The position numbers and the translations under genes were made by a program. From assembly GCA_028875655.1 (NCBI GenBank), contig JAPPCX010000120.1:1-59464 (forward strand): 59,464 nt of DNA. The letters run 5' to 3'. Position 1 is the first letter of the stretch, and each line of letters opens with the position of its first letter. Below, piece by piece: positions 1-59,464 of this stretch. The notes under the pieces are model-generated. The model was not told the origin of the DNA, ran no database searches, and saw only the letters and a list, made by a program, of their open reading frames with translations. The stretch is from Chloroflexota bacterium (GTDB taxonomy: Bacteria > Chloroflexota > Dehalococcoidia > Lucifugimonadales > UBA3495).

Positions 1-369
1 CAAAGCGACCCAATCACTGGGCAGGGTGGCCTCATGGAACCGCGTGATTCGCTCGGCAGCCATCTCCAGGGCGCGCTTCAAATCGTCGGGGGTCGAACGC
101 CAGGCATCTTCCAGCTCGGACGCTGGGACTTGCAGCTCGTCAAGGTCCGCGCCGTCCAGGAGCCTGGCGTAACGGCGGACGGCGGCATCGCCCTCGGCTC
201 GAACTTCTCGGAGCATCTGAAGCACCGAGGACTCCGGGGTCGCCTCGGAGCCGAACAGGTCACGGGTGCGCTGCAACGCTGCATCGGGCAGCGACGATAA
301 GTCAAGCGGGTCGATGCGGGTGAGGACGGAATCGGCGGCGGCCAACCCGCGAACCTGTTTAAGTTGCAC
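1..369 (-). CDS. hisD: Histidinol dehydrogenase, N-terminal part (runs off window)
   Basis: This is an open minus-strand frame of 123 codons with no stop before the window edge, so only the N-terminus is present. The likely start is the GTG at 369-367, which overlaps the end of the preceding gene by 11 bp. The translation opens with VQLKQVRGL and continues with an EVRAEGDAAVRRYARLLDG segment, the pattern of the HisD N-terminal domain (random-sweep helix followed by VRxxGDxAVxxY). HisD oxidises L-histidinol to L-histidine with two NAD+ and is a cytosolic zinc enzyme. The catalytic and zinc residues lie in the missing part. Its place after hisZ-like and hisG supports the call. Confidence 0.82.
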   Translation of the reverse strand, partial: MQLKQVRGLAAADSVLTRIDPLDLSSLPDAALQRTRDLFGSEATPESSVLQMLREVRAEGDAAVRRYARLLDGADLDELQVPASELEDAWRSTPDDLKRALEMAAERITRFHEATLPSDWVAL

Positions 370-1120
370 TGAGATACTCCCGCGCCTGGATTTTGGTTTC
401 TTCGATCACCCGCTGGCGATAGTCGTCGATCAGCTCGCGAGGGAGCCGTTCGTAGATGCGCTCCAGGCTGCGCGGCACGTCTTCCAGGAAACCATCGACG
501 ACCAGTTGCACTTCGTCATTGTCCCGGTACATGCGGTTCAGGGCGCGCTTGAGGCGTTCCCAGGTAAAATCCCAGCCCAGCAGCCGGGCAACCCAACCAC
601 GCCATTCGTCGATCAATTCGTCCTGCAAGAACTCGAGGGCCGGCATGGCTTCCACATCGGCGATAGCATCATTGTGGACCGACAGACCGCCGTTTTCGGT
701 AAGCACGGCACGGTCCATGTCCAGTTGGAGCGCCCGGTCCCAGATGTGCGCTTCCACATCGGTATCGGTTACGCGATTGGCCGGATCGAAGTGGGGCCGG
801 AACATGGTCGTGATCCACGTTTCGTCGGCGACCAGGTGGCTGACGTAGCCCAGGAGGAACGCCCGGGTTTCCGGTGCAAGGCCGTTATTGGCTCCGGCGA
901 GGTGTGGGTGCAGCTCAAACATTCGCTCCACGCCGGCGCCGACGCGCGTCACCGAAAGGTCGGAGAAGTGGGTTCGCGCGCGCTCCCACTTGGTCATGGC
1001 CCGGATGTCCGGCGTAGTGGAACCCAGGTAAGCCGCGCCGGAGTGATCGTGGACGTATCCCCAATCGAGTTCTTCGGCGACCTGCTGGCACAGGTAGATG
1101 TGCATCGGGAGGTTAGGCAT
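359..1120 (-). CDS. Zinc-dependent phospholipase C-like protein (PF00882-type)
   Basis: 253 aa. The ATG at 1120 lies inside the last codons of hisG (8-bp overlap), and the 3' end overlaps the hisD start by 11 bp, so translation is probably coupled within the his operon. Visible features are an N-terminal MHIYL histidine, HDHSGAAYLGSTTPDIR at about residues 24-40, and GYVSHLVADETW further on. That spaced His/Asp set and the LGSxxPDI motif are typical of the zinc-dependent phospholipase C family, whose bacterial members are mostly uncharacterised. There is no signal peptide, so it looks cytosolic. The substrate is unknown, and nothing in the sequence ties it chemically to histidine synthesis. 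Confidence 0.7.
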   Translation of the reverse strand: MPNLPMHIYLCQQVAEELDWGYVHDHSGAAYLGSTTPDIRAMTKWERARTHFSDLSVTRVGAGVERMFELHPHLAGANNGLAPETRAFLLGYVSHLVADETWITTMFRPHFDPANRVTDTDVEAHIWDRALQLDMDRAVLTENGGLSVHNDAIADVEAMPALEFLQDELIDEWRGWVARLLGWDFTWERLKRALNRMYRDNDEVQLVVDGFLEDVPRSLERIYERLPRELIDDYRQRVIEETKIQAREYLSAT

Positions 1121-2132
1121 GCTCGGCCGGGCCTCCGTTTTGGCCGGCGATTCTGGCCATGAATCCGTCAAACGCCTGGGACTGTCCCTTGAACAGGTAG
1201 GACAGCTGGGCGGCGGCAATGTCCACACCGCCACATTCCCGCAGGTGGTCCACCACGTCCAGTAAACGATGCTTGCGAATCAGCAGGGACACGGCGTACC
1301 AGTCCTCTTCCTCAACGCTGAACACGCGGGCGACCGTGGGGCCCTGGATGCCGGCAATTTCGGGCCGAGAGAGAATCATGGCGCTGACGTCTTCGGCGGA
1401 GCGCCCCTGCACGTTGGCGGTGATGCGGTAGTAGGGTTCCGACCGCATGTGGGCTTCCAGCATTTCCGTGAACGATCGCGCCAAGCGGAGGTCGGCGGGG
1501 TTCCGGGCCAGCGACACCGGGTTGGCAATGAGGCAGGCTTGCGAGGTCAGGATGGTGCCGCCGTCCAGGGTTTTCAACCGGTTTTCCCGCAGCGTGGTGC
1601 CGGTAGCGGAAAGGTCGGCAATCAAATCGGCGTACCCGGCGATGGGGGCGGCTTCCAGGGTGCCGCTGGCCGGCACCAGGGTAAAGTAGTTGATGCCACG
1701 CTCGAAGAGATAGCGTCGCAGCAGACGGGGGTACTTGGTGGCGATTCGCAACTGTCGGCCGTGGGCGTGGAACTCCAACGCCAGGTCGGCCAGGTCGTCG
1801 ATGGAAGTAACGTCCAGCCAAGATTCCGGGACGGCCAGCACGTAGTCGCAGCGTCCGAACTCCAGGTCCTCCATCACGGCGACCACCGCGTCATCGTCGT
1901 GGCGGTATTCCATCAGCCGGTCCAGGCCGGTAATGCCCATGTCGGCGCTGCCCTCCTCCACCTTGGTGGTGATGTCGGCGGTGCGCTGGAAAAGCACGTC
2001 AATACCCGGAATCGACGGAATCAACCCGGTGTACCGGCGCGAGTTGGGACGGTTGACCTTGACACCGCACGATGCCAGGAACCGCATTGTCGGCTCGCCC
2101 AGTTCGCCGTCGCTTGGAATTACCAATCTCAA
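1113..2132 (-). CDS. hisG: ATP phosphoribosyltransferase, long form
   Basis: 339 aa. It catalyses the first step of histidine biosynthesis, ATP + PRPP to phosphoribosyl-ATP. No ATG is available; the best start is TTG at 2132 (MRLVIPSDGELGEPT), 13 nt after the upstream stop, with a second TTG at 2126. The N-terminal LVIPSDGEL, the GIDVLFQRTADITTKVEEGSADMGITGLD segment and the PRPP-site region are those of HisG. The last 80 or so residues (ILSRPEIAGIQGPTVARVF onward) look like the regulatory HisG_C domain of the long form. It sits between the hisZ-like gene and the phospholipase gene, overlapping the latter by 8 bp. Confidence 0.88.
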   Translation of the reverse strand: MRLVIPSDGELGEPTMRFLASCGVKVNRPNSRRYTGLIPSIPGIDVLFQRTADITTKVEEGSADMGITGLDRLMEYRHDDDAVVAVMEDLEFGRCDYVLAVPESWLDVTSIDDLADLALEFHAHGRQLRIATKYPRLLRRYLFERGINYFTLVPASGTLEAAPIAGYADLIADLSATGTTLRENRLKTLDGGTILTSQACLIANPVSLARNPADLRLARSFTEMLEAHMRSEPYYRITANVQGRSAEDVSAMILSRPEIAGIQGPTVARVFSVEEEDWYAVSLLIRKHRLLDVVDHLRECGGVDIAAAQLSYLFKGQSQAFDGFMARIAGQNGGPAEHA

Positions 2133-2145
2133 ATCGCCACCCGGT

Positions 2146-3564
2146 TCAGACCGTGATTGTACGCGAAAATTCGGACGCCGAACCAGACTCGGAGACATCG
2201 AGAATGGCGACACCGCCCTGACGACGAATCTCGGCCGCAGCGCGGAGAGCGGCGGCATTGCGGTCAGCGCCCGCCGGTATGACCAGAACCGCGTCGGTTG
2301 CGGCTGGCTGGCCGGTTGGTTCAGGCATCGCGGACAATAATGATTCCAGCGTGTACGCGAAGCCCAGAGCCGGCACGGCGTCGGCGCCGCCCAATGCCAT
2401 TGCCAACGCATCGTAGCGACCGCCACCGCCCAGGACAGCGCCGGAAGAACCGCCCACAACGTCGAATATGATCCCGTTGTAGTAGGCAATCCCTCGCGCC
2501 AGTGAGAAGTCTATTTCGAGCCGGCCGTCCAGCGCGGGTACATCCTCAACCAGCGCGACCAAATCAGCCAACCGTTCGCAGGCCGTTACGTCAGCGCCGG
2601 CGGAGGTTACGATGGCTCGCACCTGGCCCAGGGTATCCACCGGCTTGCCTCGGACACCGGCCAATTGGCCGGCCAGTTCCAGGCCGTTTTCGATGGCATC
2701 GGCAGCATCGCCGCCCCGCAACTTGCGGAGCAGCCGGTCAACGATCTCGTCGGGCGAGCGCCGGCCCAGCGGGGTTTCCGGAGAACTGTTCCAGCGCATG
2801 AATCCGGTCAGCACGGCACGGGCCAGGCCGTCGGGCAGGCCGGCTACGGCATCCGCCAGATCCACCTCATCGGTTGGCAGGCCCCGGCCGGAGACGAGGT
2901 GCAGCTCGTCGGCGCGTTGCAGGGTGGCGGCCAGGTTATCGGGGCTGTCGCCGATGCGGTTCATGTTGGCAACGATGAAGGCGCGAGCACGGTCCGAAAG
3001 GCCGACGGTGTCCAGAACGCTGTCCAGCACGTCCAGGTCGGCGAGGCGCACGCGGAAATCGGCGATGCCCAACTCCGCAGGAATCTCGGCGGCCAGGGAT
3101 AAGAGCTCGGCGTCGGCCAGGATGCCGTTGGAACCGATCAGCTCGGCGCCAACCTGGGTGAATTGGCCGCTGTTGTCGGCCGGCGGCGGATGGCCCAGGT
3201 CGTAGCGGAACACCGGCCCGGCGTATTGCCAACGAACTACGCGGCCGGCCTCCGACTCGCGCGCAGTTTCAAGGTAGTGCCGCATGATCGCGGAGGTGAA
3301 CTCAGGGCGCAGGCTGACGGCGTTAGACCCGGGGTCGCTAAACGAATACATCTGGGACGCGAGGTCGCCCCCCGACTTGCGGAGGAACAACTCGGTGGAT
3401 TCCAGGATCGGAACGTCCAGATTCAGGTAGCCGTAACGCCGGATGGCGTCAGACAGCCGGGATTGGACAGCCCGCTGGTCACGGCAAGCGGCGTCGGGGA
3501 GGTCCCGCATACCGGGCAGGCGGCGTACCGGGTTGGCAACAACAGGAGCGGCGGGGGCGATCAT
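2146..3564 (-). CDS. hisZ: Histidyl-tRNA synthetase-like protein, probably HisZ
   Basis: 472 aa with a class II HisRS fold: SLRPEFT (84-90), a motif-2-like stretch GPVFRYD (116-122), RGIAYYNG (357-364, HisRS has RGLDYY) and GGGRYD (380-385). The arginine-rich end of motif 2 expected in a true HisRS is missing; it reads DLGHPPPADNSGQFTQ instead. The C-terminal anticodon-binding domain is cut to about 50 residues. Those losses and the adjacent hisG favour HisZ, the regulatory subunit of ATP phosphoribosyltransferase, over a tRNA-charging enzyme. It is odd that the neighbouring HisG looks like the long form, which usually needs no HisZ. The start is the ATG at 3564, directly behind an extended -10 box. 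Confidence 0.72.
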   Translation of the reverse strand: MIAPAAPVVANPVRRLPGMRDLPDAACRDQRAVQSRLSDAIRRYGYLNLDVPILESTELFLRKSGGDLASQMYSFSDPGSNAVSLRPEFTSAIMRHYLETARESEAGRVVRWQYAGPVFRYDLGHPPPADNSGQFTQVGAELIGSNGILADAELLSLAAEIPAELGIADFRVRLADLDVLDSVLDTVGLSDRARAFIVANMNRIGDSPDNLAATLQRADELHLVSGRGLPTDEVDLADAVAGLPDGLARAVLTGFMRWNSSPETPLGRRSPDEIVDRLLRKLRGGDAADAIENGLELAGQLAGVRGKPVDTLGQVRAIVTSAGADVTACERLADLVALVEDVPALDGRLEIDFSLARGIAYYNGIIFDVVGGSSGAVLGGGGRYDALAMALGGADAVPALGFAYTLESLLSAMPEPTGQPAATDAVLVIPAGADRNAAALRAAAEIRRQGGVAILDVSESGSASEFSRTITV

Positions 3565-3572
3565 CGCCGGCT

Positions 3573-3581
3573 ATTGTACCA
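3573..3581 (-). promoter_or_regulatory. Extended -10 promoter of the his operon (leaderless)
   Basis: The minus strand reads TGGTACAAT (TG at 3581-3580, TACAAT at 3578-3573), a good extended -10 box. Only 8 nt separate the box from the hisZ ATG at 3564, so the transcript would start at or within two bases of the start codon. No Shine-Dalgarno sequence is visible. No convincing -35 box is present, which extended -10 promoters can do without. Confidence 0.5.
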
Positions 3582-3601
3582 CCTGTGAATAAATGACAGC
3601 A

Positions 3602-4366
3602 TCACGGGTGCGCGTTGGCGCCGCCGTCGATGTACACTGGCTGGCCGCTGGGGTAGTCGCAGTGGGGGGAGCAGAGGTACACCAACATGGCGGCCAGGTC
3701 GCGGGGGTGCCCCTTGCGTCGCATGGGGGTGTAGCGAACCAGCAGTTCCTCGCGCTGGGTTTCCAGCGGGATGTCTTCGGCCGTGGACCAGCCGGAGCCG
3801 ACGGCGTTGACGCGAATCTCGCTGCGGCCCCACTCTACGGCAAAGGAACGAGTCAGCGACAGCACCGCCGCCTGCGTAGCGCTGTAGGCCGAGCAATTGA
3901 TGACGGCGCGTTCCGCCAGGTTGGAAATCACGTTGACGATGCGCCCGTACTGCTGCCCCAGCATCCGCTGCCCTACCGCCTGGCTGAGCATGAACGTGGC
4001 GCGGACGTTGCGGGCGTGCAATTCGTCCCACTCGTGCAGTGAAATCTCGGCGGCCGGCTTGGCGAAAAAGCTGCGGGTATCGTTGACCAGAATGTCCACC
4101 CGGTCGTGGGTAGCGGTGAAAGCATCTATCACAGCGGCAGCGCTTTCCGGCGTGTCCCACCTGCCGGCATACCCGTGCGTCTCGCCGCCCGTTACCGCCG
4201 AAACGCTGGCGCGGATGGCATCCAAAGCGTCAGCATGGCGGGCGAGGCAGAAAACGCTCGCGCCGGCCTCGGCGAGCGCAGCCGCTAATTGCGGGGTTTC
4301 ATCGCCGCCAGATGACGCCACGATGGCGGTTTGGCCGGCGAGGCTGTATTCGGCGGGCAGAGTCAT
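3602..4366 (-). CDS. Atypical short-chain dehydrogenase/reductase with degenerate active site
   Basis: 254 aa with the overall SDR layout, but key motifs are altered. The glycine-rich cofactor motif is ASSGGDE (17-23) instead of TGxxxGxG. The NNAG motif reads NDTR (95-98). The catalytic triad keeps Ser148 and Tyr161, but the lysine of YxxxK is Gln165 (YSATQ, codon CAG, checked in the DNA). The C-terminal IDGGANAHP end is SDR-like. It follows a canonical SDR gene after only 4 nt, so the two are probably co-transcribed. It could be a pseudoenzyme or regulatory partner of that SDR, or an enzyme with a different cofactor. The substrate is unknown. Confidence 0.75.
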   Translation of the reverse strand: MTLPAEYSLAGQTAIVASSGGDETPQLAAALAEAGASVFCLARHADALDAIRASVSAVTGGETHGYAGRWDTPESAAAVIDAFTATHDRVDILVNDTRSFFAKPAAEISLHEWDELHARNVRATFMLSQAVGQRMLGQQYGRIVNVISNLAERAVINCSAYSATQAAVLSLTRSFAVEWGRSEIRVNAVGSGWSTAEDIPLETQREELLVRYTPMRRKGHPRDLAAMLVYLCSPHCDYPSGQPVYIDGGANAHP

Positions 4367-4370
4367 GTGG

Positions 4371-5180
4371 CTATGGCTCCAAAGCAGCGACGGGCGCGTG
4401 GCCGGTGGGAGCGATGCCGGATGCCAGGCCGGCGCCGTCCAGGATGAACATTTCGCCGGTCATGTAGTCGGAGGCGTCAGAGGCCAGGAACACGGCGATG
4501 GGGCCCAGATCCTCCGGCTTGCCCAGCTTGCCGGTGGGCAGGAAGTCACCGGATTGCGGCAGCGTGCGGTTGATCTCGGCGCCGGGGTCGATGGTCGGAA
4601 TGAATCCGGGGACGATGCTGTTGGCCGTGATTCCATAGCGGGCCAGGCTGAATGACAGCACGCGGGTGAGTTGAATCACGCCGCCTTTGGACGTGCAGTA
4701 CATGTAGATGTCACGGCCCCCCCGCAGCCCGAAACCGGATGCGACGTTGATAATCTTGCCTTTGCCGGCGTCCGCCATCGGCTTGGCCGCGGCGCGGGCG
4801 CAGTAAAATGCGCCGTTCAGGTTCACCGACATCGCCGTTTCCCAATCGTCATCGGTGATTTCCCAAATTGGCTTGAGCACGTTGTCAGCGACCATGGCGG
4901 CGTTGTTGATGAGAACGTCAACCCGGCCAAAATGGTCAAGCGTCGCCTGTACCAGAGCGTCGGCGTCGGACGATTTGGATACGTCGGTGGGGACGGCGAT
5001 GGCATCCTGGCCGGCGGCGAGAACCTCGTCGCGGGCGGCCTCGATGGGTCCGGTCCGGCGGCCGGCGATGGCCAGGTTGGCACCGGAACGGGTGAGCGCG
5101 CGCACCATCTCCAGGCCAAGCCCGGTGCCGCCACCGGTGATGACGACAACTTTTCCGTCCAAGTATAGGTTTTCAAGCAT
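4371..5180 (-). CDS. SDR family oxidoreductase
   Basis: 269 aa. A classical SDR with an intact NAD(P)-binding motif TGGGTGLG (15-22), NNAA (92-95), Ser148 and YCTSK (Tyr161, Lys165), and a C-terminal substrate segment ending in FILDGAG. The family reduces or oxidises alcohols, ketones and sugars; the substrate cannot be read from the sequence. The downstream gene is a degenerate SDR 4 nt away. The start is the ATG at 5180, the first in-frame ATG before the SDR core. Confidence 0.85.
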   Translation of the reverse strand: MLENLYLDGKVVVITGGGTGLGLEMVRALTRSGANLAIAGRRTGPIEAARDEVLAAGQDAIAVPTDVSKSSDADALVQATLDHFGRVDVLINNAAMVADNVLKPIWEITDDDWETAMSVNLNGAFYCARAAAKPMADAGKGKIINVASGFGLRGGRDIYMYCTSKGGVIQLTRVLSFSLARYGITANSIVPGFIPTIDPGAEINRTLPQSGDFLPTGKLGKPEDLGPIAVFLASDASDYMTGEMFILDGAGLASGIAPTGHAPVAALEP

Positions 5181-5241
5181 GATCGTAACTTACATCGATG
5201 CACAGGATAAGCAGGATTTTCTTGTTTTATGCATTGACTGG

Positions 5242-5287
5242 ATTCCGGCCCCGTATCAAGTACGGGGTGACGTACTCTCGCCGGAAT
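5242..5287. repeat. Nested palindromic repeat at the 3' end of birA
   Basis: The outer arms are ATTCCGGC (5242-5249) and GCCGGAAT (5280-5287). An inner hairpin, CCCCGTA (5249-5255) with TACGGGG (5261-5267), has a 5-nt loop. The outer arm with its GGATTCCGGC/GCCGGAATGAC context recurs at 23952-23971, so this belongs to a dispersed repeat family. It could fold in RNA and act as a terminator for birA. The birA stop codon (5256-5258) lies inside it. Confidence 0.7.
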
Positions 5288-6071
5288 GACGGCTGCCGGT
5301 TCGCAGAGTAATGTCTCCGGCGGTGAGGGTCAACAATTGGCCGTCGTCGGTACGCAGCAGCAGGTTGCCGTGCTCGTCCACGTCCTCGGCCAGGCCGGTA
5401 TTGCTGACGTCGTGGTGCGTCACGACGACGCGCTGACCGAGGGTGTCCAGCCAGCGCCGCCATTCGGGTATGGGCGAGCGTCCACGCCGCAGGTCCAGGT
5501 ACAGGGCGTCCATGTGCTGCAAAGCGCGGCGCAACAACTCGGAGCGATCAACCTCTGAGCCAGCCAGGTCATTGAGGCTGGCCGCAGTTTCGGCAGTCTC
5601 CGGGTCGGCGGATACGTCCAACGCGATGTTCACGCCGACCCCAACCACTGCCTGTTCGATGCGCGCGCCGGACAGCGCGCTTTCCGCGAGTATGCCAGCG
5701 ACCTTGCGTCCGTCAATGGTTATGTCATTAGGCCACTTGATGGCCGGATGCAACCCGGCCACCTGCCGGATCGAGCGGGCAACGGCGACGCCGGTCAACG
5801 GGCTGAGCAAAGCCAGGGCGGCCGCGTCGGGTCGGAAGAGGACGGAAAAGTAAAGGTTGCCGGCGTCCGATACCCAGCGGCGACCGAGGCGGCCCCGGCT
5901 GGCGGTCTGGGTTTCGGCGACCACCACCGCTCCCTCGTCCGCGCCGTCGCGCGCCCACTGCGCAGCGTCGTCCATGGTGGAGGCAGTGGACTGGTAGTAG
6001 CGGACGGATCTGCCGATGATGGCCGTGTAGAGGCCGGTTCGGAGCATCTGGGCAACGATGGAAGGGGGCAT
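5256..6071 (-). CDS. birA: Biotin--[acetyl-CoA-carboxylase] ligase (no DNA-binding domain)
   Basis: 271 aa. It activates biotin as biotinyl-AMP and attaches it to the biotin carrier domain of carboxylases. The biotin/ATP motif region is clear: ETQTASRGRLGRRW, then the KWPNDITIDGRKVAGILAE segment with the catalytic KWPND lysine. A small C-terminal SH3-like domain follows. No N-terminal helix-turn-helix is present, so it is the monofunctional class without repressor activity. The last 11 residues (RHSGESTSPRT) are encoded by a dispersed palindromic repeat, so the native C-terminus was probably slightly shorter. It starts 14 nt after the PaREP1-like gene. Confidence 0.92.
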   Translation of the reverse strand: MPPSIVAQMLRTGLYTAIIGRSVRYYQSTASTMDDAAQWARDGADEGAVVVAETQTASRGRLGRRWVSDAGNLYFSVLFRPDAAALALLSPLTGVAVARSIRQVAGLHPAIKWPNDITIDGRKVAGILAESALSGARIEQAVVGVGVNIALDVSADPETAETAASLNDLAGSEVDRSELLRRALQHMDALYLDLRRGRSPIPEWRRWLDTLGQRVVVTHHDVSNTGLAEDVDEHGNLLLRTDDGQLLTLTAGDITLRTGSRHSGESTSPRT

Positions 6072-6085
6072 AGGGAACGCTGGGG

Positions 6086-6535
6086 TCAGGCTTGTTCAAC
6101 CCACTCCGCGAACGATGTTCCGTCGGTATATTCGTCCGGCAGCAAATCCCACAAGATCTCAAGCAGCGGCAACACTCGCCTCATGGCGATTTGAACGCGC
6201 CTAGCATCCATATAGACCTCATAAAAGTTGCCGTGCATACGTTCAGCGGCACTGAGGCCATCATCAATTGTGTCGCCGAGTTGCGGCAACTCATCAGCCA
6301 GCGCGTTGATTGTGTCCCGTATCGCCACGTGGTCATAGTGATCCCAACCGCGCAGAGTGGCAACGGCTTTGGTGAGCTGGGCTACGGCGCCCCAGCCTTT
6401 CTCGCCAGCTTGGCAGAAGTCCCCGTCGGCCAAGTGACCCGGCCACTTGGGCCAGTAATCGCGGGCCTGTGCTGTGTGCTTGCGGATGCGAGCATCCTGG
6501 CGGGCAGGGCTTTCCCTGCGTATCCTAGGCGGCAT
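6086..6535 (-). CDS. PaREP1/HEPN-like small protein
   Basis: 149 aa. The segment GDFCQAGEKGWGAVAQLTKAVATLRGWDHYDH resembles the PaREP1 family, a helical HEPN-like fold found in archaea and bacteria, with the pattern GDxxQASEKxWGAxxxxxKAxA. The C-terminal half (MHGNFYEVYMDARRVQIAMRR) is also helical. The ATG at 6535 is preceded by GAGG about 11 nt upstream; a TTG two codons earlier is an alternative. It lies between glyS and birA in the same direction. The function is unknown; many HEPN proteins are RNases or toxin partners, but the RxxxxH motif of active HEPN RNases is not evident. Confidence 0.6.
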   Translation of the reverse strand: MPPRIRRESPARQDARIRKHTAQARDYWPKWPGHLADGDFCQAGEKGWGAVAQLTKAVATLRGWDHYDHVAIRDTINALADELPQLGDTIDDGLSAAERMHGNFYEVYMDARRVQIAMRRVLPLLEILWDLLPDEYTDGTSFAEWVEQA

Positions 6536-6554
6536 GGTCAATTACCTCATCAAG

Positions 6555-7874
6555 TTACCACCCGTGATCGTAGCGGTCTTGCAGCACGTCCAGCAAGTCG
6601 GCGACGGGTATGCGCTCCTGGGCCATGGTGTCGCGGTCGCGGATGGTGACGGCCTGGTCGTCCAGCGTGTCGAAATCTACGGTTACGCAGTAGGGTGTGC
6701 CGATCTCATCCTGTCGGCGGTAGCGTCGGCCGATGCTCTGGGCGTCGTCGAACTGGGCGCGGAAACGCCGGCGCACCAGGTCGTACACCGAGCGGGCGGT
6801 GGGCGTGAGGCGGGCGTTGCGACTCAGGGGCAGCACTGCGACGGTTACCGGCGCAATGGCGCGGTGGAAGTGCAGGACGGTGCGAGTATCATTGCCATCG
6901 GGTTCCTCGTCGTAACTGTCCAGCCAGAAAGCAAGGGTGGCGCGGTCAACGCCGCCGGATGGTTCGATGACGTAGGGCAGGTAGCGCTCATGGATCTCGT
7001 CGTCGAAGTAAGTCAGGTCTTCGCCGCTGAATTCCTTGTGCCGGCCCAGGTCGAAGTCGGTGCGGTCGGCGATGCCTTCCAGCTCACCCCAACCCCAGGG
7101 GAAACGGTACTCGATGTCGTAGGTTGCCTTGGCGTAGTGGGCCAGTTCGTCGCCGGCGTGTTCGCGGAGGCGCAGGTTTTCGGCGCGGATGCCGTAGCTC
7201 ACGTACCAGTCGAAGCGGTCCTTGACCCACTGTTGCAGCCATTCCTCGTCGGTTCCCGGCTTGACGAAGAACTCGATCTCCATCTGCTCGAACTCGCGGG
7301 TGCGGAAGGTGAAGTTGCCGGGGGTGATTTCATTGCGAAACGCCTTGCCGATCTGGGCGATGCCGAAGGGCAGCTTCTTGCGGGTTGTCGTCTGCACGTT
7401 CTGGAAGTTGACGAAAATGCCCTGGGCCGTCTCCGGACGCAAAAACACCTCCGCGCTGGAGTCCTCAACAGGACCCATGAAAGTGCGGAACATCAGGTTG
7501 AACCGGCGCGGCTCGGTGAACTCGCCGCCGTCTTCCGGGCAAACGTCGGTTTCCAGCTGGTCCTGGCGGAACCGGCGATTGCACTCGCGACACTCCACCA
7601 ACGGGTCGCTGAAGTTCTCCACGTGGCCGCTGGCCTCCCACACGCGGGGGTGCATCAGGATGGCGGCGTCGAGGCCCACCACGTCGTCGCGCTCGGACAC
7701 GACGGAGCGCCACCAGGCTTCCTTGACGTTGCGCTTGAGCTCAACACCTAGAGGCCCGTAGTCCCAGGTTGATCCTAGTCCCCCGTACACCTCGCTGGAC
7801 TGAAAGACGAAACCCCGCCGCTTGGACAGGGAAAGGATTTTATCCATATCGGCGTAGGGCAGAGTGCGCGGCAT
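6555..7874 (-). CDS. glyS: Glycyl-tRNA synthetase (alpha2 type)
   Basis: 439 aa. It charges tRNA-Gly with glycine and is a class II homodimer. The N-terminus [30 protein letters not shown] is the hallmark of the single-chain GlyRS. Motif 2 ([25 protein letters not shown]), the acidic glycine-site region and the ANYDTA-type end (DYVxRDxRxxAxL equivalents in [16 protein letters not shown]) follow. CRECNRRF is part of the zinc-like insertion. The start at ATG 7874 has AGGAG at a good distance. Length fits the short bacterial/archaeal alpha2 enzymes, unlike the alpha2beta2 GlyQS pair. Confidence 0.94.
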
Positions 7875-7906
7875 CGTGGCTCCTCGCGGTCAAAGTTGGG
7901 ATTGAA

Positions 7907-9973
7907 TCATGTTACCACAGGGGCCGCTTCCACTTCTCCCGGCAACTCCCGGCGCACCGCGTCGGCAAGGCTTTCGGCGGCCAGATCGTCCAGCTTGATG
8001 TAGCGCGCAGACATGGCATCGGCAATGCCCTGCGCCAACCCCAGCTTGATGAAGTCCTGCTCGGTGTCCACGACCGCAGCGGGGATTTTCGCCTCGGCAA
8101 TCATCGTGGCAAGGTTCCGTACCTCGTCGTCCTGGGACGCCAGTCGGGTCAATTGGTCTCCCGCAAGCGAAACGTTGGCGCGCCCGTCGGACAGCAGGAC
8201 GAGCAGCGGAAGCACGTCCCGGTCCTTGAGCTTCTCGGTTTCCAGGGTTTCCATGGCCAGATACAGGGCGCGCGCCAGCGGGGTTCGTCCGCCGGTGGGC
8301 ATTTCCTGGAGGAACCACTGCGCCATTTCGACACTGTTTGTGGGAGGCAGCAGCAGTTCGGCGCCGGTGCCGCGGAAGGCGATCAGGCCCACTCGGTCGC
8401 GGCGTTGGTAGGCATCCAGGAGCAGAGACATTACCGCGCCTTTGACGGCAACCATGCGCCGTTGCGCACCCATGGAGCCGCTGGCATCGACGACGAACAG
8501 TATCAACGAGCCGGTATGAGTCTCGCGAACTTTCTCGCGCACGTCCCACGTCTCGATGAGCAGGGCGGAAGTATCAGACTCCGCAGAAGTGCGGCGGGAT
8601 TGCTGGTAGGGGGCGGCGGCGCGCAAAGTGGCGTCAAGGGCCAGGTCGGAGGCCGCTCCTTCGGGAACGCGAGCGCCGACGTACCGTCCTACCGACGTGC
8701 CGCTGACGGTGGTGGCGCGGCGGCCGGACGAGCGGCGGGCGCGGCGGTCGGGCGGCTGAACCTGGAGGTTCTGGACAGCGTAGGGGTCGCCAACCTCGAA
8801 CCACTCGTCGCCGAGAGCAGCGTCCGCAGAATCCTCGGCTTCATCGTCGGGCGGGTCGGGTTCTCTATCGTTATCGTCGGCGGGGTCGTCCTGGCGGGAG
8901 TCGTTATCGGCGGACGACTCACGGTCACGTTGCTGATTCTGGAAATCCTCCAGCATATTGTCCAGCTGTTCGGTGACCAGGTGCGGCTGCTGGAAGGGCT
9001 GGCGACGCTGCCGGTGCAGCAGCGCCATCAGGGCCGCTTCGCGCACGTCCTCCACGTCAACCACAGTGCGGCCCTCATAGGCGGCGATGGTGCTGGCGGT
9101 CTTGTACATCACGATGTCGCCGCGCAGCCCATCCACCTGGTACTCGGCGCAGATGTCGGTAATCAGCTCCAGGATGTCGTCGGGGACAATCACCTCGCCG
9201 AGCAACTGCTGGCTGGATAACAGGCGATCCCGTTCCGCTTGCTCCGCTTCGGCCCAAGCGTCCATGAAGTCGAAAGGAGCGGACTCAAAGGCCATGCGAC
9301 GGCGCACCACTTCACGCCGCTCCGCCGGCTCGAACACGCCATCGACCTCCACGGCCAGGCCGAAACGGTCCAGAAGCTGCGGGCGAAGGTCGCCCTCTTC
9401 CGGGTTCATGGTGCCGACCAGCATGAACTCGGCGGCGTGGCTGACGGAAATGCCCTCGCGCTCAACGTAGTTGCGGCCCATTGCAGCGGCGTCCAAAAGA
9501 ACATCGACCAGATGGTCGTTGAGCAGGTTCACCTCGTCGATGTAAAGGATGCCGCGATGGGCCGCGGCAATCAGCCCCGGCTCGAAGTTCTTTTCGCCGG
9601 ACTTGATGGCCTGCTCAATGTCCAGGGAGCCGACGAGGCGGTCCTCAGTAGCTCCCACCGGGAGGTCAACAATCCGCACCTGCCGGGCCGATGACCCGCC
9701 GGGCCGAGGGGCCTCCTGGCACCAATGGCACACCTCCTGCGGGGCTTCCGGCTGGCAACTGTACGCGCAACCGGGCACTACCGGAACCTCCGGCAACAGC
9801 GCGGCCAGGGAACGCACCGCCGTGCTCTTGGCCGTCCCCTTCTTGCCGCGCACCAGCACGCCGCCGATGCGCGGGTTGATGGCGTTCAGCAGCAACGCCC
9901 GCTTCATCGGCGTTTGGCCGACGATGGCGGTAAAGGGGAAACGGGGCTCGCGCCCGGCGGCGGGTTCAGTCAT
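7907..9973 (-). CDS. Fused ChlI/ChlD-type chelatase subunit (cobaltochelatase partner)
   Basis: 688 aa. The N-terminal AAA+ domain resembles BchI/ChlI: Walker A GKKGTAKST (43-51) and Walker B ILYIDE (142-147), with a four-cysteine insertion (C69, C73, C82, C85). A linker rich in Asp, Glu and Gln follows (about 330-400). The C-terminal von Willebrand A domain carries an intact MIDAS, DASGS (496-500). In magnesium and cobalt chelatases the AAA+ and VWA subunits form the ATP-driven motor for the large chelating subunit. Here the large subunit is CobN, encoded four genes upstream, and there are no cobS/cobT genes, so this protein probably replaces CobST. It follows cbtA by 11 nt. Confidence 0.88.
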   Translation of the reverse strand: MTEPAAGREPRFPFTAIVGQTPMKRALLLNAINPRIGGVLVRGKKGTAKSTAVRSLAALLPEVPVVPGCAYSCQPEAPQEVCHWCQEAPRPGGSSARQVRIVDLPVGATEDRLVGSLDIEQAIKSGEKNFEPGLIAAAHRGILYIDEVNLLNDHLVDVLLDAAAMGRNYVEREGISVSHAAEFMLVGTMNPEEGDLRPQLLDRFGLAVEVDGVFEPAERREVVRRRMAFESAPFDFMDAWAEAEQAERDRLLSSQQLLGEVIVPDDILELITDICAEYQVDGLRGDIVMYKTASTIAAYEGRTVVDVEDVREAALMALLHRQRRQPFQQPHLVTEQLDNMLEDFQNQQRDRESSADNDSRQDDPADDNDREPDPPDDEAEDSADAALGDEWFEVGDPYAVQNLQVQPPDRRARRSSGRRATTVSGTSVGRYVGARVPEGAASDLALDATLRAAAPYQQSRRTSAESDTSALLIETWDVREKVRETHTGSLILFVVDASGSMGAQRRMVAVKGAVMSLLLDAYQRRDRVGLIAFRGTGAELLLPPTNSVEMAQWFLQEMPTGGRTPLARALYLAMETLETEKLKDRDVLPLLVLLSDGRANVSLAGDQLTRLASQDDEVRNLATMIAEAKIPAAVVDTEQDFIKLGLAQGIADAMSARYIKLDDLAAESLADAVRRELPGEVEAAPVVT

Positions 9974-9984
9974 GGCGCTTCCAG

Positions 9985-10770
9985 TCAGGCCGCGGTGGCT
10001 GACGACTGCGGGTAGGCGTGGAGGTTCCGTTCACGGTACAGGCGGTAGCCGACGGTGGCGAAGGCGATGCCCATCCAGAGCAGGAAATGTCCCACGGCGG
10101 TGAAGGTGCGGAACAAGATGGTCAGACCCGGCGGCAGCCATTCGGGGGCAGCATCGCGCACGCTGGGGACAGCGTAGGCCAGCAGCAGGGCGACCACCGC
10201 ATAAGCGATGCCGATGCCAGCGTAACGTATCCAACGGCCGCCACCCTCCGAACTGCGGTTGACCAGACCCACGCCGTAGATCACCAGGGCAACTGCGACA
10301 CCGGAAACGAACATGAACAGGAACTGGAAGCCCTGGCGTGCCAGCAACGTGCTGTCTTCGCCGATGCCCGGCGGGTTGAGCGGGAACTTGAGCTGGGCGT
10401 ACATCGACACGCCCCAGAATCCGAGCAGACCGGCGACCGCCGCCCAGGCCCACGGATTCCAGCCGGGAGTGGCGTTACGCATCAAATGATACAAACCGGT
10501 GAATACGGCGGCGAAGAGAATGCCGATGACGGCTAGGCCGAAACTCATGCCGATGCGTTGTACACCCAAGCTGGTCAGAAACGCCAGCGGCAGGGGATCT
10601 TCTTCTTCCGCCTGGGCCAATTGCTCAGCGCAACCGGCGCGGTCTCTGTCGCAGCCTTCCAACTCAATCGCCCATTCCATCACGGGCACATTGAAGATGT
10701 TCATGTAGGCAGCGACCAAGAGTCCTACTAAGACTCCCATTACGATGGCGGTGGGCAGGATGCGCGTCAT
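9985..10770 (-). CDS. cbtA: CbtA family cobalt transporter subunit
   Basis: 261 aa integral membrane protein with about five hydrophobic segments, the first being ILPTAIVMGVLVGLLVAAY at the N-terminus. Length and layout match CbtA (PF09490), a predicted cobalt permease normally paired with CbtB and found near cobalamin genes. The start is ATG 10770 with GGAGGT just upstream. It sits between cbtB (215 nt upstream) and the chelatase gene (11 nt downstream). Cobalt as substrate is inferred from the family and context. Confidence 0.85.
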   Translation of the reverse strand: MTRILPTAIVMGVLVGLLVAAYMNIFNVPVMEWAIELEGCDRDRAGCAEQLAQAEEEDPLPLAFLTSLGVQRIGMSFGLAVIGILFAAVFTGLYHLMRNATPGWNPWAWAAVAGLLGFWGVSMYAQLKFPLNPPGIGEDSTLLARQGFQFLFMFVSGVAVALVIYGVGLVNRSSEGGGRWIRYAGIGIAYAVVALLLAYAVPSVRDAAPEWLPPGLTILFRTFTAVGHFLLWMGIAFATVGYRLYRERNLHAYPQSSATAA

Positions 10771-10985
10771 GGTTGACCTCCAGTGAATTGCTGACTGCAC
10801 GGGTTTATAGGCCGCGGTTGTTGCGACCTCGTTGGAAACGGCTAAACCGATCAGGCAGCTTCACAGCGCACTCCTCCGACGCTAGAGCAGCGTCCGCGCG
10901 GCGAAACTCGCCGATGCTGAGCCGGCGTCGCACCGGACTCAGGAAACGGGGCCCGGCGTCAGACGCCGCCGGGCCCGATCAAGGC
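10771..10985. other. cbtB-cbtA intergenic region, structured
   Basis: 215 bp without a convincing gene. Apart from the hairpin after cbtB (10950-10975), the minus strand carries a second small perfect hairpin, GACGCT/AGCGTC with a 5-nt loop, about 100 nt before cbtA. A GTG-initiated frame of about 40 arginine-rich codons exists but has no clear ribosome site or homology that I recognise. I see no second cobalamin-riboswitch core here. Confidence 0.4.
10950..10975 (-). terminator. Hairpin downstream of cbtB
   Basis: A perfect 9-bp stem, GGCCCGGCG (10950-10958) with CGCCGGGCC (10967-10975), loop of 8 nt, begins 10 bp after the cbtB stop on the minus strand. It is followed only by CCCCGTTTCC, so it lacks a strong T-run. 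It may end or attenuate cbtB transcription, or protect the short cbtB message. Confidence 0.5.
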
Positions 10986-11186
10986 TTAGTGGCACATGAA
11001 CGCGACGTGGCGCGCGTGGTGGAAGAACTCGTGGACAGTGCTCAGGATGCCGGGCGCGCCGATGGAAGCGGCGTGGACCCCACCATCAACGTAGCCGACC
11101 AGGTACAGGGCGATGGCGCCAAGGACCAGCCACGGCGCCCATGCTGCCGTGTCGGTGGCGGAAAGGAAACGATTGACGATACCCAT
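10986..11186 (-). CDS. cbtB: CbtB family cobalt transporter subunit
   Basis: 66 aa. It has one transmembrane segment (WAPWLVLGAIALYLVGYVDG) and the histidine-rich C-terminus HEFFHHARHVAFMCH typical of CbtB (PF09489), presumed to bind cobalt for CbtA. The start is the ATG at 11186, preceded by GAGGAG at a good distance; an in-frame ATG at 11201 lacks such a site. It has its own promoter upstream and a hairpin downstream. Confidence 0.85.
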   Translation of the reverse strand: MGIVNRFLSATDTAAWAPWLVLGAIALYLVGYVDGGVHAASIGAPGILSTVHEFFHHARHVAFMCH

Positions 11187-11239
11187 GTTTTCACTCCTCA
11201 TCGTGGTGATTGACGTTTTACTTTGTATCAATAGCAGGC

Positions 11240-11268
11240 ATTGTAGTACCTGTCCGATGGTGGCACAA
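11240..11268 (-). promoter_or_regulatory. Promoter of cbtB
   Basis: The minus strand shows TTGTGC (11268-11263), a 17-nt spacer and TACAAT (11245-11240). This lies about 55 nt upstream of the cbtB start. It suggests that cbtB-cbtA-chelatase can be transcribed independently of the riboswitch-controlled cbiE-cobN unit. Confidence 0.5.
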
Positions 11269-11303
11269 TACCGGCGGGCGGACAATATCGTCAGAAGCGT
11301 TGC

Positions 11304-11714
11304 CTAACGCTCAACGAAAATCAGGTCGTCCTCCTTGCCGACCCAGCGGTCGCGCGCCTCTTCAAACGCGCGCAGCTTCTCGGGCTGCAATTCGGTACGC
11401 TTTTCGTCGTCGTCCAGGTACGGATTGGGGAAATAGCAGCGCACCAGCGTATCGTCCCAATTGTGCGAGAACCGGACGTAGTAGGATTTCAGGTTGCCGT
11501 GGCTGGTGGCCTCAACAAACTGGATTCCGTCGATCTGCTCCAGCTGGAGATGGAAGTGCCAGTTGTCGGCCTCAATCGTGGCCCAACCACCGTGCACTTC
11601 AGGCTCCCTGATACCGTGGGCGTGGTTCTCGCTGACCACGGAACCGCCACCTACTACCCACATCATCTTGGGATCCGAGGTCAGTTCCTTGAGCAAATCC
11701 AGAGTGCACTCCAT
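11304..11714 (-). CDS. Uncharacterised protein between cobN and cbtB
   Basis: 136 aa, soluble, acidic and rich in aromatic residues. The start ATG 11714 has AGGAGG about 11 nt upstream and follows cobN by 16 nt, so it belongs to the cobN transcript. Visible stretches are GGGSVVSENHAHGIREPEVHGGW (three histidines), WHFHLQLEQIDGIQFVEA and YFPNPYLDDDEKR. The pattern HGGWATIEADNWHFHL is vaguely like heme-carrier folds of the ChuX/HutX kind, but I would not name it. The position suggests a role in cobalt or tetrapyrrole handling, for example a chaperone for CobN. Confidence 0.6.
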   Translation of the reverse strand: MECTLDLLKELTSDPKMMWVVGGGSVVSENHAHGIREPEVHGGWATIEADNWHFHLQLEQIDGIQFVEATSHGNLKSYYVRFSHNWDDTLVRCYFPNPYLDDDEKRTELQPEKLRAFEEARDRWVGKEDDLIFVER

Positions 11715-11730
11715 CGCATTAACCTCCTGC

Positions 11731-14700
11731 TCACGTTCCGGCTGTGGAAGCGCGGGCTGCGCCGGCTTCCTGGCGCGCTTCAATATCGGTCTCCAGGTCC
11801 AGATACATCTGGCGCAGTTGCTCCAGCATCTCCGGCGGTGGGTTCTCCCACAATCCGCGCTGCACGGCTTCCAACAGACGCTCCACGATGCCGCGCAGGG
11901 CCCACGGGTTGCTCTGACGGAAGAACTGCTGCATGTCCGGGTTGAGAACGTACTCCTCGGTGACGTCCTCGTACATCCAGTCCTCAATGACCTGGGCGGT
12001 GGCGTCGTAGCCGAACATGTAGTCAACGGTGGCCGCCAGCTCAAACGCGCCCTTGTAGCCGTGGTGCTGCATGGACTGCATCCACTTGGGGTTGACCACG
12101 CGGCTGCGGAAGACCCGGCGGGCCTCGTCCTGCAAATCTCGGACGCGAGCGCGGGTGGGGTCGCTGCTGTCGCCGAAGAACTGGCGCGGGTTGCGACCCG
12201 TCAGCGACCGTACTGTGGCGATCATGCCGCCGTGGTACTGCATGTAATCGTCGCTGTCGAACACGTCATGCTCGCGGTTGTCCTGGTTCTTGGCCGCGAT
12301 GACGATCTGGCCGAAACGAGTGCGGAATTCGTTGCGGGCCGTAACCCCGAAGTCCTGGCGCGAGTAGGCGTAACCGCCCCACGCGGTGTACACCTCGGCC
12401 AGATCGTGTACCGACTCCCAGTTGCGCTCATCCAGCACACCCAGGATCCCCGCGCCGTAGGAACCCGGCTTGCTCCCGAAGATGCGGAACAGGGCCGGGT
12501 CGCCGGCGCTGTCGGTGGCATCGTCAGTCGGGACGGCAGCGCGGCGTTCGGCATCCTCGCGCACGTGCTTGACTACGAAGTTGTTATCGGGCGATTCGTC
12601 CTGGGCTGCTGCCAGAGCCACGGCCTGGTCGATGAGGTAGATGAGGTTGGGGAAGGCGTCCCGGAAAAAGCCGCTGATGCGAACGGTTACGTCGATGCGG
12701 GGGCGGCCAAGCTCAGAGATCGGGATAACTTCCAGCCCGCTGACCCGACGACTCTCAGCTTGCCACACGGGTTTGACGCCGAGCAGGTAGAGGATCTGGG
12801 CGATGTCGTCGCCGTGGGTTCGCATGGCGGACGTGCCCCAGACCACAACGCCGACCATTTCCGGGTACGCGCCCTCTTCGTCCAGGTACTTCTGCAACAG
12901 AGCGTCGCCCAGAGCCTTGCCGACGTCCCATGCGGTGGGCGAGGGCAGGGCGCGCGGGTCCACCGAGTAGAAATTGCGGCCCGTGGGCAGCACGTTGACC
13001 ATTCCTCGGGTGGGCGCACCGGACGGGCCGGGCGGAACAAACCTGCCTTCCAAACCGCGCAGCAGGTTGTCGATCTCGTCGGTGGTGCGCAGCAGCGACG
13101 GGTAGATGTGCTGGCCCACGTAGGACAGGACACTCTCGGTGCGGGGGTCGGCTTTGCCCAGTATGTCGGTCACGACGGGAGGGATGAGATGCGCCGCGAA
13201 GCCGTCGTCACACAGGCGCTGGTAAGCCTGCCGACACAGGGCTTCCAAAGCCTCGATCACGTCGCCGGCGTTGCGGATCGGCGCGTCGCCATCTGAGCCG
13301 GCCAGCGCAGCCGGAGCGCTGCCGTTAACCGCTGCCGCCGGGTTTTCCAGCAGGTCGTAGTAGTCATAGCCCAACGCCTCGGCCAGGGCGCGGCGGAGGC
13401 TGGGCACCGCGCCGTTATCCAAGCGGGTCAACGCGCACAACAGGCCAACCATCTGCTCGGAGGTGGGCGGTTCGCCCAGGGTATGCAGGCCGTCCTTGAT
13501 TTGCGCGTCCTTGATTTCACAGAGATAGCCGTCGATTTCCAGCATGAACTCGCCAAAATCGTCGGGCTGTTCGTCAACGCCCAAGTCGCGGTGTAATTCC
13601 GCCTGCTGCACCATCTCCCAGATCTGGGCTTCCAGCGTCGGGAGTTTGCCGGGATCAAGGGTCTGGCACTGGTAGTGCTCATCCATTAACTGCTCCAGCT
13701 TGGCAATGTCGCCGTAGGAGTCAGCGGTGGTCATGGGCGGGATCAGGTGGTCGATGATAGTGGCGTGGGTACGGCGTTTGGCCTGGGTTCCCTCGCCGGG
13801 GTTGTTGACGATGAACGGGTAGAACAGCGGTATGTCGTCCAGCGCGACCTCGGGATAGCAAGCAGCGGACAGGCCAACGCCTTTGCCAGGCAACCATTCC
13901 AACGTCCCGTGCTTGCCGATGTGGATCATGGCGTCGGCGCCGAACACGTCACGCAGCCAGCGGTAGTAGGCGATGTAGTGGTGCGTGGGCGTCAGGTCGG
14001 GGTTGTGATAGACCGATATGGGGTTTTCGCCGAACCCCCGGGGTGGCTGCAAGCCCACAAAGACGTTGCCCATGGGCACGCCGGCAATTGCCAGTTGATC
14101 GCCGGTGCGGTACACATGGCCCGGCAAATCCCCCCAGGCCTCTTGCAGTTCGGCGCGCACCGACGCGGGGAACCCGGCGTACCACTGCGCGTACTGACGA
14201 CGCTCCACATGGCCGGCGGCGAGTCGCAACTGCTCTTCAGTCAACGTATCGGTGTCGTTGCTGCAACGTTCGATGATGCGCTGCACCAACTCGTCGCCGT
14301 CAACGGGGATGTCCTCAACACGGTAGCCGGCCGACTTTAGGGCGTGCAGCAGGTTGATCGCGGACGCGGGAGTATCGAGGCCGACCGCGTTGCCGATGCG
14401 AGCATCCTTGGTGGGGTAGTTGCTCAAGATGATGGCGACGCGCTTGTCGGCGTTGCTCTTGCGGCGGAGGGCAGCGTGGCGGGCGGCCAGGCGCGCCAGG
14501 TGATCCATGCGGTCGGGTTGCGGGACGTAGCGTTGCATCCGGCCGGCCGACAACCCGTTGGCGCCGGCACCGGTCTCTTCCTTGAAAGACACCGGAACCG
14601 TGATAATACGCCCGTCAAATTCGGGGAAGGCGACGTTCATCGCCGTGTCGATGGGGCCCAGGCCCAGCGAGCTTTCCTCCCACTCTTCCCGGCTGCCGGT

Positions 14701-15627
14701 GCTGACGATGCCTTGGATGATGGGCACGTCCAGCTTGTCCAGCAGTTCCTGCGACCAGCCGGTGGCCACGGTCGCGCCGGTGCCGCCCTGCTGGTGGTCC
14801 AGATCGCTCATGGCCAGGCCCATGGTGTTGACGATGCAGTCCACCCGCGGGACGCCGGCCGCGTCAACCATGTATTCTGTGAGTGTGTGCCCTCCCGCTC
14901 CTTCGTCTTCCTCGGGTTGGTGCTTCAAGCTGTAGGAGAAAACGGGCAGGACGTTGGCATCCTGCGCCTCCAGCCGGGCGATGAGGGCATCCACGAACGC
15001 CAGGTTGCCGCTCATCCAGTGGGCGCGGTAAAAAAGCACGCCGATTGACGGACGGCCTGCAACAAACCGGTTCGCCATGTACTCGGCGACACCGGTTCCT
15101 TCAGCGACTTCGGGATGATACACACCCTGCCAGGGCATGGGCGCCGGGGCCTCATGTCCGTAGTCGGCGTCGAGGTAGGTGTCAGCAAGGAAGAGGAAAA
15201 GGTTGCGGAAATTGAGGACGCCGCCGCGCATCAGGTAGGAAAATACGGTTTCCACCTCGGCCACCGGCGCGGTACACGCGGTAACGAGGTCTTCGTCCCA
15301 TTCCTGGTGGCCGGGACACGCGATCAGCGGGATGCCATTGGCGCGACAGATTTCCACCAGCGGCTCGAACACGTCGCCCAGCGCGCGCCGACCGCCCAGC
15401 AGGCGCAGCACCACCGCCGAGGAACCGGCCACCGCCTGCAACAGCTCCTCACGAGCGGAAGCGGCGGACTCGCCCTCGCCCTCCAGCGATACCGGGTTGC
15501 AGGCGTACACGCTGACGCCGTCGCCCCAGGGCATCCCGACCAGTGCGCGCTCAGCGGTCAGAATGTCCGTATCAGCGGTGGTCACCAACACGATGGTGGC
15601 GGTATCGGTCGGGGTTAGGGTGGTCAT
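11731..15627 (-). CDS. cobN: Cobaltochelatase large subunit CobN
   Basis: 1298 aa, the normal length for CobN/BchH-type large chelatase subunits. It inserts Co2+ into the corrin ring (hydrogenobyrinate a,c-diamide in the aerobic route) with ATP-driven helper subunits. Recognisable stretches are GVYHPEVAEG, the GVLFYRAHWMSGNLAFVDALI region, IIDHLIPPMTTADSYGDIAKLEQLMDEHY, and the C-terminal DYMFGYDATAQVIEDWMYEDVTEEYV. The start ATG 15627 is 2 nt after the cbiE stop, so the two are translationally linked. The partner motor is probably the fused ChlI/ChlD protein downstream. An annotation as magnesium chelatase BchH is less likely given CbiE, CbtAB and the riboswitch. Confidence 0.93.
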   Translation of the reverse strand: MTTLTPTDTATIVLVTTADTDILTAERALVGMPWGDGVSVYACNPVSLEGEGESAASAREELLQAVAGSSAVVLRLLGGRRALGDVFEPLVEICRANGIPLIACPGHQEWDEDLVTACTAPVAEVETVFSYLMRGGVLNFRNLFLFLADTYLDADYGHEAPAPMPWQGVYHPEVAEGTGVAEYMANRFVAGRPSIGVLFYRAHWMSGNLAFVDALIARLEAQDANVLPVFSYSLKHQPEEDEGAGGHTLTEYMVDAAGVPRVDCIVNTMGLAMSDLDHQQGGTGATVATGWSQELLDKLDVPIIQGIVSTGSREEWEESSLGLGPIDTAMNVAFPEFDGRIITVPVSFKEETGAGANGLSAGRMQRYVPQPDRMDHLARLAARHAALRRKSNADKRVAIILSNYPTKDARIGNAVGLDTPASAINLLHALKSAGYRVEDIPVDGDELVQRIIERCSNDTDTLTEEQLRLAAGHVERRQYAQWYAGFPASVRAELQEAWGDLPGHVYRTGDQLAIAGVPMGNVFVGLQPPRGFGENPISVYHNPDLTPTHHYIAYYRWLRDVFGADAMIHIGKHGTLEWLPGKGVGLSAACYPEVALDDIPLFYPFIVNNPGEGTQAKRRTHATIIDHLIPPMTTADSYGDIAKLEQLMDEHYQCQTLDPGKLPTLEAQIWEMVQQAELHRDLGVDEQPDDFGEFMLEIDGYLCEIKDAQIKDGLHTLGEPPTSEQMVGLLCALTRLDNGAVPSLRRALAEALGYDYYDLLENPAAAVNGSAPAALAGSDGDAPIRNAGDVIEALEALCRQAYQRLCDDGFAAHLIPPVVTDILGKADPRTESVLSYVGQHIYPSLLRTTDEIDNLLRGLEGRFVPPGPSGAPTRGMVNVLPTGRNFYSVDPRALPSPTAWDVGKALGDALLQKYLDEEGAYPEMVGVVVWGTSAMRTHGDDIAQILYLLGVKPVWQAESRRVSGLEVIPISELGRPRIDVTVRISGFFRDAFPNLIYLIDQAVALAAAQDESPDNNFVVKHVREDAERRAAVPTDDATDSAGDPALFRIFGSKPGSYGAGILGVLDERNWESVHDLAEVYTAWGGYAYSRQDFGVTARNEFRTRFGQIVIAAKNQDNREHDVFDSDDYMQYHGGMIATVRSLTGRNPRQFFGDSSDPTRARVRDLQDEARRVFRSRVVNPKWMQSMQHHGYKGAFELAATVDYMFGYDATAQVIEDWMYEDVTEEYVLNPDMQQFFRQSNPWALRGIVERLLEAVQRGLWENPPPEMLEQLRQMYLDLETDIEARQEAGAARASTAGT

Positions 15628-15629
15628 GT

Positions 15630-16328
15630 TCAGTCGTGGTCACCGGCGGGTCTGGGGAACACCATTATGGAGAGGTCGCTGAATTCGTCGGGCAGTTCGG
15701 CGCACTGGGCCAGCGTGCCGTCCCAGCGCTGTTCGTCGGGCAGGCTCAGGCGCTGGAACACGGTGACGAGATGCTCAGGGTCCGCGCCGTCGGTGATGGC
15801 GTTGGCCGCGATGGCAGGCGGCATGAAATCGAACGGACGCGGCAGCAAGATGACGTTGCGCCGTCCCTGCCGGAGGGTATCTACCAATTCGCCCAGTTCC
15901 GAACCGCGATCCCATCGCTGGTGCAGCGTGATGAACAGCGATTCTTCGAGGGAAATGCCCGCGCGGGCGCAGGCGATTTGCACGCTGCTGACGCCTGGCA
16001 CCAGTTTCACTGTTTCGGCGCGGCGACGGACGCGATTCAGCAGCTCTTTGGCCGACACGTTGAGGTCGCCCCACACGCAGACCACGCAGGACTTGCCTAA
16101 CTGGGCCTGCTCCTGAGCATAGTCCAAGACTGCCTCCTGGTCGCGGTAGGCCATGGGGCGCACTTCGGCTGCATCCGTATGGGCCTCTACTACGTCCAGC
16201 ACGGTTTTGAAGCCTACCACCAGGTCAGCGCCGGCGAGCGCTTCCCGGCCCTTGACGGTCAGGAAGTCGGGGTCGCCGGGGCCGACGGCCACGACGGTCA
16301 TTGTGATGCCGGTGTTAGAGGTAGTCAT
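15630..16328 (-). CDS. cbiE: Precorrin/cobalt-precorrin C5-methyltransferase, CbiE-type
   Basis: 232 aa. SAM-dependent tetrapyrrole methylase fold: VAVGPGDPDFLTVKGREAL near the N-terminus (GxGPGxxxxLT motif), VCVWGDLNVSA and the VPGVSSVQIACARAGI segment. These match CbiE and the N-terminal half of CobL, which methylate the C5 position of the corrin ring. No CbiT/decarboxylase half is fused. Starts at ATG 16328 or 16301 are both possible; neither has a clear Shine-Dalgarno sequence. It is the first gene after the cobalamin riboswitch and is followed immediately by cobN. Confidence 0.82.
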   Translation of the reverse strand: MTTSNTGITMTVVAVGPGDPDFLTVKGREALAGADLVVGFKTVLDVVEAHTDAAEVRPMAYRDQEAVLDYAQEQAQLGKSCVVCVWGDLNVSAKELLNRVRRRAETVKLVPGVSSVQIACARAGISLEESLFITLHQRWDRGSELGELVDTLRQGRRNVILLPRPFDFMPPAIAANAITDGADPEHLVTVFQRLSLPDEQRWDGTLAQCAELPDEFSDLSIMVFPRPAGDHD

Positions 16329-16360
16329 TCGGGTAAAACAAATAGGCTGTCTGTCAAGCG

Positions 16361-16389
16361 AAAACCCTGGCGTTTGAATCTGCCAGGGT
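16361..16389 (-). terminator. Riboswitch terminator and competing antiterminator
   Basis: On the minus strand an 8-bp stem, ACCCTGGC (16371-16364 region) with GCCAGGGT (16389-16382), is followed by TTTT, forming an intrinsic terminator 33 nt before cbiE. Upstream on the same strand, CAGGGTCG (16427-16420) is fully complementary to CGACCCTG (16391-16384), which contains part of the terminator 5' arm. The two structures are mutually exclusive. This is the expected layout of an OFF-switch expression platform. Confidence 0.75.
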
Positions 16390-16444
16390 CGAATCGGTTG
16401 CGGGAGCAACGCGGAGGAACGACCCTGTTGGGCGCAGAGAAAGG

Positions 16445-16602
16445 TTCCAGAGGAACGCCGGGCAGGTTTCCTGGCTTTGCGGGTAGGCCGTCAGTCGGCC
16501 GGAATCCCGCTTACAGTGGCGCAACCGCGGCGGATTTTCACCGCCTTCCCCAATTAAGCCGATATGGGTATTGGCGCCCGGAGTCCAAGGTTCAGGAATT
16601 AA
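16445..16602 (-). promoter_or_regulatory. Cobalamin riboswitch
   Basis: The minus strand has the conserved core in order: GGGGAAGGCGGTGAAAATCC, then GCGCCACTGTAAGC (16522-16509), and the B12 box AGCCAGGAAACCTGCC (16477-16462). This order and spacing are those of the adenosylcobalamin-sensing aptamer. It lies between a strong promoter (16651-16623) and a terminator (16361-16389) ahead of cbiE-cobN. Bound cobalamin should favour termination and so lower corrin synthesis. The outer limits given are approximate. Confidence 0.93.
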
Positions 16603-16622
16603 TGGCACAAGATGCCGCTGAC

Positions 16623-16651
16623 AATGTAGCCTTATAGCAGGCGATTGTCAA
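16623..16651 (-). promoter_or_regulatory. Promoter of the riboswitch-cbiE-cobN transcript
   Basis: A consensus -35 TTGACA (16651-16646), a 17-nt spacer and TACATT (16628-16623) on the minus strand. Transcription would begin near 16615, just before the aptamer. Confidence 0.65.
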
Positions 16652-16713
16652 CGTGGACGCGGCGCGGTGATACACTGTCAAGACAAGGCCGCATAGCGCC
16701 GAGGGGTAAATTG

Positions 16714-18561
16714 ATGTTGGTCATAAAGATTCTGGCGGCAATAGCCGCCGTAGCCGTTGTTGTTGTCGTTGCCGCCGGATTGGCGATGTATTTCCGGTTG
16801 ATTCCCATACCGGGGCCGATTCTAGCCCTGTTGGTGGGCGCAAAAGAGCCGGAATATTCGGCGCGCTACTACCCGCCGGATACGTTGGCCTATGGCTGGG
16901 TGACTTTGGCGCCGAGTGGTGGGCAGTTTGAGAACATGCGGGACATTTGGGAGCGGTTCAACGAATTCAGGGACTTTCGCAGGCTGGTTGACGATTGGCA
17001 GGACAATTTCGAGGACGAAACCGGCATAGATTTTGAGACGGACGTAGAGCCTTGGATCGGCCCGGAAGCCTCAATCGCTTTCATTGATTTCAACTTCAGA
17101 CGGGATGAACTCATTATCGCTGCCGCGATTGGCGTCCGTGACGAGGATGCCGCCCGCGACTTTTTGGGCAGGTGGTTGGAGTACATGGAAGACACGGAGG
17201 GGGCGGATTTTGACCGCGACTCGTACAAAGGCTTCGATGTTTGGGCTGATGAAAGCGAGCACCAAGCCTATGGCTTGTCGAAAGACGTGCTTCTGTTTTC
17301 AACCACGGAAAGCGGGCTGGAAGAGGTGATTGACGGAATTTCCGGAGACTTGGACCGTTCACTGGCCGACAATGAGCAATTCCAGGCAGCGAGGGAAGCT
17401 TTGCCGGACCGCAGATTCGCCTCCTTTTACGTTGACTATCAAGAGGGGATAGAACTGATTGAGGACTTTTCCCCTGACGAATTTGGAAATATGGGCATCA
17501 GGGCGTTTGGGGAACAGGAGCCGGAGTGGATTGCCGGTTCCGCAGGTTGGTCGGAGCGCGCCATATCAATCGAAACAGTTATGCCGCTGGGCATCGATTA
17601 TCCTCTGGAAGTTGCCAACTTGGATGACCCGGCGCACCTAGTTGCCAGCGACACCCTGGGCTTCATGGCGATGACTTTTGACCCTGATGTTGACCGTTGG
17701 CGAGATGCCGCTCGTAACTACGATGTTGGGGAAGTGTTATCACCTAGCGACATTGATGACCTCAACGATGCAATTGAGGCGTTCTCTTACGATGTGGACA
17801 TCCTCAATTTATCCGATCTAGATGCGGATGCCAGACTTGACGAATTGCTGGACTGGGTATTGGACTTCGTTGAAGGAATGACTGACATTGACCTGGAAGA
17901 CGACTTGCTCGCCAATCTGGCTGGCGAAGCGATTTTCGCGGTCAGCGACGTGGATTTTACCAGGGTCGCAGACGACCCCTTATCCAACGCAGTCGACGCA
18001 GTTGCGATGCTGTCTTACCACGAGGAGAAGGAAGCCGGTCTGACAGATACCATGGACGACGTAACGGATATCATTGAAGACAACCTTTTCGCTTTCCTTG
18101 AAATTGATTCCGTCAGAATGGGCGTTGGTCCCAGGGCGACGGTGTTCGGCATTCGGCGGGAATTCGTTGAGACTGGCTACGCCCCGGGCTACGTCCTGTA
18201 CGACGGCTACCTCACTATTGGCAGTACAGAAGAAGCTCTGGAGACGACCGTCGAGTTGCAAGACGGCGAGGGCAGAAGCCTAGCGTCCATGAGCGAGTAT
18301 GCGCGCATTGTTGGGCACCTGCCTACACAGAGGCAATCCCTGACCTACGTCAACTTGCAGCGCATCATTCGCCAGTTTGAACCCGAAGATTTCGACATGG
18401 CCGGTGACGAGTTCGACATTCTGGAAACGAGCCTGGGCGCAGTTGCGGTGAGCACTTATTCGCCTCACTGCCTGGGGCCTGCGTACGACTACCCCTGCTT
18501 AATCCCAGGAGGTACAGACGTCACACGGATCACGGCCGTGCTGACCCTGTTCCCTGAATAG
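16714..18561 (+). CDS. DUF3352 domain protein, membrane-anchored
   Basis: 615 aa, strongly acidic. One N-terminal transmembrane anchor (ILAAIAAVAVVVVVAAGLAMYF) is followed by an extracytoplasmic region. The stretch PPDTLAYGWVTLAPSGGQFENMRDIWERFNEF and the DETGIDFETDVEPWIGPE segment are the pattern of DUF3352. GIDFETDVEPW is mirrored by repeated Asp/Glu-rich segments through the protein. The family is uncharacterised and common in Chloroflexota, cyanobacteria and other groups. The start ATG 16714 has GAGGGG about 8 nt upstream. It is a single gene, divergent from the cobalamin island and convergent with the MoaD-like gene; codon use is slightly less GC-rich than its neighbours. Confidence 0.78.
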   Translation: MLVIKILAAIAAVAVVVVVAAGLAMYFRLIPIPGPILALLVGAKEPEYSARYYPPDTLAYGWVTLAPSGGQFENMRDIWERFNEFRDFRRLVDDWQDNFEDETGIDFETDVEPWIGPEASIAFIDFNFRRDELIIAAAIGVRDEDAARDFLGRWLEYMEDTEGADFDRDSYKGFDVWADESEHQAYGLSKDVLLFSTTESGLEEVIDGISGDLDRSLADNEQFQAAREALPDRRFASFYVDYQEGIELIEDFSPDEFGNMGIRAFGEQEPEWIAGSAGWSERAISIETVMPLGIDYPLEVANLDDPAHLVASDTLGFMAMTFDPDVDRWRDAARNYDVGEVLSPSDIDDLNDAIEAFSYDVDILNLSDLDADARLDELLDWVLDFVEGMTDIDLEDDLLANLAGEAIFAVSDVDFTRVADDPLSNAVDAVAMLSYHEEKEAGLTDTMDDVTDIIEDNLFAFLEIDSVRMGVGPRATVFGIRREFVETGYAPGYVLYDGYLTIGSTEEALETTVELQDGEGRSLASMSEYARIVGHLPTQRQSLTYVNLQRIIRQFEPEDFDMAGDEFDILETSLGAVAVSTYSPHCLGPAYDYPCLIPGGTDVTRITAVLTLFPE

Positions 18562-18569
18562 CCAGCAGA

Positions 18570-18585
18570 GCGGATAATCATCCGC
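18570..18585. terminator. Short hairpin between convergent genes
   Basis: GCGGAT (18570-18575) pairs with ATCCGC (18580-18585) around a 4-nt loop, 9 nt after the DUF3352 stop and before the end of the convergent MoaD-like gene. A pyrimidine-rich tract follows on the plus strand. It is a weak terminator candidate. Confidence 0.35.
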
Positions 18586-18614
18586 CCTCTCATCTTCCTA
18601 GATGCCAGGAGCCG

Positions 18615-18884
18615 CTAGCCGCCTCCGATGGCGGGCAGGAAGTGCATTTCGGCATCCTCGCTGACCCGCTCCATCAGGCCCAGTTGGCTCACGTCGCCAT
18701 CGACTATTACGGCCAGGCCCGGCGTTATGTCGTCCAGCTCCTCGTCGTAGAGGAGCTCCTTGATGCCGGGGTGCATTCGCTCCAGGTTGTTGATGACCTG
18801 CCGCACGGTTGCGCCCTCAACTTGCACTCGATCCGGAGCGCCGGTGATGCGCTGCATCTGCGCGGGTATCCATACGTCGGGCAT
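18615..18884 (-). CDS. MoaD/ThiS-like small sulfur carrier protein
   Basis: 89 aa, the size of a beta-grasp ubiquitin-like protein. It contains VEGATVRQVINNLERMHPGIKELL and ends FLPAIGGG, with the C-terminal Gly-Gly needed for adenylation and thiocarboxylate formation. MoaD provides sulfur for molybdopterin; related small archaeal-type modifiers act in other pathways. The start ATG 18884 has a GAGG-type site; an upstream ATG at 18899 lies in a repeat. The neighbouring molybdenum hydroxylase subunit gene upstream makes a molybdopterin role plausible. Confidence 0.75.
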   Translation of the reverse strand: MPDVWIPAQMQRITGAPDRVQVEGATVRQVINNLERMHPGIKELLYDEELDDITPGLAVIVDGDVSQLGLMERVSEDAEMHFLPAIGGG

Positions 18885-18898
18885 GGTTTTCACCCTCA

Positions 18899-18921
18899 CC
18901 CCTATCCCTTAGGGATAGGGG
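18899..18921. repeat. Palindrome between moaD-like and molybdenum hydroxylase genes
   Basis: CCCCTATCCC (18899-18908) and GGGATAGGGG (18912-18921) form a perfect 10-bp inverted repeat with a 3-nt centre. It lies just upstream of the MoaD-like start. It may be a dispersed repeat or a hairpin in the leader of that gene. Confidence 0.6.
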
Positions 18922-18951
18922 CTACGAGTAGTCAAATGGCGGACTGTGGAC

Positions 18952-18967
18952 TCCCGCTTTCGCGGGA
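18952..18967. repeat. Short palindromic repeat
   Basis: TCCCGCTTTCGCGGGA followed by ATGACG, a type of small interspersed palindrome common in GC-rich metagenome genomes. The outer bases ACTCCCG/CGGGAGT extend the symmetry. It stands 40 nt after the end of the molybdenum hydroxylase gene. Confidence 0.5.
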
Positions 18968-19004
18968 ATGACGGGAGTAGATGCGGAAATGACGATCTGA
19001 AAGG

Positions 19005-21329
19005 TTAGCTGCCGTTCTTTTCCCACAGGGCTTCCAGGACGTTGCCCGGGTTCATCGGCAGCACGGTCAGGCGGACGCCAATGGCGTCGTAGATCGCGTT
19101 GGCGATGGCGGCCATGGGAGGCACGATCGGCACCTCGCCGACGCCCCGCACGCCGTAGGGATGGTTGGGGTTGTCCACCTCAACGATACAGGTATCGATC
19201 ATGGGCAGGTCCAGGCTGGTGGGCATCCGGTAGTCCAGGAAGCTCGAGTTGACCATGTGGCCCTGATCATTGGTGTAATACTCCTCGTTGAGCGCCCAGC
19301 CGATGCCCTGGACGGCACCGCCCTGGATCTGCCCCTCCACGTAGGACGGGTGGATGGCTTTGCCGGCGTCCTGCACGGCAGTGTAGCGGACGATTTCCAC
19401 CTTGCCGGTGTCCTCGTCAACTTCCACGTCAACGATGTGAACACCGATGCACGGGCCGGCTCCGCCGGGGTTGACGCCGCCGCGTCCCACAATGGGGCCG
19501 CCGGTGGGCACCTGGCGGGCGGCCAGTTGCTGGAAAGTCATTTGCAACTGGTCGTCGGCGCGGTGCTTGAGTACGCCGTCCTCAAACTCCACGTCTTCCG
19601 GCTCAACCTCCCAGATGCGAGCGGCACGGGCGATCATCTGCTGCTTGATGTCCTGGGCGGCGGTGTAGGCGGCGAAACCGGTCTTGAAGGTTACGCTGCT
19701 GCCGCCGGTGTTCGAGGTGAAGCCGATGCTGTCGGTGTCGCCGATCTGCGGGTTGACATCCTCGACGGGTATGCCCAGGACCTCGGCCAGCTGCTGGGAC
19801 ACAGAGGCGCGGGTGCCGCCGATGTCCGGCGAACCTTCGGTAAGGGTGACCGTGCCGTCTGGGTTGACCAACGCAACGGCCGCGGACGGGCCGGTGTTGT
19901 TGCCCCAGAATCCGGAGGCGACGCCGCGTCCGCGCTTCTTGCCATCCTTAGAAGCGGTGTAGTGTGGGTGGGCCTTGGTAGCCTCCAATGTCTCGATGTA
20001 ACCGACCTTGGGGGTCAGCGGGCCGGTGGGACGGCGGGTGCCTTCCCTGGCGCTGTTGATCAGGCGCAGGTCGATGGGGTCAATGCCCAGCTTTTCGGCC
20101 AGATCGTCCAGCGCGACTTCCACGCAGTAGGCCGCCGCCGGGGAACCGGGGGCACGATAGGCTGCGGTCTTGGGCCGGTTGACCACGATGTCGTAGCCTT
20201 CAATCCATGTGTTGGGGATATCGTAAGCGGCCAGCACGCAGTTGGCCGCGCCGGGAACGGGAGAACCGGGGAAGGCGCCGGCCTCAAAGATCAGATGCAC
20301 TTCGGCGGCGGTGATTTTGCCGTCGCTGGTGGCGCTGATCTTGCAGGATATTTCGGTGCCGGAGGTGGGCCCGGTGGCCTCGAATACCTCGGTGCGGTTC
20401 ATGGCGAGCTTGACGGGAGCGTGGGCCTTGCGGGCCAACAGGGCGGCCACCGGCTCCATGTACACGGCCAGCTTCGCGCCGAACCCGCCGCCAATTTCCA
20501 TGGGGATCGCCTTGACCTTGGACACCGGAATACCTACCAGCCGGGCGGTGTGGTCGCGGACGGTGAAGTGGCCCTGGCTGCTGGACCAGATGGTGAGGCT
20601 GCCGTCGTCGTGCCACATGGCCGTGCCGGCGTGAGGCTCGATGTAGCCTTGGTGGACGGCGGAGGTGGATACGCTGCGCTCGACCACTACGTCGGCGTCG
20701 GCGAACCCGGCGTCCAGGTCGCCCATGCGGAACTCGAAGTGGTTGGCGATGTTGGTGCCCGTGGAGGCGTCGTCGTCATCGAGGACTCCGCCGGCGCGGG
20801 TGGCCGCGGAATGCCCGGCCGCCAGCCGCTCATGCACCAGCGTGGCGTCGTCGGCCATCGCTTCGCGGGCGTGCATCACCGGAGGCAGCACCTCGTACTC
20901 TACCTCGATCCGGGACAGGGCTTCCTCGGCGAGGTGCGCGTTGACCGCGGCGACGGCGGCGATGGCGTGGCCCTTGTACAGCGCCTTGTCCTGGGCCATG
21001 ATGTTGTTGCTCAGGAACTTGAAGTTGATCATCGCGCCTTCCGCCAGGTCGGACGCGCGGCCGGTGGGTTCCACGATGTCGGCGCCGGTGACGACGGCGC
21101 GGACGCCGGGCATCGCCTCGGCCTTGCCGGTGTCAATCGACTTGATGCGCGCGTGAGCGTGTGGGCTGCGCAGAACCTTCCCGTACAACATGCCGGGCAG
21201 GTTGAGGTCGGCGCTGTAGCGGGCCAGCCCGGTGACCTTGTCGGCCCCGTCGTGGCGCACCGGGCGGGTGCCAACGACCTTGTACTGTTTGTCGCTAGTC
21301 AGGACCATATTGGGCGTGTAGTCCAGCAT
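19005..21329 (-). CDS. Xanthine dehydrogenase family, molybdenum-binding large subunit
   Basis: 774 aa. The N-terminal domain (VVGTRPVRHDGADKVTGLARYSAD, then GKVLRSPHAHARI) and the molybdopterin-binding regions (GGGFGAKL, AYRAPGSP, GVGEVPIVPPMAAIANAI) are those of molybdenum hydroxylase large chains such as XdhB/CoxL/HcrA. The GVGE segment near residue 745 supplies the catalytic glutamate. The CO-dehydrogenase AYxCSFR signature is absent, so it is more likely an aldehyde, purine or aromatic hydroxylase. The usual FAD and 2Fe-2S subunits are not adjacent. The start ATG 21329 has GGAGG upstream; an upstream extension of the frame crosses a dispersed repeat and is not coding. Confidence 0.88.
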   Translation of the reverse strand: MLDYTPNMVLTSDKQYKVVGTRPVRHDGADKVTGLARYSADLNLPGMLYGKVLRSPHAHARIKSIDTGKAEAMPGVRAVVTGADIVEPTGRASDLAEGAMINFKFLSNNIMAQDKALYKGHAIAAVAAVNAHLAEEALSRIEVEYEVLPPVMHAREAMADDATLVHERLAAGHSAATRAGGVLDDDDASTGTNIANHFEFRMGDLDAGFADADVVVERSVSTSAVHQGYIEPHAGTAMWHDDGSLTIWSSSQGHFTVRDHTARLVGIPVSKVKAIPMEIGGGFGAKLAVYMEPVAALLARKAHAPVKLAMNRTEVFEATGPTSGTEISCKISATSDGKITAAEVHLIFEAGAFPGSPVPGAANCVLAAYDIPNTWIEGYDIVVNRPKTAAYRAPGSPAAAYCVEVALDDLAEKLGIDPIDLRLINSAREGTRRPTGPLTPKVGYIETLEATKAHPHYTASKDGKKRGRGVASGFWGNNTGPSAAVALVNPDGTVTLTEGSPDIGGTRASVSQQLAEVLGIPVEDVNPQIGDTDSIGFTSNTGGSSVTFKTGFAAYTAAQDIKQQMIARAARIWEVEPEDVEFEDGVLKHRADDQLQMTFQQLAARQVPTGGPIVGRGGVNPGGAGPCIGVHIVDVEVDEDTGKVEIVRYTAVQDAGKAIHPSYVEGQIQGGAVQGIGWALNEEYYTNDQGHMVNSSFLDYRMPTSLDLPMIDTCIVEVDNPNHPYGVRGVGEVPIVPPMAAIANAIYDAIGVRLTVLPMNPGNVLEALWEKNGS

Positions 21330-21461
21330 CGGCAATTCCTCCGTGAAACATCTAAACAGGCAATGAGACGCCGGGTACAGCGCGGCAGGCGGCCCCGGCG
21401 GGCCTATGATAGCATAGCGCGCGTATTGTTGGAGCCGGCCGCGACAACCGGTGGCTTGCGC

Positions 21462-21493
21462 TGATGAGATTGCCGCGCCGCGCTCGCAATGAC
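21462..21493 (+). repeat. Dispersed repeat, copy A
   Basis: A 32-bp sequence beginning TGATGAGATTGCCGCGC and ending GCTCGCAATGAC. The reverse complement of 48400-48431 matches it at 31 of 32 positions. It lies in the divergent space between the molybdenum hydroxylase and BKACE genes. Confidence 0.75.
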
Positions 21494-21516
21494 ACCCACG
21501 AACAAAGGCAGATAGT

Positions 21517-22404
21517 ATGGATACCATCATCATCAAAGGATGTTTGAACGGCAGCCGGGGACGCGAGCACAACCCCAACGTGCCATGGACGCCGGAAGAA
21601 GTGGCGCAGGAGGCGATTCGGTGCTACGAGGCCGGGGCATCCATCGTCCACATTCACGCCCGCACTCCGGACGGCGGGATCAGCTACGACCCTGCCTGGT
21701 ACGCGCAGACGGACGCGATGATCCGCGCCCAGTGCGACCTGGTGCTGAACCACACCACGGCGCGCCAGGCCCACGTGCCGGTGGAAGCGGTGACCCGGTA
21801 CTTGCTGGAAACGCCGCAGCCGGTGGAAATGGTGTCACTCAATCTCGGCATGGGAGTCCGGTGGGCGGCGGATCCCGAAACGGGCCGGCGACGGACCGTG
21901 ATTTCACCCAACTCCTTTGAGGACATTACCGCGACGCTGGACGCCTGCTACCAGCGTGGAACGTTCCCCGAGCCGGCGGTGCATGACATGGGCGACGTGA
22001 ACAACGCTTTCACCCTGATGCAGGAGGGCTACATCAAGGACACCCGGTATTTCCTGGTGGAGCCGGGGGCGCACTGGGGTGACGGCCGGCAGGCCATGGT
22101 CGGCTCGCCGCGCAACTACACGCTCATCGCCGAAACCATCCGCGAGCGCTACCCTGAATCGACGTGGCTGGCCCACAGCAGCTTGGGCCAGACGTTCCCG
22201 TTGTGCGCCATAGCCATCGCCACCGGGTACCACATCCGCGTCGGGTTCGAGGACAGCCCGTTCCTGCCCAACAATCCACAGCCCAAATCCAACGCCGAGT
22301 ACATCGAATGGGCGGCTACCATGGCCCGGCTGCACGGCCGGGAGCCGGCCACGCCGCAGCAGGCGCGGGAGATGCTGGGGTTGAATCCGTACCCGGAGGC
22401 GTAG
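21517..22404 (+). CDS. Beta-keto acid cleavage enzyme (BKACE, DUF849 family)
   Basis: 295 aa. BKACE enzymes condense a beta-keto acid with acetyl-CoA and split it to acetoacetate and a new CoA ester; they are zinc-dependent TIM barrels. Seen here: IIKGCLNGSRGREHNPNVPWTPEE at the N-terminus, the zinc ligands in HIHAR (His45, His47) and the active-site glutamate region RVGFEDS. Length is normal. The natural substrate cannot be assigned. It is a single gene divergent from the molybdenum hydroxylase and followed by the convergent rhomboid gene 11 nt later. Confidence 0.88.
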   Translation: MDTIIIKGCLNGSRGREHNPNVPWTPEEVAQEAIRCYEAGASIVHIHARTPDGGISYDPAWYAQTDAMIRAQCDLVLNHTTARQAHVPVEAVTRYLLETPQPVEMVSLNLGMGVRWAADPETGRRRTVISPNSFEDITATLDACYQRGTFPEPAVHDMGDVNNAFTLMQEGYIKDTRYFLVEPGAHWGDGRQAMVGSPRNYTLIAETIRERYPESTWLAHSSLGQTFPLCAIAIATGYHIRVGFEDSPFLPNNPQPKSNAEYIEWAATMARLHGREPATPQQAREMLGLNPYPEA

Positions 22405-22415
22405 CGCGAACCGGG

Positions 22416-23225
22416 TCAATCAATCCGCCGGCCGCGCCAGTATTGCGCCGGCCGATTGTCATCGCCGTTGTGCCAATAGCCGCCGGCCGGACCCGACGGC
22501 CGGCGGAACGTCTTGACTGCGAAGCCGACCGCCGCGCCGACCACGAAGCCGCCGATGTGGGCGAAGAACGCCGTGCTCACCTGGTCGCTGACACCGATGG
22601 ACAGCAGGCCCTGGATGGTTTGCAGCCCGAACCAGATCAGGAGCAGCCACACGGCGCGTAGCTCGACCACGGTGATGAGGAAATAGATGATGAGCGTGCG
22701 AATACGGTTGCGCGGGTAGAGCAGCAGGTATGCTCCCATCACTCCGGATATAGCGCCGCTGGCGCCCACCAGCGGTGTCTGGGACGCCGGGTCGATGGCG
22801 AAGTGCGCCAGGGTGGCCAGTACGCCGGAAACCAGGTAGAAGACCAGGTACTTGACGTGCCCGAAAGTGTCCTCGATGTTGTCGCCAAACACCCACAGGA
22901 ACAGCATATTGCCGACGAAGTGCATGAGTCCGCCGTGGATGAACATGCACGACAGCAGCGTCGCCCAGGTAGGGATCGGCGACGCGATGTCAACGCCGCG
23001 CCCAATGGGCAGAATCTCAAACCCCTGCCCCGACGACAGCTCAGCCGGAATAAAGCCGAACTTCAGGAAGAAGACGGTAATGCCAAGGGTGCTGCCGCCA
23101 AAAAGAAACCCGAAGCCGCCGACCCCGATCTCGTATAGGAAAACGAGGGCGTTCAGCGTGAGCAGGGCAACGTTGACGAACGGGAAGGTGCCACGATACC
23201 GCCCGGCATCGGAAATTGGAAGCAC
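22416..23225 (-). CDS. Rhomboid family intramembrane serine protease
   Basis: 269 aa with six or seven transmembrane segments. The family motif HGGLMHFVGNMLFL (97-110) and the nucleophile motif GASGAISG with Ser156 are present, and the catalytic His223 lies in the last core helix (AHIGGFVVG). It cleaves transmembrane substrates within the lipid bilayer. The start is GTG 23225, 2 nt after the stop of the upstream kinase-like gene, so the two are probably co-transcribed. The C-terminal tail is hydrophilic and rich in Arg, Gly and Asn. Confidence 0.92.
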   Translation of the reverse strand: MLPISDAGRYRGTFPFVNVALLTLNALVFLYEIGVGGFGFLFGGSTLGITVFFLKFGFIPAELSSGQGFEILPIGRGVDIASPIPTWATLLSCMFIHGGLMHFVGNMLFLWVFGDNIEDTFGHVKYLVFYLVSGVLATLAHFAIDPASQTPLVGASGAISGVMGAYLLLYPRNRIRTLIIYFLITVVELRAVWLLLIWFGLQTIQGLLSIGVSDQVSTAFFAHIGGFVVGAAVGFAVKTFRRPSGPAGGYWHNGDDNRPAQYWRGRRID

Positions 23226-23227
23226 GA

Positions 23228-23935
23228 CTAGTCAGCCGCTCCGGCGATGTCCTCGGCGGCGTGCCCGATAATCTCGGCGGCGGTACTCTGGGAAATGCGC
23301 CCGATATTGAGCATCAAGTGGAACTTGGTCGGATCGTTGGCGTTGGCGCGGAAAAACTTGCGGTAGAAAGTCACCCGGGCGTTTTCCAGGTCTTCGGCGT
23401 AGGCTCGAGCCTCCTCGTTGGAGAACATTTCACGTTTGGCCATGGTGTCGATCCGAACGTCCATCGGGGCGACCAAGCCCACGTGAACCACGCCCGGCGT
23501 GTTGGCGAGAATCATGTTTCCGCCGCGCCCAATGATCACTACGTCTCCGCCGGCCGCCAACTCCTGGATTACCGAGGTTGTCGCGTCGATAAAGGCACGG
23601 TCATGCACCGGCGAAGTTGAGGCCGCATCGGAGACCAGCTCGGTGTAGGCCTCGGCCGGCAGCATTTCGATTCCCCGCCCGAAGTAGGGTTCAGCTCCGG
23701 CGCCGGCTACCGCGGACCGCTCCAGGACACCCTGCATGAAGCGGGCCACCTTTTCACGGAAGGGCACCACCCGCTGCTCTTTTTCGATGAGTTGGCCAAT
23801 GGGGGATCCGACGAGGCGCGCGGCTTCAGAGAAGATGTAACGATCGACGTAGTTGATGCCCAGGTTCTGGGCCACCAAGTGGCCGATTTCCAGGGTGCCG
23901 CTGCCTATGACTCCGTTGATGGTGATGACCGGCAT
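23228..23935 (-). CDS. Cytidylate kinase-like family protein
   Basis: 235 aa. The N-terminal VITINGVIGSGTLEIGHLVA corresponds to the modified P-loop of the cytidylate-kinase-like family (usually GSGGxEIA), where the Walker lysine is absent. VIIGRGGNMIL and the lid region RVTFYRKFFRANANDPTKFHLMLN are typical of that family. It may phosphorylate a nucleotide or act as a sensor; the substrate is uncertain. Together with the rhomboid gene it forms a two-gene unit with a 2-nt gap. Confidence 0.8.
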   Translation of the reverse strand: MPVITINGVIGSGTLEIGHLVAQNLGINYVDRYIFSEAARLVGSPIGQLIEKEQRVVPFREKVARFMQGVLERSAVAGAGAEPYFGRGIEMLPAEAYTELVSDAASTSPVHDRAFIDATTSVIQELAAGGDVVIIGRGGNMILANTPGVVHVGLVAPMDVRIDTMAKREMFSNEEARAYAEDLENARVTFYRKFFRANANDPTKFHLMLNIGRISQSTAAEIIGHAAEDIAGAAD

Positions 23936-23951
23936 GATTATGCCTCTCTGG

Positions 23952-23971
23952 ATTCCGGCCTGCGCCGGAAT
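23952..23971. repeat. Dispersed palindromic repeat
   Basis: ATTCCGGC (23952-23959) with GCCGGAAT (23964-23971) around 4 nt, followed by GACGAAG. The arms are the same as the outer arms at 5242-5287. A partial second copy (CCCGGAATGACGAAG) follows about 20 nt later. Confidence 0.65.
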
Positions 23972-24015
23972 GACGAAGATAAATTCCCGGAATGACGAAG
24001 TTGGTTGCCGATTGG

Positions 24016-24603
24016 TTACGCCCCGTACTGAGCCAGGACACGGTTGCGCCGGCGGTGGTACTCGTCAGTCAGGAGGCCCATGGCGAAGGAATCGTACCAA
24101 TTGCCGTCCTTGCGGTGGGTTCGGCGCAGGTGGCCTTCCAGGACAAACCCCAGATGGCGGAACATTTGCAGCGCGTGCTCGTTGTACTCCGGCACGTCCA
24201 CCCAGACGCGGTGCAACTCGAGGCTGTCAAAGGCTTCGTCCAGCATGGCCACCAGCGCCGCCGTTCCGTAGTGATGGTGCCAGAGGTCTTTGCGTCCGAT
24301 GAGGATGAACAGTTGCGCTTCTTCCAGTGGCCATTCCACCAGCAATTGACCCTCGCCGATGTGCGCTTCATCCGTCGCATAGATTGAGTAAATGCGCCGT
24401 TCATCCTGATTGAACGTTTGATGCCACTCGTCATCCCCGACGTCCTGAATTCGCTCGGGCGCGTACCCGATGTGGAGGGCGTGACCATCCGAATCGTCGG
24501 TCCCGTACCATAGGGAGCTGACTTCGGGGTCGCGCAGCCAATCGCGAATCCGACTGACGTCATCTCTCGAAACATCCGTGGTGAGGCTAACCTGCGGAAA
24601 CAT
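24016..24603 (-). CDS. GNAT family N-acetyltransferase (RimJ/RimL-like)
   Basis: 195 aa. The C-terminal half has the acetyl-CoA-binding GNAT core: IGRKDLWHHHYGTAALVAMLDEAFDSLELHRVWVDVPEYNEHALQMFRHLGFVLEG, with the RimL-type end RKDGNWYDSFAMGLL. The family acetylates protein N-termini or small amines; the substrate is unknown. The start ATG 24603 has GGAGG upstream. Upstream lie a strong extended -10 box and a small palindrome that may be an operator. Confidence 0.85.
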   Translation of the reverse strand: MFPQVSLTTDVSRDDVSRIRDWLRDPEVSSLWYGTDDSDGHALHIGYAPERIQDVGDDEWHQTFNQDERRIYSIYATDEAHIGEGQLLVEWPLEEAQLFILIGRKDLWHHHYGTAALVAMLDEAFDSLELHRVWVDVPEYNEHALQMFRHLGFVLEGHLRRTHRKDGNWYDSFAMGLLTDEYHRRRNRVLAQYGA

Positions 24604-24661
24604 GGCAGTCCTCCTCAATCTGAATACGCAATCGGCGATTTGCCCACATCTGCGGTTCTCT

Positions 24662-24676
24662 ATTATTGAGAATAAT
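24662..24676. promoter_or_regulatory. Palindrome overlapping the transcription start (possible operator)
   Basis: ATTATT (24662-24667), GAG, AATAAT (24671-24676) form a perfect 6+6 inverted repeat in an otherwise GC-rich genome. It lies just downstream of the TATAAT box at 24680-24685, across the expected start of the GNAT transcript, where a repressor would block initiation. No known binding-site family is certain. Confidence 0.4.
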
Positions 24677-24679
24677 GCG

Positions 24680-24688
24680 ATTATATCA
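24680..24688 (-). promoter_or_regulatory. Extended -10 promoter of the GNAT gene
   Basis: The minus strand reads TGATATAAT, a perfect extended -10 (TGnTATAAT), about 75 nt upstream of the GNAT start. No good -35 box is visible. Confidence 0.6.
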
Positions 24689-24706
24689 TGGCGACGCAGC
24701 AACAAA

Positions 24707-24731
24707 CGGGGCGGGTTTCAGACCCGCCCCG
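24707..24731 (-). terminator. Terminator of aroG
   Basis: CGGGGCGGGT (24707-24716) and ACCCGCCCCG (24722-24731) form a perfect 10-bp stem with a 5-nt loop, 26 bp after the DAHP synthase stop. On the minus strand it is followed by TTTGTT. The same GGGGCGGGTTT palindrome recurs after hppA at 35415-35441. Confidence 0.7.
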
Positions 24732-24757
24732 TTAAATGAGCCGCTGAGGGATTCTCA

Positions 24758-25831
24758 CTAATCGGCGGCCACCGCCGCCTCCTTGCACACCCGGTCGTAT
24801 GCCCATTCCAGCAGGTCCACGGTTTCCTCCCAACCGATGCAGGAGTCGGTAATCGAAATGCCGTACTCAAGCGTCGAAGGATCGGGCCCGAGTTTCTGGG
24901 CGCCGGGATTGATGTGGCTTTCCAGCATGACGCCGATCAGGTTGTCATTGCCGGCCGCGCGCTGGTTCACCACGTTCTCGAAGGCGATGTGCTGGCGGGT
25001 GTGGTCCTTGTTGGAATTGCCGTGGCTGCAATCAACCACGACGTTGAGCGGCGCGTTGGCCTTGCGCAGCGCGTCCTCAGCGACGGCGATGGAGCGGGCG
25101 TCGAAGTTGGTGCCGCTGCGCCCGCCGCGCATCACCAGGTGGCAGTTCTGATTGCCGCGGGTTTCCACGATGGAGGCCTGCCCGTTGTGGTCAATGCCGA
25201 GGAACGCCTGCGGCGTGGCGGCGGCGACCAGGGCGTCAACGGCGGTCTGCGGGTCGCCGTCGGTGCCGTTCTTGAATCCGACGGGCATGGAGAGGCCGGA
25301 CGCCATCTGCCGGTGAATCTGGCTCTCGGTGGTGCGGGCGCCGATGGCCGCCCAGGTGACCAGGTCGGAAACGTACTGCGGGACGATGGGGTCCAGGAAC
25401 TCGGTGGCCGAGCAGAGTCCGGCCTCGGCAATCTCCATGAGCAACCGACGCGCGCGGTGCAACCCGTCCTCAATCTGGTAGGTGTCGTTGAGGTTAGGGT
25501 CGTAGATCAGGCCCTTCCAGCCCACGGTGGTGCGCGGCTTTTCAAAGTAAACCCGCATCACCAGCATCAGCCGGTCGCTGAGCCGGTCCGCCAGTGGCTT
25601 GAGTCGTTCGGCGTAGTCCAGCGCGGCCGTATGGTCATGGATCGAGCAAGGGCCCACGATCACGGCGAAGCGCTCATCCTCGCGGTTGAGAACCGCTTCA
25701 AGCTGCCGGCGCCCCTCCAGGACGGTCCGTTCCGCCTGGGAACTCAACGGAATCTGGGATTCAAGCTCCGATGGTCGAATCAACGCGTTGTTGCTCATTA
25801 CGTTTACGTCCTTGGCCGGTGAGATTGCCAT
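24758..25831 (-). CDS. aroG: 3-deoxy-7-phosphoheptulonate (DAHP) synthase, class I
   Basis: 357 aa. It condenses PEP and erythrose 4-phosphate to DAHP, the entry step of aromatic amino acid synthesis. The family features are clear: VIVGPCSIHD, MRVYFEKPRTTVGWKGL, LSMPVGFKNGTDG, VMRGGRSGTNFD and VDCSHGNSNKDH, with the metal ligands Cys, His, Glu and Asp spread over these motifs. It is of the AroF/G/H type. The start ATG 25831 has AGGAGG at 6 nt. It is preceded by a Tyr/Phe-rich leader peptide and an attenuator, so expression probably responds to Tyr or Phe supply. I cannot tell which amino acid inhibits the enzyme itself. Confidence 0.95.
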   Translation of the reverse strand: MAISPAKDVNVMSNNALIRPSELESQIPLSSQAERTVLEGRRQLEAVLNREDERFAVIVGPCSIHDHTAALDYAERLKPLADRLSDRLMLVMRVYFEKPRTTVGWKGLIYDPNLNDTYQIEDGLHRARRLLMEIAEAGLCSATEFLDPIVPQYVSDLVTWAAIGARTTESQIHRQMASGLSMPVGFKNGTDGDPQTAVDALVAAATPQAFLGIDHNGQASIVETRGNQNCHLVMRGGRSGTNFDARSIAVAEDALRKANAPLNVVVDCSHGNSNKDHTRQHIAFENVVNQRAAGNDNLIGVMLESHINPGAQKLGPDPSTLEYGISITDSCIGWEETVDLLEWAYDRVCKEAAVAAD

Positions 25832-25881
25832 TTTGTCCTCCTGAATTGATGACTTTGACCGCTCCGACTGTGCATTTAATC

Positions 25882-25916
25882 AAAAAGGACTTCAGCCTCG
25901 ATCCGGCTGAAGTCCT
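25882..25916 (-). terminator. Attenuator hairpin upstream of aroG
   Basis: On the minus strand AGGACTTCAGCC (25916-25905) pairs with GGCTGAAGTCCT (25897-25886): a perfect 12-bp stem with a 7-nt loop, followed by a run of Ts (25886-25882). This is a textbook intrinsic terminator placed about 50 nt before the aroG start and 22 nt after the leader stop codon. An alternative partner for its 5' arm exists upstream, TGAAGCCC (25951-25944), with 7 of 8 positions pairing. The terminator is therefore conditional. Confidence 0.88.
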
Positions 25917-25938
25917 CTCCTGGTTGTTTTCACGAAGG

Positions 25939-26043
25939 CTATCGGGCTTCACACGCCGGATTCACGCTGACCGGGCGGCGGTAAGCGTAAAAGTAAAACG
26001 GGCGGTAATACCCGACAGTGATGTGGCCGTTGGCGGAAACCAT
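25939..26043 (-). CDS. Tyr/Phe-rich attenuator leader peptide of aroG
   Basis: A 34-codon frame from ATG 26043 to TAG 25939-25941. Residues 12-21 read YYRPFYFYAY: five Tyr and two Phe codons in ten, a composition unlikely by chance in GC-rich DNA. The rest is ordinary (starts MVSANGHITVG). A TTGACA-17-TAAGAT promoter lies upstream, with the -10 box 7 nt from the ATG, so the leader is probably translated from a leaderless transcript. An antiterminator candidate overlaps the last codons and the terminator follows after 22 nt. The gene is the regulatory peptide for DAHP synthase: slow decoding of Tyr/Phe codons should allow read-through. Confidence 0.85.
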   Translation of the reverse strand: MVSANGHITVGYYRPFYFYAYRRPVSVNPACEAR

Positions 26044-26050
26044 GAAGGAA

Positions 26051-26079
26051 ATCTTACGCCGCGACCGGGCGATTGTCAA
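26051..26079 (-). promoter_or_regulatory. Promoter of the aroG leader
   Basis: Consensus -35 TTGACA (26079-26074), 17-nt spacer, -10 TAAGAT (26056-26051) on the minus strand. The -35 box overlaps the stop codon of trpA. The predicted start of transcription falls at or next to the leader ATG (26043). Confidence 0.7.
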
Positions 26080-26891
26080 CTACGCCCGGCCAGTTCTGCG
26101 ACCACTTTTGCGCCACGGTCGGCCGCTCCTTCGTGGGGGCCGTCGGAGATTGCGCGCACGAGGACGCTGCCTACGGCGGCTCCATCAGCTCGCCGTCCCA
26201 CATCCAGAACGTGTTCGCGGCTGGAGATGCCAAACCCGATAGCGATCGGCAAATCGCTGTGTTGACGAACTCGGCTCGCCAAGTCCAAGCCATCACTCGA
26301 TACCTGGGACCGGACACCGGTGACGCCGGTTACGCTGATGCAATACACGAAACCGCCGCCGATTTCCACTGCTTGGGCGATACTTTCGTCGGTGCTGGTG
26401 GGCGCCAGCAGCGGAATCAGGTGAATGCCGTATGGGGCCAGTTCTTCGACCAACGAGCCGGCCTCTCCGGCGGGCAGATCGTGAATAATCAGGCCATCTA
26501 CCGTGGCCTCCGCGCATGCCGACGCGAAGCGCCGCAAACCGTAGGAAATCAAACTGTTGTAGTAGCCTATCAGTATCAGCGGAGTTTCGCCGATCAGTGG
26601 TCGCAATGACCGGGCGGTGTCGAGACAGTCCTGCGGCGTGATTCCGTTCTGCAGAGCCGCAAAACTTGACTCCTGAATGACCGGCCCCTCGCCGATGGGG
26701 TCGCTGAACGGGATGCCCAACTCAATGGCATCGGCGCCGGCGGCAACCAGGTGTGGCACGATGTCCAAGGCAGCGTCGCGGTAGGGGTGACCGACGGTCA
26801 CGAACATCAACAACGCGGGGCGTCCCTCCGCTTTCGCCGCTGCGAATTTGGCAGCAATGCGGTCAGTGTTGGTAATCGATTCGGTAGCCAT
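26076..26891 (-). CDS. trpA: Tryptophan synthase alpha chain
   Basis: 271 aa TIM barrel. It releases indole from indole-3-glycerol phosphate for the beta chain. The motif AIELGIPFSDPIGEGPVIQ holds the catalytic Glu57 (Glu49 in E. coli), but the second catalytic acid, Asp60 in E. coli, is Glu68 here (codon GAG, checked). The phosphate-binding GFGISSREH and VGSVLVR segments are present. trpB is not adjacent, which is unusual. It is 36 nt downstream of cysC and probably co-transcribed with it. Confidence 0.92.
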   Translation of the reverse strand: MATESITNTDRIAAKFAAAKAEGRPALLMFVTVGHPYRDAALDIVPHLVAAGADAIELGIPFSDPIGEGPVIQESSFAALQNGITPQDCLDTARSLRPLIGETPLILIGYYNSLISYGLRRFASACAEATVDGLIIHDLPAGEAGSLVEELAPYGIHLIPLLAPTSTDESIAQAVEIGGGFVYCISVTGVTGVRSQVSSDGLDLASRVRQHSDLPIAIGFGISSREHVLDVGRRADGAAVGSVLVRAISDGPHEGAADRGAKVVAELAGRS

Positions 26892-26927
26892 GTTATGCCC
26901 GTGCGATGGTTGAGGGTTAAAACCAAT

Positions 26928-27563
26928 CTAGCCTACCGCTGGGTTCGTGTCCAGTCGGCCCTTAATCACCAGGTCCTTTTCGGCGAGGTACTCCATAATC
27001 GCGTTCGTACACTCCACGGGAGTCAATCGCCCGGTGTCCATGACTAGTTCCGGGTTTGCCGGGCGCTCAAAGGGCGAGTCGATGCCCGTAAAGTCGGCAA
27101 TCTCTCCGGCCCTCGCCCGCCGGTACAAGCCCTTGTTGTCCCGCTGCTCGCACAATTCCAGCGGCGCATCCACGAAAACCTCGACGAACCTGCCCATTGG
27201 AAGCAGGCTCCGGGCAAATTCCCGCTCCGTGGCAAAGGGCGAGATGCAGGCCGCCAGGGCAATCAACCCGGAGTCATGAATCAGGCTCGCCACCTCGGCC
27301 ATGCGCCGGACGTTTTCGTGCCGGTCCGCCACGGTAAATCCCAGGTCGCGGTTCAGCCCCTGGCGGAGATTGTCTCCATCCAGGACGTAGGCGTGGTATC
27401 GCAGATCGTGCAGCCGCTTGGCAACCAGGTTCGCCAGCGTAGTCTTGCCGGCGCCGGAAAGCCCGGTGAACCACAGGACAAAGGGCGCTTGTCGCAGCAG
27501 TTTCGCCCGGTCTGAGGATGTTACGGCGAAGTCTTGCCAAACTACATCGTGTTGAACGGCCAT
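26928..27563 (-). CDS. cysC: Adenylylsulfate kinase
   Basis: 211 aa. It phosphorylates APS to PAPS, in sulfate activation. Walker A GLSGAGKTT (34-42), then DGDNLRQGLNRDLGF and the ENVRRMAEVA segment, are diagnostic. SPFATEREFARSLLP and the VFVDAPLELCEQRDNKGLYRRARAGEIADFTGIDSPFE block also match. The ATG at 27563 has GGAG about 8 nt upstream; a GTG at 27578 is possible. No ATP sulfurylase is nearby. It leads a unit with trpA. Confidence 0.93.
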   Translation of the reverse strand: MAVQHDVVWQDFAVTSSDRAKLLRQAPFVLWFTGLSGAGKTTLANLVAKRLHDLRYHAYVLDGDNLRQGLNRDLGFTVADRHENVRRMAEVASLIHDSGLIALAACISPFATEREFARSLLPMGRFVEVFVDAPLELCEQRDNKGLYRRARAGEIADFTGIDSPFERPANPELVMDTGRLTPVECTNAIMEYLAEKDLVIKGRLDTNPAVG

Positions 27564-27595
27564 CCGCGACTGCTCCACAATGAATTGCGCGCGGC

Positions 27596-27601
27596 ATTAT
27601 A
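27596..27601 (-). promoter_or_regulatory. -10 box upstream of cysC
   Basis: A perfect TATAAT on the minus strand (27601-27596), 32 nt before the cysC ATG. The -35 region is poor, so the assignment is tentative. Confidence 0.4.
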
Positions 27602-27645
27602 CCCCAAGGGCGCAAGACGCTAGTATTCAATACAGGGTGGGCCGG

Positions 27646-28389
27646 CTACAAGCCCAGGATTATACTCAGCGTCGCAACGAGATTCTGCCCCGCGTGGACG
27701 AATATCCCGGGCCACAATGACCCGGTTTGCCAGTAAAGCGCTCCGAGCAGCAGACCGGTAATGAAGACCGGCACGATCACGGGCGGCTGGAAATGCAGTC
27801 CGGCAAACACCGCGGCCGACACAATGATCCCGGGGGCCACTCCCCAGCGGTTGACCAACCCCCGGAGCAGGAATCCCCTGAAAAAAATCTCCTCCGCGAT
27901 TGGCGTCACCACCGCCAGGGCTATGACGGTGAAAATCACGAATGCGCCCGGCAGCAACAGGTTGTCCGGCAAATCGGGCGGAACCAGGAAGTCAAGGCCC
28001 AGCGCAGTGACCGCCATCAGATAAAGTTGAGCGCCGCCCAGGCTCGCCCCCAGCGTGAACGCGCTGACAATCAACACCCGCCACCATGATCTGTTGGGCT
28101 TTTTCAACCCGAAAAGCGCCAACTGCGGCGGCCAGGCGCGGGTCGTCAAGACCCATGCCAGTATCAGCTGCACCATCGCCAGGATTACGGTTCCGATTAC
28201 GGTTGTTACCGACAAGGGCAACAGCAGGGCCAGCAACGACACCAGGATCGCGGACGGTATCAACGCCATCACCCCCAACGCCGGTGCGCCGAGGCCCCAC
28301 GTCGCGGTTCCGCTTTCCGCTCCGCATTGAGGGCAGAAATTTACTCCCGGTCGCAGGGCAGCGTCACATTGTCGGCATTGTGAAATCAT
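27646..28389 (-). CDS. CPBP family intramembrane metalloprotease with zinc ribbon
   Basis: 247 aa. An N-terminal zinc ribbon (C5, C8, C19, C22; QCDAALRPGVNFCPQCG) is followed by about six transmembrane helices. The CPBP/CAAX motif EEIFFRG is intact, with a later GLHF histidine and HAGQN. Family members cleave prenylated or other membrane proteins or handle bacteriocins; the substrate is unknown. The start is taken as ATG 28389, just before the zinc ribbon; the frame is open further upstream but not convincing. No clear ribosome site is seen. Confidence 0.85.
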   Translation of the reverse strand: MISQCRQCDAALRPGVNFCPQCGAESGTATWGLGAPALGVMALIPSAILVSLLALLLPLSVTTVIGTVILAMVQLILAWVLTTRAWPPQLALFGLKKPNRSWWRVLIVSAFTLGASLGGAQLYLMAVTALGLDFLVPPDLPDNLLLPGAFVIFTVIALAVVTPIAEEIFFRGFLLRGLVNRWGVAPGIIVSAAVFAGLHFQPPVIVPVFITGLLLGALYWQTGSLWPGIFVHAGQNLVATLSIILGL

Positions 28390-28399
28390 GTCAATCGGC

Positions 28400-28431
28400 G
28401 ACGGATCAAAGACCCGCGGAAGCAGTATAGA
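28400..28431. other. Start of divergent intergenic region before the amidase operon
   Basis: The 28390-28533 stretch separates the divergent CPBP and GatC-like genes. It holds the plus-strand promoter listed at 28449-28477; I see no other structured element. Confidence 0.3.
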
Positions 28432-28448
28432 CCATGCCTTTGGTTTCA

Positions 28449-28477
28449 TTGCCAACCGTGCCGGCTTGCGCCATAAT
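28449..28477 (+). promoter_or_regulatory. Promoter of the amidase operon
   Basis: TTGCCA (28449-28454), 17-nt spacer, CATAAT (28472-28477) on the plus strand, about 57 nt upstream of the GatC-like start. Confidence 0.45.
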
Positions 28478-28533
28478 GGCGAGCGCGCACCCCGATTCCG
28501 GACACCATACGCAACGGTGCGCCGTGGGGCGCT

Positions 28534-28737
28534 ATGCCGGTCGACAACGATTCCACAATCTCCGAACAGGCCTTTCTCAGGGTCGCGGCCACCAACGGCC
28601 TTGACACTTCCGATCACGACCGTATGGCCGACCTGGCCGGCCGGGTGGTGCTGATGCGCCAGGGCCTGGAGCGTCTTTACGAAATCGACGTTTCGGGAGC
28701 GGAATCCCCGTCAGTGTTCGTCCCAGAGCGTGAGTAA
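28534..28737 (+). CDS. GatC/AtzG-like small amidase partner
   Basis: 67 aa. The segment FLRVAATNGLDTSDHDRMADLAGRVVLMRQGLERLYEIDVSGAESPSVFVPE has the helical layout of GatC and AtzG, small subunits that wrap around amidase-signature enzymes. The amidase gene starts 44 nt downstream. It lacks a strong Shine-Dalgarno site. Because no gatB is present, an AtzG-like stabiliser of a catabolic amidase is more likely than a tRNA amidotransferase subunit. The assignment rests on size, helical pattern and context. Confidence 0.6.
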   Translation: MPVDNDSTISEQAFLRVAATNGLDTSDHDRMADLAGRVVLMRQGLERLYEIDVSGAESPSVFVPERE

Positions 28738-28781
28738 CGCCGGGTGGCGGCAGTGTCCCGCCTCCGGGCCAGAGGTATCTT

Positions 28782-30194
28782 ATGCCAGAAACCGAACTGC
28801 ACTACATGTCGGCTTGGGAACTGTCGGGGTTGATTCGTGGCCGGCAGGTTTCCCCGGTAGAGGTCGTGGATGCCTGCCTGGCGCGCATCGAAGCCACCGA
28901 ACCGACGCTTAACTCGTTCATCACCGTGCTGCCGGAACAGGCCCGCGCCGGCGCCCAGCGCGCGGAGCAAGAGATCAGCCGCGGCAACTACCGGGGGCCT
29001 CTTCACGGCATCCCGGTGGGTTTGAAGGACCTCTTCGAAACCGCCGGCGTCCGCACCACGTCGGGCACGCGCATTTACGACAACTACGTTCCCGCCGGGG
29101 ACTGCACGGTCGCCGCCAGGTTCAGCCAGGCCGGTGCCATCCTCATCGGCAAACTCAACATGCACCCGTTGGCCTTTGGCCCGACGGGTGAGAATGGCGA
29201 CTATGGGCACATGCACAATCCGTGGAACCCGGAGCGGATCACCGGCGGTTCCAGCGGGGGTAGCGGGTCCGCCGCCGCGGCCGGACAATGCCCGATCACC
29301 ATGGGCAGCGACACCGGCGGCAGCGTGCGGATTCCCGCAGCCCTGTGCGGGATCGTGGGACTGAAGCCCACCTACGGCAGGGTGAGCCGGGCCGGACTTA
29401 CTCCCCTCTCGTGGTGCCTGGACCATCCCGGCCCGATGGTTCGCACCGTTGAAGACGCCGCGTTGACCATGAATGCCATCGCTGGGCGAGACCCGCGCGA
29501 TCCTGCCACTGCGGACGTACCGACACCGGATTACACTGCAGCCCTTACCGGGGACATACGAGGCCTGCGTATCGGCGTGGTCAAAGAATACTTTGAGACC
29601 GAAATCGACGCCGGAGTGGCGGACTTGACGCAGCGGGCCATCTCCGTATTGGGCGAACTGGGCGCGGAGATCGTCGAGGTGTCCCTCCCGCTGTACCAGT
29701 ACGCGCAGCCCATCAGCAACGCGATACTCAGCGCCGAAGCAACCGCGGCCCACCGGGATGTTCTGCTCAGCGACGGCGACAAGCTGTACCCGCAGGTAAG
29801 GGACCGGCTCGAGGAAGGTCTGTTCATCACCGCAGCCGAATACCTGCGGGCACAGCAGGCCCGACAGGTCTTCTGCACCCAGGTGGGTGAATTGCTGAAG
29901 GAAGTTGACCTGTTGGCCGGCCCCGTGGAGCCGGTCACCGCCCCGGTCATCCTGGAACGGAGAATCGACGTCGGCGGAGAGTCCCTGCCTGCGGTGCCCC
30001 TGCTGACCAAGTACACGCGCGTGTACAACATCACCGGCTCACCCGCCATATCGGCGCCCTGCGGATTTGCGGACGACGGCCTGCCGGTGGGCCTGCACTT
30101 GGCCGGCCGCAACTTCGATGAGATGACCGTGCTGCGAGCCGCGTATGCCTACCAGCAGGCCAACGACTGGCAAACCCGCCGCCCGCCGCTGTAA
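28782..30194 (+). CDS. Amidase signature family hydrolase
   Basis: 470 aa. Amidase signature Ser-cisSer-Lys triad: Lys82 (VGLKD), Ser157 in GGSSGGSGSA and nucleophile Ser181 in GSDTGGSVRIPA. Length and motifs are like GatA and AtzE, but no gatB is present here. It hydrolyses an amide in the cytosol; the substrate is unknown. It follows a GatC/AtzG-like gene and is followed by a HAD gene 45 nt later. The organism type often carries several such amidases for organic nitrogen use. Confidence 0.88.
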   Translation: MPETELHYMSAWELSGLIRGRQVSPVEVVDACLARIEATEPTLNSFITVLPEQARAGAQRAEQEISRGNYRGPLHGIPVGLKDLFETAGVRTTSGTRIYDNYVPAGDCTVAARFSQAGAILIGKLNMHPLAFGPTGENGDYGHMHNPWNPERITGGSSGGSGSAAAAGQCPITMGSDTGGSVRIPAALCGIVGLKPTYGRVSRAGLTPLSWCLDHPGPMVRTVEDAALTMNAIAGRDPRDPATADVPTPDYTAALTGDIRGLRIGVVKEYFETEIDAGVADLTQRAISVLGELGAEIVEVSLPLYQYAQPISNAILSAEATAAHRDVLLSDGDKLYPQVRDRLEEGLFITAAEYLRAQQARQVFCTQVGELLKEVDLLAGPVEPVTAPVILERRIDVGGESLPAVPLLTKYTRVYNITGSPAISAPCGFADDGLPVGLHLAGRNFDEMTVLRAAYAYQQANDWQTRRPPL

Positions 30195-30239
30195 GGCGTT
30201 AGACTGCATCCAGCCGCTCACCCTGGCAGGTATTGTAAA

Positions 30240-31001
30240 GTGACCGCGATCACCGCCGTGACATTCGACCTTTGGCAGACCTTGATTCTGGACAATCGAG
30301 AGCTGGGATTGCAACGCGCCCAGGCGCGTCTGGACGGCGCCCGGGAGACATTGCTCGGTCAAGGCATCGACCACGATTCCGACCACATCCGGGAGGCGTA
30401 CCGGGGTTGCTACCGAGCCTGCCGCGCGGTGCGCAATGACAACAAAGACGTGAGCTTTCGTCGCCAGGTGGAAATCTTTATCGACCTGATCGAAGAGGGC
30501 CTGTCGAGTCGATTGCCCGAAGCTTCCATTGCGGAAATCGAGCGCAGCTACGCCGAGTCATTTTTCGACTATCCGCCCCGGTTTCACGACTCCAGCCAGC
30601 AGACGCTGGAGGCGGTGCGGAACATGGGACTCAGCATCGGGCTGATTTCCAACACGGGGATGACGCCGGGGTACACGTTTCGCGCATTTCTCCAGCAGCA
30701 TGGCCTGCTCCGGTACTTTGACGTCCTGACATTTTCCGACGAAGTCTTGCTGGCCAAACCGTCCGACGAGATTTTCCTGATGACCGTCAAGTCCCTGGAC
30801 GCCAGCCCGAACGCAACCATCCACGTGGGCGATCACGTCACCAACGACGTTGTGGGCGCCAACCGGGTCGGCATGAAATCGATCTGGATACGGGGATTCT
30901 ACGAGCCCGACGATCCGAACGACCCAGAGTCCCAGGCAGACGTTGCCGTGGATGACCTGTCGGCGGTATCCGGGGCGGTGCGCCAACTCCTTGCCCGCTA
31001 G
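30240..31001 (+). CDS. HAD family hydrolase
   Basis: 253 aa. Motif I is VTFDLWQTL (nucleophile Asp10 with Trp in place of the second Asp, as in haloacid-dehalogenase-like members), motif II is the SNTG stretch, and motif III/IV is KPSDEIFLMTVKSL with HVGDHVTNDVVGA. A helical cap lies at about residues 20-95. It could be a phosphatase or dehalogenase. Start is GTG 30240. It is in the amidase-to-pyrophosphatase plus-strand run. Confidence 0.85.
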   Translation: MTAITAVTFDLWQTLILDNRELGLQRAQARLDGARETLLGQGIDHDSDHIREAYRGCYRACRAVRNDNKDVSFRRQVEIFIDLIEEGLSSRLPEASIAEIERSYAESFFDYPPRFHDSSQQTLEAVRNMGLSIGLISNTGMTPGYTFRAFLQQHGLLRYFDVLTFSDEVLLAKPSDEIFLMTVKSLDASPNATIHVGDHVTNDVVGANRVGMKSIWIRGFYEPDDPNDPESQADVAVDDLSAVSGAVRQLLAR

Positions 31002-31043
31002 CCGGCCGCTGCATCACCGAAGCCTGCCCGAGGAGTCCCACCC

Positions 31044-31619
31044 TTGTTCGAGGAATTGAGCGGTGGTCCGCTGCCCAACGGACGCTACCCTGACATCACG
31101 CTGGCGATCTTCCCGCACCTGAGGGAGTTCTTGGTGGTTGACACGCGAGAAACCCAGGTCGCGATTACCGTCATGCCGACCGATACCGTGTTCAACGACG
31201 AGTACTACCGCGCCGTGGAGAGCGAATTCGGCAGCCTGTTAAGAGAGGGTGGAGACCGGCCCTTTCTCCACCTGATGCACCTGCCTGGCCAACTGGACGA
31301 CATCCTGCGCGGAGTCGCCATGAATTTCATCCTTGACCGACTCGGGGTTGATTTCCACGATGAAGACAATCTGCCTGAGGTGGTGGTGTTCGTGATTTCC
31401 GGCCCCACCCTGGCCATCCCCAAAGAGCAAGTGGTGGACGGGTTCAGCGAGATGCTGTCGGACCGGTTGGATCCCAGCGACCTGGAGCGCTGGAAACGTA
31501 AATTAGGCGACCTCATACAGCTGGAGACCGAGGCGTTTCCCCCTACCAACGAGGTGCTGGGCGAAACCATGACCAATGAATCCCTGGATCCTTACTACAT
31601 CTGGCAAAACCGCAACTAG
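31044..31619 (+). CDS. Uncharacterised protein
   Basis: 191 aa, soluble, slightly acidic, TTG start with AGGAG 8 nt upstream. No family is recognised. It has an alternating beta/alpha pattern (DITLAIFPHLREFLVVDTRETQVAITVMPTD, then LPEVVVFVISGPTLAIPKEQVVDGFSEML), and ends in a helical, charged tail. It lies between a HAD gene and an LLM oxidoreductase with 14-42 nt gaps, so it is probably co-transcribed. Confidence 0.65.
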   Translation: MFEELSGGPLPNGRYPDITLAIFPHLREFLVVDTRETQVAITVMPTDTVFNDEYYRAVESEFGSLLREGGDRPFLHLMHLPGQLDDILRGVAMNFILDRLGVDFHDEDNLPEVVVFVISGPTLAIPKEQVVDGFSEMLSDRLDPSDLERWKRKLGDLIQLETEAFPPTNEVLGETMTNESLDPYYIWQNRN

Positions 31620-31633
31620 GACGCAACCCGACC

Positions 31634-32647
31634 ATGCAGCAAATCGCCCTGACATTCAGCAGCCGCGACAACAACGATGACAGCGACCTGATAGCGGTTG
31701 CGCAGGCGGCCGACCGCCTCGGCTACCATTCCTTCTGGACCGGGGAGTCCTGGGGCCGCGACGCATTCACGGTTTTGACCATGCTGGCGTGCCACACCGA
31801 CCGCATCGGGCTGGGCACCGGCATCGTTACCGTGTACAGCCGCACGCCCGGGTTGATCGCCCAAAGCATCGCGTCGCTGGACTGCATCAGCGGCGGCCGC
31901 GCCATCCTGGGCCTCGGCAGCAGCGGGCGTATCGTTATAGAGGACTGGCACGGGGTCAAGTTCGACCACCCGGTGTCACGGACGCGGGAATATATCGAAA
32001 TCGTGCGCATGGCGCTGGCCGGCGGGCGGGTCAACTACGATGGCCGCTTTTATCAACTACAGCGGTTCCGGATGGGGGTTGCGCCGGTCCAGGAACGGGT
32101 TCCGATCTACATCGCGTCGTTGGGCCAACGGAACCTGGAACTGACCGGGGAACTGGCCGACGGTTGGCTGCCCATCTGGACCCACAGCGAAAAGCTGCCC
32201 CAAATCAAGGAACCCTTGTTGGCCGCGCTGACCGCAGCCGGCCGACAGCCCGGCGACATGACCACGGCGCCGCAGATACTGAGTTGCGCCTCCGATGACG
32301 AAGAAACCGTCGCCAACGCAATCCGCCAGGCCCGCGCCCACATAGCCTTTTACATCGGAGGCATGGGGCGGTACTACTACGACCTGTTCTGTCGCTACGG
32401 CTACCAGGCCGAGGGCGACGCGGTGCGCCGAGCCTGGGCGGAGGGAGATCGAGGAGCGGCGGCCGGCGCCATCACCGACGAGATGGTTCACGGCATCACG
32501 GCCATCGGCACGCCCGAGGAGTGCCGGCGCAAGATGGACCGTTTCCGCGCCAACGGGGTTGACATGCCCCTGGTGGCGTTCCCCCACGGCGCCGAACGGG
32601 ACACCATGCTGGGCACGCTGGAAGCCCTGGCGCCCGGGAAGGCGTAG
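31634..32647 (+). CDS. LLM class flavin-dependent oxidoreductase
   Basis: 337 aa with the luciferase-like TIM barrel: ADRLGYHSFWTGESWGRDAFTVLTMLACHTDRIGLGTGIVTVYSRTPGLIAQSIASLD, then GLGSSGRIVIEDWHG and the VPIYIASLGQRNLELTGELADGWLP block. These are the signature stretches of F420- or FMN-dependent members such as Mer/Fgd-like proteins. The electron donor and substrate are not evident. It follows an unknown gene and precedes a phosphoesterase by 9 nt. Confidence 0.9.
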   Translation: MQQIALTFSSRDNNDDSDLIAVAQAADRLGYHSFWTGESWGRDAFTVLTMLACHTDRIGLGTGIVTVYSRTPGLIAQSIASLDCISGGRAILGLGSSGRIVIEDWHGVKFDHPVSRTREYIEIVRMALAGGRVNYDGRFYQLQRFRMGVAPVQERVPIYIASLGQRNLELTGELADGWLPIWTHSEKLPQIKEPLLAALTAAGRQPGDMTTAPQILSCASDDEETVANAIRQARAHIAFYIGGMGRYYYDLFCRYGYQAEGDAVRRAWAEGDRGAAAGAITDEMVHGITAIGTPEECRRKMDRFRANGVDMPLVAFPHGAERDTMLGTLEALAPGKA

Positions 32648-32656
32648 GTTGCAAAG

Positions 32657-33223
32657 GTGAAAATCGGTTTGATATCCGACACCCATTCCGCCGGCAGCGG
32701 CTGGGACCTGCCCACGCCGGTGCTGGATGCGCTGGCCGGCTGCGAGCTTTTGCTCCACTGCGGAGATTTGGAATGTATCGGCGTGCTGGACTGCCTGGAA
32801 CAGGTCGCGCCGGTGCTGGCGGTGCGCGGCTACGAGGACCCGCGCGAACCCGGCGAACGTCTCGCCGATACCACTCGCGTAGTTGAAGCGTCGGGCGCGA
32901 AAATAGGAATGGTCCACGACATCCAATGGCCCGCTCCGCCAATCCCAACAACGCCGGATGGCGCCGGGCTTGTGTATCCCGACGACGGATTGGCCGAGCT
33001 GTTGACCCGCAAGTTCGGCGAACACGTTGACGTCGTAGCCTTCGGCGATACTCACGAGGAGCTGGTCGAATGGCGCGACGGCGTGCTGTTCGTCAATCCC
33101 GGCAGCCCGACCTATCCCGGCCGCCGCCATGCTCCCGGCACGCTGGGAACGGTAGCTTTGTTGCACATTGATAACGGAACGGTCGATGCGCGGATTGTTG
33201 ACATCGGCGAAACCCTTCGATAG
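32657..33223 (+). CDS. YfcE-type metallophosphoesterase with altered metal ligands
   Basis: 188 aa, GTG start. The fold is clear: ISDTH (Asp8, His10) and CGDLE (Asp37). The GNHD/GNCD motif reads GYED, with Tyr59 where the metal-binding Asn is expected. His87 is present in VHDI, and the GHTH motif reads GDTH (Asp131, His133). The end NPGSPTYPG is typical of YfcE/MJ0936. The changes may alter metal choice or activity. It is the last gene before the pyrophosphatase promoter. Confidence 0.8.
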   Translation: MKIGLISDTHSAGSGWDLPTPVLDALAGCELLLHCGDLECIGVLDCLEQVAPVLAVRGYEDPREPGERLADTTRVVEASGAKIGMVHDIQWPAPPIPTTPDGAGLVYPDDGLAELLTRKFGEHVDVVAFGDTHEELVEWRDGVLFVNPGSPTYPGRRHAPGTLGTVALLHIDNGTVDARIVDIGETLR

Positions 33224-33246
33224 CGAGGCCGCAATCGGGGCGACGA

Positions 33247-33275
33247 TTGACACGCAAACGGCGTTGTGCTAATTT
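33247..33275 (+). promoter_or_regulatory. Promoter of the pyrophosphatase gene
   Basis: Consensus -35 TTGACA (33247-33252), 17-nt spacer, weak -10 TAATTT (33270-33275). This places the start of transcription about 40 nt before hppA. Confidence 0.45.
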
Positions 33276-33319
33276 CGCAACGTTTGTCGGATTTTATAGC
33301 CGAAAACGGAGAGGAAAGT

Positions 33320-35389
33320 ATGGAATCAATCATCGTAGCCTTAGTCGCCGGGGGCATTGCGCTGGCGTTTGCCGCGTTTATGGCCTGGCGAGTAGTCGGC
33401 GCGGACGCCGGCAACGCGCGCATGACCGAGATCGGCGACGCCATCCGCGCCGGCGCGTCGGCTTTCCTGCGTCGCGAGTACATGTCGCTGCTGCCATTCG
33501 TGGTTGTGGTGGCAGTCGTGCTGGGCGTGCTGGACTACACAGTGTTCGAGCACGGTCTGAGTGTGCCGGCCACGGCCATCTCGTACCTGGTGGGCACCAT
33601 CTGCTCCGGCCTGGCCGGATTCGTCGGCATGAACGTCGCGGTGCGGGCCAACGTGCGCACTGCCGCCGCCGCCATGCGCGGGTTGAACCCGGCCCTCCGG
33701 GTGGCGTTTTCCAGCGGCACTGTGATGGGCGTTACCGTGGTGGGCATCGGCCTGCTGGGCGTGACCATCCTGTACCTGATTTTCCAGGACATCAGCGCGG
33801 TGGCCGGATTCGGTTTCGGCGCCAGCTCCATCGCGCTGTTCGCGCGCGTCGGCGGCGGCATCTTTACCAAGGCTGCTGACGTCGGCTCGGACCTCGTGGG
33901 CAAGGTAGAGGCCGGCATCCCCGAGGACGACCCGCGCAACCCCGGCGTCATCGCCGACAACGTGGGCGACAACGTTGGCGACGTGGCCGGAATGGGCGCC
34001 GACCTGTTCGAGTCCTATGTGGGCAGCATCATCTCCGCCGTGGCGCTCGCCGCGGCCAGCACCACAGCGTTTGCCGTATTCGGCAACGACGCCGTGTTCC
34101 CCATGCTCCTCGCCGGAGCGGGCATCATAGCGGCCATCCTGGGCACTTTCGTCGTGCGCAGCGGTGAGCAGGCCGACTTTGAAAAGCTGCTGTGGTCGCT
34201 GCGCTACGGCATTTTCGCTGCCGGCGGCCTGCTGATCATCTTCGCCGCCGTGCTGACCATTACCCTGACCGGCAACTGGTGGTGGTTTGGTTGCGTGGTT
34301 GCGGGACTGGTGGCAGGAACCATCATCGGCCTGGCGACGGAGTATTACACTTCCTACAGCTACAAGCCGACGCAGCGGGTTTCGGAATCATCGCAAACCG
34401 GCGCGGCCACGGTGATCATCAGCGGCATCGCCACCGGCATGATGAGTACGCTGATTCCGGTCGTCTGCGTATCGGTGGCGATACTGCTGGCCTATTGGTT
34501 CGCTGGGTTCTACGGTGTAGCGCTAGCCGGCGTCGGGCTGCTCTCGACCCTCGGAATTACCTTGGCCACCGACGCCTACGGGCCGGTCGCCGACAACGCC
34601 GGCGGCATCGCCGAGCAGGCCAACCTGGAACCGCAGGTTCGCGAGCGCACCGACGCGCTGGACGCGCTGGGCAACACCACCGCCGCCACCGGCAAGGGGT
34701 TCGCCATCGGTTCGGCGGCGTTGACCGCGCTGGCGCTGCTCGCCGCGTACTCGGTGACCGCCGGGTTGATTACTCTTGACGACACGGGGCGGCTGGCGGC
34801 CGGCGGCGCAGGCATTAACCTGCTGCAGCCGCAGATTCTGGTCGGCCTGATCATCGGCGCGATGTTGCCGTTTATCTTCTCCGCCCTCACCATGCAGGCG
34901 GTGGGCCGCGCCGCCCAGGGCATTGTTGACGAAGTGCGCCGGCAGTTCCGGGAGATCCCCGGCCTGATGGAAGGCAACGCCCGGCCGGACTCGGCTCGCT
35001 GCGTGGACATCAGCACTCGCGGCGCGCTGCGCGAGATGATCCTGCCCGGCGTGATGGCCGTGGTTGCGCCCATCGCCACCGGGTTCATCCTGGGCGAAGC
35101 AGCCCTGGGCGGGCTGCTGATCGGCTCTGTATCCGCCGGGTTCATGCTGGCGATTATGATGGCATCGGCCGGCGGCACCTGGGACAACGCCAAGAAGTAC
35201 GTTGAGCTGGGCAACTTTGGCGGCAAGGGTTCCGACGCCCACAAGGCCGCCGTGGAGGGCGACGTGGTCGGCGACCCGTTCAAGGACACCTCCGGCCCCA
35301 GCCTGAACATCCTGCTCAAGCTGATGGCGATTGTGTCGCTGGTCTTCGCGCCGGCCTTCGTCGCCGTGCAGCCGCTCATCAACCTCTAA
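33320..35389 (+). CDS. hppA: Membrane-bound ion-translocating pyrophosphatase, K+-dependent type
   Basis: 689 aa with about 16 transmembrane helices. It couples pyrophosphate hydrolysis to H+ (or Na+) pumping. The substrate motif DNVGDNVGDVAGMGADLFE (about residue 213) and the repeat-like DxxG(G)AEQA-type segment (DNAGGIAEQAN) are intact. The GNTTAATGKG stretch near residue 450 has Ala and Thr where K+-independent enzymes have Lys, which points to the K+-dependent class. H+ against Na+ specificity cannot be fixed here. The start ATG 33320 has GAGAGGAAAG upstream. A strong palindrome ends the transcript. Confidence 0.95.
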   Translation: MESIIVALVAGGIALAFAAFMAWRVVGADAGNARMTEIGDAIRAGASAFLRREYMSLLPFVVVVAVVLGVLDYTVFEHGLSVPATAISYLVGTICSGLAGFVGMNVAVRANVRTAAAAMRGLNPALRVAFSSGTVMGVTVVGIGLLGVTILYLIFQDISAVAGFGFGASSIALFARVGGGIFTKAADVGSDLVGKVEAGIPEDDPRNPGVIADNVGDNVGDVAGMGADLFESYVGSIISAVALAAASTTAFAVFGNDAVFPMLLAGAGIIAAILGTFVVRSGEQADFEKLLWSLRYGIFAAGGLLIIFAAVLTITLTGNWWWFGCVVAGLVAGTIIGLATEYYTSYSYKPTQRVSESSQTGAATVIISGIATGMMSTLIPVVCVSVAILLAYWFAGFYGVALAGVGLLSTLGITLATDAYGPVADNAGGIAEQANLEPQVRERTDALDALGNTTAATGKGFAIGSAALTALALLAAYSVTAGLITLDDTGRLAAGGAGINLLQPQILVGLIIGAMLPFIFSALTMQAVGRAAQGIVDEVRRQFREIPGLMEGNARPDSARCVDISTRGALREMILPGVMAVVAPIATGFILGEAALGGLLIGSVSAGFMLAIMMASAGGTWDNAKKYVELGNFGGKGSDAHKAAVEGDVVGDPFKDTSGPSLNILLKLMAIVSLVFAPAFVAVQPLINL

Positions 35390-35414
35390 AGATTCCTGGC
35401 GCACCGGGTATCGA

Positions 35415-35441
35415 TAGGGGCGGGTTTGAAACCCGCCCCTA
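35415..35441 (+). terminator. Perfect palindrome after hppA
   Basis: TAGGGGCGGGTTT (35415-35427) and AAACCCGCCCCTA (35429-35441) are perfect 13-bp arms around one base, 26 nt after the hppA stop. The core matches the hairpin at 24707-24731. It probably serves as a bidirectional terminator and is also a dispersed repeat type. Confidence 0.7.
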
Positions 35442-35492
35442 CACATTGGTTGTGGTACATTGCCGGACAACTTATCGCGAGAGATGAAACCG

Positions 35493-36272
35493 ATGACTAC
35501 CAACAACGGCAACCTGTTTGACCTCACCGGGCGGGTGGCCTTAATCACCGGCGGCAACGGGGGTTTGGGTCTGGGCATGGCGCTGGGTCTGGCCAACGCC
35601 GGCGCCGACATTGCCATCGCCGCCCGCAACACCGAGAAGAACGCTGCCGCCGTTGCGGAAATCGAGGCTACCGGCCGGCGGTCTGTGGCAATACCTACCG
35701 ATGTTACCAGCGATTCGGACATTGACGACATGGTGTCGCGGGCGGTCGCCCATTTCGGCCACGTGGACATTCTCGTCAACAACGCTGGCGCAACGGTGCG
35801 GAAAGCGCCGGAAGACATCACCGCCGCCGAGTGGGACAACGTCATTGACGTGAACCTGCGGGCCGCGTTCCTGTCCTGCAAGGCGGTCTATCCCCACTTC
35901 AAGCGGCAGGGCGGCGGCAAGATTATCAGCATCGGCAGCATGTACAGCATCTTCGGCGGCGGAGGCAGCGGCGTGCCGTACTCGTCCAGCAAGGGCGGTA
36001 TCGTGCAGCTATCCAAGAGCTTCGCCGTCGCATGGGCCGGCGAGAATATCCAGTCCAACGCCATCCTGCCCGGCTGGTTCATGACGGAACTGACCCAGGC
36101 CATCCCGGAAACCCAGCCGGAACGCTACGACCTGATCAACCGCCGCATACCCATGGGTCGCTGGGGTGATGCCAGCGAGCTACAGGGCACGGCGGTGTTC
36201 CTGGCCAGCCGCGCGTCGGACTACGTTACGGGAGCGGTGATAGCGGTGGACGGCGGGTTTTCGGTATCATAG
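35493..36272 (+). CDS. SDR family oxidoreductase
   Basis: 259 aa, canonical SDR: TGGNGGLG cofactor motif, NNAG, and YSSSK active site, with a C-terminal IAVDGGFSVS end. It resembles gluconate 5-dehydrogenase and 3-oxoacyl reductase-type members; the substrate is unknown. The ATG at 35493 has GAGAG 9 nt upstream; the ATG at 35484 is an alternative with poor spacing. It stands alone between the hppA terminator and the toxin-antitoxin pair. Confidence 0.86.
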   Translation: MTTNNGNLFDLTGRVALITGGNGGLGLGMALGLANAGADIAIAARNTEKNAAAVAEIEATGRRSVAIPTDVTSDSDIDDMVSRAVAHFGHVDILVNNAGATVRKAPEDITAAEWDNVIDVNLRAAFLSCKAVYPHFKRQGGGKIISIGSMYSIFGGGGSGVPYSSSKGGIVQLSKSFAVAWAGENIQSNAILPGWFMTELTQAIPETQPERYDLINRRIPMGRWGDASELQGTAVFLASRASDYVTGAVIAVDGGFSVS

Positions 36273-36319
36273 TACGAACCAGTGACAAACAGGACAGGCT
36301 ACTCAGGCGAGGATATCGA

Positions 36320-36553
36320 ATGAAGACGATAACCGTTACCGACGAATTGTACTTGGCGCTTGAGGAGGCAGCGAACCGCAGTGGACAGACAGTTTCGGAC
36401 TTGGTGCTTGAAGCAATTCAGGTTTGGCTAGACGACGTAGCCGAAGACGAAGCTGACCGTGACAAAATTGAAGCAGCTCGCTCCGAATCAGCTGAGAAAG
36501 GCGGGGTTGAATTCGAGGCGTTCTTCGCTGATCTGTTGGGCAGCCAGGACTGA
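36320..36553 (+). CDS. Antitoxin-like protein (ribbon-helix-helix type)
   Basis: 77 aa. The N-terminus MKTITVTDELYLALEEAANRSGQTVSDLVLEAIQVWL has the beta-strand then two-helix pattern of RHH/CopG-type DNA-binding proteins, followed by a charged C-terminal tail that would neutralise a toxin. It is directly followed, 5 nt later, by a RelE-family toxin. It probably represses its own operon as well. AGGA precedes the ATG. Confidence 0.75.
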   Translation: MKTITVTDELYLALEEAANRSGQTVSDLVLEAIQVWLDDVAEDEADRDKIEAARSESAEKGGVEFEAFFADLLGSQD

Positions 36554-36558
36554 CCGAA

Positions 36559-36825
36559 TTGGCATATAGTATCGAGATGTCGCCAGCGGCTCAGCGCCAA
36601 GCACGCAGGCTCTCACCGGAAGATACTCAGCGGGTCCAGGATGCTCTGCGAAATCTGATGGATAATCCACGGCCGTCCGGTTGCATCAAACTCACCGGAT
36701 TCGAGGCGGTCTGGCGTATCAGAGTGGGCCGGCTCCGCATCATCTACGACATCGATGACAATCAACAGCATCTAACAGTGCAACGAATTGCCCGACGGAG
36801 TGAAGCCACATACCGGCGTCTATAG
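36559..36825 (+). CDS. RelE/ParE family toxin
   Basis: 88 aa, TTG start. The fold is recognisable from YSIEMSPAAQRQARRLSPEDTQRVQDALRNL and the basic C-terminal core GFEAVWRIRVGRLRIIYDID, then VQRIARRSEATYRRL. RelE-type members cut mRNA on the ribosome; ParE-type members hit gyrase. The gene ends by overlapping the convergent acetamidase gene by 6 bp. Whether it is active is unknown. Confidence 0.82.
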   Translation: MAYSIEMSPAAQRQARRLSPEDTQRVQDALRNLMDNPRPSGCIKLTGFEAVWRIRVGRLRIIYDIDDNQQHLTVQRIARRSEATYRRL

Positions 36826-37692
36826 CTGCTCGAGCGCCTGTCGGGACAGCATCATCTTCACCGGGCTGATGGGGCGGAAGGTACGCGAGACCCGCACGTC
36901 GCCGGCCAGGCTGCACAGGGTGTAGGCGTCGTAGGGTTCCATGCCCTTTTCGGTGATGAGGAAGTCCACCATGTCGCGGACGGCCTGTTTCATCGCCGGG
37001 CCCAGGTCCTCACCGTGAGACAGCACGACATAGTGCTCCGGCGTGATGGCGCGGGGGCCGGATATGTTCATGCCCTTTTCCACGGTCACGCGGACGTGGG
37101 TATCGGCGGAGCACTCGGCGCCGGTGCCGGCCACCGCGCCGTCGCCTACCACGGCGTGGCAATCGCCCATGGCCAGCAGGCCGCCGGGCACGAACACGGG
37201 CAGATAGAGTACGCTGCCCTCCACCAGTTCTTTCATGTCGATGTCGCCGCCGTAGGGGCCACTGTCGCTGGCCGTTTCCTGCGGATAGGTCGGCGTGGTG
37301 GCAACCAGGCCCATGGATGGATTTAGCGGCAGGCGGACGCCGCTGGGCAGCACCAGGTCGTCGCCGTCGATGTTCATCACCGTCGGGTATCCCTCGGTGA
37401 ACTCGGCTTCCAGGAAGCCCCGGCCCGGCATCACCATGTGGGCCGGATTCTCCTTGGGCTTGATGCTGACGAACTCGATGCGCAGCGCGTCGCCCGGTTC
37501 CGCGCCGTTGACGTAAATCGGGCCGGTGGCCGGGCCTTTCAGCGACTTCTCCTGCAACACGCCCGGCTCGCGGATGCCTTCAAAAGCATCCCAGGTTTCC
37601 ACCATGAGATCATCGCCATCGTCGATGATGACGGCAGGCTCGTTTTCGGGTTGCAGGACGTAAATGCGTTGTTCGCGGGATATGGATTTCAT
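36820..37692 (-). CDS. Acetamidase/formamidase family protein
   Basis: 290 aa. The stretch GPATGPIYVNGAEPGDALRIEFVSI, MGDCHAVVGDGAVAGTGAECSADTHVRV and the C-terminal DAYTLCSLAGDVRVSRTF are typical of the FmdA_AmdA family, which hydrolyses formamide or acetamide to ammonia. The start ATG 37692 has AGGAG nearby. It is the last gene of the long minus-strand run and overlaps the convergent toxin gene by 6 bp. Confidence 0.88.
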   Translation of the reverse strand: MKSISREQRIYVLQPENEPAVIIDDGDDLMVETWDAFEGIREPGVLQEKSLKGPATGPIYVNGAEPGDALRIEFVSIKPKENPAHMVMPGRGFLEAEFTEGYPTVMNIDGDDLVLPSGVRLPLNPSMGLVATTPTYPQETASDSGPYGGDIDMKELVEGSVLYLPVFVPGGLLAMGDCHAVVGDGAVAGTGAECSADTHVRVTVEKGMNISGPRAITPEHYVVLSHGEDLGPAMKQAVRDMVDFLITEKGMEPYDAYTLCSLAGDVRVSRTFRPISPVKMMLSRQALEQL

Positions 37693-37707
37693 AGGTCAGG
37701 CTCCTGT

Positions 37708-38481
37708 TCAGTTGTCCGCAGCAACGGCCGGCGGCGCAGCGGTCTCGGTGCTCATGGGCACTGAGACCTGATAGACATTCGGGCCGTCGGCAAGGGATGT
37801 GTCGAAATCCACGACGTTGACCGCAATTTTGTCTCTCGCGCTTGACGCCCCCATTGGAGAGCCGGAGTAGAACGCCGTCACGCCACCCTGCGATACGTCC
37901 TCGAACCGCTCCCAATGGCCCAGGGCGATGTAGTCGCAATTGGCCTCGGCGATTTCGTAGGGATGGATGGGCGACGAGCGTTCCTCGGTGTCGTCTGGGT
38001 AGTGGTAGTGGCCGTGGGCGATGGCTACCCGCCAGTGGTCGTCACGCTCCGGCGGGATACCGGCCAAAGGACGAAAAGCCGGCGTGTGAGCGTCCATAGC
38101 GCGGCCCCAGACGTCCAGCGTCAGGTGTGGGAAGGTCAGCGTCTCGCCCCGCGTGCCGGCGATGATGTACAGGTTATCCGGGGCGTCGCCGAAAGGACTG
38201 CGATGGTACAGCGATGCCGCGTCGTAAAGGTCGTGATTGCCGGGCAGTATTACAGCCGGCACGACGGCCCGGGCCATCTCACGCACGAAAAACTCCAGCA
38301 CGGCGTCGGAGATGCGAGCGTTGTCAAAAACGTCGCCGGCGATGAGCAGGGCGTCAGCGTGATACAGATGCACGCCGTCAACCACGGCGGACAGGGCGCG
38401 CTGAGGGGCCTCCGGGTCCCAGTCGTCTCCCAGGTGCGTGTCTGAGGTATGAATCAGGCGGATGCTGCGGCGGGTTGCCAT
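37708..38481 (-). CDS. Metallophosphoesterase (SbcD-like exonuclease family)
   Basis: 257 aa. Calcineurin-like metal motifs are present: HTSDTHLGD, AGDVFDN, PGNHDLYD and HGHYHYP. The last motif reads GHWERF where GHxH is usual, so one ligand is replaced by Glu. The family includes the SbcD/Mre11 nucleases and phosphodiesterases, and no sbcC is adjacent. The start ATG 38481 lies inside the 3' end of hflX (28-bp overlap), so translation may be coupled to it. Confidence 0.82.
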   Translation of the reverse strand: MATRRSIRLIHTSDTHLGDDWDPEAPQRALSAVVDGVHLYHADALLIAGDVFDNARISDAVLEFFVREMARAVVPAVILPGNHDLYDAASLYHRSPFGDAPDNLYIIAGTRGETLTFPHLTLDVWGRAMDAHTPAFRPLAGIPPERDDHWRVAIAHGHYHYPDDTEERSSPIHPYEIAEANCDYIALGHWERFEDVSQGGVTAFYSGSPMGASSARDKIAVNVVDFDTSLADGPNVYQVSVPMSTETAAPPAVAADN

Positions 38482-39647
38482 TGGGCTACGGTATCTCCAA
38501 CTTGAGCGCGGACGGAATCCAGCAGGGCGGGCAGGTTCCAACCCCTGGCGGCGGATACGAACACTCGACCGGTGACGGCCGGTGAATCCGTGGCTGCGAG
38601 CACGGAAAGGTCGATTTGATCGAACGATTCAACATCCGCCGGGTCATCGGTGAGCAGGTCCATCTTGTTGATTACGAGGAGGCGCGGTTTCCCGCCCAGG
38701 TCCAGCTCGTTCAGGGTTTGCTCAACGACTTCCACCTGCTCCGGCGCTTTAGGGTGTGTGATGTCAATGACGTGGAGCAGAAGGTCGGATTCGTCCAGTT
38801 CAGCCAGGGTCGCGCGGAAAGCAGCGACCACGGTGGGCGAAAGCTTCTGGATGAAACCCACCGTATCGCTCAGCAGGAGCTCACTGCCATCGTTCAAGCG
38901 GAGGCGGCGGGTTACGGGATCCAGCGTGTTGAACAGCTGGTCTTCGGCCGGGACACCGGCGTTGCACAGGGCGTTGAACAGCGTGCTCTTGCCGGCGTTG
39001 GTGTAGCCCACCAGCGTGGCCATCGGCGTTGCGGAACGGCGACGGCGCTCCAGGTATTGGCTACGTCGCTTGCGGACGCTATCCAGCTCCGATTCGATCT
39101 TCTGGATGCGGCGGCGGACCAGGCGGCGGTCGGTCTCCAGCTGGGTTTCGCCGGGACCGCGAGTGCCGATGCCCCCGCCCAGGCGCTCCAGGTGCGACCA
39201 CTGCCCGATGAGGCGCGGCAGCAGGTATTGATGCTGCGCCAACTCGACCTGCATCTGGCCCTCACGAGTGCGCGCGTGGCGTCCGAAAACGTCCAGGATC
39301 AACGCGGTGCGGTCGAGAACCTTGATCTGAAGGGCGTTTTCCAGGTTGCGCTGCTGGGTGGGCGTAAGCTCGTCGTCGCAAATCACCACGTCGGGACGCT
39401 CTTCGGCCAGAACGTCTTGCAATTCCTGGAGCTTGCCCTTGCCCAGGTAGGTCGGCGTGGTGCGGTCTGCCCGTTGCGACACCGTGGCGACTACCTCGGC
39501 GCCGGCGGAGCGGGTCAGGTAGTCCAGTTCATCCAGCGTGTCCTGCAATCCCCACAACTGTTCGCCGCGCTTCTTGGCCTCCACGGCCACAAGCACCGCT
39601 CGCTCGGTGGACGGGCCAGTGGGTTTGGGTTGGCGGGACTTGGGCAT
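38454..39647 (-). CDS. hflX: GTPase HflX
   Basis: 397 aa. Ribosome-associated GTPase that splits stalled or stressed ribosomes. N-terminal HflX domain (RADRTTPTYLGKGKLQEL), a conserved glycine-rich motif (GGIGTRGPGETQLETDRR) and a G domain with GYTNAGKST, DTVGFI and NKMD. Length is typical. The start is ATG 39647; a TTG three codons earlier is possible. It overlaps the next gene at its 3' end. Confidence 0.95.
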   Translation of the reverse strand: MPKSRQPKPTGPSTERAVLVAVEAKKRGEQLWGLQDTLDELDYLTRSAGAEVVATVSQRADRTTPTYLGKGKLQELQDVLAEERPDVVICDDELTPTQQRNLENALQIKVLDRTALILDVFGRHARTREGQMQVELAQHQYLLPRLIGQWSHLERLGGGIGTRGPGETQLETDRRLVRRRIQKIESELDSVRKRRSQYLERRRRSATPMATLVGYTNAGKSTLFNALCNAGVPAEDQLFNTLDPVTRRLRLNDGSELLLSDTVGFIQKLSPTVVAAFRATLAELDESDLLLHVIDITHPKAPEQVEVVEQTLNELDLGGKPRLLVINKMDLLTDDPADVESFDQIDLSVLAATDSPAVTGRVFVSAARGWNLPALLDSVRAQVGDTVAQWQPAAASA

Positions 39648-39680
39648 AGGAGGCAAAGAGATTCGCGCAGGACGAAGGGT

Positions 39681-40859
39681 TCAGGAACGTGGTGCGGGTA
39701 TGGTCCAGTTTTCCAGGCGCTGGCAGCCCGTTTCGACGCGCTCGTCCGGGGTGGTGAGAGACAGGCGGATATAGCCCTCGCCGTACTGCCCGTATGAAGA
39801 GCCGGGCGTCACCACGATGTCGATTTCTTCCAGCAGCCGGGCGGCGAACTCGGCGGAGGTGAAACCCCCGGGAACCGGCGCCCAGATGTACAGGCTGGCC
39901 CGGGGCGTTTCAACTTCCAGGCCCATGCGCGTCAAAGCCTGTAACACGCGGTCTCGACGCCACTGGTAGGTCACTACGTTGTCGTCGATGCAGTCCTGCG
40001 GGCCGGTGAGCGCCTCCATGGACATTTCCTGGATCGCCTGGGGAATGCCGGAGTCCAAGTTGGCCTTGATCTGGAACAGCGCCTTGATCATATCGGCGTT
40101 GCCCACGGCCATTCCCATGCGCCAACCGGTCATGTTGTAGGTCTTGGACAGCGAGTGAAACTCCAGCCCGACCTCTTTCGCGCCGTCAATCTGCATCATG
40201 CTGCCGGCGCGATAGCCATCGTATCCCACTTCCGAGTAGGCCGCGTCGTGCAGCATGGCGATGTCGTGCTCGCGGCAGTAGCGCAGCGCGGATTCCAAGT
40301 CCTCCTGCGACGCCACGGCGCTGGTGGGGTTGTTGGGGTAGTTGAGCCACATCACCTTGGCCGCTCGCGCCACGTCGTCGGGGATGGCGTCGTACTCGGG
40401 CAGCCACCCGTTGCGCTGGTACAGCGGCATTACGTAGCTCTCCGCGCCCGCGAACATGGTCCCAACGGAGTACACCGGGTACGCCGGATCCGGCACTAAC
40501 GCGATATCGCCCGGGTCCAGGAAACAGAACGCTGCGTGGCCGATGCCCTCCTTGGCTCCGATAAGCGGCAACACCTCGGTATCCGGGTCCAGGTCAACGT
40601 CGAACCGCTGCTTGTACCACTGAGCGATGGCGCGGCGCATTTCCGGCAGACCATCGGTTTCGGGGTAGCGATGGTTGGGCGGGTCTTGCGATGCCGTCAG
40701 CAGGCGGTCAATGATGGGCTGCGGCGTCGGTATGTCCGGGTCGCCGATGCCAAAGGTCACCACGTCGGCGCCGGCAGCGCGCTTCTCAGCAATGATGCGG
40801 GAGATTTCCACAAAGGGGTATGGGGCGAGTTTGCCAAGACGTTGGGAAAAGGTGGGCAT
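39681..40859 (-). CDS. dapL: LL-diaminopimelate aminotransferase
   Basis: 392 aa. PLP-dependent fold type I aminotransferase: FGIGDPDIPTP near the N-terminus, LNYPNNPTSAVAS, HDAAYSEVGYDG, and the PLP lysine in SLSKTYNMTGWRMG. This pattern is that of DapL, which converts tetrahydrodipicolinate to LL-diaminopimelate in one step. dapF lies two genes upstream, which fits. AGGAG precedes the ATG at 40859. A broader aspartate aminotransferase function is possible. Confidence 0.88.
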   Translation of the reverse strand: MPTFSQRLGKLAPYPFVEISRIIAEKRAAGADVVTFGIGDPDIPTPQPIIDRLLTASQDPPNHRYPETDGLPEMRRAIAQWYKQRFDVDLDPDTEVLPLIGAKEGIGHAAFCFLDPGDIALVPDPAYPVYSVGTMFAGAESYVMPLYQRNGWLPEYDAIPDDVARAAKVMWLNYPNNPTSAVASQEDLESALRYCREHDIAMLHDAAYSEVGYDGYRAGSMMQIDGAKEVGLEFHSLSKTYNMTGWRMGMAVGNADMIKALFQIKANLDSGIPQAIQEMSMEALTGPQDCIDDNVVTYQWRRDRVLQALTRMGLEVETPRASLYIWAPVPGGFTSAEFAARLLEEIDIVVTPGSSYGQYGEGYIRLSLTTPDERVETGCQRLENWTIPAPRS

Positions 40860-40920
40860 TTTTGCTCCTGGATAGCTGCTTATCTGGACAGTGGGATGGC
40901 TGGCAACCCACGGGGCAACG

Positions 40921-41601
40921 CTAGACTGCCGCCGCGCTTTGTGTCTCGTGTGCCATCTCCCGCTCCAGCGTGAGCCAGTTGTATTCGTCGATGAACTTGG
41001 CCAGGCTGAACGCCGGCTCGATTCCAAGCTCCGCAGAAAGCCGGCCGGCCGGGTCTTCAATTCCGTGCTGGCTGCGGGCATCGGACGCTACCGAAAGCGC
41101 GGCCATCCGCATGATGGTCAGGAACTGGGAGTAGGTTGCGCCGTTGGGCTTGTCGTTGGGGAAGTAGGCTTCTCTGATGCCCTTGCCCCAGGACACGAAC
41201 AGCTGCGGATTCAACGCGGTCAGGATCGCGGAGGCGGCGGTTGGTCCCACGCCGTCGGCGCTGGTCAGCGCGTCGTAGGCGCGCTCGATCACGTCCAGCG
41301 TCGAGCAGCGCAGATCGTTGAACTCCAACGCGGACGCCGACAGCGGCTCCAGGTAAGGCATCGCGCTGCGAACGGCATCCGCAATCCCATCGGCCTTGCT
41401 CTGCGGAATCCGGCAGCCCCACTGGTTCACGTAGCGCACCAGCGCCGGCCAGTCGGCATCGGTGCTGCCATTCTGCAACGCCTCACGGAATTCAGGAGCG
41501 CGCGCGGCGACGCACAGCGTGTCGTCCGCCAACCCTCGAAATGCGTTGGCAGACCAGCGTAGTTGCTCATAGATGGTCGGGCCGGTCACGTAGTTATTCA
41601 T
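40921..41601 (-). CDS. Uncharacterised HhH-glycosylase-like protein
   Basis: 226 aa. The ATG overlaps the dapF stop (ATGA, 41598-41601), so it is translationally coupled to dapF. The central motif DGVGPTAASAILTALNPQLFVSWGKGIREAYF recalls the helix-hairpin-helix and following helix of DNA glycosylases (GVGxxTASAxLxxxxP). The catalytic lysine and aspartate cannot be placed. A similar motif occurs in the 201-aa protein at 51349-51954. The function is unknown. Confidence 0.6.
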   Translation of the reverse strand: MNNYVTGPTIYEQLRWSANAFRGLADDTLCVAARAPEFREALQNGSTDADWPALVRYVNQWGCRIPQSKADGIADAVRSAMPYLEPLSASALEFNDLRCSTLDVIERAYDALTSADGVGPTAASAILTALNPQLFVSWGKGIREAYFPNDKPNGATYSQFLTIMRMAALSVASDARSQHGIEDPAGRLSAELGIEPAFSLAKFIDEYNWLTLEREMAHETQSAAAV

Positions 41602-42455
41602 TCTGTCCACACTCCACTGAATACTTCGGCTGCTGGGCCTTCCAAAAAGACTTCGCCCTTTCCGTCCCACTCGATGTTGAGCGTCCCGCCCGGCAGGTTG
41701 ACTGCCACGCTGTCGCCGGTGTGCCCCAACAAACGCGATGCTACGCCGATGGCGCACGCGCCGGTGCCGCAGGCCATGGTCTCGCCGGAACCTCGCTCCC
41801 AAACGCGGGCATCCAGTTGGCCGTCATCGCGCAGGTTCACGATTTCAAAGTTAACCCGGTCGGGGAAAATCGGATGCCGCTCCACCAGCGGGCCGATGTT
41901 GTGCAACGGGAACTCTTCCACCGGTTGGTCAATGAAAGTGACGGCATGGGGATTGCCCATCGACACGAAGGTCAGGAACAGTCGGAAATCCCCGGGATGG
42001 ATAGCGTAGTTGACTATTGGCCCGTGTTGGGCGCTGATTGCCGGATCGAGATCAACGGGGATTTCGGAGGGCTCAAAACGCGGTGCACCCATGCTGACCC
42101 GCGCCGAATCAACTACCGCGCCGTTGTAGTGAGGCACTATGGTGCGGACACCGGACATGGTGTCCACGGTCACCTGCGGAGCAGTAGGAGATACGATTGA
42201 CCGTTCAATGGCATACTTGGCGAAGCACCTTATCCCGTTGCCACACATCGCTCCTTCGGAGCCGTCGGAGTTGAACATCCGCATCTGGAGGTCAGCCACT
42301 TCGGAATTCATCACCAGGATCAGCCCATCCCCGCCCACGCCGAAATGACGGTCGCTGATTGCCCTCGAAAGGCTGCCCCAATCACGTTCCGGCATAGTCC
42401 GCGCATCAACATATACGTAGTCGTTACCAGCGCCGTGCATTTTAGTGAATTCCAT
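41598..42455 (-). CDS. dapF: Diaminopimelate epimerase
   Basis: 285 aa. It interconverts LL- and meso-diaminopimelate for lysine and peptidoglycan synthesis. Both catalytic cysteines are present: Cys71 in MCGNGIRC and Cys229 in ACGTGAC. The N-terminus FTKMHGAGNDYVYVD is diagnostic. The start ATG 42455 has CAGGAG upstream. It overlaps the following gene by 4 bp and sits between miaA and dapL. Confidence 0.95.
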   Translation of the reverse strand: MEFTKMHGAGNDYVYVDARTMPERDWGSLSRAISDRHFGVGGDGLILVMNSEVADLQMRMFNSDGSEGAMCGNGIRCFAKYAIERSIVSPTAPQVTVDTMSGVRTIVPHYNGAVVDSARVSMGAPRFEPSEIPVDLDPAISAQHGPIVNYAIHPGDFRLFLTFVSMGNPHAVTFIDQPVEEFPLHNIGPLVERHPIFPDRVNFEIVNLRDDGQLDARVWERGSGETMACGTGACAIGVASRLLGHTGDSVAVNLPGGTLNIEWDGKGEVFLEGPAAEVFSGVWTE

Positions 42456-42516
42456 GGTTGAACTCCTGCGGCCGGTCAGCGCGATGCCGCTGGTGCGGAA
42501 TTGTATCACACCGTCC

Positions 42517-43446
42517 TTATTCCGATAGGAAATCGGCAACCCGCGGGCCGGCTTCGGCCATCGGCAACCCGTGGTCGGCGTCCAGCCATACGACACGCTT
42601 ATCCGATAACTTGAACCAGGTGTATTGCCGCCGGACCAGCCGGTGCGTCTGGGTCTTGGCCCGCTCTATCGCTTCCGCCAGTGTCATTTCACCCGCAAGG
42701 TATGCGCCTAGTTGCGAATATCCAACGCTGGCCAGCGGCCCGGTGCCCAGCGGGTAGCCGTCTTGCCGTAAACGCCGCGCCTCGTCGAGCAGGCCGGCCG
42801 ACATCATCGACTCAAACCGGGCGTCAATGCGTTCATACAGAACCGAACGCTCGGCGGTAAGACCGATTATCAACGCCCGGTAAGGTGGTTCAGGGCTCCG
42901 CACGGCTGCCGCAATCTTCTCGCCCGTCGCGTGCAGGATTTCCAGGGCACGAATGACACGCCGGGTGTTGTGCGGCCCGATGGATGCGGCGCGGTTCGGA
43001 TCCAGCGCGTTGAGTTCCCGCCACAGCGCTGTCGTGCCTTCGACCTCGGCGCGCCGCTCCAGTTCCGCGCGGTAGGCCGGATCGGGAGGTACCTGGGGAA
43101 CCTGCCAGCCCTCAAGCAGCGCCCATACGTACTGCCCGGTTCCTCCGCACAGGACGGGCAGCCTACGCCTCCGGTTTATGTCAATGATAGCCCGCCGGGC
43201 CAGCGGCAGGTATTCGCCCAGGCTGAGCGGTTCATCCGGCGCGCGAATGTCGATGAGGTGGTGTCGCGCCGCCCGCTGCTCGGCCATGGTCGGCTTGGCC
43301 GTGCCGATGTCCATGCCGAGGTACACTTGGCGGCTGTCGGCGTTGACGATTTCGCCGTCGAACCGTTGGGCCAGTTGAATTGCCAGCGCCGTTTTGCCCA
43401 CCCCGGTGGGGCCAACTACGGCAATTACGGAAATCGGGGCCGACAC
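42517..43446 (-). CDS. miaA: tRNA dimethylallyltransferase
   Basis: 309 aa. It transfers a dimethylallyl group to adenosine 37 of tRNAs reading UNN codons. P-loop GPTGVGKTA, then the NADSRQVYLGMDIGTAKPT block, LCGGTGQYVWALLEGW and RQYTWF are all diagnostic. GTG at 43446 has GGAGG at 7 nt, so I prefer it to the TTG one codon earlier. It is co-directional with tpiA and dapF. Confidence 0.95.
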   Translation of the reverse strand: MSAPISVIAVVGPTGVGKTALAIQLAQRFDGEIVNADSRQVYLGMDIGTAKPTMAEQRAARHHLIDIRAPDEPLSLGEYLPLARRAIIDINRRRRLPVLCGGTGQYVWALLEGWQVPQVPPDPAYRAELERRAEVEGTTALWRELNALDPNRAASIGPHNTRRVIRALEILHATGEKIAAAVRSPEPPYRALIIGLTAERSVLYERIDARFESMMSAGLLDEARRLRQDGYPLGTGPLASVGYSQLGAYLAGEMTLAEAIERAKTQTHRLVRRQYTWFKLSDKRVVWLDADHGLPMAEAGPRVADFLSE

Positions 43447-43464
43447 CAATCGGCCTCCACCGCA

Positions 43465-44241
43465 TTACGAACGTGGGCCGGCGAAGGCAGCCGCTACCGC
43501 CAGGAAAGAATCTGCATCAAGGCTTGCACCGCCCACCAGTGCGCCGTTGATGGTGTCAACTCCGGCGAAATCGGCAGCGTTGCCGGAGTTGACGCTGCCC
43601 CCGTAGAGTATCGGCGTATGCGATGCGACTTCCGCTCCTAGCGCGGCGGCGATGGTGGGCCGAATGGAGCCGCCCATCACCTGGTCGGCAATCTCAGGAG
43701 TAGCCGCCCGCCCGGTTCCGATGGCCCAGACCGGCTCGTAGGCAATCGACAGTCTGCCCAGCGCCGCCTCGGGATCAAGGTCCGCCAGTGCAGCGACTAC
43801 CTGCCGCCTAATTACCTCCGCAGCCTGGCCCGACTCCCGTTCATCCAGCGTTTCGCCGACGCACACGATTGGGCGCAAACCGTGCTCCAGGGCGGCTGCG
43901 GTCTTCCATCCCACCGACTGGTCCGTCTCTCCAAAAAACTGGCGACGTTCCGAATGCCCGATGATCACGTACTCACACAGGTCCGCCAGCATCGGCGGCG
44001 CGATTTCCCCGGTGAAGGCCCCGCTGTCATCGGAGTGCATATTCTGGGCGGCGATCATGACGCCGCTGCCGGCCACGGCATCCCGCACTGCGGCCAGCGA
44101 GACGAAGGGCGGCCCTACGATGATGTCCACTCCGCTCAAACCGCTTGCGCCCACGGCAATGGCCGACGCCAGGGCGACGCCGGAGGCAACGTCGGTGTTC
44201 ATCTTCCAGTTGCCGGCGACTATGTTGCGAATGTCGGGCAT
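43465..44241 (-). CDS. tpiA: Triosephosphate isomerase
   Basis: 258 aa. It interconverts dihydroxyacetone phosphate and glyceraldehyde 3-phosphate. NWKMN at the N-terminus, the catalytic His in IGHSERR, the catalytic Glu in YEPVWAIGTG and the phosphate loop YGGSVNSGNA are intact. GAGGAA precedes the ATG at 44241. Together with apgM and pgk upstream it forms a lower-glycolysis cluster without gapA. Confidence 0.96.
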   Translation of the reverse strand: MPDIRNIVAGNWKMNTDVASGVALASAIAVGASGLSGVDIIVGPPFVSLAAVRDAVAGSGVMIAAQNMHSDDSGAFTGEIAPPMLADLCEYVIIGHSERRQFFGETDQSVGWKTAAALEHGLRPIVCVGETLDERESGQAAEVIRRQVVAALADLDPEAALGRLSIAYEPVWAIGTGRAATPEIADQVMGGSIRPTIAAALGAEVASHTPILYGGSVNSGNAADFAGVDTINGALVGGASLDADSFLAVAAAFAGPRS

Positions 44242-44251
44242 TGGTAGTTCC

Positions 44252-45457
44252 TCACGGGCCGAACTTGGCGAGTTTGCCGGAATGCGAAAGCGCCAGCAGC
44301 ATGATGGTTTCCGCCGGGATCCGACCGATGGAACCCTGGGCGCAAGCGCGTTCGTTGAAACCGTCCACGCCCTCGCCCAACGTCAGCTTTGAGTGCAGCA
44401 TGAAGGGCACCGGATGCCAGCTGTGCGACGCCATGATCGCCGGGGTGGCGTGGTCTCCGGCCACCATCAGCACGTCGGGTTCCAGTTCCAGGATCTTCGG
44501 CAGATGGACGTCCAATTCTTCCAGGCACTTGACCTTGGCGTCAAAATCGCCGTCTTCACCGGCGGCGTCGGCGGGCTTGTAGTGCAGGAAAAAGAAGTCG
44601 TGATCCTCCCAGTTGGCGTGAAGCGTTTCCACCTCGTCCCCGAAGGTCATGCCCGTGGGGATGATTTTCATGCTGGCCACTGACGCCAGGCCGCGATACA
44701 TGGGGTAGGCCGCGATTGCCGCCGGGTTCAGGTGGTACACGTCTCCGAAATCTGGCAGGTTCGGCAACTGCGCCCAGCCGCGCAGCAGCACCATGTTGGC
44801 GGGTTGGTTCTCGCAGAGGATGCGGCCCGCTTCCGACACAAACTGCTGCACGATATCAGCGGTTCGCTCGGCTTCGGGTACGATGGCGTTGGCCGGCCTG
44901 GGGGTCATCCCCTCCCGTTGAGGGTCAGTTTCCTCCACCTGTTCGGACAGGCCCTCGCCGCGCAAGCGCAACACGAACCGGTAGTCCTGCACCGGAAACA
45001 CGTCCACCTGCACGCCGGGTATTTCGATGCGGTCCAGACGCTCGCAGAGTGGCGCGCTCAGGGAAGTGGCGATGCGTCCAGCTCGCCGATCCGTCAGCAT
45101 GCCGTCATCGTCAACCGTGCAGAAATTGCCGCGCGCGGCCACATCGCCCGGCAGCAGCTCTACGCCGACGCCCAACGCCTCCAGCGCGCCCCGGCCGATG
45201 ATGTATTTCAGCGGGTTGTATCCGAACAAGGCCAAGTGCCCCGGCCCGCTGCCGGGCGCGATGCCAACCGCAACCGGAGTGGTCAGACCGCACGCGCTCC
45301 GTTGCGCCAGCGCGTCCAGGTTGGGGATGTGAGCCGTCTCCAACTCCGATTTACGCGTGTCCGGGTGCGGCAGGCCGCCCAAACCGTCGGCAACCAGCAT
45401 CACGATTTTTGACGGCGTACTCGCGATGCTGTCGTGAATCTGTTCCAGGTCGATCAT
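44252..45457 (-). CDS. apgM: Cofactor-independent phosphoglycerate mutase, archaeal type
   Basis: 401 aa. It interconverts 3- and 2-phosphoglycerate and belongs to the alkaline phosphatase superfamily. VMLVADGLGG, the catalytic Ser region PGSGPGHLALFGYNP, the RGNFCTVDDDG segment and the metal site VAGDHATPA are those of ApgM, which is shorter than the bacterial GpmI. The start is ATG 45457. It lies between tpiA (10 nt) and pgk (24 nt). Confidence 0.94.
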   Translation of the reverse strand: MIDLEQIHDSIASTPSKIVMLVADGLGGLPHPDTRKSELETAHIPNLDALAQRSACGLTTPVAVGIAPGSGPGHLALFGYNPLKYIIGRGALEALGVGVELLPGDVAARGNFCTVDDDGMLTDRRAGRIATSLSAPLCERLDRIEIPGVQVDVFPVQDYRFVLRLRGEGLSEQVEETDPQREGMTPRPANAIVPEAERTADIVQQFVSEAGRILCENQPANMVLLRGWAQLPNLPDFGDVYHLNPAAIAAYPMYRGLASVASMKIIPTGMTFGDEVETLHANWEDHDFFFLHYKPADAAGEDGDFDAKVKCLEELDVHLPKILELEPDVLMVAGDHATPAIMASHSWHPVPFMLHSKLTLGEGVDGFNERACAQGSIGRIPAETIMLLALSHSGKLAKFGP

Positions 45458-45481
45458 GTTCGCTCCGTCGGTTTAGAGTCT

Positions 45482-46678
45482 TTAGGCGTCCGGCAATGCG
45501 GATATCCCCGGCAGTTCGCGGCCTTCCAGAAATTCCAGCGACGCGCCGCCGCCGGTGGACACGTGGGTCATGCGCTCCACCAGGCCCATGGATTCCACCG
45601 CCTCGGCGGTCGAACCGCCGCCCACTACGGTGGTGGCGTCCGGCAGGCGCGCGATGCTGTCTGCAACGGTGCGGGTGCTGGCTTTGAATTTATCCATCTC
45701 GAAAACGCCCAACGGACCGTTCCACAGGATGGTCTTGCAGGCGGCCAATGTTGCGGCATAACGGCCGGCGGTCTCCGCCCCCACGTCCATAATGTACCAC
45801 CCGTCGGGAACATCGCTGACGGCGACGGTTGCCACCGAATCCGGCTCGGGCGCGAATTTATCCGCAGCCACCACGTCGCCGGGCAGATGCACCGCAACGC
45901 CGTCGCGGTCTGCCCGGCGTAGCACGTCGCGGGCGAATTCCAGCCGGTCTTCCTCCACTGGAGACGCGCCCACGGGCTTGCCCATGGCCGCCAGAAAGGT
46001 TACCGCCATGCCGCCGCCGATGAACAGATGGTCAAGCTTGGGCAACAGGTTCTCCAGCACCAGGATTTTGTCGCTCACCTTGGCTCCGCCCATCAGCGCG
46101 GCCAGCGGGCGTTCCGGCTCCGCCAGCGCCAAGCCCAGCGACTCCACCTCCCGTTGGGTCAACAGGCCCATCGCCGAAGGGAGCAGGCCGGGCAGCCCGA
46201 CCGTCGATGCGTGGGCGCGGTGCGCCACCGCGAAAGCGTCCATTACGAAGCAGTCGGCCAGCGACGCCAGGTCCCTGCTGAACCCTTCGTCATTCTGTTC
46301 CTCGCCGGGATGGAATCGCAAGTTCTCCAGCAGGTAGATCTCGCTCTCGGACATGCCGCCGACAGCTGCCGCAACCTCCGGGCCTACGCAATCTGCTAGC
46401 GATACCACCGACCGGTTCAGCAGGACGCCGAGGCGTGCGCCCACGGGCGCCAATCGCAGCGTTTCATCCACTTGTCCGCGCGGCCGGCCCAAATGCGAAC
46501 AGAGAACCACCCTGCATCGCCGTTCCAGCAGGTACTCGATGGTGGGCAGCGTCGCCCGCAGCCGCTGGTCATAGTTGGCGATTGCCTCCACTCCCTGCTC
46601 GATAGGGACGTTGAAATCCACTCTGACGAGAACGGTCTTGCCGGCCACGTCCAGCTGGGAGAGGGTTCGCTTGGTCAT
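45482..46678 (-). CDS. pgk: Phosphoglycerate kinase
   Basis: 398 aa. It makes ATP from 1,3-bisphosphoglycerate. The N-terminal VLVRVDFNVP, CSHLGRPRG, ENLRFHPGEE, the hinge MGGAKVSDKI and the nucleotide loop VVGGGSTAEA are all present. Length is normal. It follows the prenyl synthase gene by 19 nt and precedes apgM. Confidence 0.97.
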   Translation of the reverse strand: MTKRTLSQLDVAGKTVLVRVDFNVPIEQGVEAIANYDQRLRATLPTIEYLLERRCRVVLCSHLGRPRGQVDETLRLAPVGARLGVLLNRSVVSLADCVGPEVAAAVGGMSESEIYLLENLRFHPGEEQNDEGFSRDLASLADCFVMDAFAVAHRAHASTVGLPGLLPSAMGLLTQREVESLGLALAEPERPLAALMGGAKVSDKILVLENLLPKLDHLFIGGGMAVTFLAAMGKPVGASPVEEDRLEFARDVLRRADRDGVAVHLPGDVVAADKFAPEPDSVATVAVSDVPDGWYIMDVGAETAGRYAATLAACKTILWNGPLGVFEMDKFKASTRTVADSIARLPDATTVVGGGSTAEAVESMGLVERMTHVSTGGGASLEFLEGRELPGISALPDA

Positions 46679-46697
46679 CTCGGTGTCGCCTCAGTGG

Positions 46698-47714
46698 TCA
46701 AACCAGCGCGCCGCCGATTATCCATTCCGTCGCCTGCTGCAGGGCTTCGGGACGCTGCAACTGGACGCTTTCGGATGACGCGGCGGCGTGGGCATCGCCC
46801 AGCAGCCGCTCAACGTATCCCTCGGCATAGGGCCGGGAACCGGCATCGTCCAGAATGGCGACGATGCGGGCGGAATCGCTCGGTTCCAGCACGCGCTTCA
46901 TGTATATGCCGCCCAGTTCCCGCTTGGCGGTCGTTGGCGCGTGGTGCAGCGCATGAATCAGGGGCAGGCTCTTCTTCTTGTTCAGCACGTTGCTGGCTGT
47001 GAAGCCGTCGCCCTGCTCACCCCACAGGTCGGTTATGTCGTTCCGCACCTGCAAGGCCATGCCCAGCTTTTCGCCCCAGTCGTACAGCGCGCCGGCCGTT
47101 TCGTCGTCCGCTCCCGCCGCCAGCGCCCCAATCCGCGCCGAGCATCCCGCCAGCGCGCCCGACTTGCGCCTGATCATGTCGAGGTAGTCGGACTCGGATA
47201 CCATCAACTGGTCCTGGTATGTCAAATCCATGTACTGGCCTTCACACAGCGTCAGGCAGGCCCGGTCCAGGGAGCGCAGCGCTTCAAGCACAGTGCCGGC
47301 GGGTATGCCGCCATCGCTGAGTCGCATCAGCGCCGACCTCGCCAGCGCGTGCAGCCCGTCGCCCGCGTTGATTGCCTGGGACGGCCCCCATACCCACCAG
47401 ATGCTGGGACGAGTGTCGTTCTGATCGATGCGGCCGGCTTGCACGTCGTTGTGCACCAGCACGAAATTGTACGCCAACTCAACCGCCGAGGCCGCGGGCG
47501 CCGCCGGTACGTGATCTCCCGCCACGGCGTCGGCTGCGGCCAATGAGAGGACGCCGCAATGATGCAGGCGTGTCGGCGTGTCGGCGGCGGGGTTGCCGCG
47601 CTCATCCACCCATCCCAGGTGGTAGCGGAGCAAGTCGTAGAGCATGCCCTGCCGGTCCGCAAAAGCGGCGCGCAGGTCGGCGTCCACAACGGCGCGGTAT
47701 GAGTCGTATGTCAT
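46698..47714 (-). CDS. Polyprenyl synthetase family protein with altered Asp-rich motifs
   Basis: 338 aa all-helical isoprenyl diphosphate synthase fold. The first Asp-rich motif region reads LVHNDVQAGRIDQNDTRPS where DDxxD and RRG are usual: first Asp is Asn (about residue 89), fifth is Ala, and the arginine pair is missing. The second motif reads LQVRNDITDLWGE (NDxxD, about 225-229). Codons were checked in the DNA. The helix pattern, GQYMDL and KKKSLPLI segments otherwise fit. It may be a changed-specificity or inactive subunit that needs a partner. The ATG at 47714 is chosen; TTG 47738 is possible. Confidence 0.75.
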   Translation of the reverse strand: MTYDSYRAVVDADLRAAFADRQGMLYDLLRYHLGWVDERGNPAADTPTRLHHCGVLSLAAADAVAGDHVPAAPAASAVELAYNFVLVHNDVQAGRIDQNDTRPSIWWVWGPSQAINAGDGLHALARSALMRLSDGGIPAGTVLEALRSLDRACLTLCEGQYMDLTYQDQLMVSESDYLDMIRRKSGALAGCSARIGALAAGADDETAGALYDWGEKLGMALQVRNDITDLWGEQGDGFTASNVLNKKKSLPLIHALHHAPTTAKRELGGIYMKRVLEPSDSARIVAILDDAGSRPYAEGYVERLLGDAHAAASSESVQLQRPEALQQATEWIIGGALV

Positions 47715-47749
47715 GGCCGTGGTGATGATTGCCCTCAAGTATTCGGGGA

Positions 47750-48367
47750 CTACGCCAGCCCGGCGGCGCGGCGAACCTCGGGAAATGGCAGGGCCCCCGC
47801 GCGGAGCAGAGTCAGATCGTCGTCGGAAACCGCAACAATCGTGCTGGCCGTGCCCTGGGGTGGTTCGCCGGAAACAATAATACCATCAACCAACCCTCCC
47901 AGGCATCGGTTCAGCTCCTCCGGATCGGTTAGGTCAGGCTCGCCGCTGCGGTTGGCGCTGGTTCCCGTGATGGGCCGGCCCAGTCTGGCGGCAAGGGCCA
48001 AGGGGATCGCGTGATCCGGCATCCGCACGGCGATGGTATCCAACCCTGCCGTGAGCCGTGGGGGCAGTTCCGGGCTTGCCGGCAACACCAACGTCAGCGG
48101 CCCCGGCCAGAAGCGTTCTGCCAAAACGCGCGCGAGTTCCCCACAGCGTCCTGCGACGGTTGACACCATCCCAACTTGCTCCCAACCGGATACCAGCACC
48201 GGGAGAGCCATCCCGGAGGGCCTACCCTTGATCTCGTACACCTTTTCCAGGGCGTCCGGGTTGGTTGCGTCCGCCGCCAGGCCGTACAACGTGTCGGTGG
48301 GAATCGCCACTACGCCGCCAGCGGCGATGCAATCCCGCGCCTGCTCGATTTCCGTTCGGTTGATCAT
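47750..48367 (-). CDS. tsaC: L-threonylcarbamoyladenylate synthase
   Basis: 205 aa. It makes threonylcarbamoyl-AMP for the t6A37 modification of ANN-reading tRNAs. [18 protein letters not shown] at the N-terminus, [25 protein letters not shown] and [12 protein letters not shown] match the YrdC/Sua5 family. No C-terminal Sua5 domain is present, so it is the short TsaC form. A -10-like box lies 9 nt before the ATG at 48367, so the transcript may be leaderless. It opens the long minus-strand run. Confidence 0.93.
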
Positions 48368-48376
48368 GCGCCCAAC

Positions 48377-48382
48377 ATTTTA
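48377..48382 (-). promoter_or_regulatory. -10 box of tsaC (leaderless candidate)
   Basis: The minus strand reads TAAAAT at about 48382-48377, 9 nt before the tsaC ATG. A weak -35 (ATGACG) lies 16 nt upstream inside the repeat at 48400-48431. Confidence 0.35.
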
Positions 48383-48399
48383 CCATCGCGCTCGAGCCC

Positions 48400-48431
48400 G
48401 TCATTGCGAGCGCAGCGCGGCAATCTCATCA
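48400..48431 (-). repeat. Dispersed repeat, copy B
   Basis: Reverse complement of 21462-21493 with one mismatch in 32 positions. It lies between the divergent tsaC and guaA genes, overlapping the expected -35 region of tsaC. Confidence 0.75.
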
Positions 48432-48486
48432 AGCGCCCGACTATGCTACTATTGACGCCGAATTTTCCTGGGTTGGCGGCCGTTTG

Positions 48487-50040
48487 ATGACCAGCATGAA
48501 CCGACCTGAAGCCATGGTCGTTATCGACTTTGGCTCACAATACACCCACCTGATCGCCCGACGCATCCGGGAGTTGCAGGTCTATTCTGAAATCATCCCG
48601 GCGTCGGCATCGGAGGATGCAATCAAGCACCTGAACGCCCGCGGCATCATCCTGTCCGGCGGGCCGGCCAGCGTGTATGATCCGGGCGCGCCGGCCATCC
48701 AACAATGGGTAATCGACTCCGGCCTGCCCGTGCTGGGCATCTGCTATGGGATGCAAGCGCTGGTCCACCAACTGGGCGGAACCGTCGTCGCCGGCGACGT
48801 GCGCGAATATGGCCACGCCGACTTGATTAACGACCAAAGCGAAACGGGACTGCTGGCCGGCATCAGCATCCAAGTTCCGGTGTGGATGAGCCACGGCGAC
48901 CGCGTGGAACGGTTGCCCGACGGCATGTCCGCATTGGCTCGGACCGCCAACACCGAGTGCGCCGCCATCACCGACGGCAAAAGATGGTTCGGCCTCCAGT
49001 TCCACCCGGAGGTACAGCACACCCCGGACGGCATGACCATCCTGGGCAATTTCGTTCATCAAATCTGCGGTTGCGCCGAATCGTGGACCCCCGGAAACTT
49101 TGTCGCCGACACCGTGGACCGCGTCCGTGAGCAGGTGGGCGACGACCGGGTAATCTGCGGGTTGAGCGGCGGCGTGGATTCGTCGGTGGCCGCCGCATTG
49201 CTCCACCGGGCCGTTGGGCCGCAGCTCACCTGCATTTTCGTGAACAACGGCCTCCTGCGCCACGGCGAAGTCGAGCAGGTGCAGGACACGTTCCAACGCG
49301 GCCTGGGCCTGGACTTGCGCTATGTGGACGCCGAATCCCGGTTCCTCACCCAACTGGCCGGCGTCACGGACCCGGAAACCAAGCGCAAAACCATCGGCGG
49401 GGAGTTCATCAAGGTTTTCGAGGATGCCGCCGCCGAAATCGAAAACGTCCAGTGGCTGGCCCAGGGCACCCTCTACCCGGACGTGATCGAAAGCGAAACT
49501 CCCGACAACCGCGCGTCCGCCCGCATCAAGACCCACCACAATGTCGGTGGCCTGCCGGAACACATGGACTTCGGCCTGGTGGAACCGCTGCGCTACCTGT
49601 TCAAGGACGAGGTTCGCGCCGTTGGCCTGGAACTGGGCTTGCCCGAGGAGATAATCTACCGACAGCCGTTCCCGGGTCCCGGGCTGGCCATCCGCATCAT
49701 CGGCGAAGTGACCTCGGAGCGCGTGGAGTTGCTGCGCAACTGCGACCGCATCGTGCTTGAAGAAATCAACGACGCCGGACTCTACCGGGACATCTGGCAG
49801 AGTTTCGCCGTGCTCACCGACAACCGCACCGTGGGCGTGATGGGCGACTATCGCACCTACGGGTACGCCTGCGCCATCCGAGCCGTGAACTCCGAGGACG
49901 CCATGACCGCGGATTGGGTGCGCCTGCCCTACGACGTGCTGGCCCGCATCAGCAACCGCATCGTCAACGAGGTGGACGGCGTGAACCGCGTCGTGTACGA
50001 CATCACCAGCAAGCCGCCGGGCACCATCGAGTGGGAGTAA
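48487..50040 (+). CDS. guaA: GMP synthase (glutamine-hydrolysing)
   Basis: 517 aa. It aminates XMP to GMP. The class I glutamine amidotransferase domain comes first ([15 protein letters not shown] with the nucleophile Cys, and QFHPEVQHT with the catalytic His). The ATP pyrophosphatase domain follows ([15 protein letters not shown]) and then the dimerisation domain ending in [12 protein letters not shown] 48487 follows a TTG; the ATG is preferred. It is the first gene of a purine run with purD and purE. Confidence 0.96.
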
Positions 50041-50046
50041 TCCGGT

Positions 50047-51339
50047 ATGCGCGTCCTGGTCGTAGGTTCCGGCGGACGGGAGCACGCCCTAGCTTGGCGG
50101 TTGGCGCAATCGCCGTCGGTGGGTGAGCTCTTCGCCGCTCCCGGTAACTCCGGCACTGCCGGCCTGGGAACCAACCTGCCGCTATCCGAAACCGACCTTG
50201 ACGGCATCGTTGCGGCATCCATCCACCACTCCATCGATCTGGTGGTGGTTGGCCCGGAAACGCCGCTGGCGTTGGGGCTGTCCAATCGCCTGGACGCCGC
50301 CGGCATCCCCGCGTTTGGCCCCTCACGGGCAGCGGCGCAACTGGAATCCAGCAAGAGCTTCGCCCGCTCGGTGATGGACGCCGCCGGAGTTCCGGGCCCT
50401 AACTACCGGGTTTTCCAGAACGTTGCCGGCGCCCTCGCCTACGTTCAGTACCACGATGCGCCCGTGGTGGTGAAAGCCGACGGCCTGGCCGCCGGCAAGG
50501 GCGTGGCCATGTGCGCCAACCGCGAGGATGCCCAATACGCCATTCGCGCCTGCATGGAGGAGCGGGCATTCGGCGACGCCGGCGAAAACGTAGTCATTGA
50601 AGACTGGCTGCACGGGCCGGAGGTTAGCGTGTTCGGATTCACCGACGGCGATAACCTCTCCCCGGTGGTCGCCGCCACCGACTACAAGCGCATCGGCGAA
50701 GGCGGCGCCGGCGCCAACACCGGCGGCATGGGCAGCTACGGGCCGCCCCATTACTGGAACGACGAATTGGCCGAGACAATCCGGGAAGATTTCATGCTGC
50801 CGGTTATTCGGGAGCTAGATCGGCGCGGCGCGCGCTACCGCGGCGCGCTGTATTGCGGTCTGATGCTCACCGACACCGGGCCGCGCGTCCTTGAATTCAA
50901 CTGCCGGTTCGGGGATCCCGAAACCCAGGTAATCATGCCCCGATTGCTCAGCGACCCGGCCGAGGTGATGCTCGCCTGCGCCACGGGCAGCCTGGCCGAC
51001 ATCGAGCCGGTGCGTTGGTCAAACCGGCCGGCCGTGGCGGTCGTGATGGTCTCCAACGGCTACCCCGGCGCCTATCAAACTGGATACGCCATCTCCGGCC
51101 TGGAAGACGATGCTGACGCTGACACACTGGTATTCCACGCCGGCGCGCGCCTGGACGACGATGGCTCAACCGTATTGACCGCCGGCGGCCGGGTGCTGGC
51201 ATGTGTCGGCATGGGCGACACGGTCCAGGATGCCCGCGACCGTGCCTACCAACGCGCCGGCCGCATCAGCTTTGACGGCGCGTATTACCGGCGCGACATC
51301 GCGGCCGAGGCCGTCAACTTGCCGGTCGGCGTGGGATGA
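50047..51339 (+). CDS. purD: Phosphoribosylamine--glycine ligase
   Basis: 430 aa, ATP-grasp. It joins phosphoribosylamine and glycine to GAR in purine synthesis. RVLVVGSGGREHALAW at the N-terminus, VVKADGLAAGKGV, NTGGMGSYGP and LEFNCRFGDPETQ are diagnostic. It follows guaA by 6 nt. Length is normal. Confidence 0.96.
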   Translation: MRVLVVGSGGREHALAWRLAQSPSVGELFAAPGNSGTAGLGTNLPLSETDLDGIVAASIHHSIDLVVVGPETPLALGLSNRLDAAGIPAFGPSRAAAQLESSKSFARSVMDAAGVPGPNYRVFQNVAGALAYVQYHDAPVVVKADGLAAGKGVAMCANREDAQYAIRACMEERAFGDAGENVVIEDWLHGPEVSVFGFTDGDNLSPVVAATDYKRIGEGGAGANTGGMGSYGPPHYWNDELAETIREDFMLPVIRELDRRGARYRGALYCGLMLTDTGPRVLEFNCRFGDPETQVIMPRLLSDPAEVMLACATGSLADIEPVRWSNRPAVAVVMVSNGYPGAYQTGYAISGLEDDADADTLVFHAGARLDDDGSTVLTAGGRVLACVGMGDTVQDARDRAYQRAGRISFDGAYYRRDIAAEAVNLPVGVG

Positions 51340-51348
51340 TTCTGAATC

Positions 51349-51954
51349 GTGGTTACTGCCAGGCAGCCATCATCAACCTCGACCGATTGGGCAGCCCTGT
51401 CCCATGCCTTTCAACAGGCCGTCGAATCTGGCGAACTGGACTCATTCCGCCGTCGTCGGTGGCAGGACGCCGATGACCCGGCGGGCTGGCTTGAGCAGGA
51501 CGCGCTGGCCAAGCTTACCCAATCCCAGGCGGACGCCCTGTATCGCGGCGCCGGCGGCCGGCAAATCGGCAGGTTCCGCGCCAATCCCATCGCGGACGTG
51601 CGGGACGCCGTCGATTTCCTGCTCTACGACACCATCAAGTTGGAGAACCGCTTTGAGGAATGCGCTCTCGAAACGGGAGGCTTCGGCCTGACCGGCGCCG
51701 GCCGAGAATGGCCGTCTTACTTGCTGACGCTGCGGGAACCCACGCTGTTCGCACCCTGGAGTCCTCACACCGAGCGCGCCTTGCGCCGGTTGCGAATGTT
51801 GCCGCCGGGTCTGAAACAAGGCCATCCGGGGCTGTGCTACATCGACCTGCTGTACGCTATGCAGGTATTGCGCGTCAGGCTCGGCCTCCCGGACTTTCGC
51901 GCAGTTGACGAATTCTGTTACTTTAATGGGCGCAACTTGAAGGCTCGGGCCTGA
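51349..51954 (+). CDS. Uncharacterised protein between purD and purE
   Basis: 201 aa, GTG start, 9 nt after purD. The central block GREWPSYLLTLREPTLFAPWSPHTERALRRLRMLP has the same SxLLTxxxPxLFxxW pattern as the HhH-like protein at 40921-41601 (ASAILTALNPQLFVSW), with a preceding FLLYDTIKLENRFEEC. I infer a remote relationship, perhaps to helix-hairpin-helix DNA-binding domains, but have no function. Its purine-gene neighbours may be only positional. Confidence 0.6.
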   Translation: MVTARQPSSTSTDWAALSHAFQQAVESGELDSFRRRRWQDADDPAGWLEQDALAKLTQSQADALYRGAGGRQIGRFRANPIADVRDAVDFLLYDTIKLENRFEECALETGGFGLTGAGREWPSYLLTLREPTLFAPWSPHTERALRRLRMLPPGLKQGHPGLCYIDLLYAMQVLRVRLGLPDFRAVDEFCYFNGRNLKARA

Positions 51955-52016
51955 ACCCCGGGCTTTGGAATGGGTCAACCCTTGAATCGCCGAACCCCTG
52001 AATGGAGGAACTGTCA

Positions 52017-52448
52017 ATGCCCTGGCTGGATGAGCTGAAACGCCTGCGGGTGCGCGTGGACAACGAGGGCTACGGGCGCAAGATGGCTGAAATGGCCGAG
52101 CGCCGCGAGTTGCTCGAAAAGTTCGCCAACGGGTTGGGCATTGAGCAACTGCTGGGGCAGATGAACGAAACTCTGCTGGACGGTGGAGCGCGATTGATCG
52201 TCGATCGTTCCTGGCAGTACGATTTCGAGGGCGACGACGATTCCGATTTCGACGAGCTCACCGACGAAATCCTGTACACCCTCTACTGGCACGACGGCGA
52301 CCCGGTGGAACTGGACGTCCGTGTAGGGATCGACAGCGACGACGCCGGTTACGTAATGGTCGAGGACGAAGAAATCGACGATGACGAGGATAGCATCCAG
52401 AAAGCTTTGCTGGACGCGTTCCGGGACATCGCGGAAATTAACGAGTAA
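52017..52448 (+). CDS. Uncharacterised acidic protein
   Basis: 143 aa, very acidic C-terminal half with clusters of Asp and Glu (for example EGDDDSDFDELTDE and VEDEEIDDDEDS). The N-terminus is helical and mixed in charge. The ATG at 52017 has GGAGG about 8 nt upstream; an in-frame ATG 15 nt earlier lacks this. No family is recognised. It lies between the HhH-like gene and purE. Confidence 0.65.
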   Translation: MPWLDELKRLRVRVDNEGYGRKMAEMAERRELLEKFANGLGIEQLLGQMNETLLDGGARLIVDRSWQYDFEGDDDSDFDELTDEILYTLYWHDGDPVELDVRVGIDSDDAGYVMVEDEEIDDDEDSIQKALLDAFRDIAEINE

Positions 52449-52514
52449 TTCTAGCCTTCCCGCGATAGCTGCCCGCAAAGTCCGGGAATCGCGGCGGCGA
52501 CAAGGAGAACAGCT

Positions 52515-52970
52515 TTGCCACTGGTAGGAGTAGTAATGGGCAGCGCCTCTGACGAAGAGGCCGTCCAGCCAACCCTCAACACCCTGGAATCCCTGGGGGT
52601 CGATTACGAAGTCAGGGTAATGTCCGCCCACCGAACCCCCGAGCGAGTCCATGAATACGCCAGCACGGCGCGGGAGCGCGGCTTGGAAGTGCTGATTGCC
52701 GCCGCCGGCGGTTCCGCAGCGCTGGGTGGCGCCCTGGCCGCGCAGACCACGCTGCCCGTCATCGGCATTCCCCTCACGTCCAGCGAACTCAACGGCTGGG
52801 ACGCGTTGCTGTCAACGGCGCAGATGCCCCCGGGCATTCCCGTGGCCGCCATGGCCGTCGGCGGTTGGGGTGCGCGCAACGCCGCCTACTACGCCGCGCA
52901 GATCCTCGCCATCAAGCACGACGACATCCGCGAGGCCGTCGACCGGTATCGACAATCTCTCCGTGGCTAG
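52515..52970 (+). CDS. purE: N5-carboxyaminoimidazole ribonucleotide mutase
   Basis: 151 aa, TTG start with AAGGAG upstream. PurE class I converts N5-CAIR to CAIR. GVVMGSASDEEAVQPTLNTLESLG and the VMSAHRTPERV segment hold the Ser, Asp and His of the active site, and AAAGGSAALGGALAAQT is also typical. purK is not adjacent. The stop overlaps the start of the HAD gene by 8 bp. Confidence 0.93.
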   Translation: MPLVGVVMGSASDEEAVQPTLNTLESLGVDYEVRVMSAHRTPERVHEYASTARERGLEVLIAAAGGSAALGGALAAQTTLPVIGIPLTSSELNGWDALLSTAQMPPGIPVAAMAVGGWGARNAAYYAAQILAIKHDDIREAVDRYRQSLRG

Positions 52971-53643
52971 CTCTTCTGATGTGCGCCGCCGGCCACTGGC
53001 GGTGCTCACCGACTTTGACGACACCGCGGCGGCCCAGAACGTCGCCGAACTGCTGCTGCACCGCTTCGGTAGCCCCACGTGGACCGACGTGCGCGAACGG
53101 TTTCGTCAAGGCGAATTGACGCTGAAGGACTACCAGGAAATAACCTTCCGGGAGATCCAGGCGGACAAGGCAACCATGCAAGCCTACGTGCGCGAGCAGG
53201 CTTGTTTCCGTCAGCATTTCGGCGAACTGGCCCATTTTTGCCGCAAGCGTTCAACACCTATGTGCATCGTCAGTCAGGGCCTGGATTTCTACATCCAGGC
53301 GTTGCTGGACGACTCCGGGCACCCAACCATGCCCGTCCACGCCGTCCGCACTGAGTTTGATGGCAGCGGCCGCATCGTCGAATATGCCTACGATTTCACC
53401 TACCCTGACGCGCCGGAGCTGGGCAACAGCAAAGCGCTCATGGTGCGGCGTTTTCAGGAACAGGGGTATCATGTGTTTTTCGCCGGCGACGGGCGTTCCG
53501 ACTTCGAGGCCGGCGAGGTCGCCGACACCGTGTTCGCTCATCGCCAGATGGCGGAGATGTGCAGCGACGCCGGCATACCGTTTACCCCGTTCACCGATTT
53601 CGGCCCGGTGCTCGCAATGGTTCGCGAGTACCTGTGCGGCTAG
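52963..53643 (+). CDS. HAD superfamily phosphatase (MtnX/SerB-like)
   Basis: 226 aa. The likely start is GTG 52963, inside the purE 3' end (8-bp overlap). Motif I LTDFDDTAAAQNVAELLL has the DxDxT pair, followed by a helical cap, SQGLDFYIQALL (motif II Ser) and FFAGDGRSDFEAGEVADTVFA (motif III/IV). It resembles the MtnX and phosphoserine phosphatase group. The substrate is not clear; coupling to purE may be only organisational. Confidence 0.8.
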   Translation: MASSSDVRRRPLAVLTDFDDTAAAQNVAELLLHRFGSPTWTDVRERFRQGELTLKDYQEITFREIQADKATMQAYVREQACFRQHFGELAHFCRKRSTPMCIVSQGLDFYIQALLDDSGHPTMPVHAVRTEFDGSGRIVEYAYDFTYPDAPELGNSKALMVRRFQEQGYHVFFAGDGRSDFEAGEVADTVFAHRQMAEMCSDAGIPFTPFTDFGPVLAMVREYLCG

Positions 53644-53704
53644 GAACGCGAACAGCCAGTTGCAAATCTGTCGGCGTCGATGCGCCGGCGGCCGGCGAAC
53701 ACGG

Positions 53705-55732
53705 TCAGCCTATTTGTTCAGGCTCGCCCTGCTGACCAACCACTTGGTCAGCTCGACCGGTATCTCCTTCGCCATCGCCCGGCGGCGCACCCCGATTCGC
53801 CTCACTTTCTAGGTAGGCTGAAATCAGAGGACTCACCATGCGCCGGGTTGCGTCCCCCTGAGCATCTGGTTCTGGGGGCAGCGCTGGGGTTTCAACGTCG
53901 TCGTCATGGTGAGAAACTGGCACGGATGCCGTTGGCAGGAATGTGTCTCGGAAAGCCGGTTCCAGAACACGATGAACCCTGAAACTGATGATTCCCACCG
54001 CCAACGCCGATGCAACCAGCAGGACCAGCGACACGGATACGGACAGGCCGCCCAGTGCGAACAGGCGGATGAACAACGGCAGCAGCAGCAGGAACAGCAG
54101 CGCCAATAGCGCGGTTGCCAGCCCGTATTCCACTATTGCCTGCACAGCCGCCCAATTCGGCATCCCTCTGATTTGAGCAGTTGGCAAGTTGGGGTATCCC
54201 GTCACCAGGTGCGCCAGGGTGCGCAGCGACCGCCAGATTCCGATGACGGCCGGCGTACTCAGGCCAACCACCACGCCTACCGTTATCAAAGCGCTTACGC
54301 CCGTGGATACGTGCAGGAACCGCCCCACTATCCCAGGCGATGAAAACATGATCCCGGCGCCGGCGGCGCTCAACACGGCGACGATGCTGGCGTTAATCAG
54401 GATGCGGCGCGCTACACTGCGGATTTCCCGTCCCGACGGACCGGGAATCGACAGTATGGACCAGAATATGTTTACCGCCAGGCTGATGCCCAGCATCACG
54501 CGGCGCATCGGTGCCGGCGAGCGCTGACCCAACCATCCCGACAGCGGCACAGCCGCCTTTCCGGTGAGCGGCGCCAGCACCGAAGTGATGGCCGTAACTA
54601 TGGACAGCACCGGCCCGAGGGTGGATCCTCCCATAACGTCGGTGGGCGTCAACCGGCCGATAGCCAGGGAAAACTCCCCCATCTGGGGCATCGTCATGCC
54701 CACCCGCATGGCATCGCCCGAGCTGCGACCAGCCAGGATGGAGCATACAGTGTTGGCTATCATCTTGCCGGCCATGAACACGGCCATCACCACCAGCGCC
54801 GGCACGATGAAGTCACCCAGCGTCCGGTAGTCGATGAGCATCCCGATGGAGAGGAAGAACAGCGCGCCGAACATATCGCGCACGGGTGAGACCATGCGGT
54901 TGACTCGTTCGGCCGCTGCCGTATCCCCGATCACAACCCCAACCATGAACGACCCCGCCGCCGGGGACAATCCCAGCAGGGTGGCGCAGAGCGCCAGCAG
55001 GAAACAGAACCCCAGGCTGGCCAGCAGCAGCGTTTCGTCCGATTGCAACTGCGACAGCCACCGCATGATCCGGGCGGCCAGCATCGTCCCGGCAACCAGG
55101 ACCACCACGCAGAAGATGGCCAACTTGCCCGCGAGAATCCCGGCGTCGGCCAGGTTGGCCGTGCCCGTCGTGGCCAGGCCCGCCAGGACGGTTAGCAGTA
55201 TCACCGCCGCGAAGTCCTCCACCAGCAGGATGCCCACAATGGTCTGCCCCCAGCTCGAATTAAGGTTGCCGCCGTCGCGCAGCCCTTTCAGCAAAATGGC
55301 AGAGCTGCTGATGGCCATAGCCCCACCGAGATAGAGGCCGTGGCTGGGGTCAATGCCCGGCAGGATGCTGGCAATCCATACGCCGAGTAGGGTGAGCAGG
55401 CTGATCTCGGTCACGCCGATGATGAGGACGCGGAAACCGATCTGCTGGATGCGTCGCCAGCCCAGCTCCAGCCCTATGCCGAAAAGCAGCAGGATCAGCC
55501 CCAGCTCGGCCAACAAGCCGATGGTGTCCAGGTTGCTGATCAAGGGCGTCGGCAGGGTGAACGGCCCGATGATCATGCCCGCCACCAGGTAGCCGAGCAC
55601 CGGCGGCTGCCAGGCCAGTCTCGCCAGGGCTAGACCTGCGGCGGCGATGACCATCGCGACGGTAAAGTCCTTCAGCAGCGTCGCGGTGCCCTCGGAAATG
55701 CCGGCGGCGAATATCGTCAGCAAAATATCCAT
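53705..55732 (-). CDS. CPA2 family cation:proton antiporter (KefB-like), no TrkA domain
   Basis: 675 aa. The N-terminal 380 residues form the monovalent cation/proton antiporter domain: PPVLGYLVAGMIIGP, LLLFGIGLELGWRR, ILLVEDFAAVILL and the MPQMGEFSLAIG segment. No cytosolic TrkA-N/RCK domain follows. Instead there are about four further transmembrane helices (about 430-600) and a hydrophilic C-terminal tail. It probably exchanges K+ or Na+ for H+. It is divergent from mgtE and convergent with the HAD gene. Confidence 0.87.
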   Translation of the reverse strand: MDILLTIFAAGISEGTATLLKDFTVAMVIAAAGLALARLAWQPPVLGYLVAGMIIGPFTLPTPLISNLDTIGLLAELGLILLLFGIGLELGWRRIQQIGFRVLIIGVTEISLLTLLGVWIASILPGIDPSHGLYLGGAMAISSSAILLKGLRDGGNLNSSWGQTIVGILLVEDFAAVILLTVLAGLATTGTANLADAGILAGKLAIFCVVVLVAGTMLAARIMRWLSQLQSDETLLLASLGFCFLLALCATLLGLSPAAGSFMVGVVIGDTAAAERVNRMVSPVRDMFGALFFLSIGMLIDYRTLGDFIVPALVVMAVFMAGKMIANTVCSILAGRSSGDAMRVGMTMPQMGEFSLAIGRLTPTDVMGGSTLGPVLSIVTAITSVLAPLTGKAAVPLSGWLGQRSPAPMRRVMLGISLAVNIFWSILSIPGPSGREIRSVARRILINASIVAVLSAAGAGIMFSSPGIVGRFLHVSTGVSALITVGVVVGLSTPAVIGIWRSLRTLAHLVTGYPNLPTAQIRGMPNWAAVQAIVEYGLATALLALLFLLLLPLFIRLFALGGLSVSVSLVLLVASALAVGIISFRVHRVLEPAFRDTFLPTASVPVSHHDDDVETPALPPEPDAQGDATRRMVSPLISAYLESEANRGAPPGDGEGDTGRADQVVGQQGEPEQIG

Positions 55733-55850
55733 CGGCGATATGCTCTAGGCTAAGGACAGTGTGCTCAATTCCGGTGTATGTTAACCCAACACACCGCAAT
55801 TGTCAGGCCCGCAGCTCGGTGAGATGTGCCCCGGCCTGTGGAGTAACGAC

Positions 55851-57227
55851 ATGGTGGAACCGGGGGCTTACCAGCAAACCATTATCTCAACGGAGGAAGC
55901 GGCGGTTATCGCGAGGGAAGTGCGTCGCCTCATCCGCGAGGGCGACGAACGCTCGGCATGGGAGCAGTTGAGACACTTGCACCCCGCCGACATGGGCAGC
56001 ATCATGGCGGCCCTGCCTCGCACCAGCCGAGAGGCCATCGTGGCAGTGATGTCGCCCGACGCGGTGGCCTGGATGTTCCGCCACATGAACCCGGTGCAAG
56101 CCGCTCGGGTCAGCGCCCGGTTGGGCACCGGCATACTTTCCCTGGCGTTGGCCCAGGTCAACCCGCGAACCGCCCTGGACATCCTGCGACGCATGCCCGG
56201 GTCCCGCGCCCGGGAAGTCGCCGAAGCCATCGGGCAACCTGCGGATGATCCGGCGGTTGAAACGACCCCGTTGGATACTGCGGCCGGGTTCATGGTAACC
56301 AGGTTTCCCACCGTGCATCCCGATGAGCGAGTGGAATCGGCCCGGGTCAATCTCCGGAGACTGTCCCGCGAAGATCACAACTTTACCCATGTTTTCGTGA
56401 TTGACGACGACAGCCAACTGATCGGCCAGGTGGCCATGATCGACCTGGCAATGTCGGCCGACGATGCGCCGATAACGGAACTGATCATGCCCAGCATGGC
56501 CCCGGTGCCCGCCGAAACGCCCCGGGAGGAGTGCGCCCGGCTCCAGAGACACTACAACCTGACCCAACTGCCCGTCGTGGAAGGCGGCCGGCTGATCGGA
56601 GTCATACCTTCCACGTTCCTCCTCAGCGCGTCCGTTGCTCAGGACACGGAGCAGATCCTACAGGTGGCCAACGTGGCCGGGGACAGCCCCGACGGGCCGC
56701 TGCTGGGCTCGATACGCACCCGACTGCCGTGGCTTACAATCAATCTTGCCACCACCTTCCTGGCCGCCTTCACGGTTTCGCTTTTCGAGTCCACGCTGGC
56801 CAGGGTGGTGGTTCTGGCCGCCTTTCTGCCGGTGGTCGCCGGACAGGGCGGCATCGGCGGCACCCAGACCTTGACCCTCATCATAAGGGCCATGGCCCTG
56901 GGCGAGTTGGTGGGAATGCGGGCCAGGCGACTGTTGACCCGTGAGCTGATCCTGGGGCTGATTCACGGTGTGTGGCTGGGCGTGCTGGTGGCGGTCATTG
57001 CCGCTTTGTGGAAGCAGAACCTGGGCCTGGCTCTGGTGCTGGGGGTGGCGATGTTGGGCAACATGGCCATGGCGGGAGTAACCGGAGCCGGGGTGCCATT
57101 GTTGCTGCGGCGCATCGGCGTGGACCCGGCCGTCGCGTCGGCGGTGGTCGTCACCACCGTCACGGACGTGTGCGGCTTCCTGCTCTTCCTGGGCATTGCC
57201 AGCGCTGCCATAACCCTGATCGTCTAG
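55851..57227 (+). CDS. mgtE: Magnesium transporter MgtE
   Basis: 458 aa. The N-terminal helical MgtE_N domain (LRHLHPADMGSIMAALPRTSREAIVAVM) is followed by two CBS domains (AAGFMVTRFPTVHPDERVES to IGVIPSTF) and a five-helix membrane domain with the family motif GQGGIGGTQTLTLIIRAMALGEL. It forms a Mg2+ channel gated by Mg2+ binding to the cytosolic domains. The ATG at 55851 has TGGAG upstream; a TTG 51 nt earlier is an alternative. It is followed by an MFS gene after 10 nt. Confidence 0.92.
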   Translation: MVEPGAYQQTIISTEEAAVIAREVRRLIREGDERSAWEQLRHLHPADMGSIMAALPRTSREAIVAVMSPDAVAWMFRHMNPVQAARVSARLGTGILSLALAQVNPRTALDILRRMPGSRAREVAEAIGQPADDPAVETTPLDTAAGFMVTRFPTVHPDERVESARVNLRRLSREDHNFTHVFVIDDDSQLIGQVAMIDLAMSADDAPITELIMPSMAPVPAETPREECARLQRHYNLTQLPVVEGGRLIGVIPSTFLLSASVAQDTEQILQVANVAGDSPDGPLLGSIRTRLPWLTINLATTFLAAFTVSLFESTLARVVVLAAFLPVVAGQGGIGGTQTLTLIIRAMALGELVGMRARRLLTRELILGLIHGVWLGVLVAVIAALWKQNLGLALVLGVAMLGNMAMAGVTGAGVPLLLRRIGVDPAVASAVVVTTVTDVCGFLLFLGIASAAITLIV

Positions 57228-57237
57228 GCGAACCGCC

Positions 57238-59286
57238 ATGCTCGGATTCCTCGACCCCAGCCCAACCCTGACACCCCGGGAGACTCGGCGCAGCCAGCGG
57301 CTGATGATGTGGGGCACCGTCATGGGCGGCGCCATGTTCAGCCTGGGCAGCGGCGGATTCATGGCCGCCTACGCTCTCGCATTGGGCGCCAACAACCTCC
57401 AGGTGGGCATCCTGGCCGCGTTGCCGCCCGTGTCCCAGGTGGTGCAGTTGCCGGCCATCCTGGCGGTGGAGCGGTTCCGCAAACGCAAAGCCATCGGGCT
57501 TCCCGCCTGGTTCCTGGGACAGTTGGTATGGCTGCCCATCGCCGCCGTTCCCTTCGTGCTGGATACGCCAGGAACTCTGGCGATCTCCGCCGTGATCGTC
57601 CTGCTGGCCCTGCGCGGTCTGTTCAACCCCGTGTGGGTCACCGCTCAGAACAGCTGGATGCGGGACCTCATCCCCCAGGAGTTGTTGGGCCGCTTCTTCA
57701 GCAGACGCCTCGGAACCATGACGGCTACAATCGTAATCGTAGGATTGGCCGGGTCTTTTTTCGTAAGCTGGTGGCAGAGTTTCGCGCCGCCCGATCAGGC
57801 CATCTACGCCTATTCATTCCTGCTCCTCGCCGGATGGCTGACCTTTGGCGTAATCGGCCCCGCCCTGGTTGGGTTCAGTAAGGAACCGCTGATGCCGGCA
57901 GCTCCTGAGTCCGATCGCTCGGCATGGTCCATCATATTGGAACCGTTGCGAGATGCCGACTTTCGACGCCTGTTCCAGTTCCTGTTCTTCTGGAACTTCG
58001 CCATGAATCTGGCAGTGCCTTTCTTCGCGGTGTACATGCTGACCCGTCTCGGCTTTTCCCTGCCCGTAGTAATCGGCTTCACCATGCTGAGCCAGGTCAC
58101 AAACGTCCTGTTCATACGGGTCTGGGGAGCCATGGCCGACCGTTTCGGCAGCAAGACGGTGCTGTCTCTGTCAGCATCGCTGTTCCTGCTGGTGGTCATC
58201 GGCTGGGTCTTCACCACCAACCCGGAACGCCACTTGCTCACAATTCCGCTGCTGACGGTGTTGCACGTTTTCGCCGGCGTTGCCACCGCCGGCATCCAGC
58301 TTACCGTCCAGACCATCGCCCTGAAGACTGCGCCCGAGGGCAGCGCCACCCCGTACATTGGCATCGCCGGGATCGGCACCGGTCTGGGGGCCGGCATTGG
58401 CCCCATCGTGGGCGGCGCCTTGGCCGACTTCTTTGACAATCACTTGTTCCGCATCGACCTGAGCTGGACTTCCGCAGACGGAGTGCTTGAATTGCCGGCC
58501 CTCACGCTTACCGGCATCGATTTCCTCTTTGTCGTCTCTTTTTGCCTGGGTGTCGTTACGCTGAACTTGCTGGCTCAGTTGCGAGAAGAAGGCGCCGCCG
58601 ACCGGGAGGTCGCGATGCGCGAACTGATCGGAGGCATGGACCCCGTGCTGCGGGCGGTGAGTTCGGTGCCAGGCGCCGGCTTTGTTACGGCAGCGTCCTA
58701 CGGTTACGTCAAACGGGTTCCCGGGGCGGACGTCGCCCTTGGGGTTATGGCCTACGAGCTTGCGTCGTCCACGCAGGCAGCGGTGGCGTCCGCCGGCCGC
58801 GGACGCCGACTGGCGGCGGATGCGGAGTCCATGGTTGGGAATGCCCTTTTCTCGGTCATGGGCCGTTTACAAGACGCCGGAGTGCACAGCGTTGCGCTGG
58901 CACAGCACGCCACCCGCGGCGCGATGCACGTCGGCGATGAGTTGGTTGACCAATTGGAGGGGGTAGTTCAATCATCAATAACGGGCTCCCTGCGCGCACT
59001 CGACCTCGTTGCCGTGGACCCGCTTGACTCCCTCTACGGCGCAGGATACGGCGCCTTGCAGGGTGCGCTGGAATCGGAACACGATCCGGTGCGGGTTTCC
59101 AGGGCCGCAATCGCAGCTGCCAGAGGCATGGCTTCCGAATTAGGCGTGACGGAGGACGAGGCAGCGCGGGCCGTGGCCGACGGCATCCTCACCGCCGCCT
59201 CCAACACCGATGCGGAAACCCTGGATTCGGTCCGTGAAGCCCTTCCCCAACAAACTCCCAATCCCGAAAGTCCTGACAGCCACTGA
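57238..59286 (+). CDS. MFS transporter with long C-terminal cytosolic domain
   Basis: 682 aa. The first 440 residues make up about 12 transmembrane helices with major-facilitator features: ALALGANNLQVGILAALPP in the first half, RVWGAMADRFGSKTVLSLS in the loop between helices, and GTGLGAGIGPIVGGALADFF near the end. After the last helix comes a soluble tail of about 220 residues with alternating Ala-rich helices (for example AELVDQ-, VQSSI-, AIAAARGMA-like stretches). The substrate is unknown, and the tail has no family that I recognise. It follows mgtE and is probably co-transcribed. Confidence 0.85.
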   Translation: MLGFLDPSPTLTPRETRRSQRLMMWGTVMGGAMFSLGSGGFMAAYALALGANNLQVGILAALPPVSQVVQLPAILAVERFRKRKAIGLPAWFLGQLVWLPIAAVPFVLDTPGTLAISAVIVLLALRGLFNPVWVTAQNSWMRDLIPQELLGRFFSRRLGTMTATIVIVGLAGSFFVSWWQSFAPPDQAIYAYSFLLLAGWLTFGVIGPALVGFSKEPLMPAAPESDRSAWSIILEPLRDADFRRLFQFLFFWNFAMNLAVPFFAVYMLTRLGFSLPVVIGFTMLSQVTNVLFIRVWGAMADRFGSKTVLSLSASLFLLVVIGWVFTTNPERHLLTIPLLTVLHVFAGVATAGIQLTVQTIALKTAPEGSATPYIGIAGIGTGLGAGIGPIVGGALADFFDNHLFRIDLSWTSADGVLELPALTLTGIDFLFVVSFCLGVVTLNLLAQLREEGAADREVAMRELIGGMDPVLRAVSSVPGAGFVTAASYGYVKRVPGADVALGVMAYELASSTQAAVASAGRGRRLAADAESMVGNALFSVMGRLQDAGVHSVALAQHATRGAMHVGDELVDQLEGVVQSSITGSLRALDLVAVDPLDSLYGAGYGALQGALESEHDPVRVSRAAIAAARGMASELGVTEDEAARAVADGILTAASNTDAETLDSVREALPQQTPNPESPDSH

Positions 59287-59464
59287 CACCCGCCTGTTGA
59301 CGCCCGCCAAACGCACGTTCTACAATAGCCTTACTGCTAGCAAATCATCCAATCATCACCGCCTGCCAACGAGGTCATAATCACTACGGTCGTCAACGGC
59401 CAACAACCAGTCAGCAACTCCCAAATCGCAAGACCACGCCCCGACCGACGAGGCAACCTATGCG
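59287..59464 (+). promoter_or_regulatory. Promoter in the last 178 bases, gene beyond window
   Basis: TTGACG (59297-59302), an 18-nt spacer and TACAAT (59321-59326) form a good plus-strand promoter 10 nt after the MFS stop. The remaining 138 bases hold no ATG, GTG or TTG frame that I would call. A frame that remains open to the window edge begins near 59380 without a standard start codon, so the downstream gene cannot be identified here. Confidence 0.45.

Follow-up and report, generated by a model that had tools for sequence, protein, structure and literature searches.

The cysteine attenuators of mycobacteria are leaderless attenuator ORFs. In Corynebacterium glutamicum, the ilvBNC leader is made with no ribosome binding site (Morbach et al. 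2000, as cited in PMC4046766), and an aromatic leader, aroR, carrying Phe-Tyr-Phe, lies upstream of aroF and responds to phenylalanine but not tyrosine, in the accounts given of it (Neshat et al. 2014, per PMC11802643; PMC4046766). A survey from 2010 lists leader-peptide systems as known only from Proteobacteria and Actinobacteria, with Firmicutes added (PMC2965389). A preliminary description of the locus studied here proposed a Tyr/Phe attenuator of a DAHP synthase gene, named aroR-aroF as a precedent, and knew of no such system in this phylum. The precedent is real in C. glutamicum, although tyrosine supply is reportedly without effect there; in a literature search that covered few subscription papers, we likewise found no description of attenuation in Chloroflexi or Dehalococcoidia.

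Within the window—the whole stretch of 59,464 nucleotides of Chloroflexota DNA that was analysed—the minus strand carries, in order, trpA, a promoter, a leader ORF of 34 codons, an intrinsic terminator, and the DAHP synthase gene (Table 1). PF00793 has one match in the genome, namely this DAHP synthase at 25831-24758, and no class II DAHP synthase was found in the genome; the proposed switch would thus stand at the one entry to the aromatic pathway that was detected. The promoter, the leader with YYRPFYFYAY at residues 12-21 (seven Tyr or Phe among ten residues), and the 12-bp hairpin with its T-run at 25916-25882 were all found as the preliminary description had given them. We conclude that the locus is very probably a ribosome-mediated transcription attenuator of the trpL/pheL type, in which expression of DAHP synthase would be set by charged tRNA-Tyr and tRNA-Phe.

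Table 1. Features of the DAHP synthase locus, in order of transcription
Feature	Position	Strand	Basis or detail
trpA, upstream neighbour, outside the switch	26076..26891	-	TIGR00262
Sigma-70 type promoter of the leader	26051..26079	-	TTGACA (26079-26074), 17 nt, TAAGAT (26056-26051)
Leader ORF, 34 codons, MVSANGHITVGYYRPFYFYAYRRPVSVNPACEAR	25939..26043	-	motif GYYRPFYFYAYR; codons 11-22 evolve as coding sequence
Region 1, CTGTCGGGT, overlaps first Tyr codon; can sequester region 2	26010..26018	-	predicted fold; partner 25947-25939
Region 2, antiterminator 5' strand ATCCGGC-gtg-TGAAG-c-CC, in the leader's last codons	25944..25961	-	predicted pairing
Intrinsic terminator, AGGACTTCAGCC (GGATCGA) GGCTGAAGTCCT then TTTT	25882..25916	-	12-bp hairpin (25916-25886) and T-run
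Region 3, antiterminator 3' strand GG-a-CTTCAGCCGGAT, equal to terminator 5' arm and part of loop	25901..25915	-	predicted pairing, covariation
Shine-Dalgarno AGGAGG of the DAHP synthase gene itself	25842-25837	-	
Class I DAHP synthase (aroFGH type), 357 aa, regulated gene	24758..25831	-	NCBIfam TIGR00034, 470 bits, cut-off 173

The -35 box of the promoter overlaps the stop codon region of trpA. TTGACAA is invariant in all 12 members of the genus (12/12) and the TAnnAT form of the -10 box is kept, in a stretch that is otherwise variable. Seven nucleotides separate the end of the -10 box from the leader ATG, whose A is at 26043, and the corresponding distance is 6-10 nt in 41 of 50 leaders found among relatives, in a scan that permitted 3-40 nt. 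With a transcription start 6-8 nt past the -10 box, the ATG would coincide with the 5' end or follow it by a few bases, leaving no room for a Shine-Dalgarno sequence; judged by this spacing, the leader mRNA is probably leaderless or nearly so. A longer, TTG-started frame reaching 26079 was rejected, since its start would sit inside the promoter, in the -35 box.

Selection on the leader ORF differs sharply along its length. Pairwise codon differences within the focal genus number 114 synonymous versus 38 nonsynonymous in the aromatic block (codons 11-22), as against 26 versus 273 in codons 2-10 and 64 versus 265 in codons 23-34. By this measure the aromatic block is under coding selection and the flanking codons are not, amino acids being kept in the block only, and the same codon pattern provides indirect evidence that the ORF is translated. 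Tyrosine is the commonest aromatic residue, making up 14.8% of the residues in the 50 leaders, with phenylalanine at 9.0% and tryptophan at 1.8%. Three leaders (L015, L003, and L004) carry Cys codons in place of Tyr codons, which suggests that single regulatory codons are gradually being lost or that their replacement is tolerated.

We then consider the RNA structures into which the leader could fold. Among the 12 genus members, 99.3% of the cells compared for the terminator are paired; a simple terminator scan had missed the 12-bp hairpin and marked a weaker one within the leader instead. The attenuator region folds better than 200 of 200 dinucleotide shuffles (z = -3.91). For the antiterminator, the preliminary description had pointed to 25951-25944, and TGAAGCCC is indeed present there, but the extent of the helix had been understated: it comprises 14 pairs, in which ATCCGGC (25961-25955) pairs with GCCGGAT (25907-25901), and since the last bases of GCCGGAT are those of the loop, the terminator loop takes part as well. 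The protector helix between regions 1 and 2 is strong in the predicted fold of the focal sequence; within the genus, 68% of its cells pair, three pairs change on both sides, and its covariation score was reached by 2 of 500 shuffles, but it is not general across families.

The antiterminator hardly varies within the genus and so offers little covariation there. Across 28 representatives, covariation was tested using double-centred duplex energies, comparing pairing with a sequence's own terminator arm to pairing with the arms of others. In the leader ORF, the final 36 nt prefer their own terminator arm (z = -7.0; 0 of 5000 permutations), a preference that is absent from the first 36 nt of the ORF (-1.0), the spacer (+0.9), and the sequences upstream (+0.5) and downstream (-0.7), while the terminator's own 3' arm, serving as positive control, reaches z = -11.5. 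Repetition on draws of one sequence per genus gave agreeing values (z = -5.4 to -7.0). We take this covariation between leader end and terminator arm, drawn as it is from sequence comparison, to be the strongest evidence for an attenuator. The geometry is also suitable: in 47 of 50 homologues region 2 does not extend past the leader stop codon, and in 41 of 50 its start is 12 nt or more beyond the last Tyr/Phe codon of the cluster, such that a ribosome at the stop codon could cover it and a stalled ribosome spare it.

A search for orthologues in genomes at the levels of genus, family, order, and class yielded 110 upstream regions, mostly one or two per genus; these were chosen from search matches and are not a random sample, and MAGs from a single genus do not count as independent. 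Under a strict rule—a short ORF that has at least five Phe, Tyr, or Trp within 10 residues and stops shortly ahead of a terminator—an aromatic leader with terminator was found in 48 of the 110 real regions, compared with one each among 110 reverse complements and 330 shuffles, and a slightly looser rule kept 50 of the 110, spread over at least 12 families in the order. Leader and terminator are present in every genus member with the orthologue (12/12); loss of the Tyr/Phe codons or hairpin in close relatives, which the preliminary description would have counted against attenuation, was thus not observed. Diverged leaders in other families retain aromatic codons, terminator, and covarying antiterminator. 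The arrangement is absent from about half of the sampled order and from all eight regions (8/8) taken from other orders. One genome of the same genus (G008) has only a DAHP synthase of 51% identity, without an attenuator, on a contig (C36, locus L183) that may represent contamination or transfer.

The effect of a parked ribosome was modelled by folding the focal RNA up to the terminator loop and counting how much of the 12-nt terminator arm pairs with the leader end. In this modelled folding, 9.4-9.9 of the 12 nt pair when the A site is on codon 12, 13, or 17, and 7.9 when it is on codon 19, compared with 0.38 nt when no ribosome is present and 0.01 when one sits at the stop codon. Parking at Tyr12 to Tyr19 hence frees the antiterminator in the model, and parking at the stop or the lack of a ribosome does not; a stall on Tyr21 behaves as no ribosome, with region 2 not freed. 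In modelled folding of the full-length RNA the terminator always wins thermodynamically, so that the switch must be kinetic, set by which parts of the RNA are made first, as it is for trp. For five genus members (L006-L010), single-sequence folding gave no clear gain on stalling, and antiterminator pairing was no better than in synonymous-codon controls. A crude whole-ensemble folding measure, superseded by the own-versus-other pairing test, had shown a mild average effect (0.68-0.74 when stalled, 0.47 at the stop, and 0.59 in the synonymous control). Together, conservation, the covarying antiterminator, and the parking model support the originally proposed attenuator in substance.

On what is observed—the parts, their conservation, the RNA covariation, and the coding selection on the aromatic block—we base a mechanism whose stalling, termination decision, and amino acid response we infer. 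RNA polymerase would begin on the leader ATG or no more than a few bases from it, and ribosomes would load on this leaderless or near-leaderless mRNA. If Tyr- or Phe-tRNA is short, the ribosome would stall on codons 12-19 and cover region 1, leaving region 2 free to pair with region 3 (the terminator 5' arm and loop), and transcription would enter the DAHP synthase gene. If both tRNAs are plentiful, the ribosome would instead reach the stop codon and cover region 2, the terminator would form, and transcription would end. Without translation, region 1 would pair with region 2 and the terminator would likewise form, a step that is supported for the focal sequence and more weakly elsewhere.

Other readings of the same features can be weighed against this evidence. 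It is extremely improbable, in our judgement, that the hairpin is a mere terminator of the upstream trp genes accompanied by an aromatic ORF that arose by chance. The setting does invite such a reading, as trpA ends at 26076, just upstream, and precedes the DAHP synthase gene in 10 of 12 genus members; however, a conserved promoter separates trpA from the hairpin, and where no trpA occurs within 1500 nt upstream, as in L004, L010, and several members of other families, leader and terminator stay. Chance would also have to produce an aromatic block under coding selection and a leader end that covaries with the terminator arm, against a chance background of about 1% or less.

A different possibility is that the peptide itself matters, acting as a TnaC-like, sequence-specific arrest peptide that senses a free aromatic metabolite rather than tRNA charging. 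This would agree with the near fixation of GYYRPFYFYAYR in the focal genus, but between families the leader peptides diverge completely—compare GYYRPFYFYAYR with GYYYYFFTG, NYFTYYYYFKKK, and KFYTYYYFFE—and aromatic richness alone is kept, a pattern that favours sensing by a run of codons over a sequence-specific arrest peptide; codons 2-10 and 23-34, moreover, show no conservation at the peptide level. We therefore regard an arrest peptide as very improbable. Closer to the ribosome-mediated attenuator, and a refinement of it rather than an exclusive alternative, is a version that in practice answers to a single amino acid, such as Phe, or mainly to Tyr. The C. glutamicum Phe-Tyr-Phe leader, with its reported response to one of its two amino acids, offers a parallel, and Tyr codons outnumber Phe codons in the leaders described here; yet both codon types fall within the block where, in modelled folding, a stall frees region 2, and we consider a single-amino-acid response rather unlikely.

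Elsewhere in this genome, aromatic leaders were sought at trpE and at two prephenate dehydratase-domain loci, and none was found. Upstream of trpE, at L192:1134-1360 (G000 contig C75), there is a candidate T-box riboswitch in which AGGGTGG is followed by a terminator and UGG is a plausible specifier; its match to RF00230 scores 67.3 bits (E = 1.3e-14), short of the gathering score of 93. From these matches, the two genes seem to be controlled differently in the focal genome, trpE through a T-box and DAHP synthase through a leader peptide; if the trpE T-box holds, the aromatic branches would be shared out between two types of sensor for tRNA charging. In two other families, f26 (L169, L173, L179, L180, L151, and L168) and f19 (L153, L158, and L160), a recurring ORF of 37-53 codons lies upstream of DAHP synthase without a terminator, with aromatic residues gathered C-terminally (for example ...SYTGGLFTYGRSYRS and ...RRFFLFTRRGSASYSYR), and may be a further kind of leader control, acting through Rho or translation, or else an arrest peptide. 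In genus g225 of family f26 (L150, L156, and L161), two successive short ORFs occupy this position, also without a terminator, ending ...LFTSGRPYTYSG (or similar) and ...YPGR. A broader reading, which we put forward as a tentative possibility, is that a clade-wide class of Tyr-dominant attenuators, with leaderless mRNAs and the antiterminator in the leader's final codons, exists alongside terminator-less aromatic leaders in other families, the entry gene having been re-equipped with more than one leader-peptide mechanism.

Taken as a whole, the results constitute strong comparative evidence for leader-peptide attenuation in Chloroflexota. The mechanism is a known one and its occurrence is apparently new to this phylum, while the probably leaderless leader and the clade-wide distribution go somewhat beyond the routine. 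The predicted consequence is that uncultured lineages sense the charging of Tyr and Phe tRNA at the entry to aromatic synthesis, and transcription-translation coupling and leaderless initiation would be implied for the clade. Tyr-rich leader attenuators are, to our knowledge, rare, and a Tyr response thus becomes directly testable.

Several described systems resemble this locus in part. The T-box (RF00230) also senses tRNA charging and controls a terminator, but it binds tRNA directly and has no leader ORF, and RF00230 has no match in the region upstream of the DAHP synthase gene (25820-26090). Rfam leader families, including Phe_leader and Trp_leader, gave no match at the gathering score, and none even at E up to 10. 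The trpL, pheL, and pheST leaders of Escherichia coli share the codons of the controlled amino acid and the mutually exclusive antiterminator and terminator, but serve other genes and amino acids; here, unlike in those leaders, region 2 is contained in the ORF, and the leader mRNA probably has neither a Shine-Dalgarno sequence nor a 5' UTR. The leaderless attenuator ORFs of Actinobacteria likewise produce a leader peptide from an mRNA starting at or near the start codon, although for other amino acids and in another phylum, and with the leaderless start here read from promoter spacing. In aroR-aroF of C. glutamicum, as here, an aromatic leader peptide precedes a DAHP synthase gene under ribosome-mediated attenuation, a likeness that is functional only and set by description: that system belongs to the Actinobacteria and has a single Phe-Tyr-Phe, whereas the leader in this other phylum is Tyr-dominant, with seven Tyr/Phe in 10 residues.
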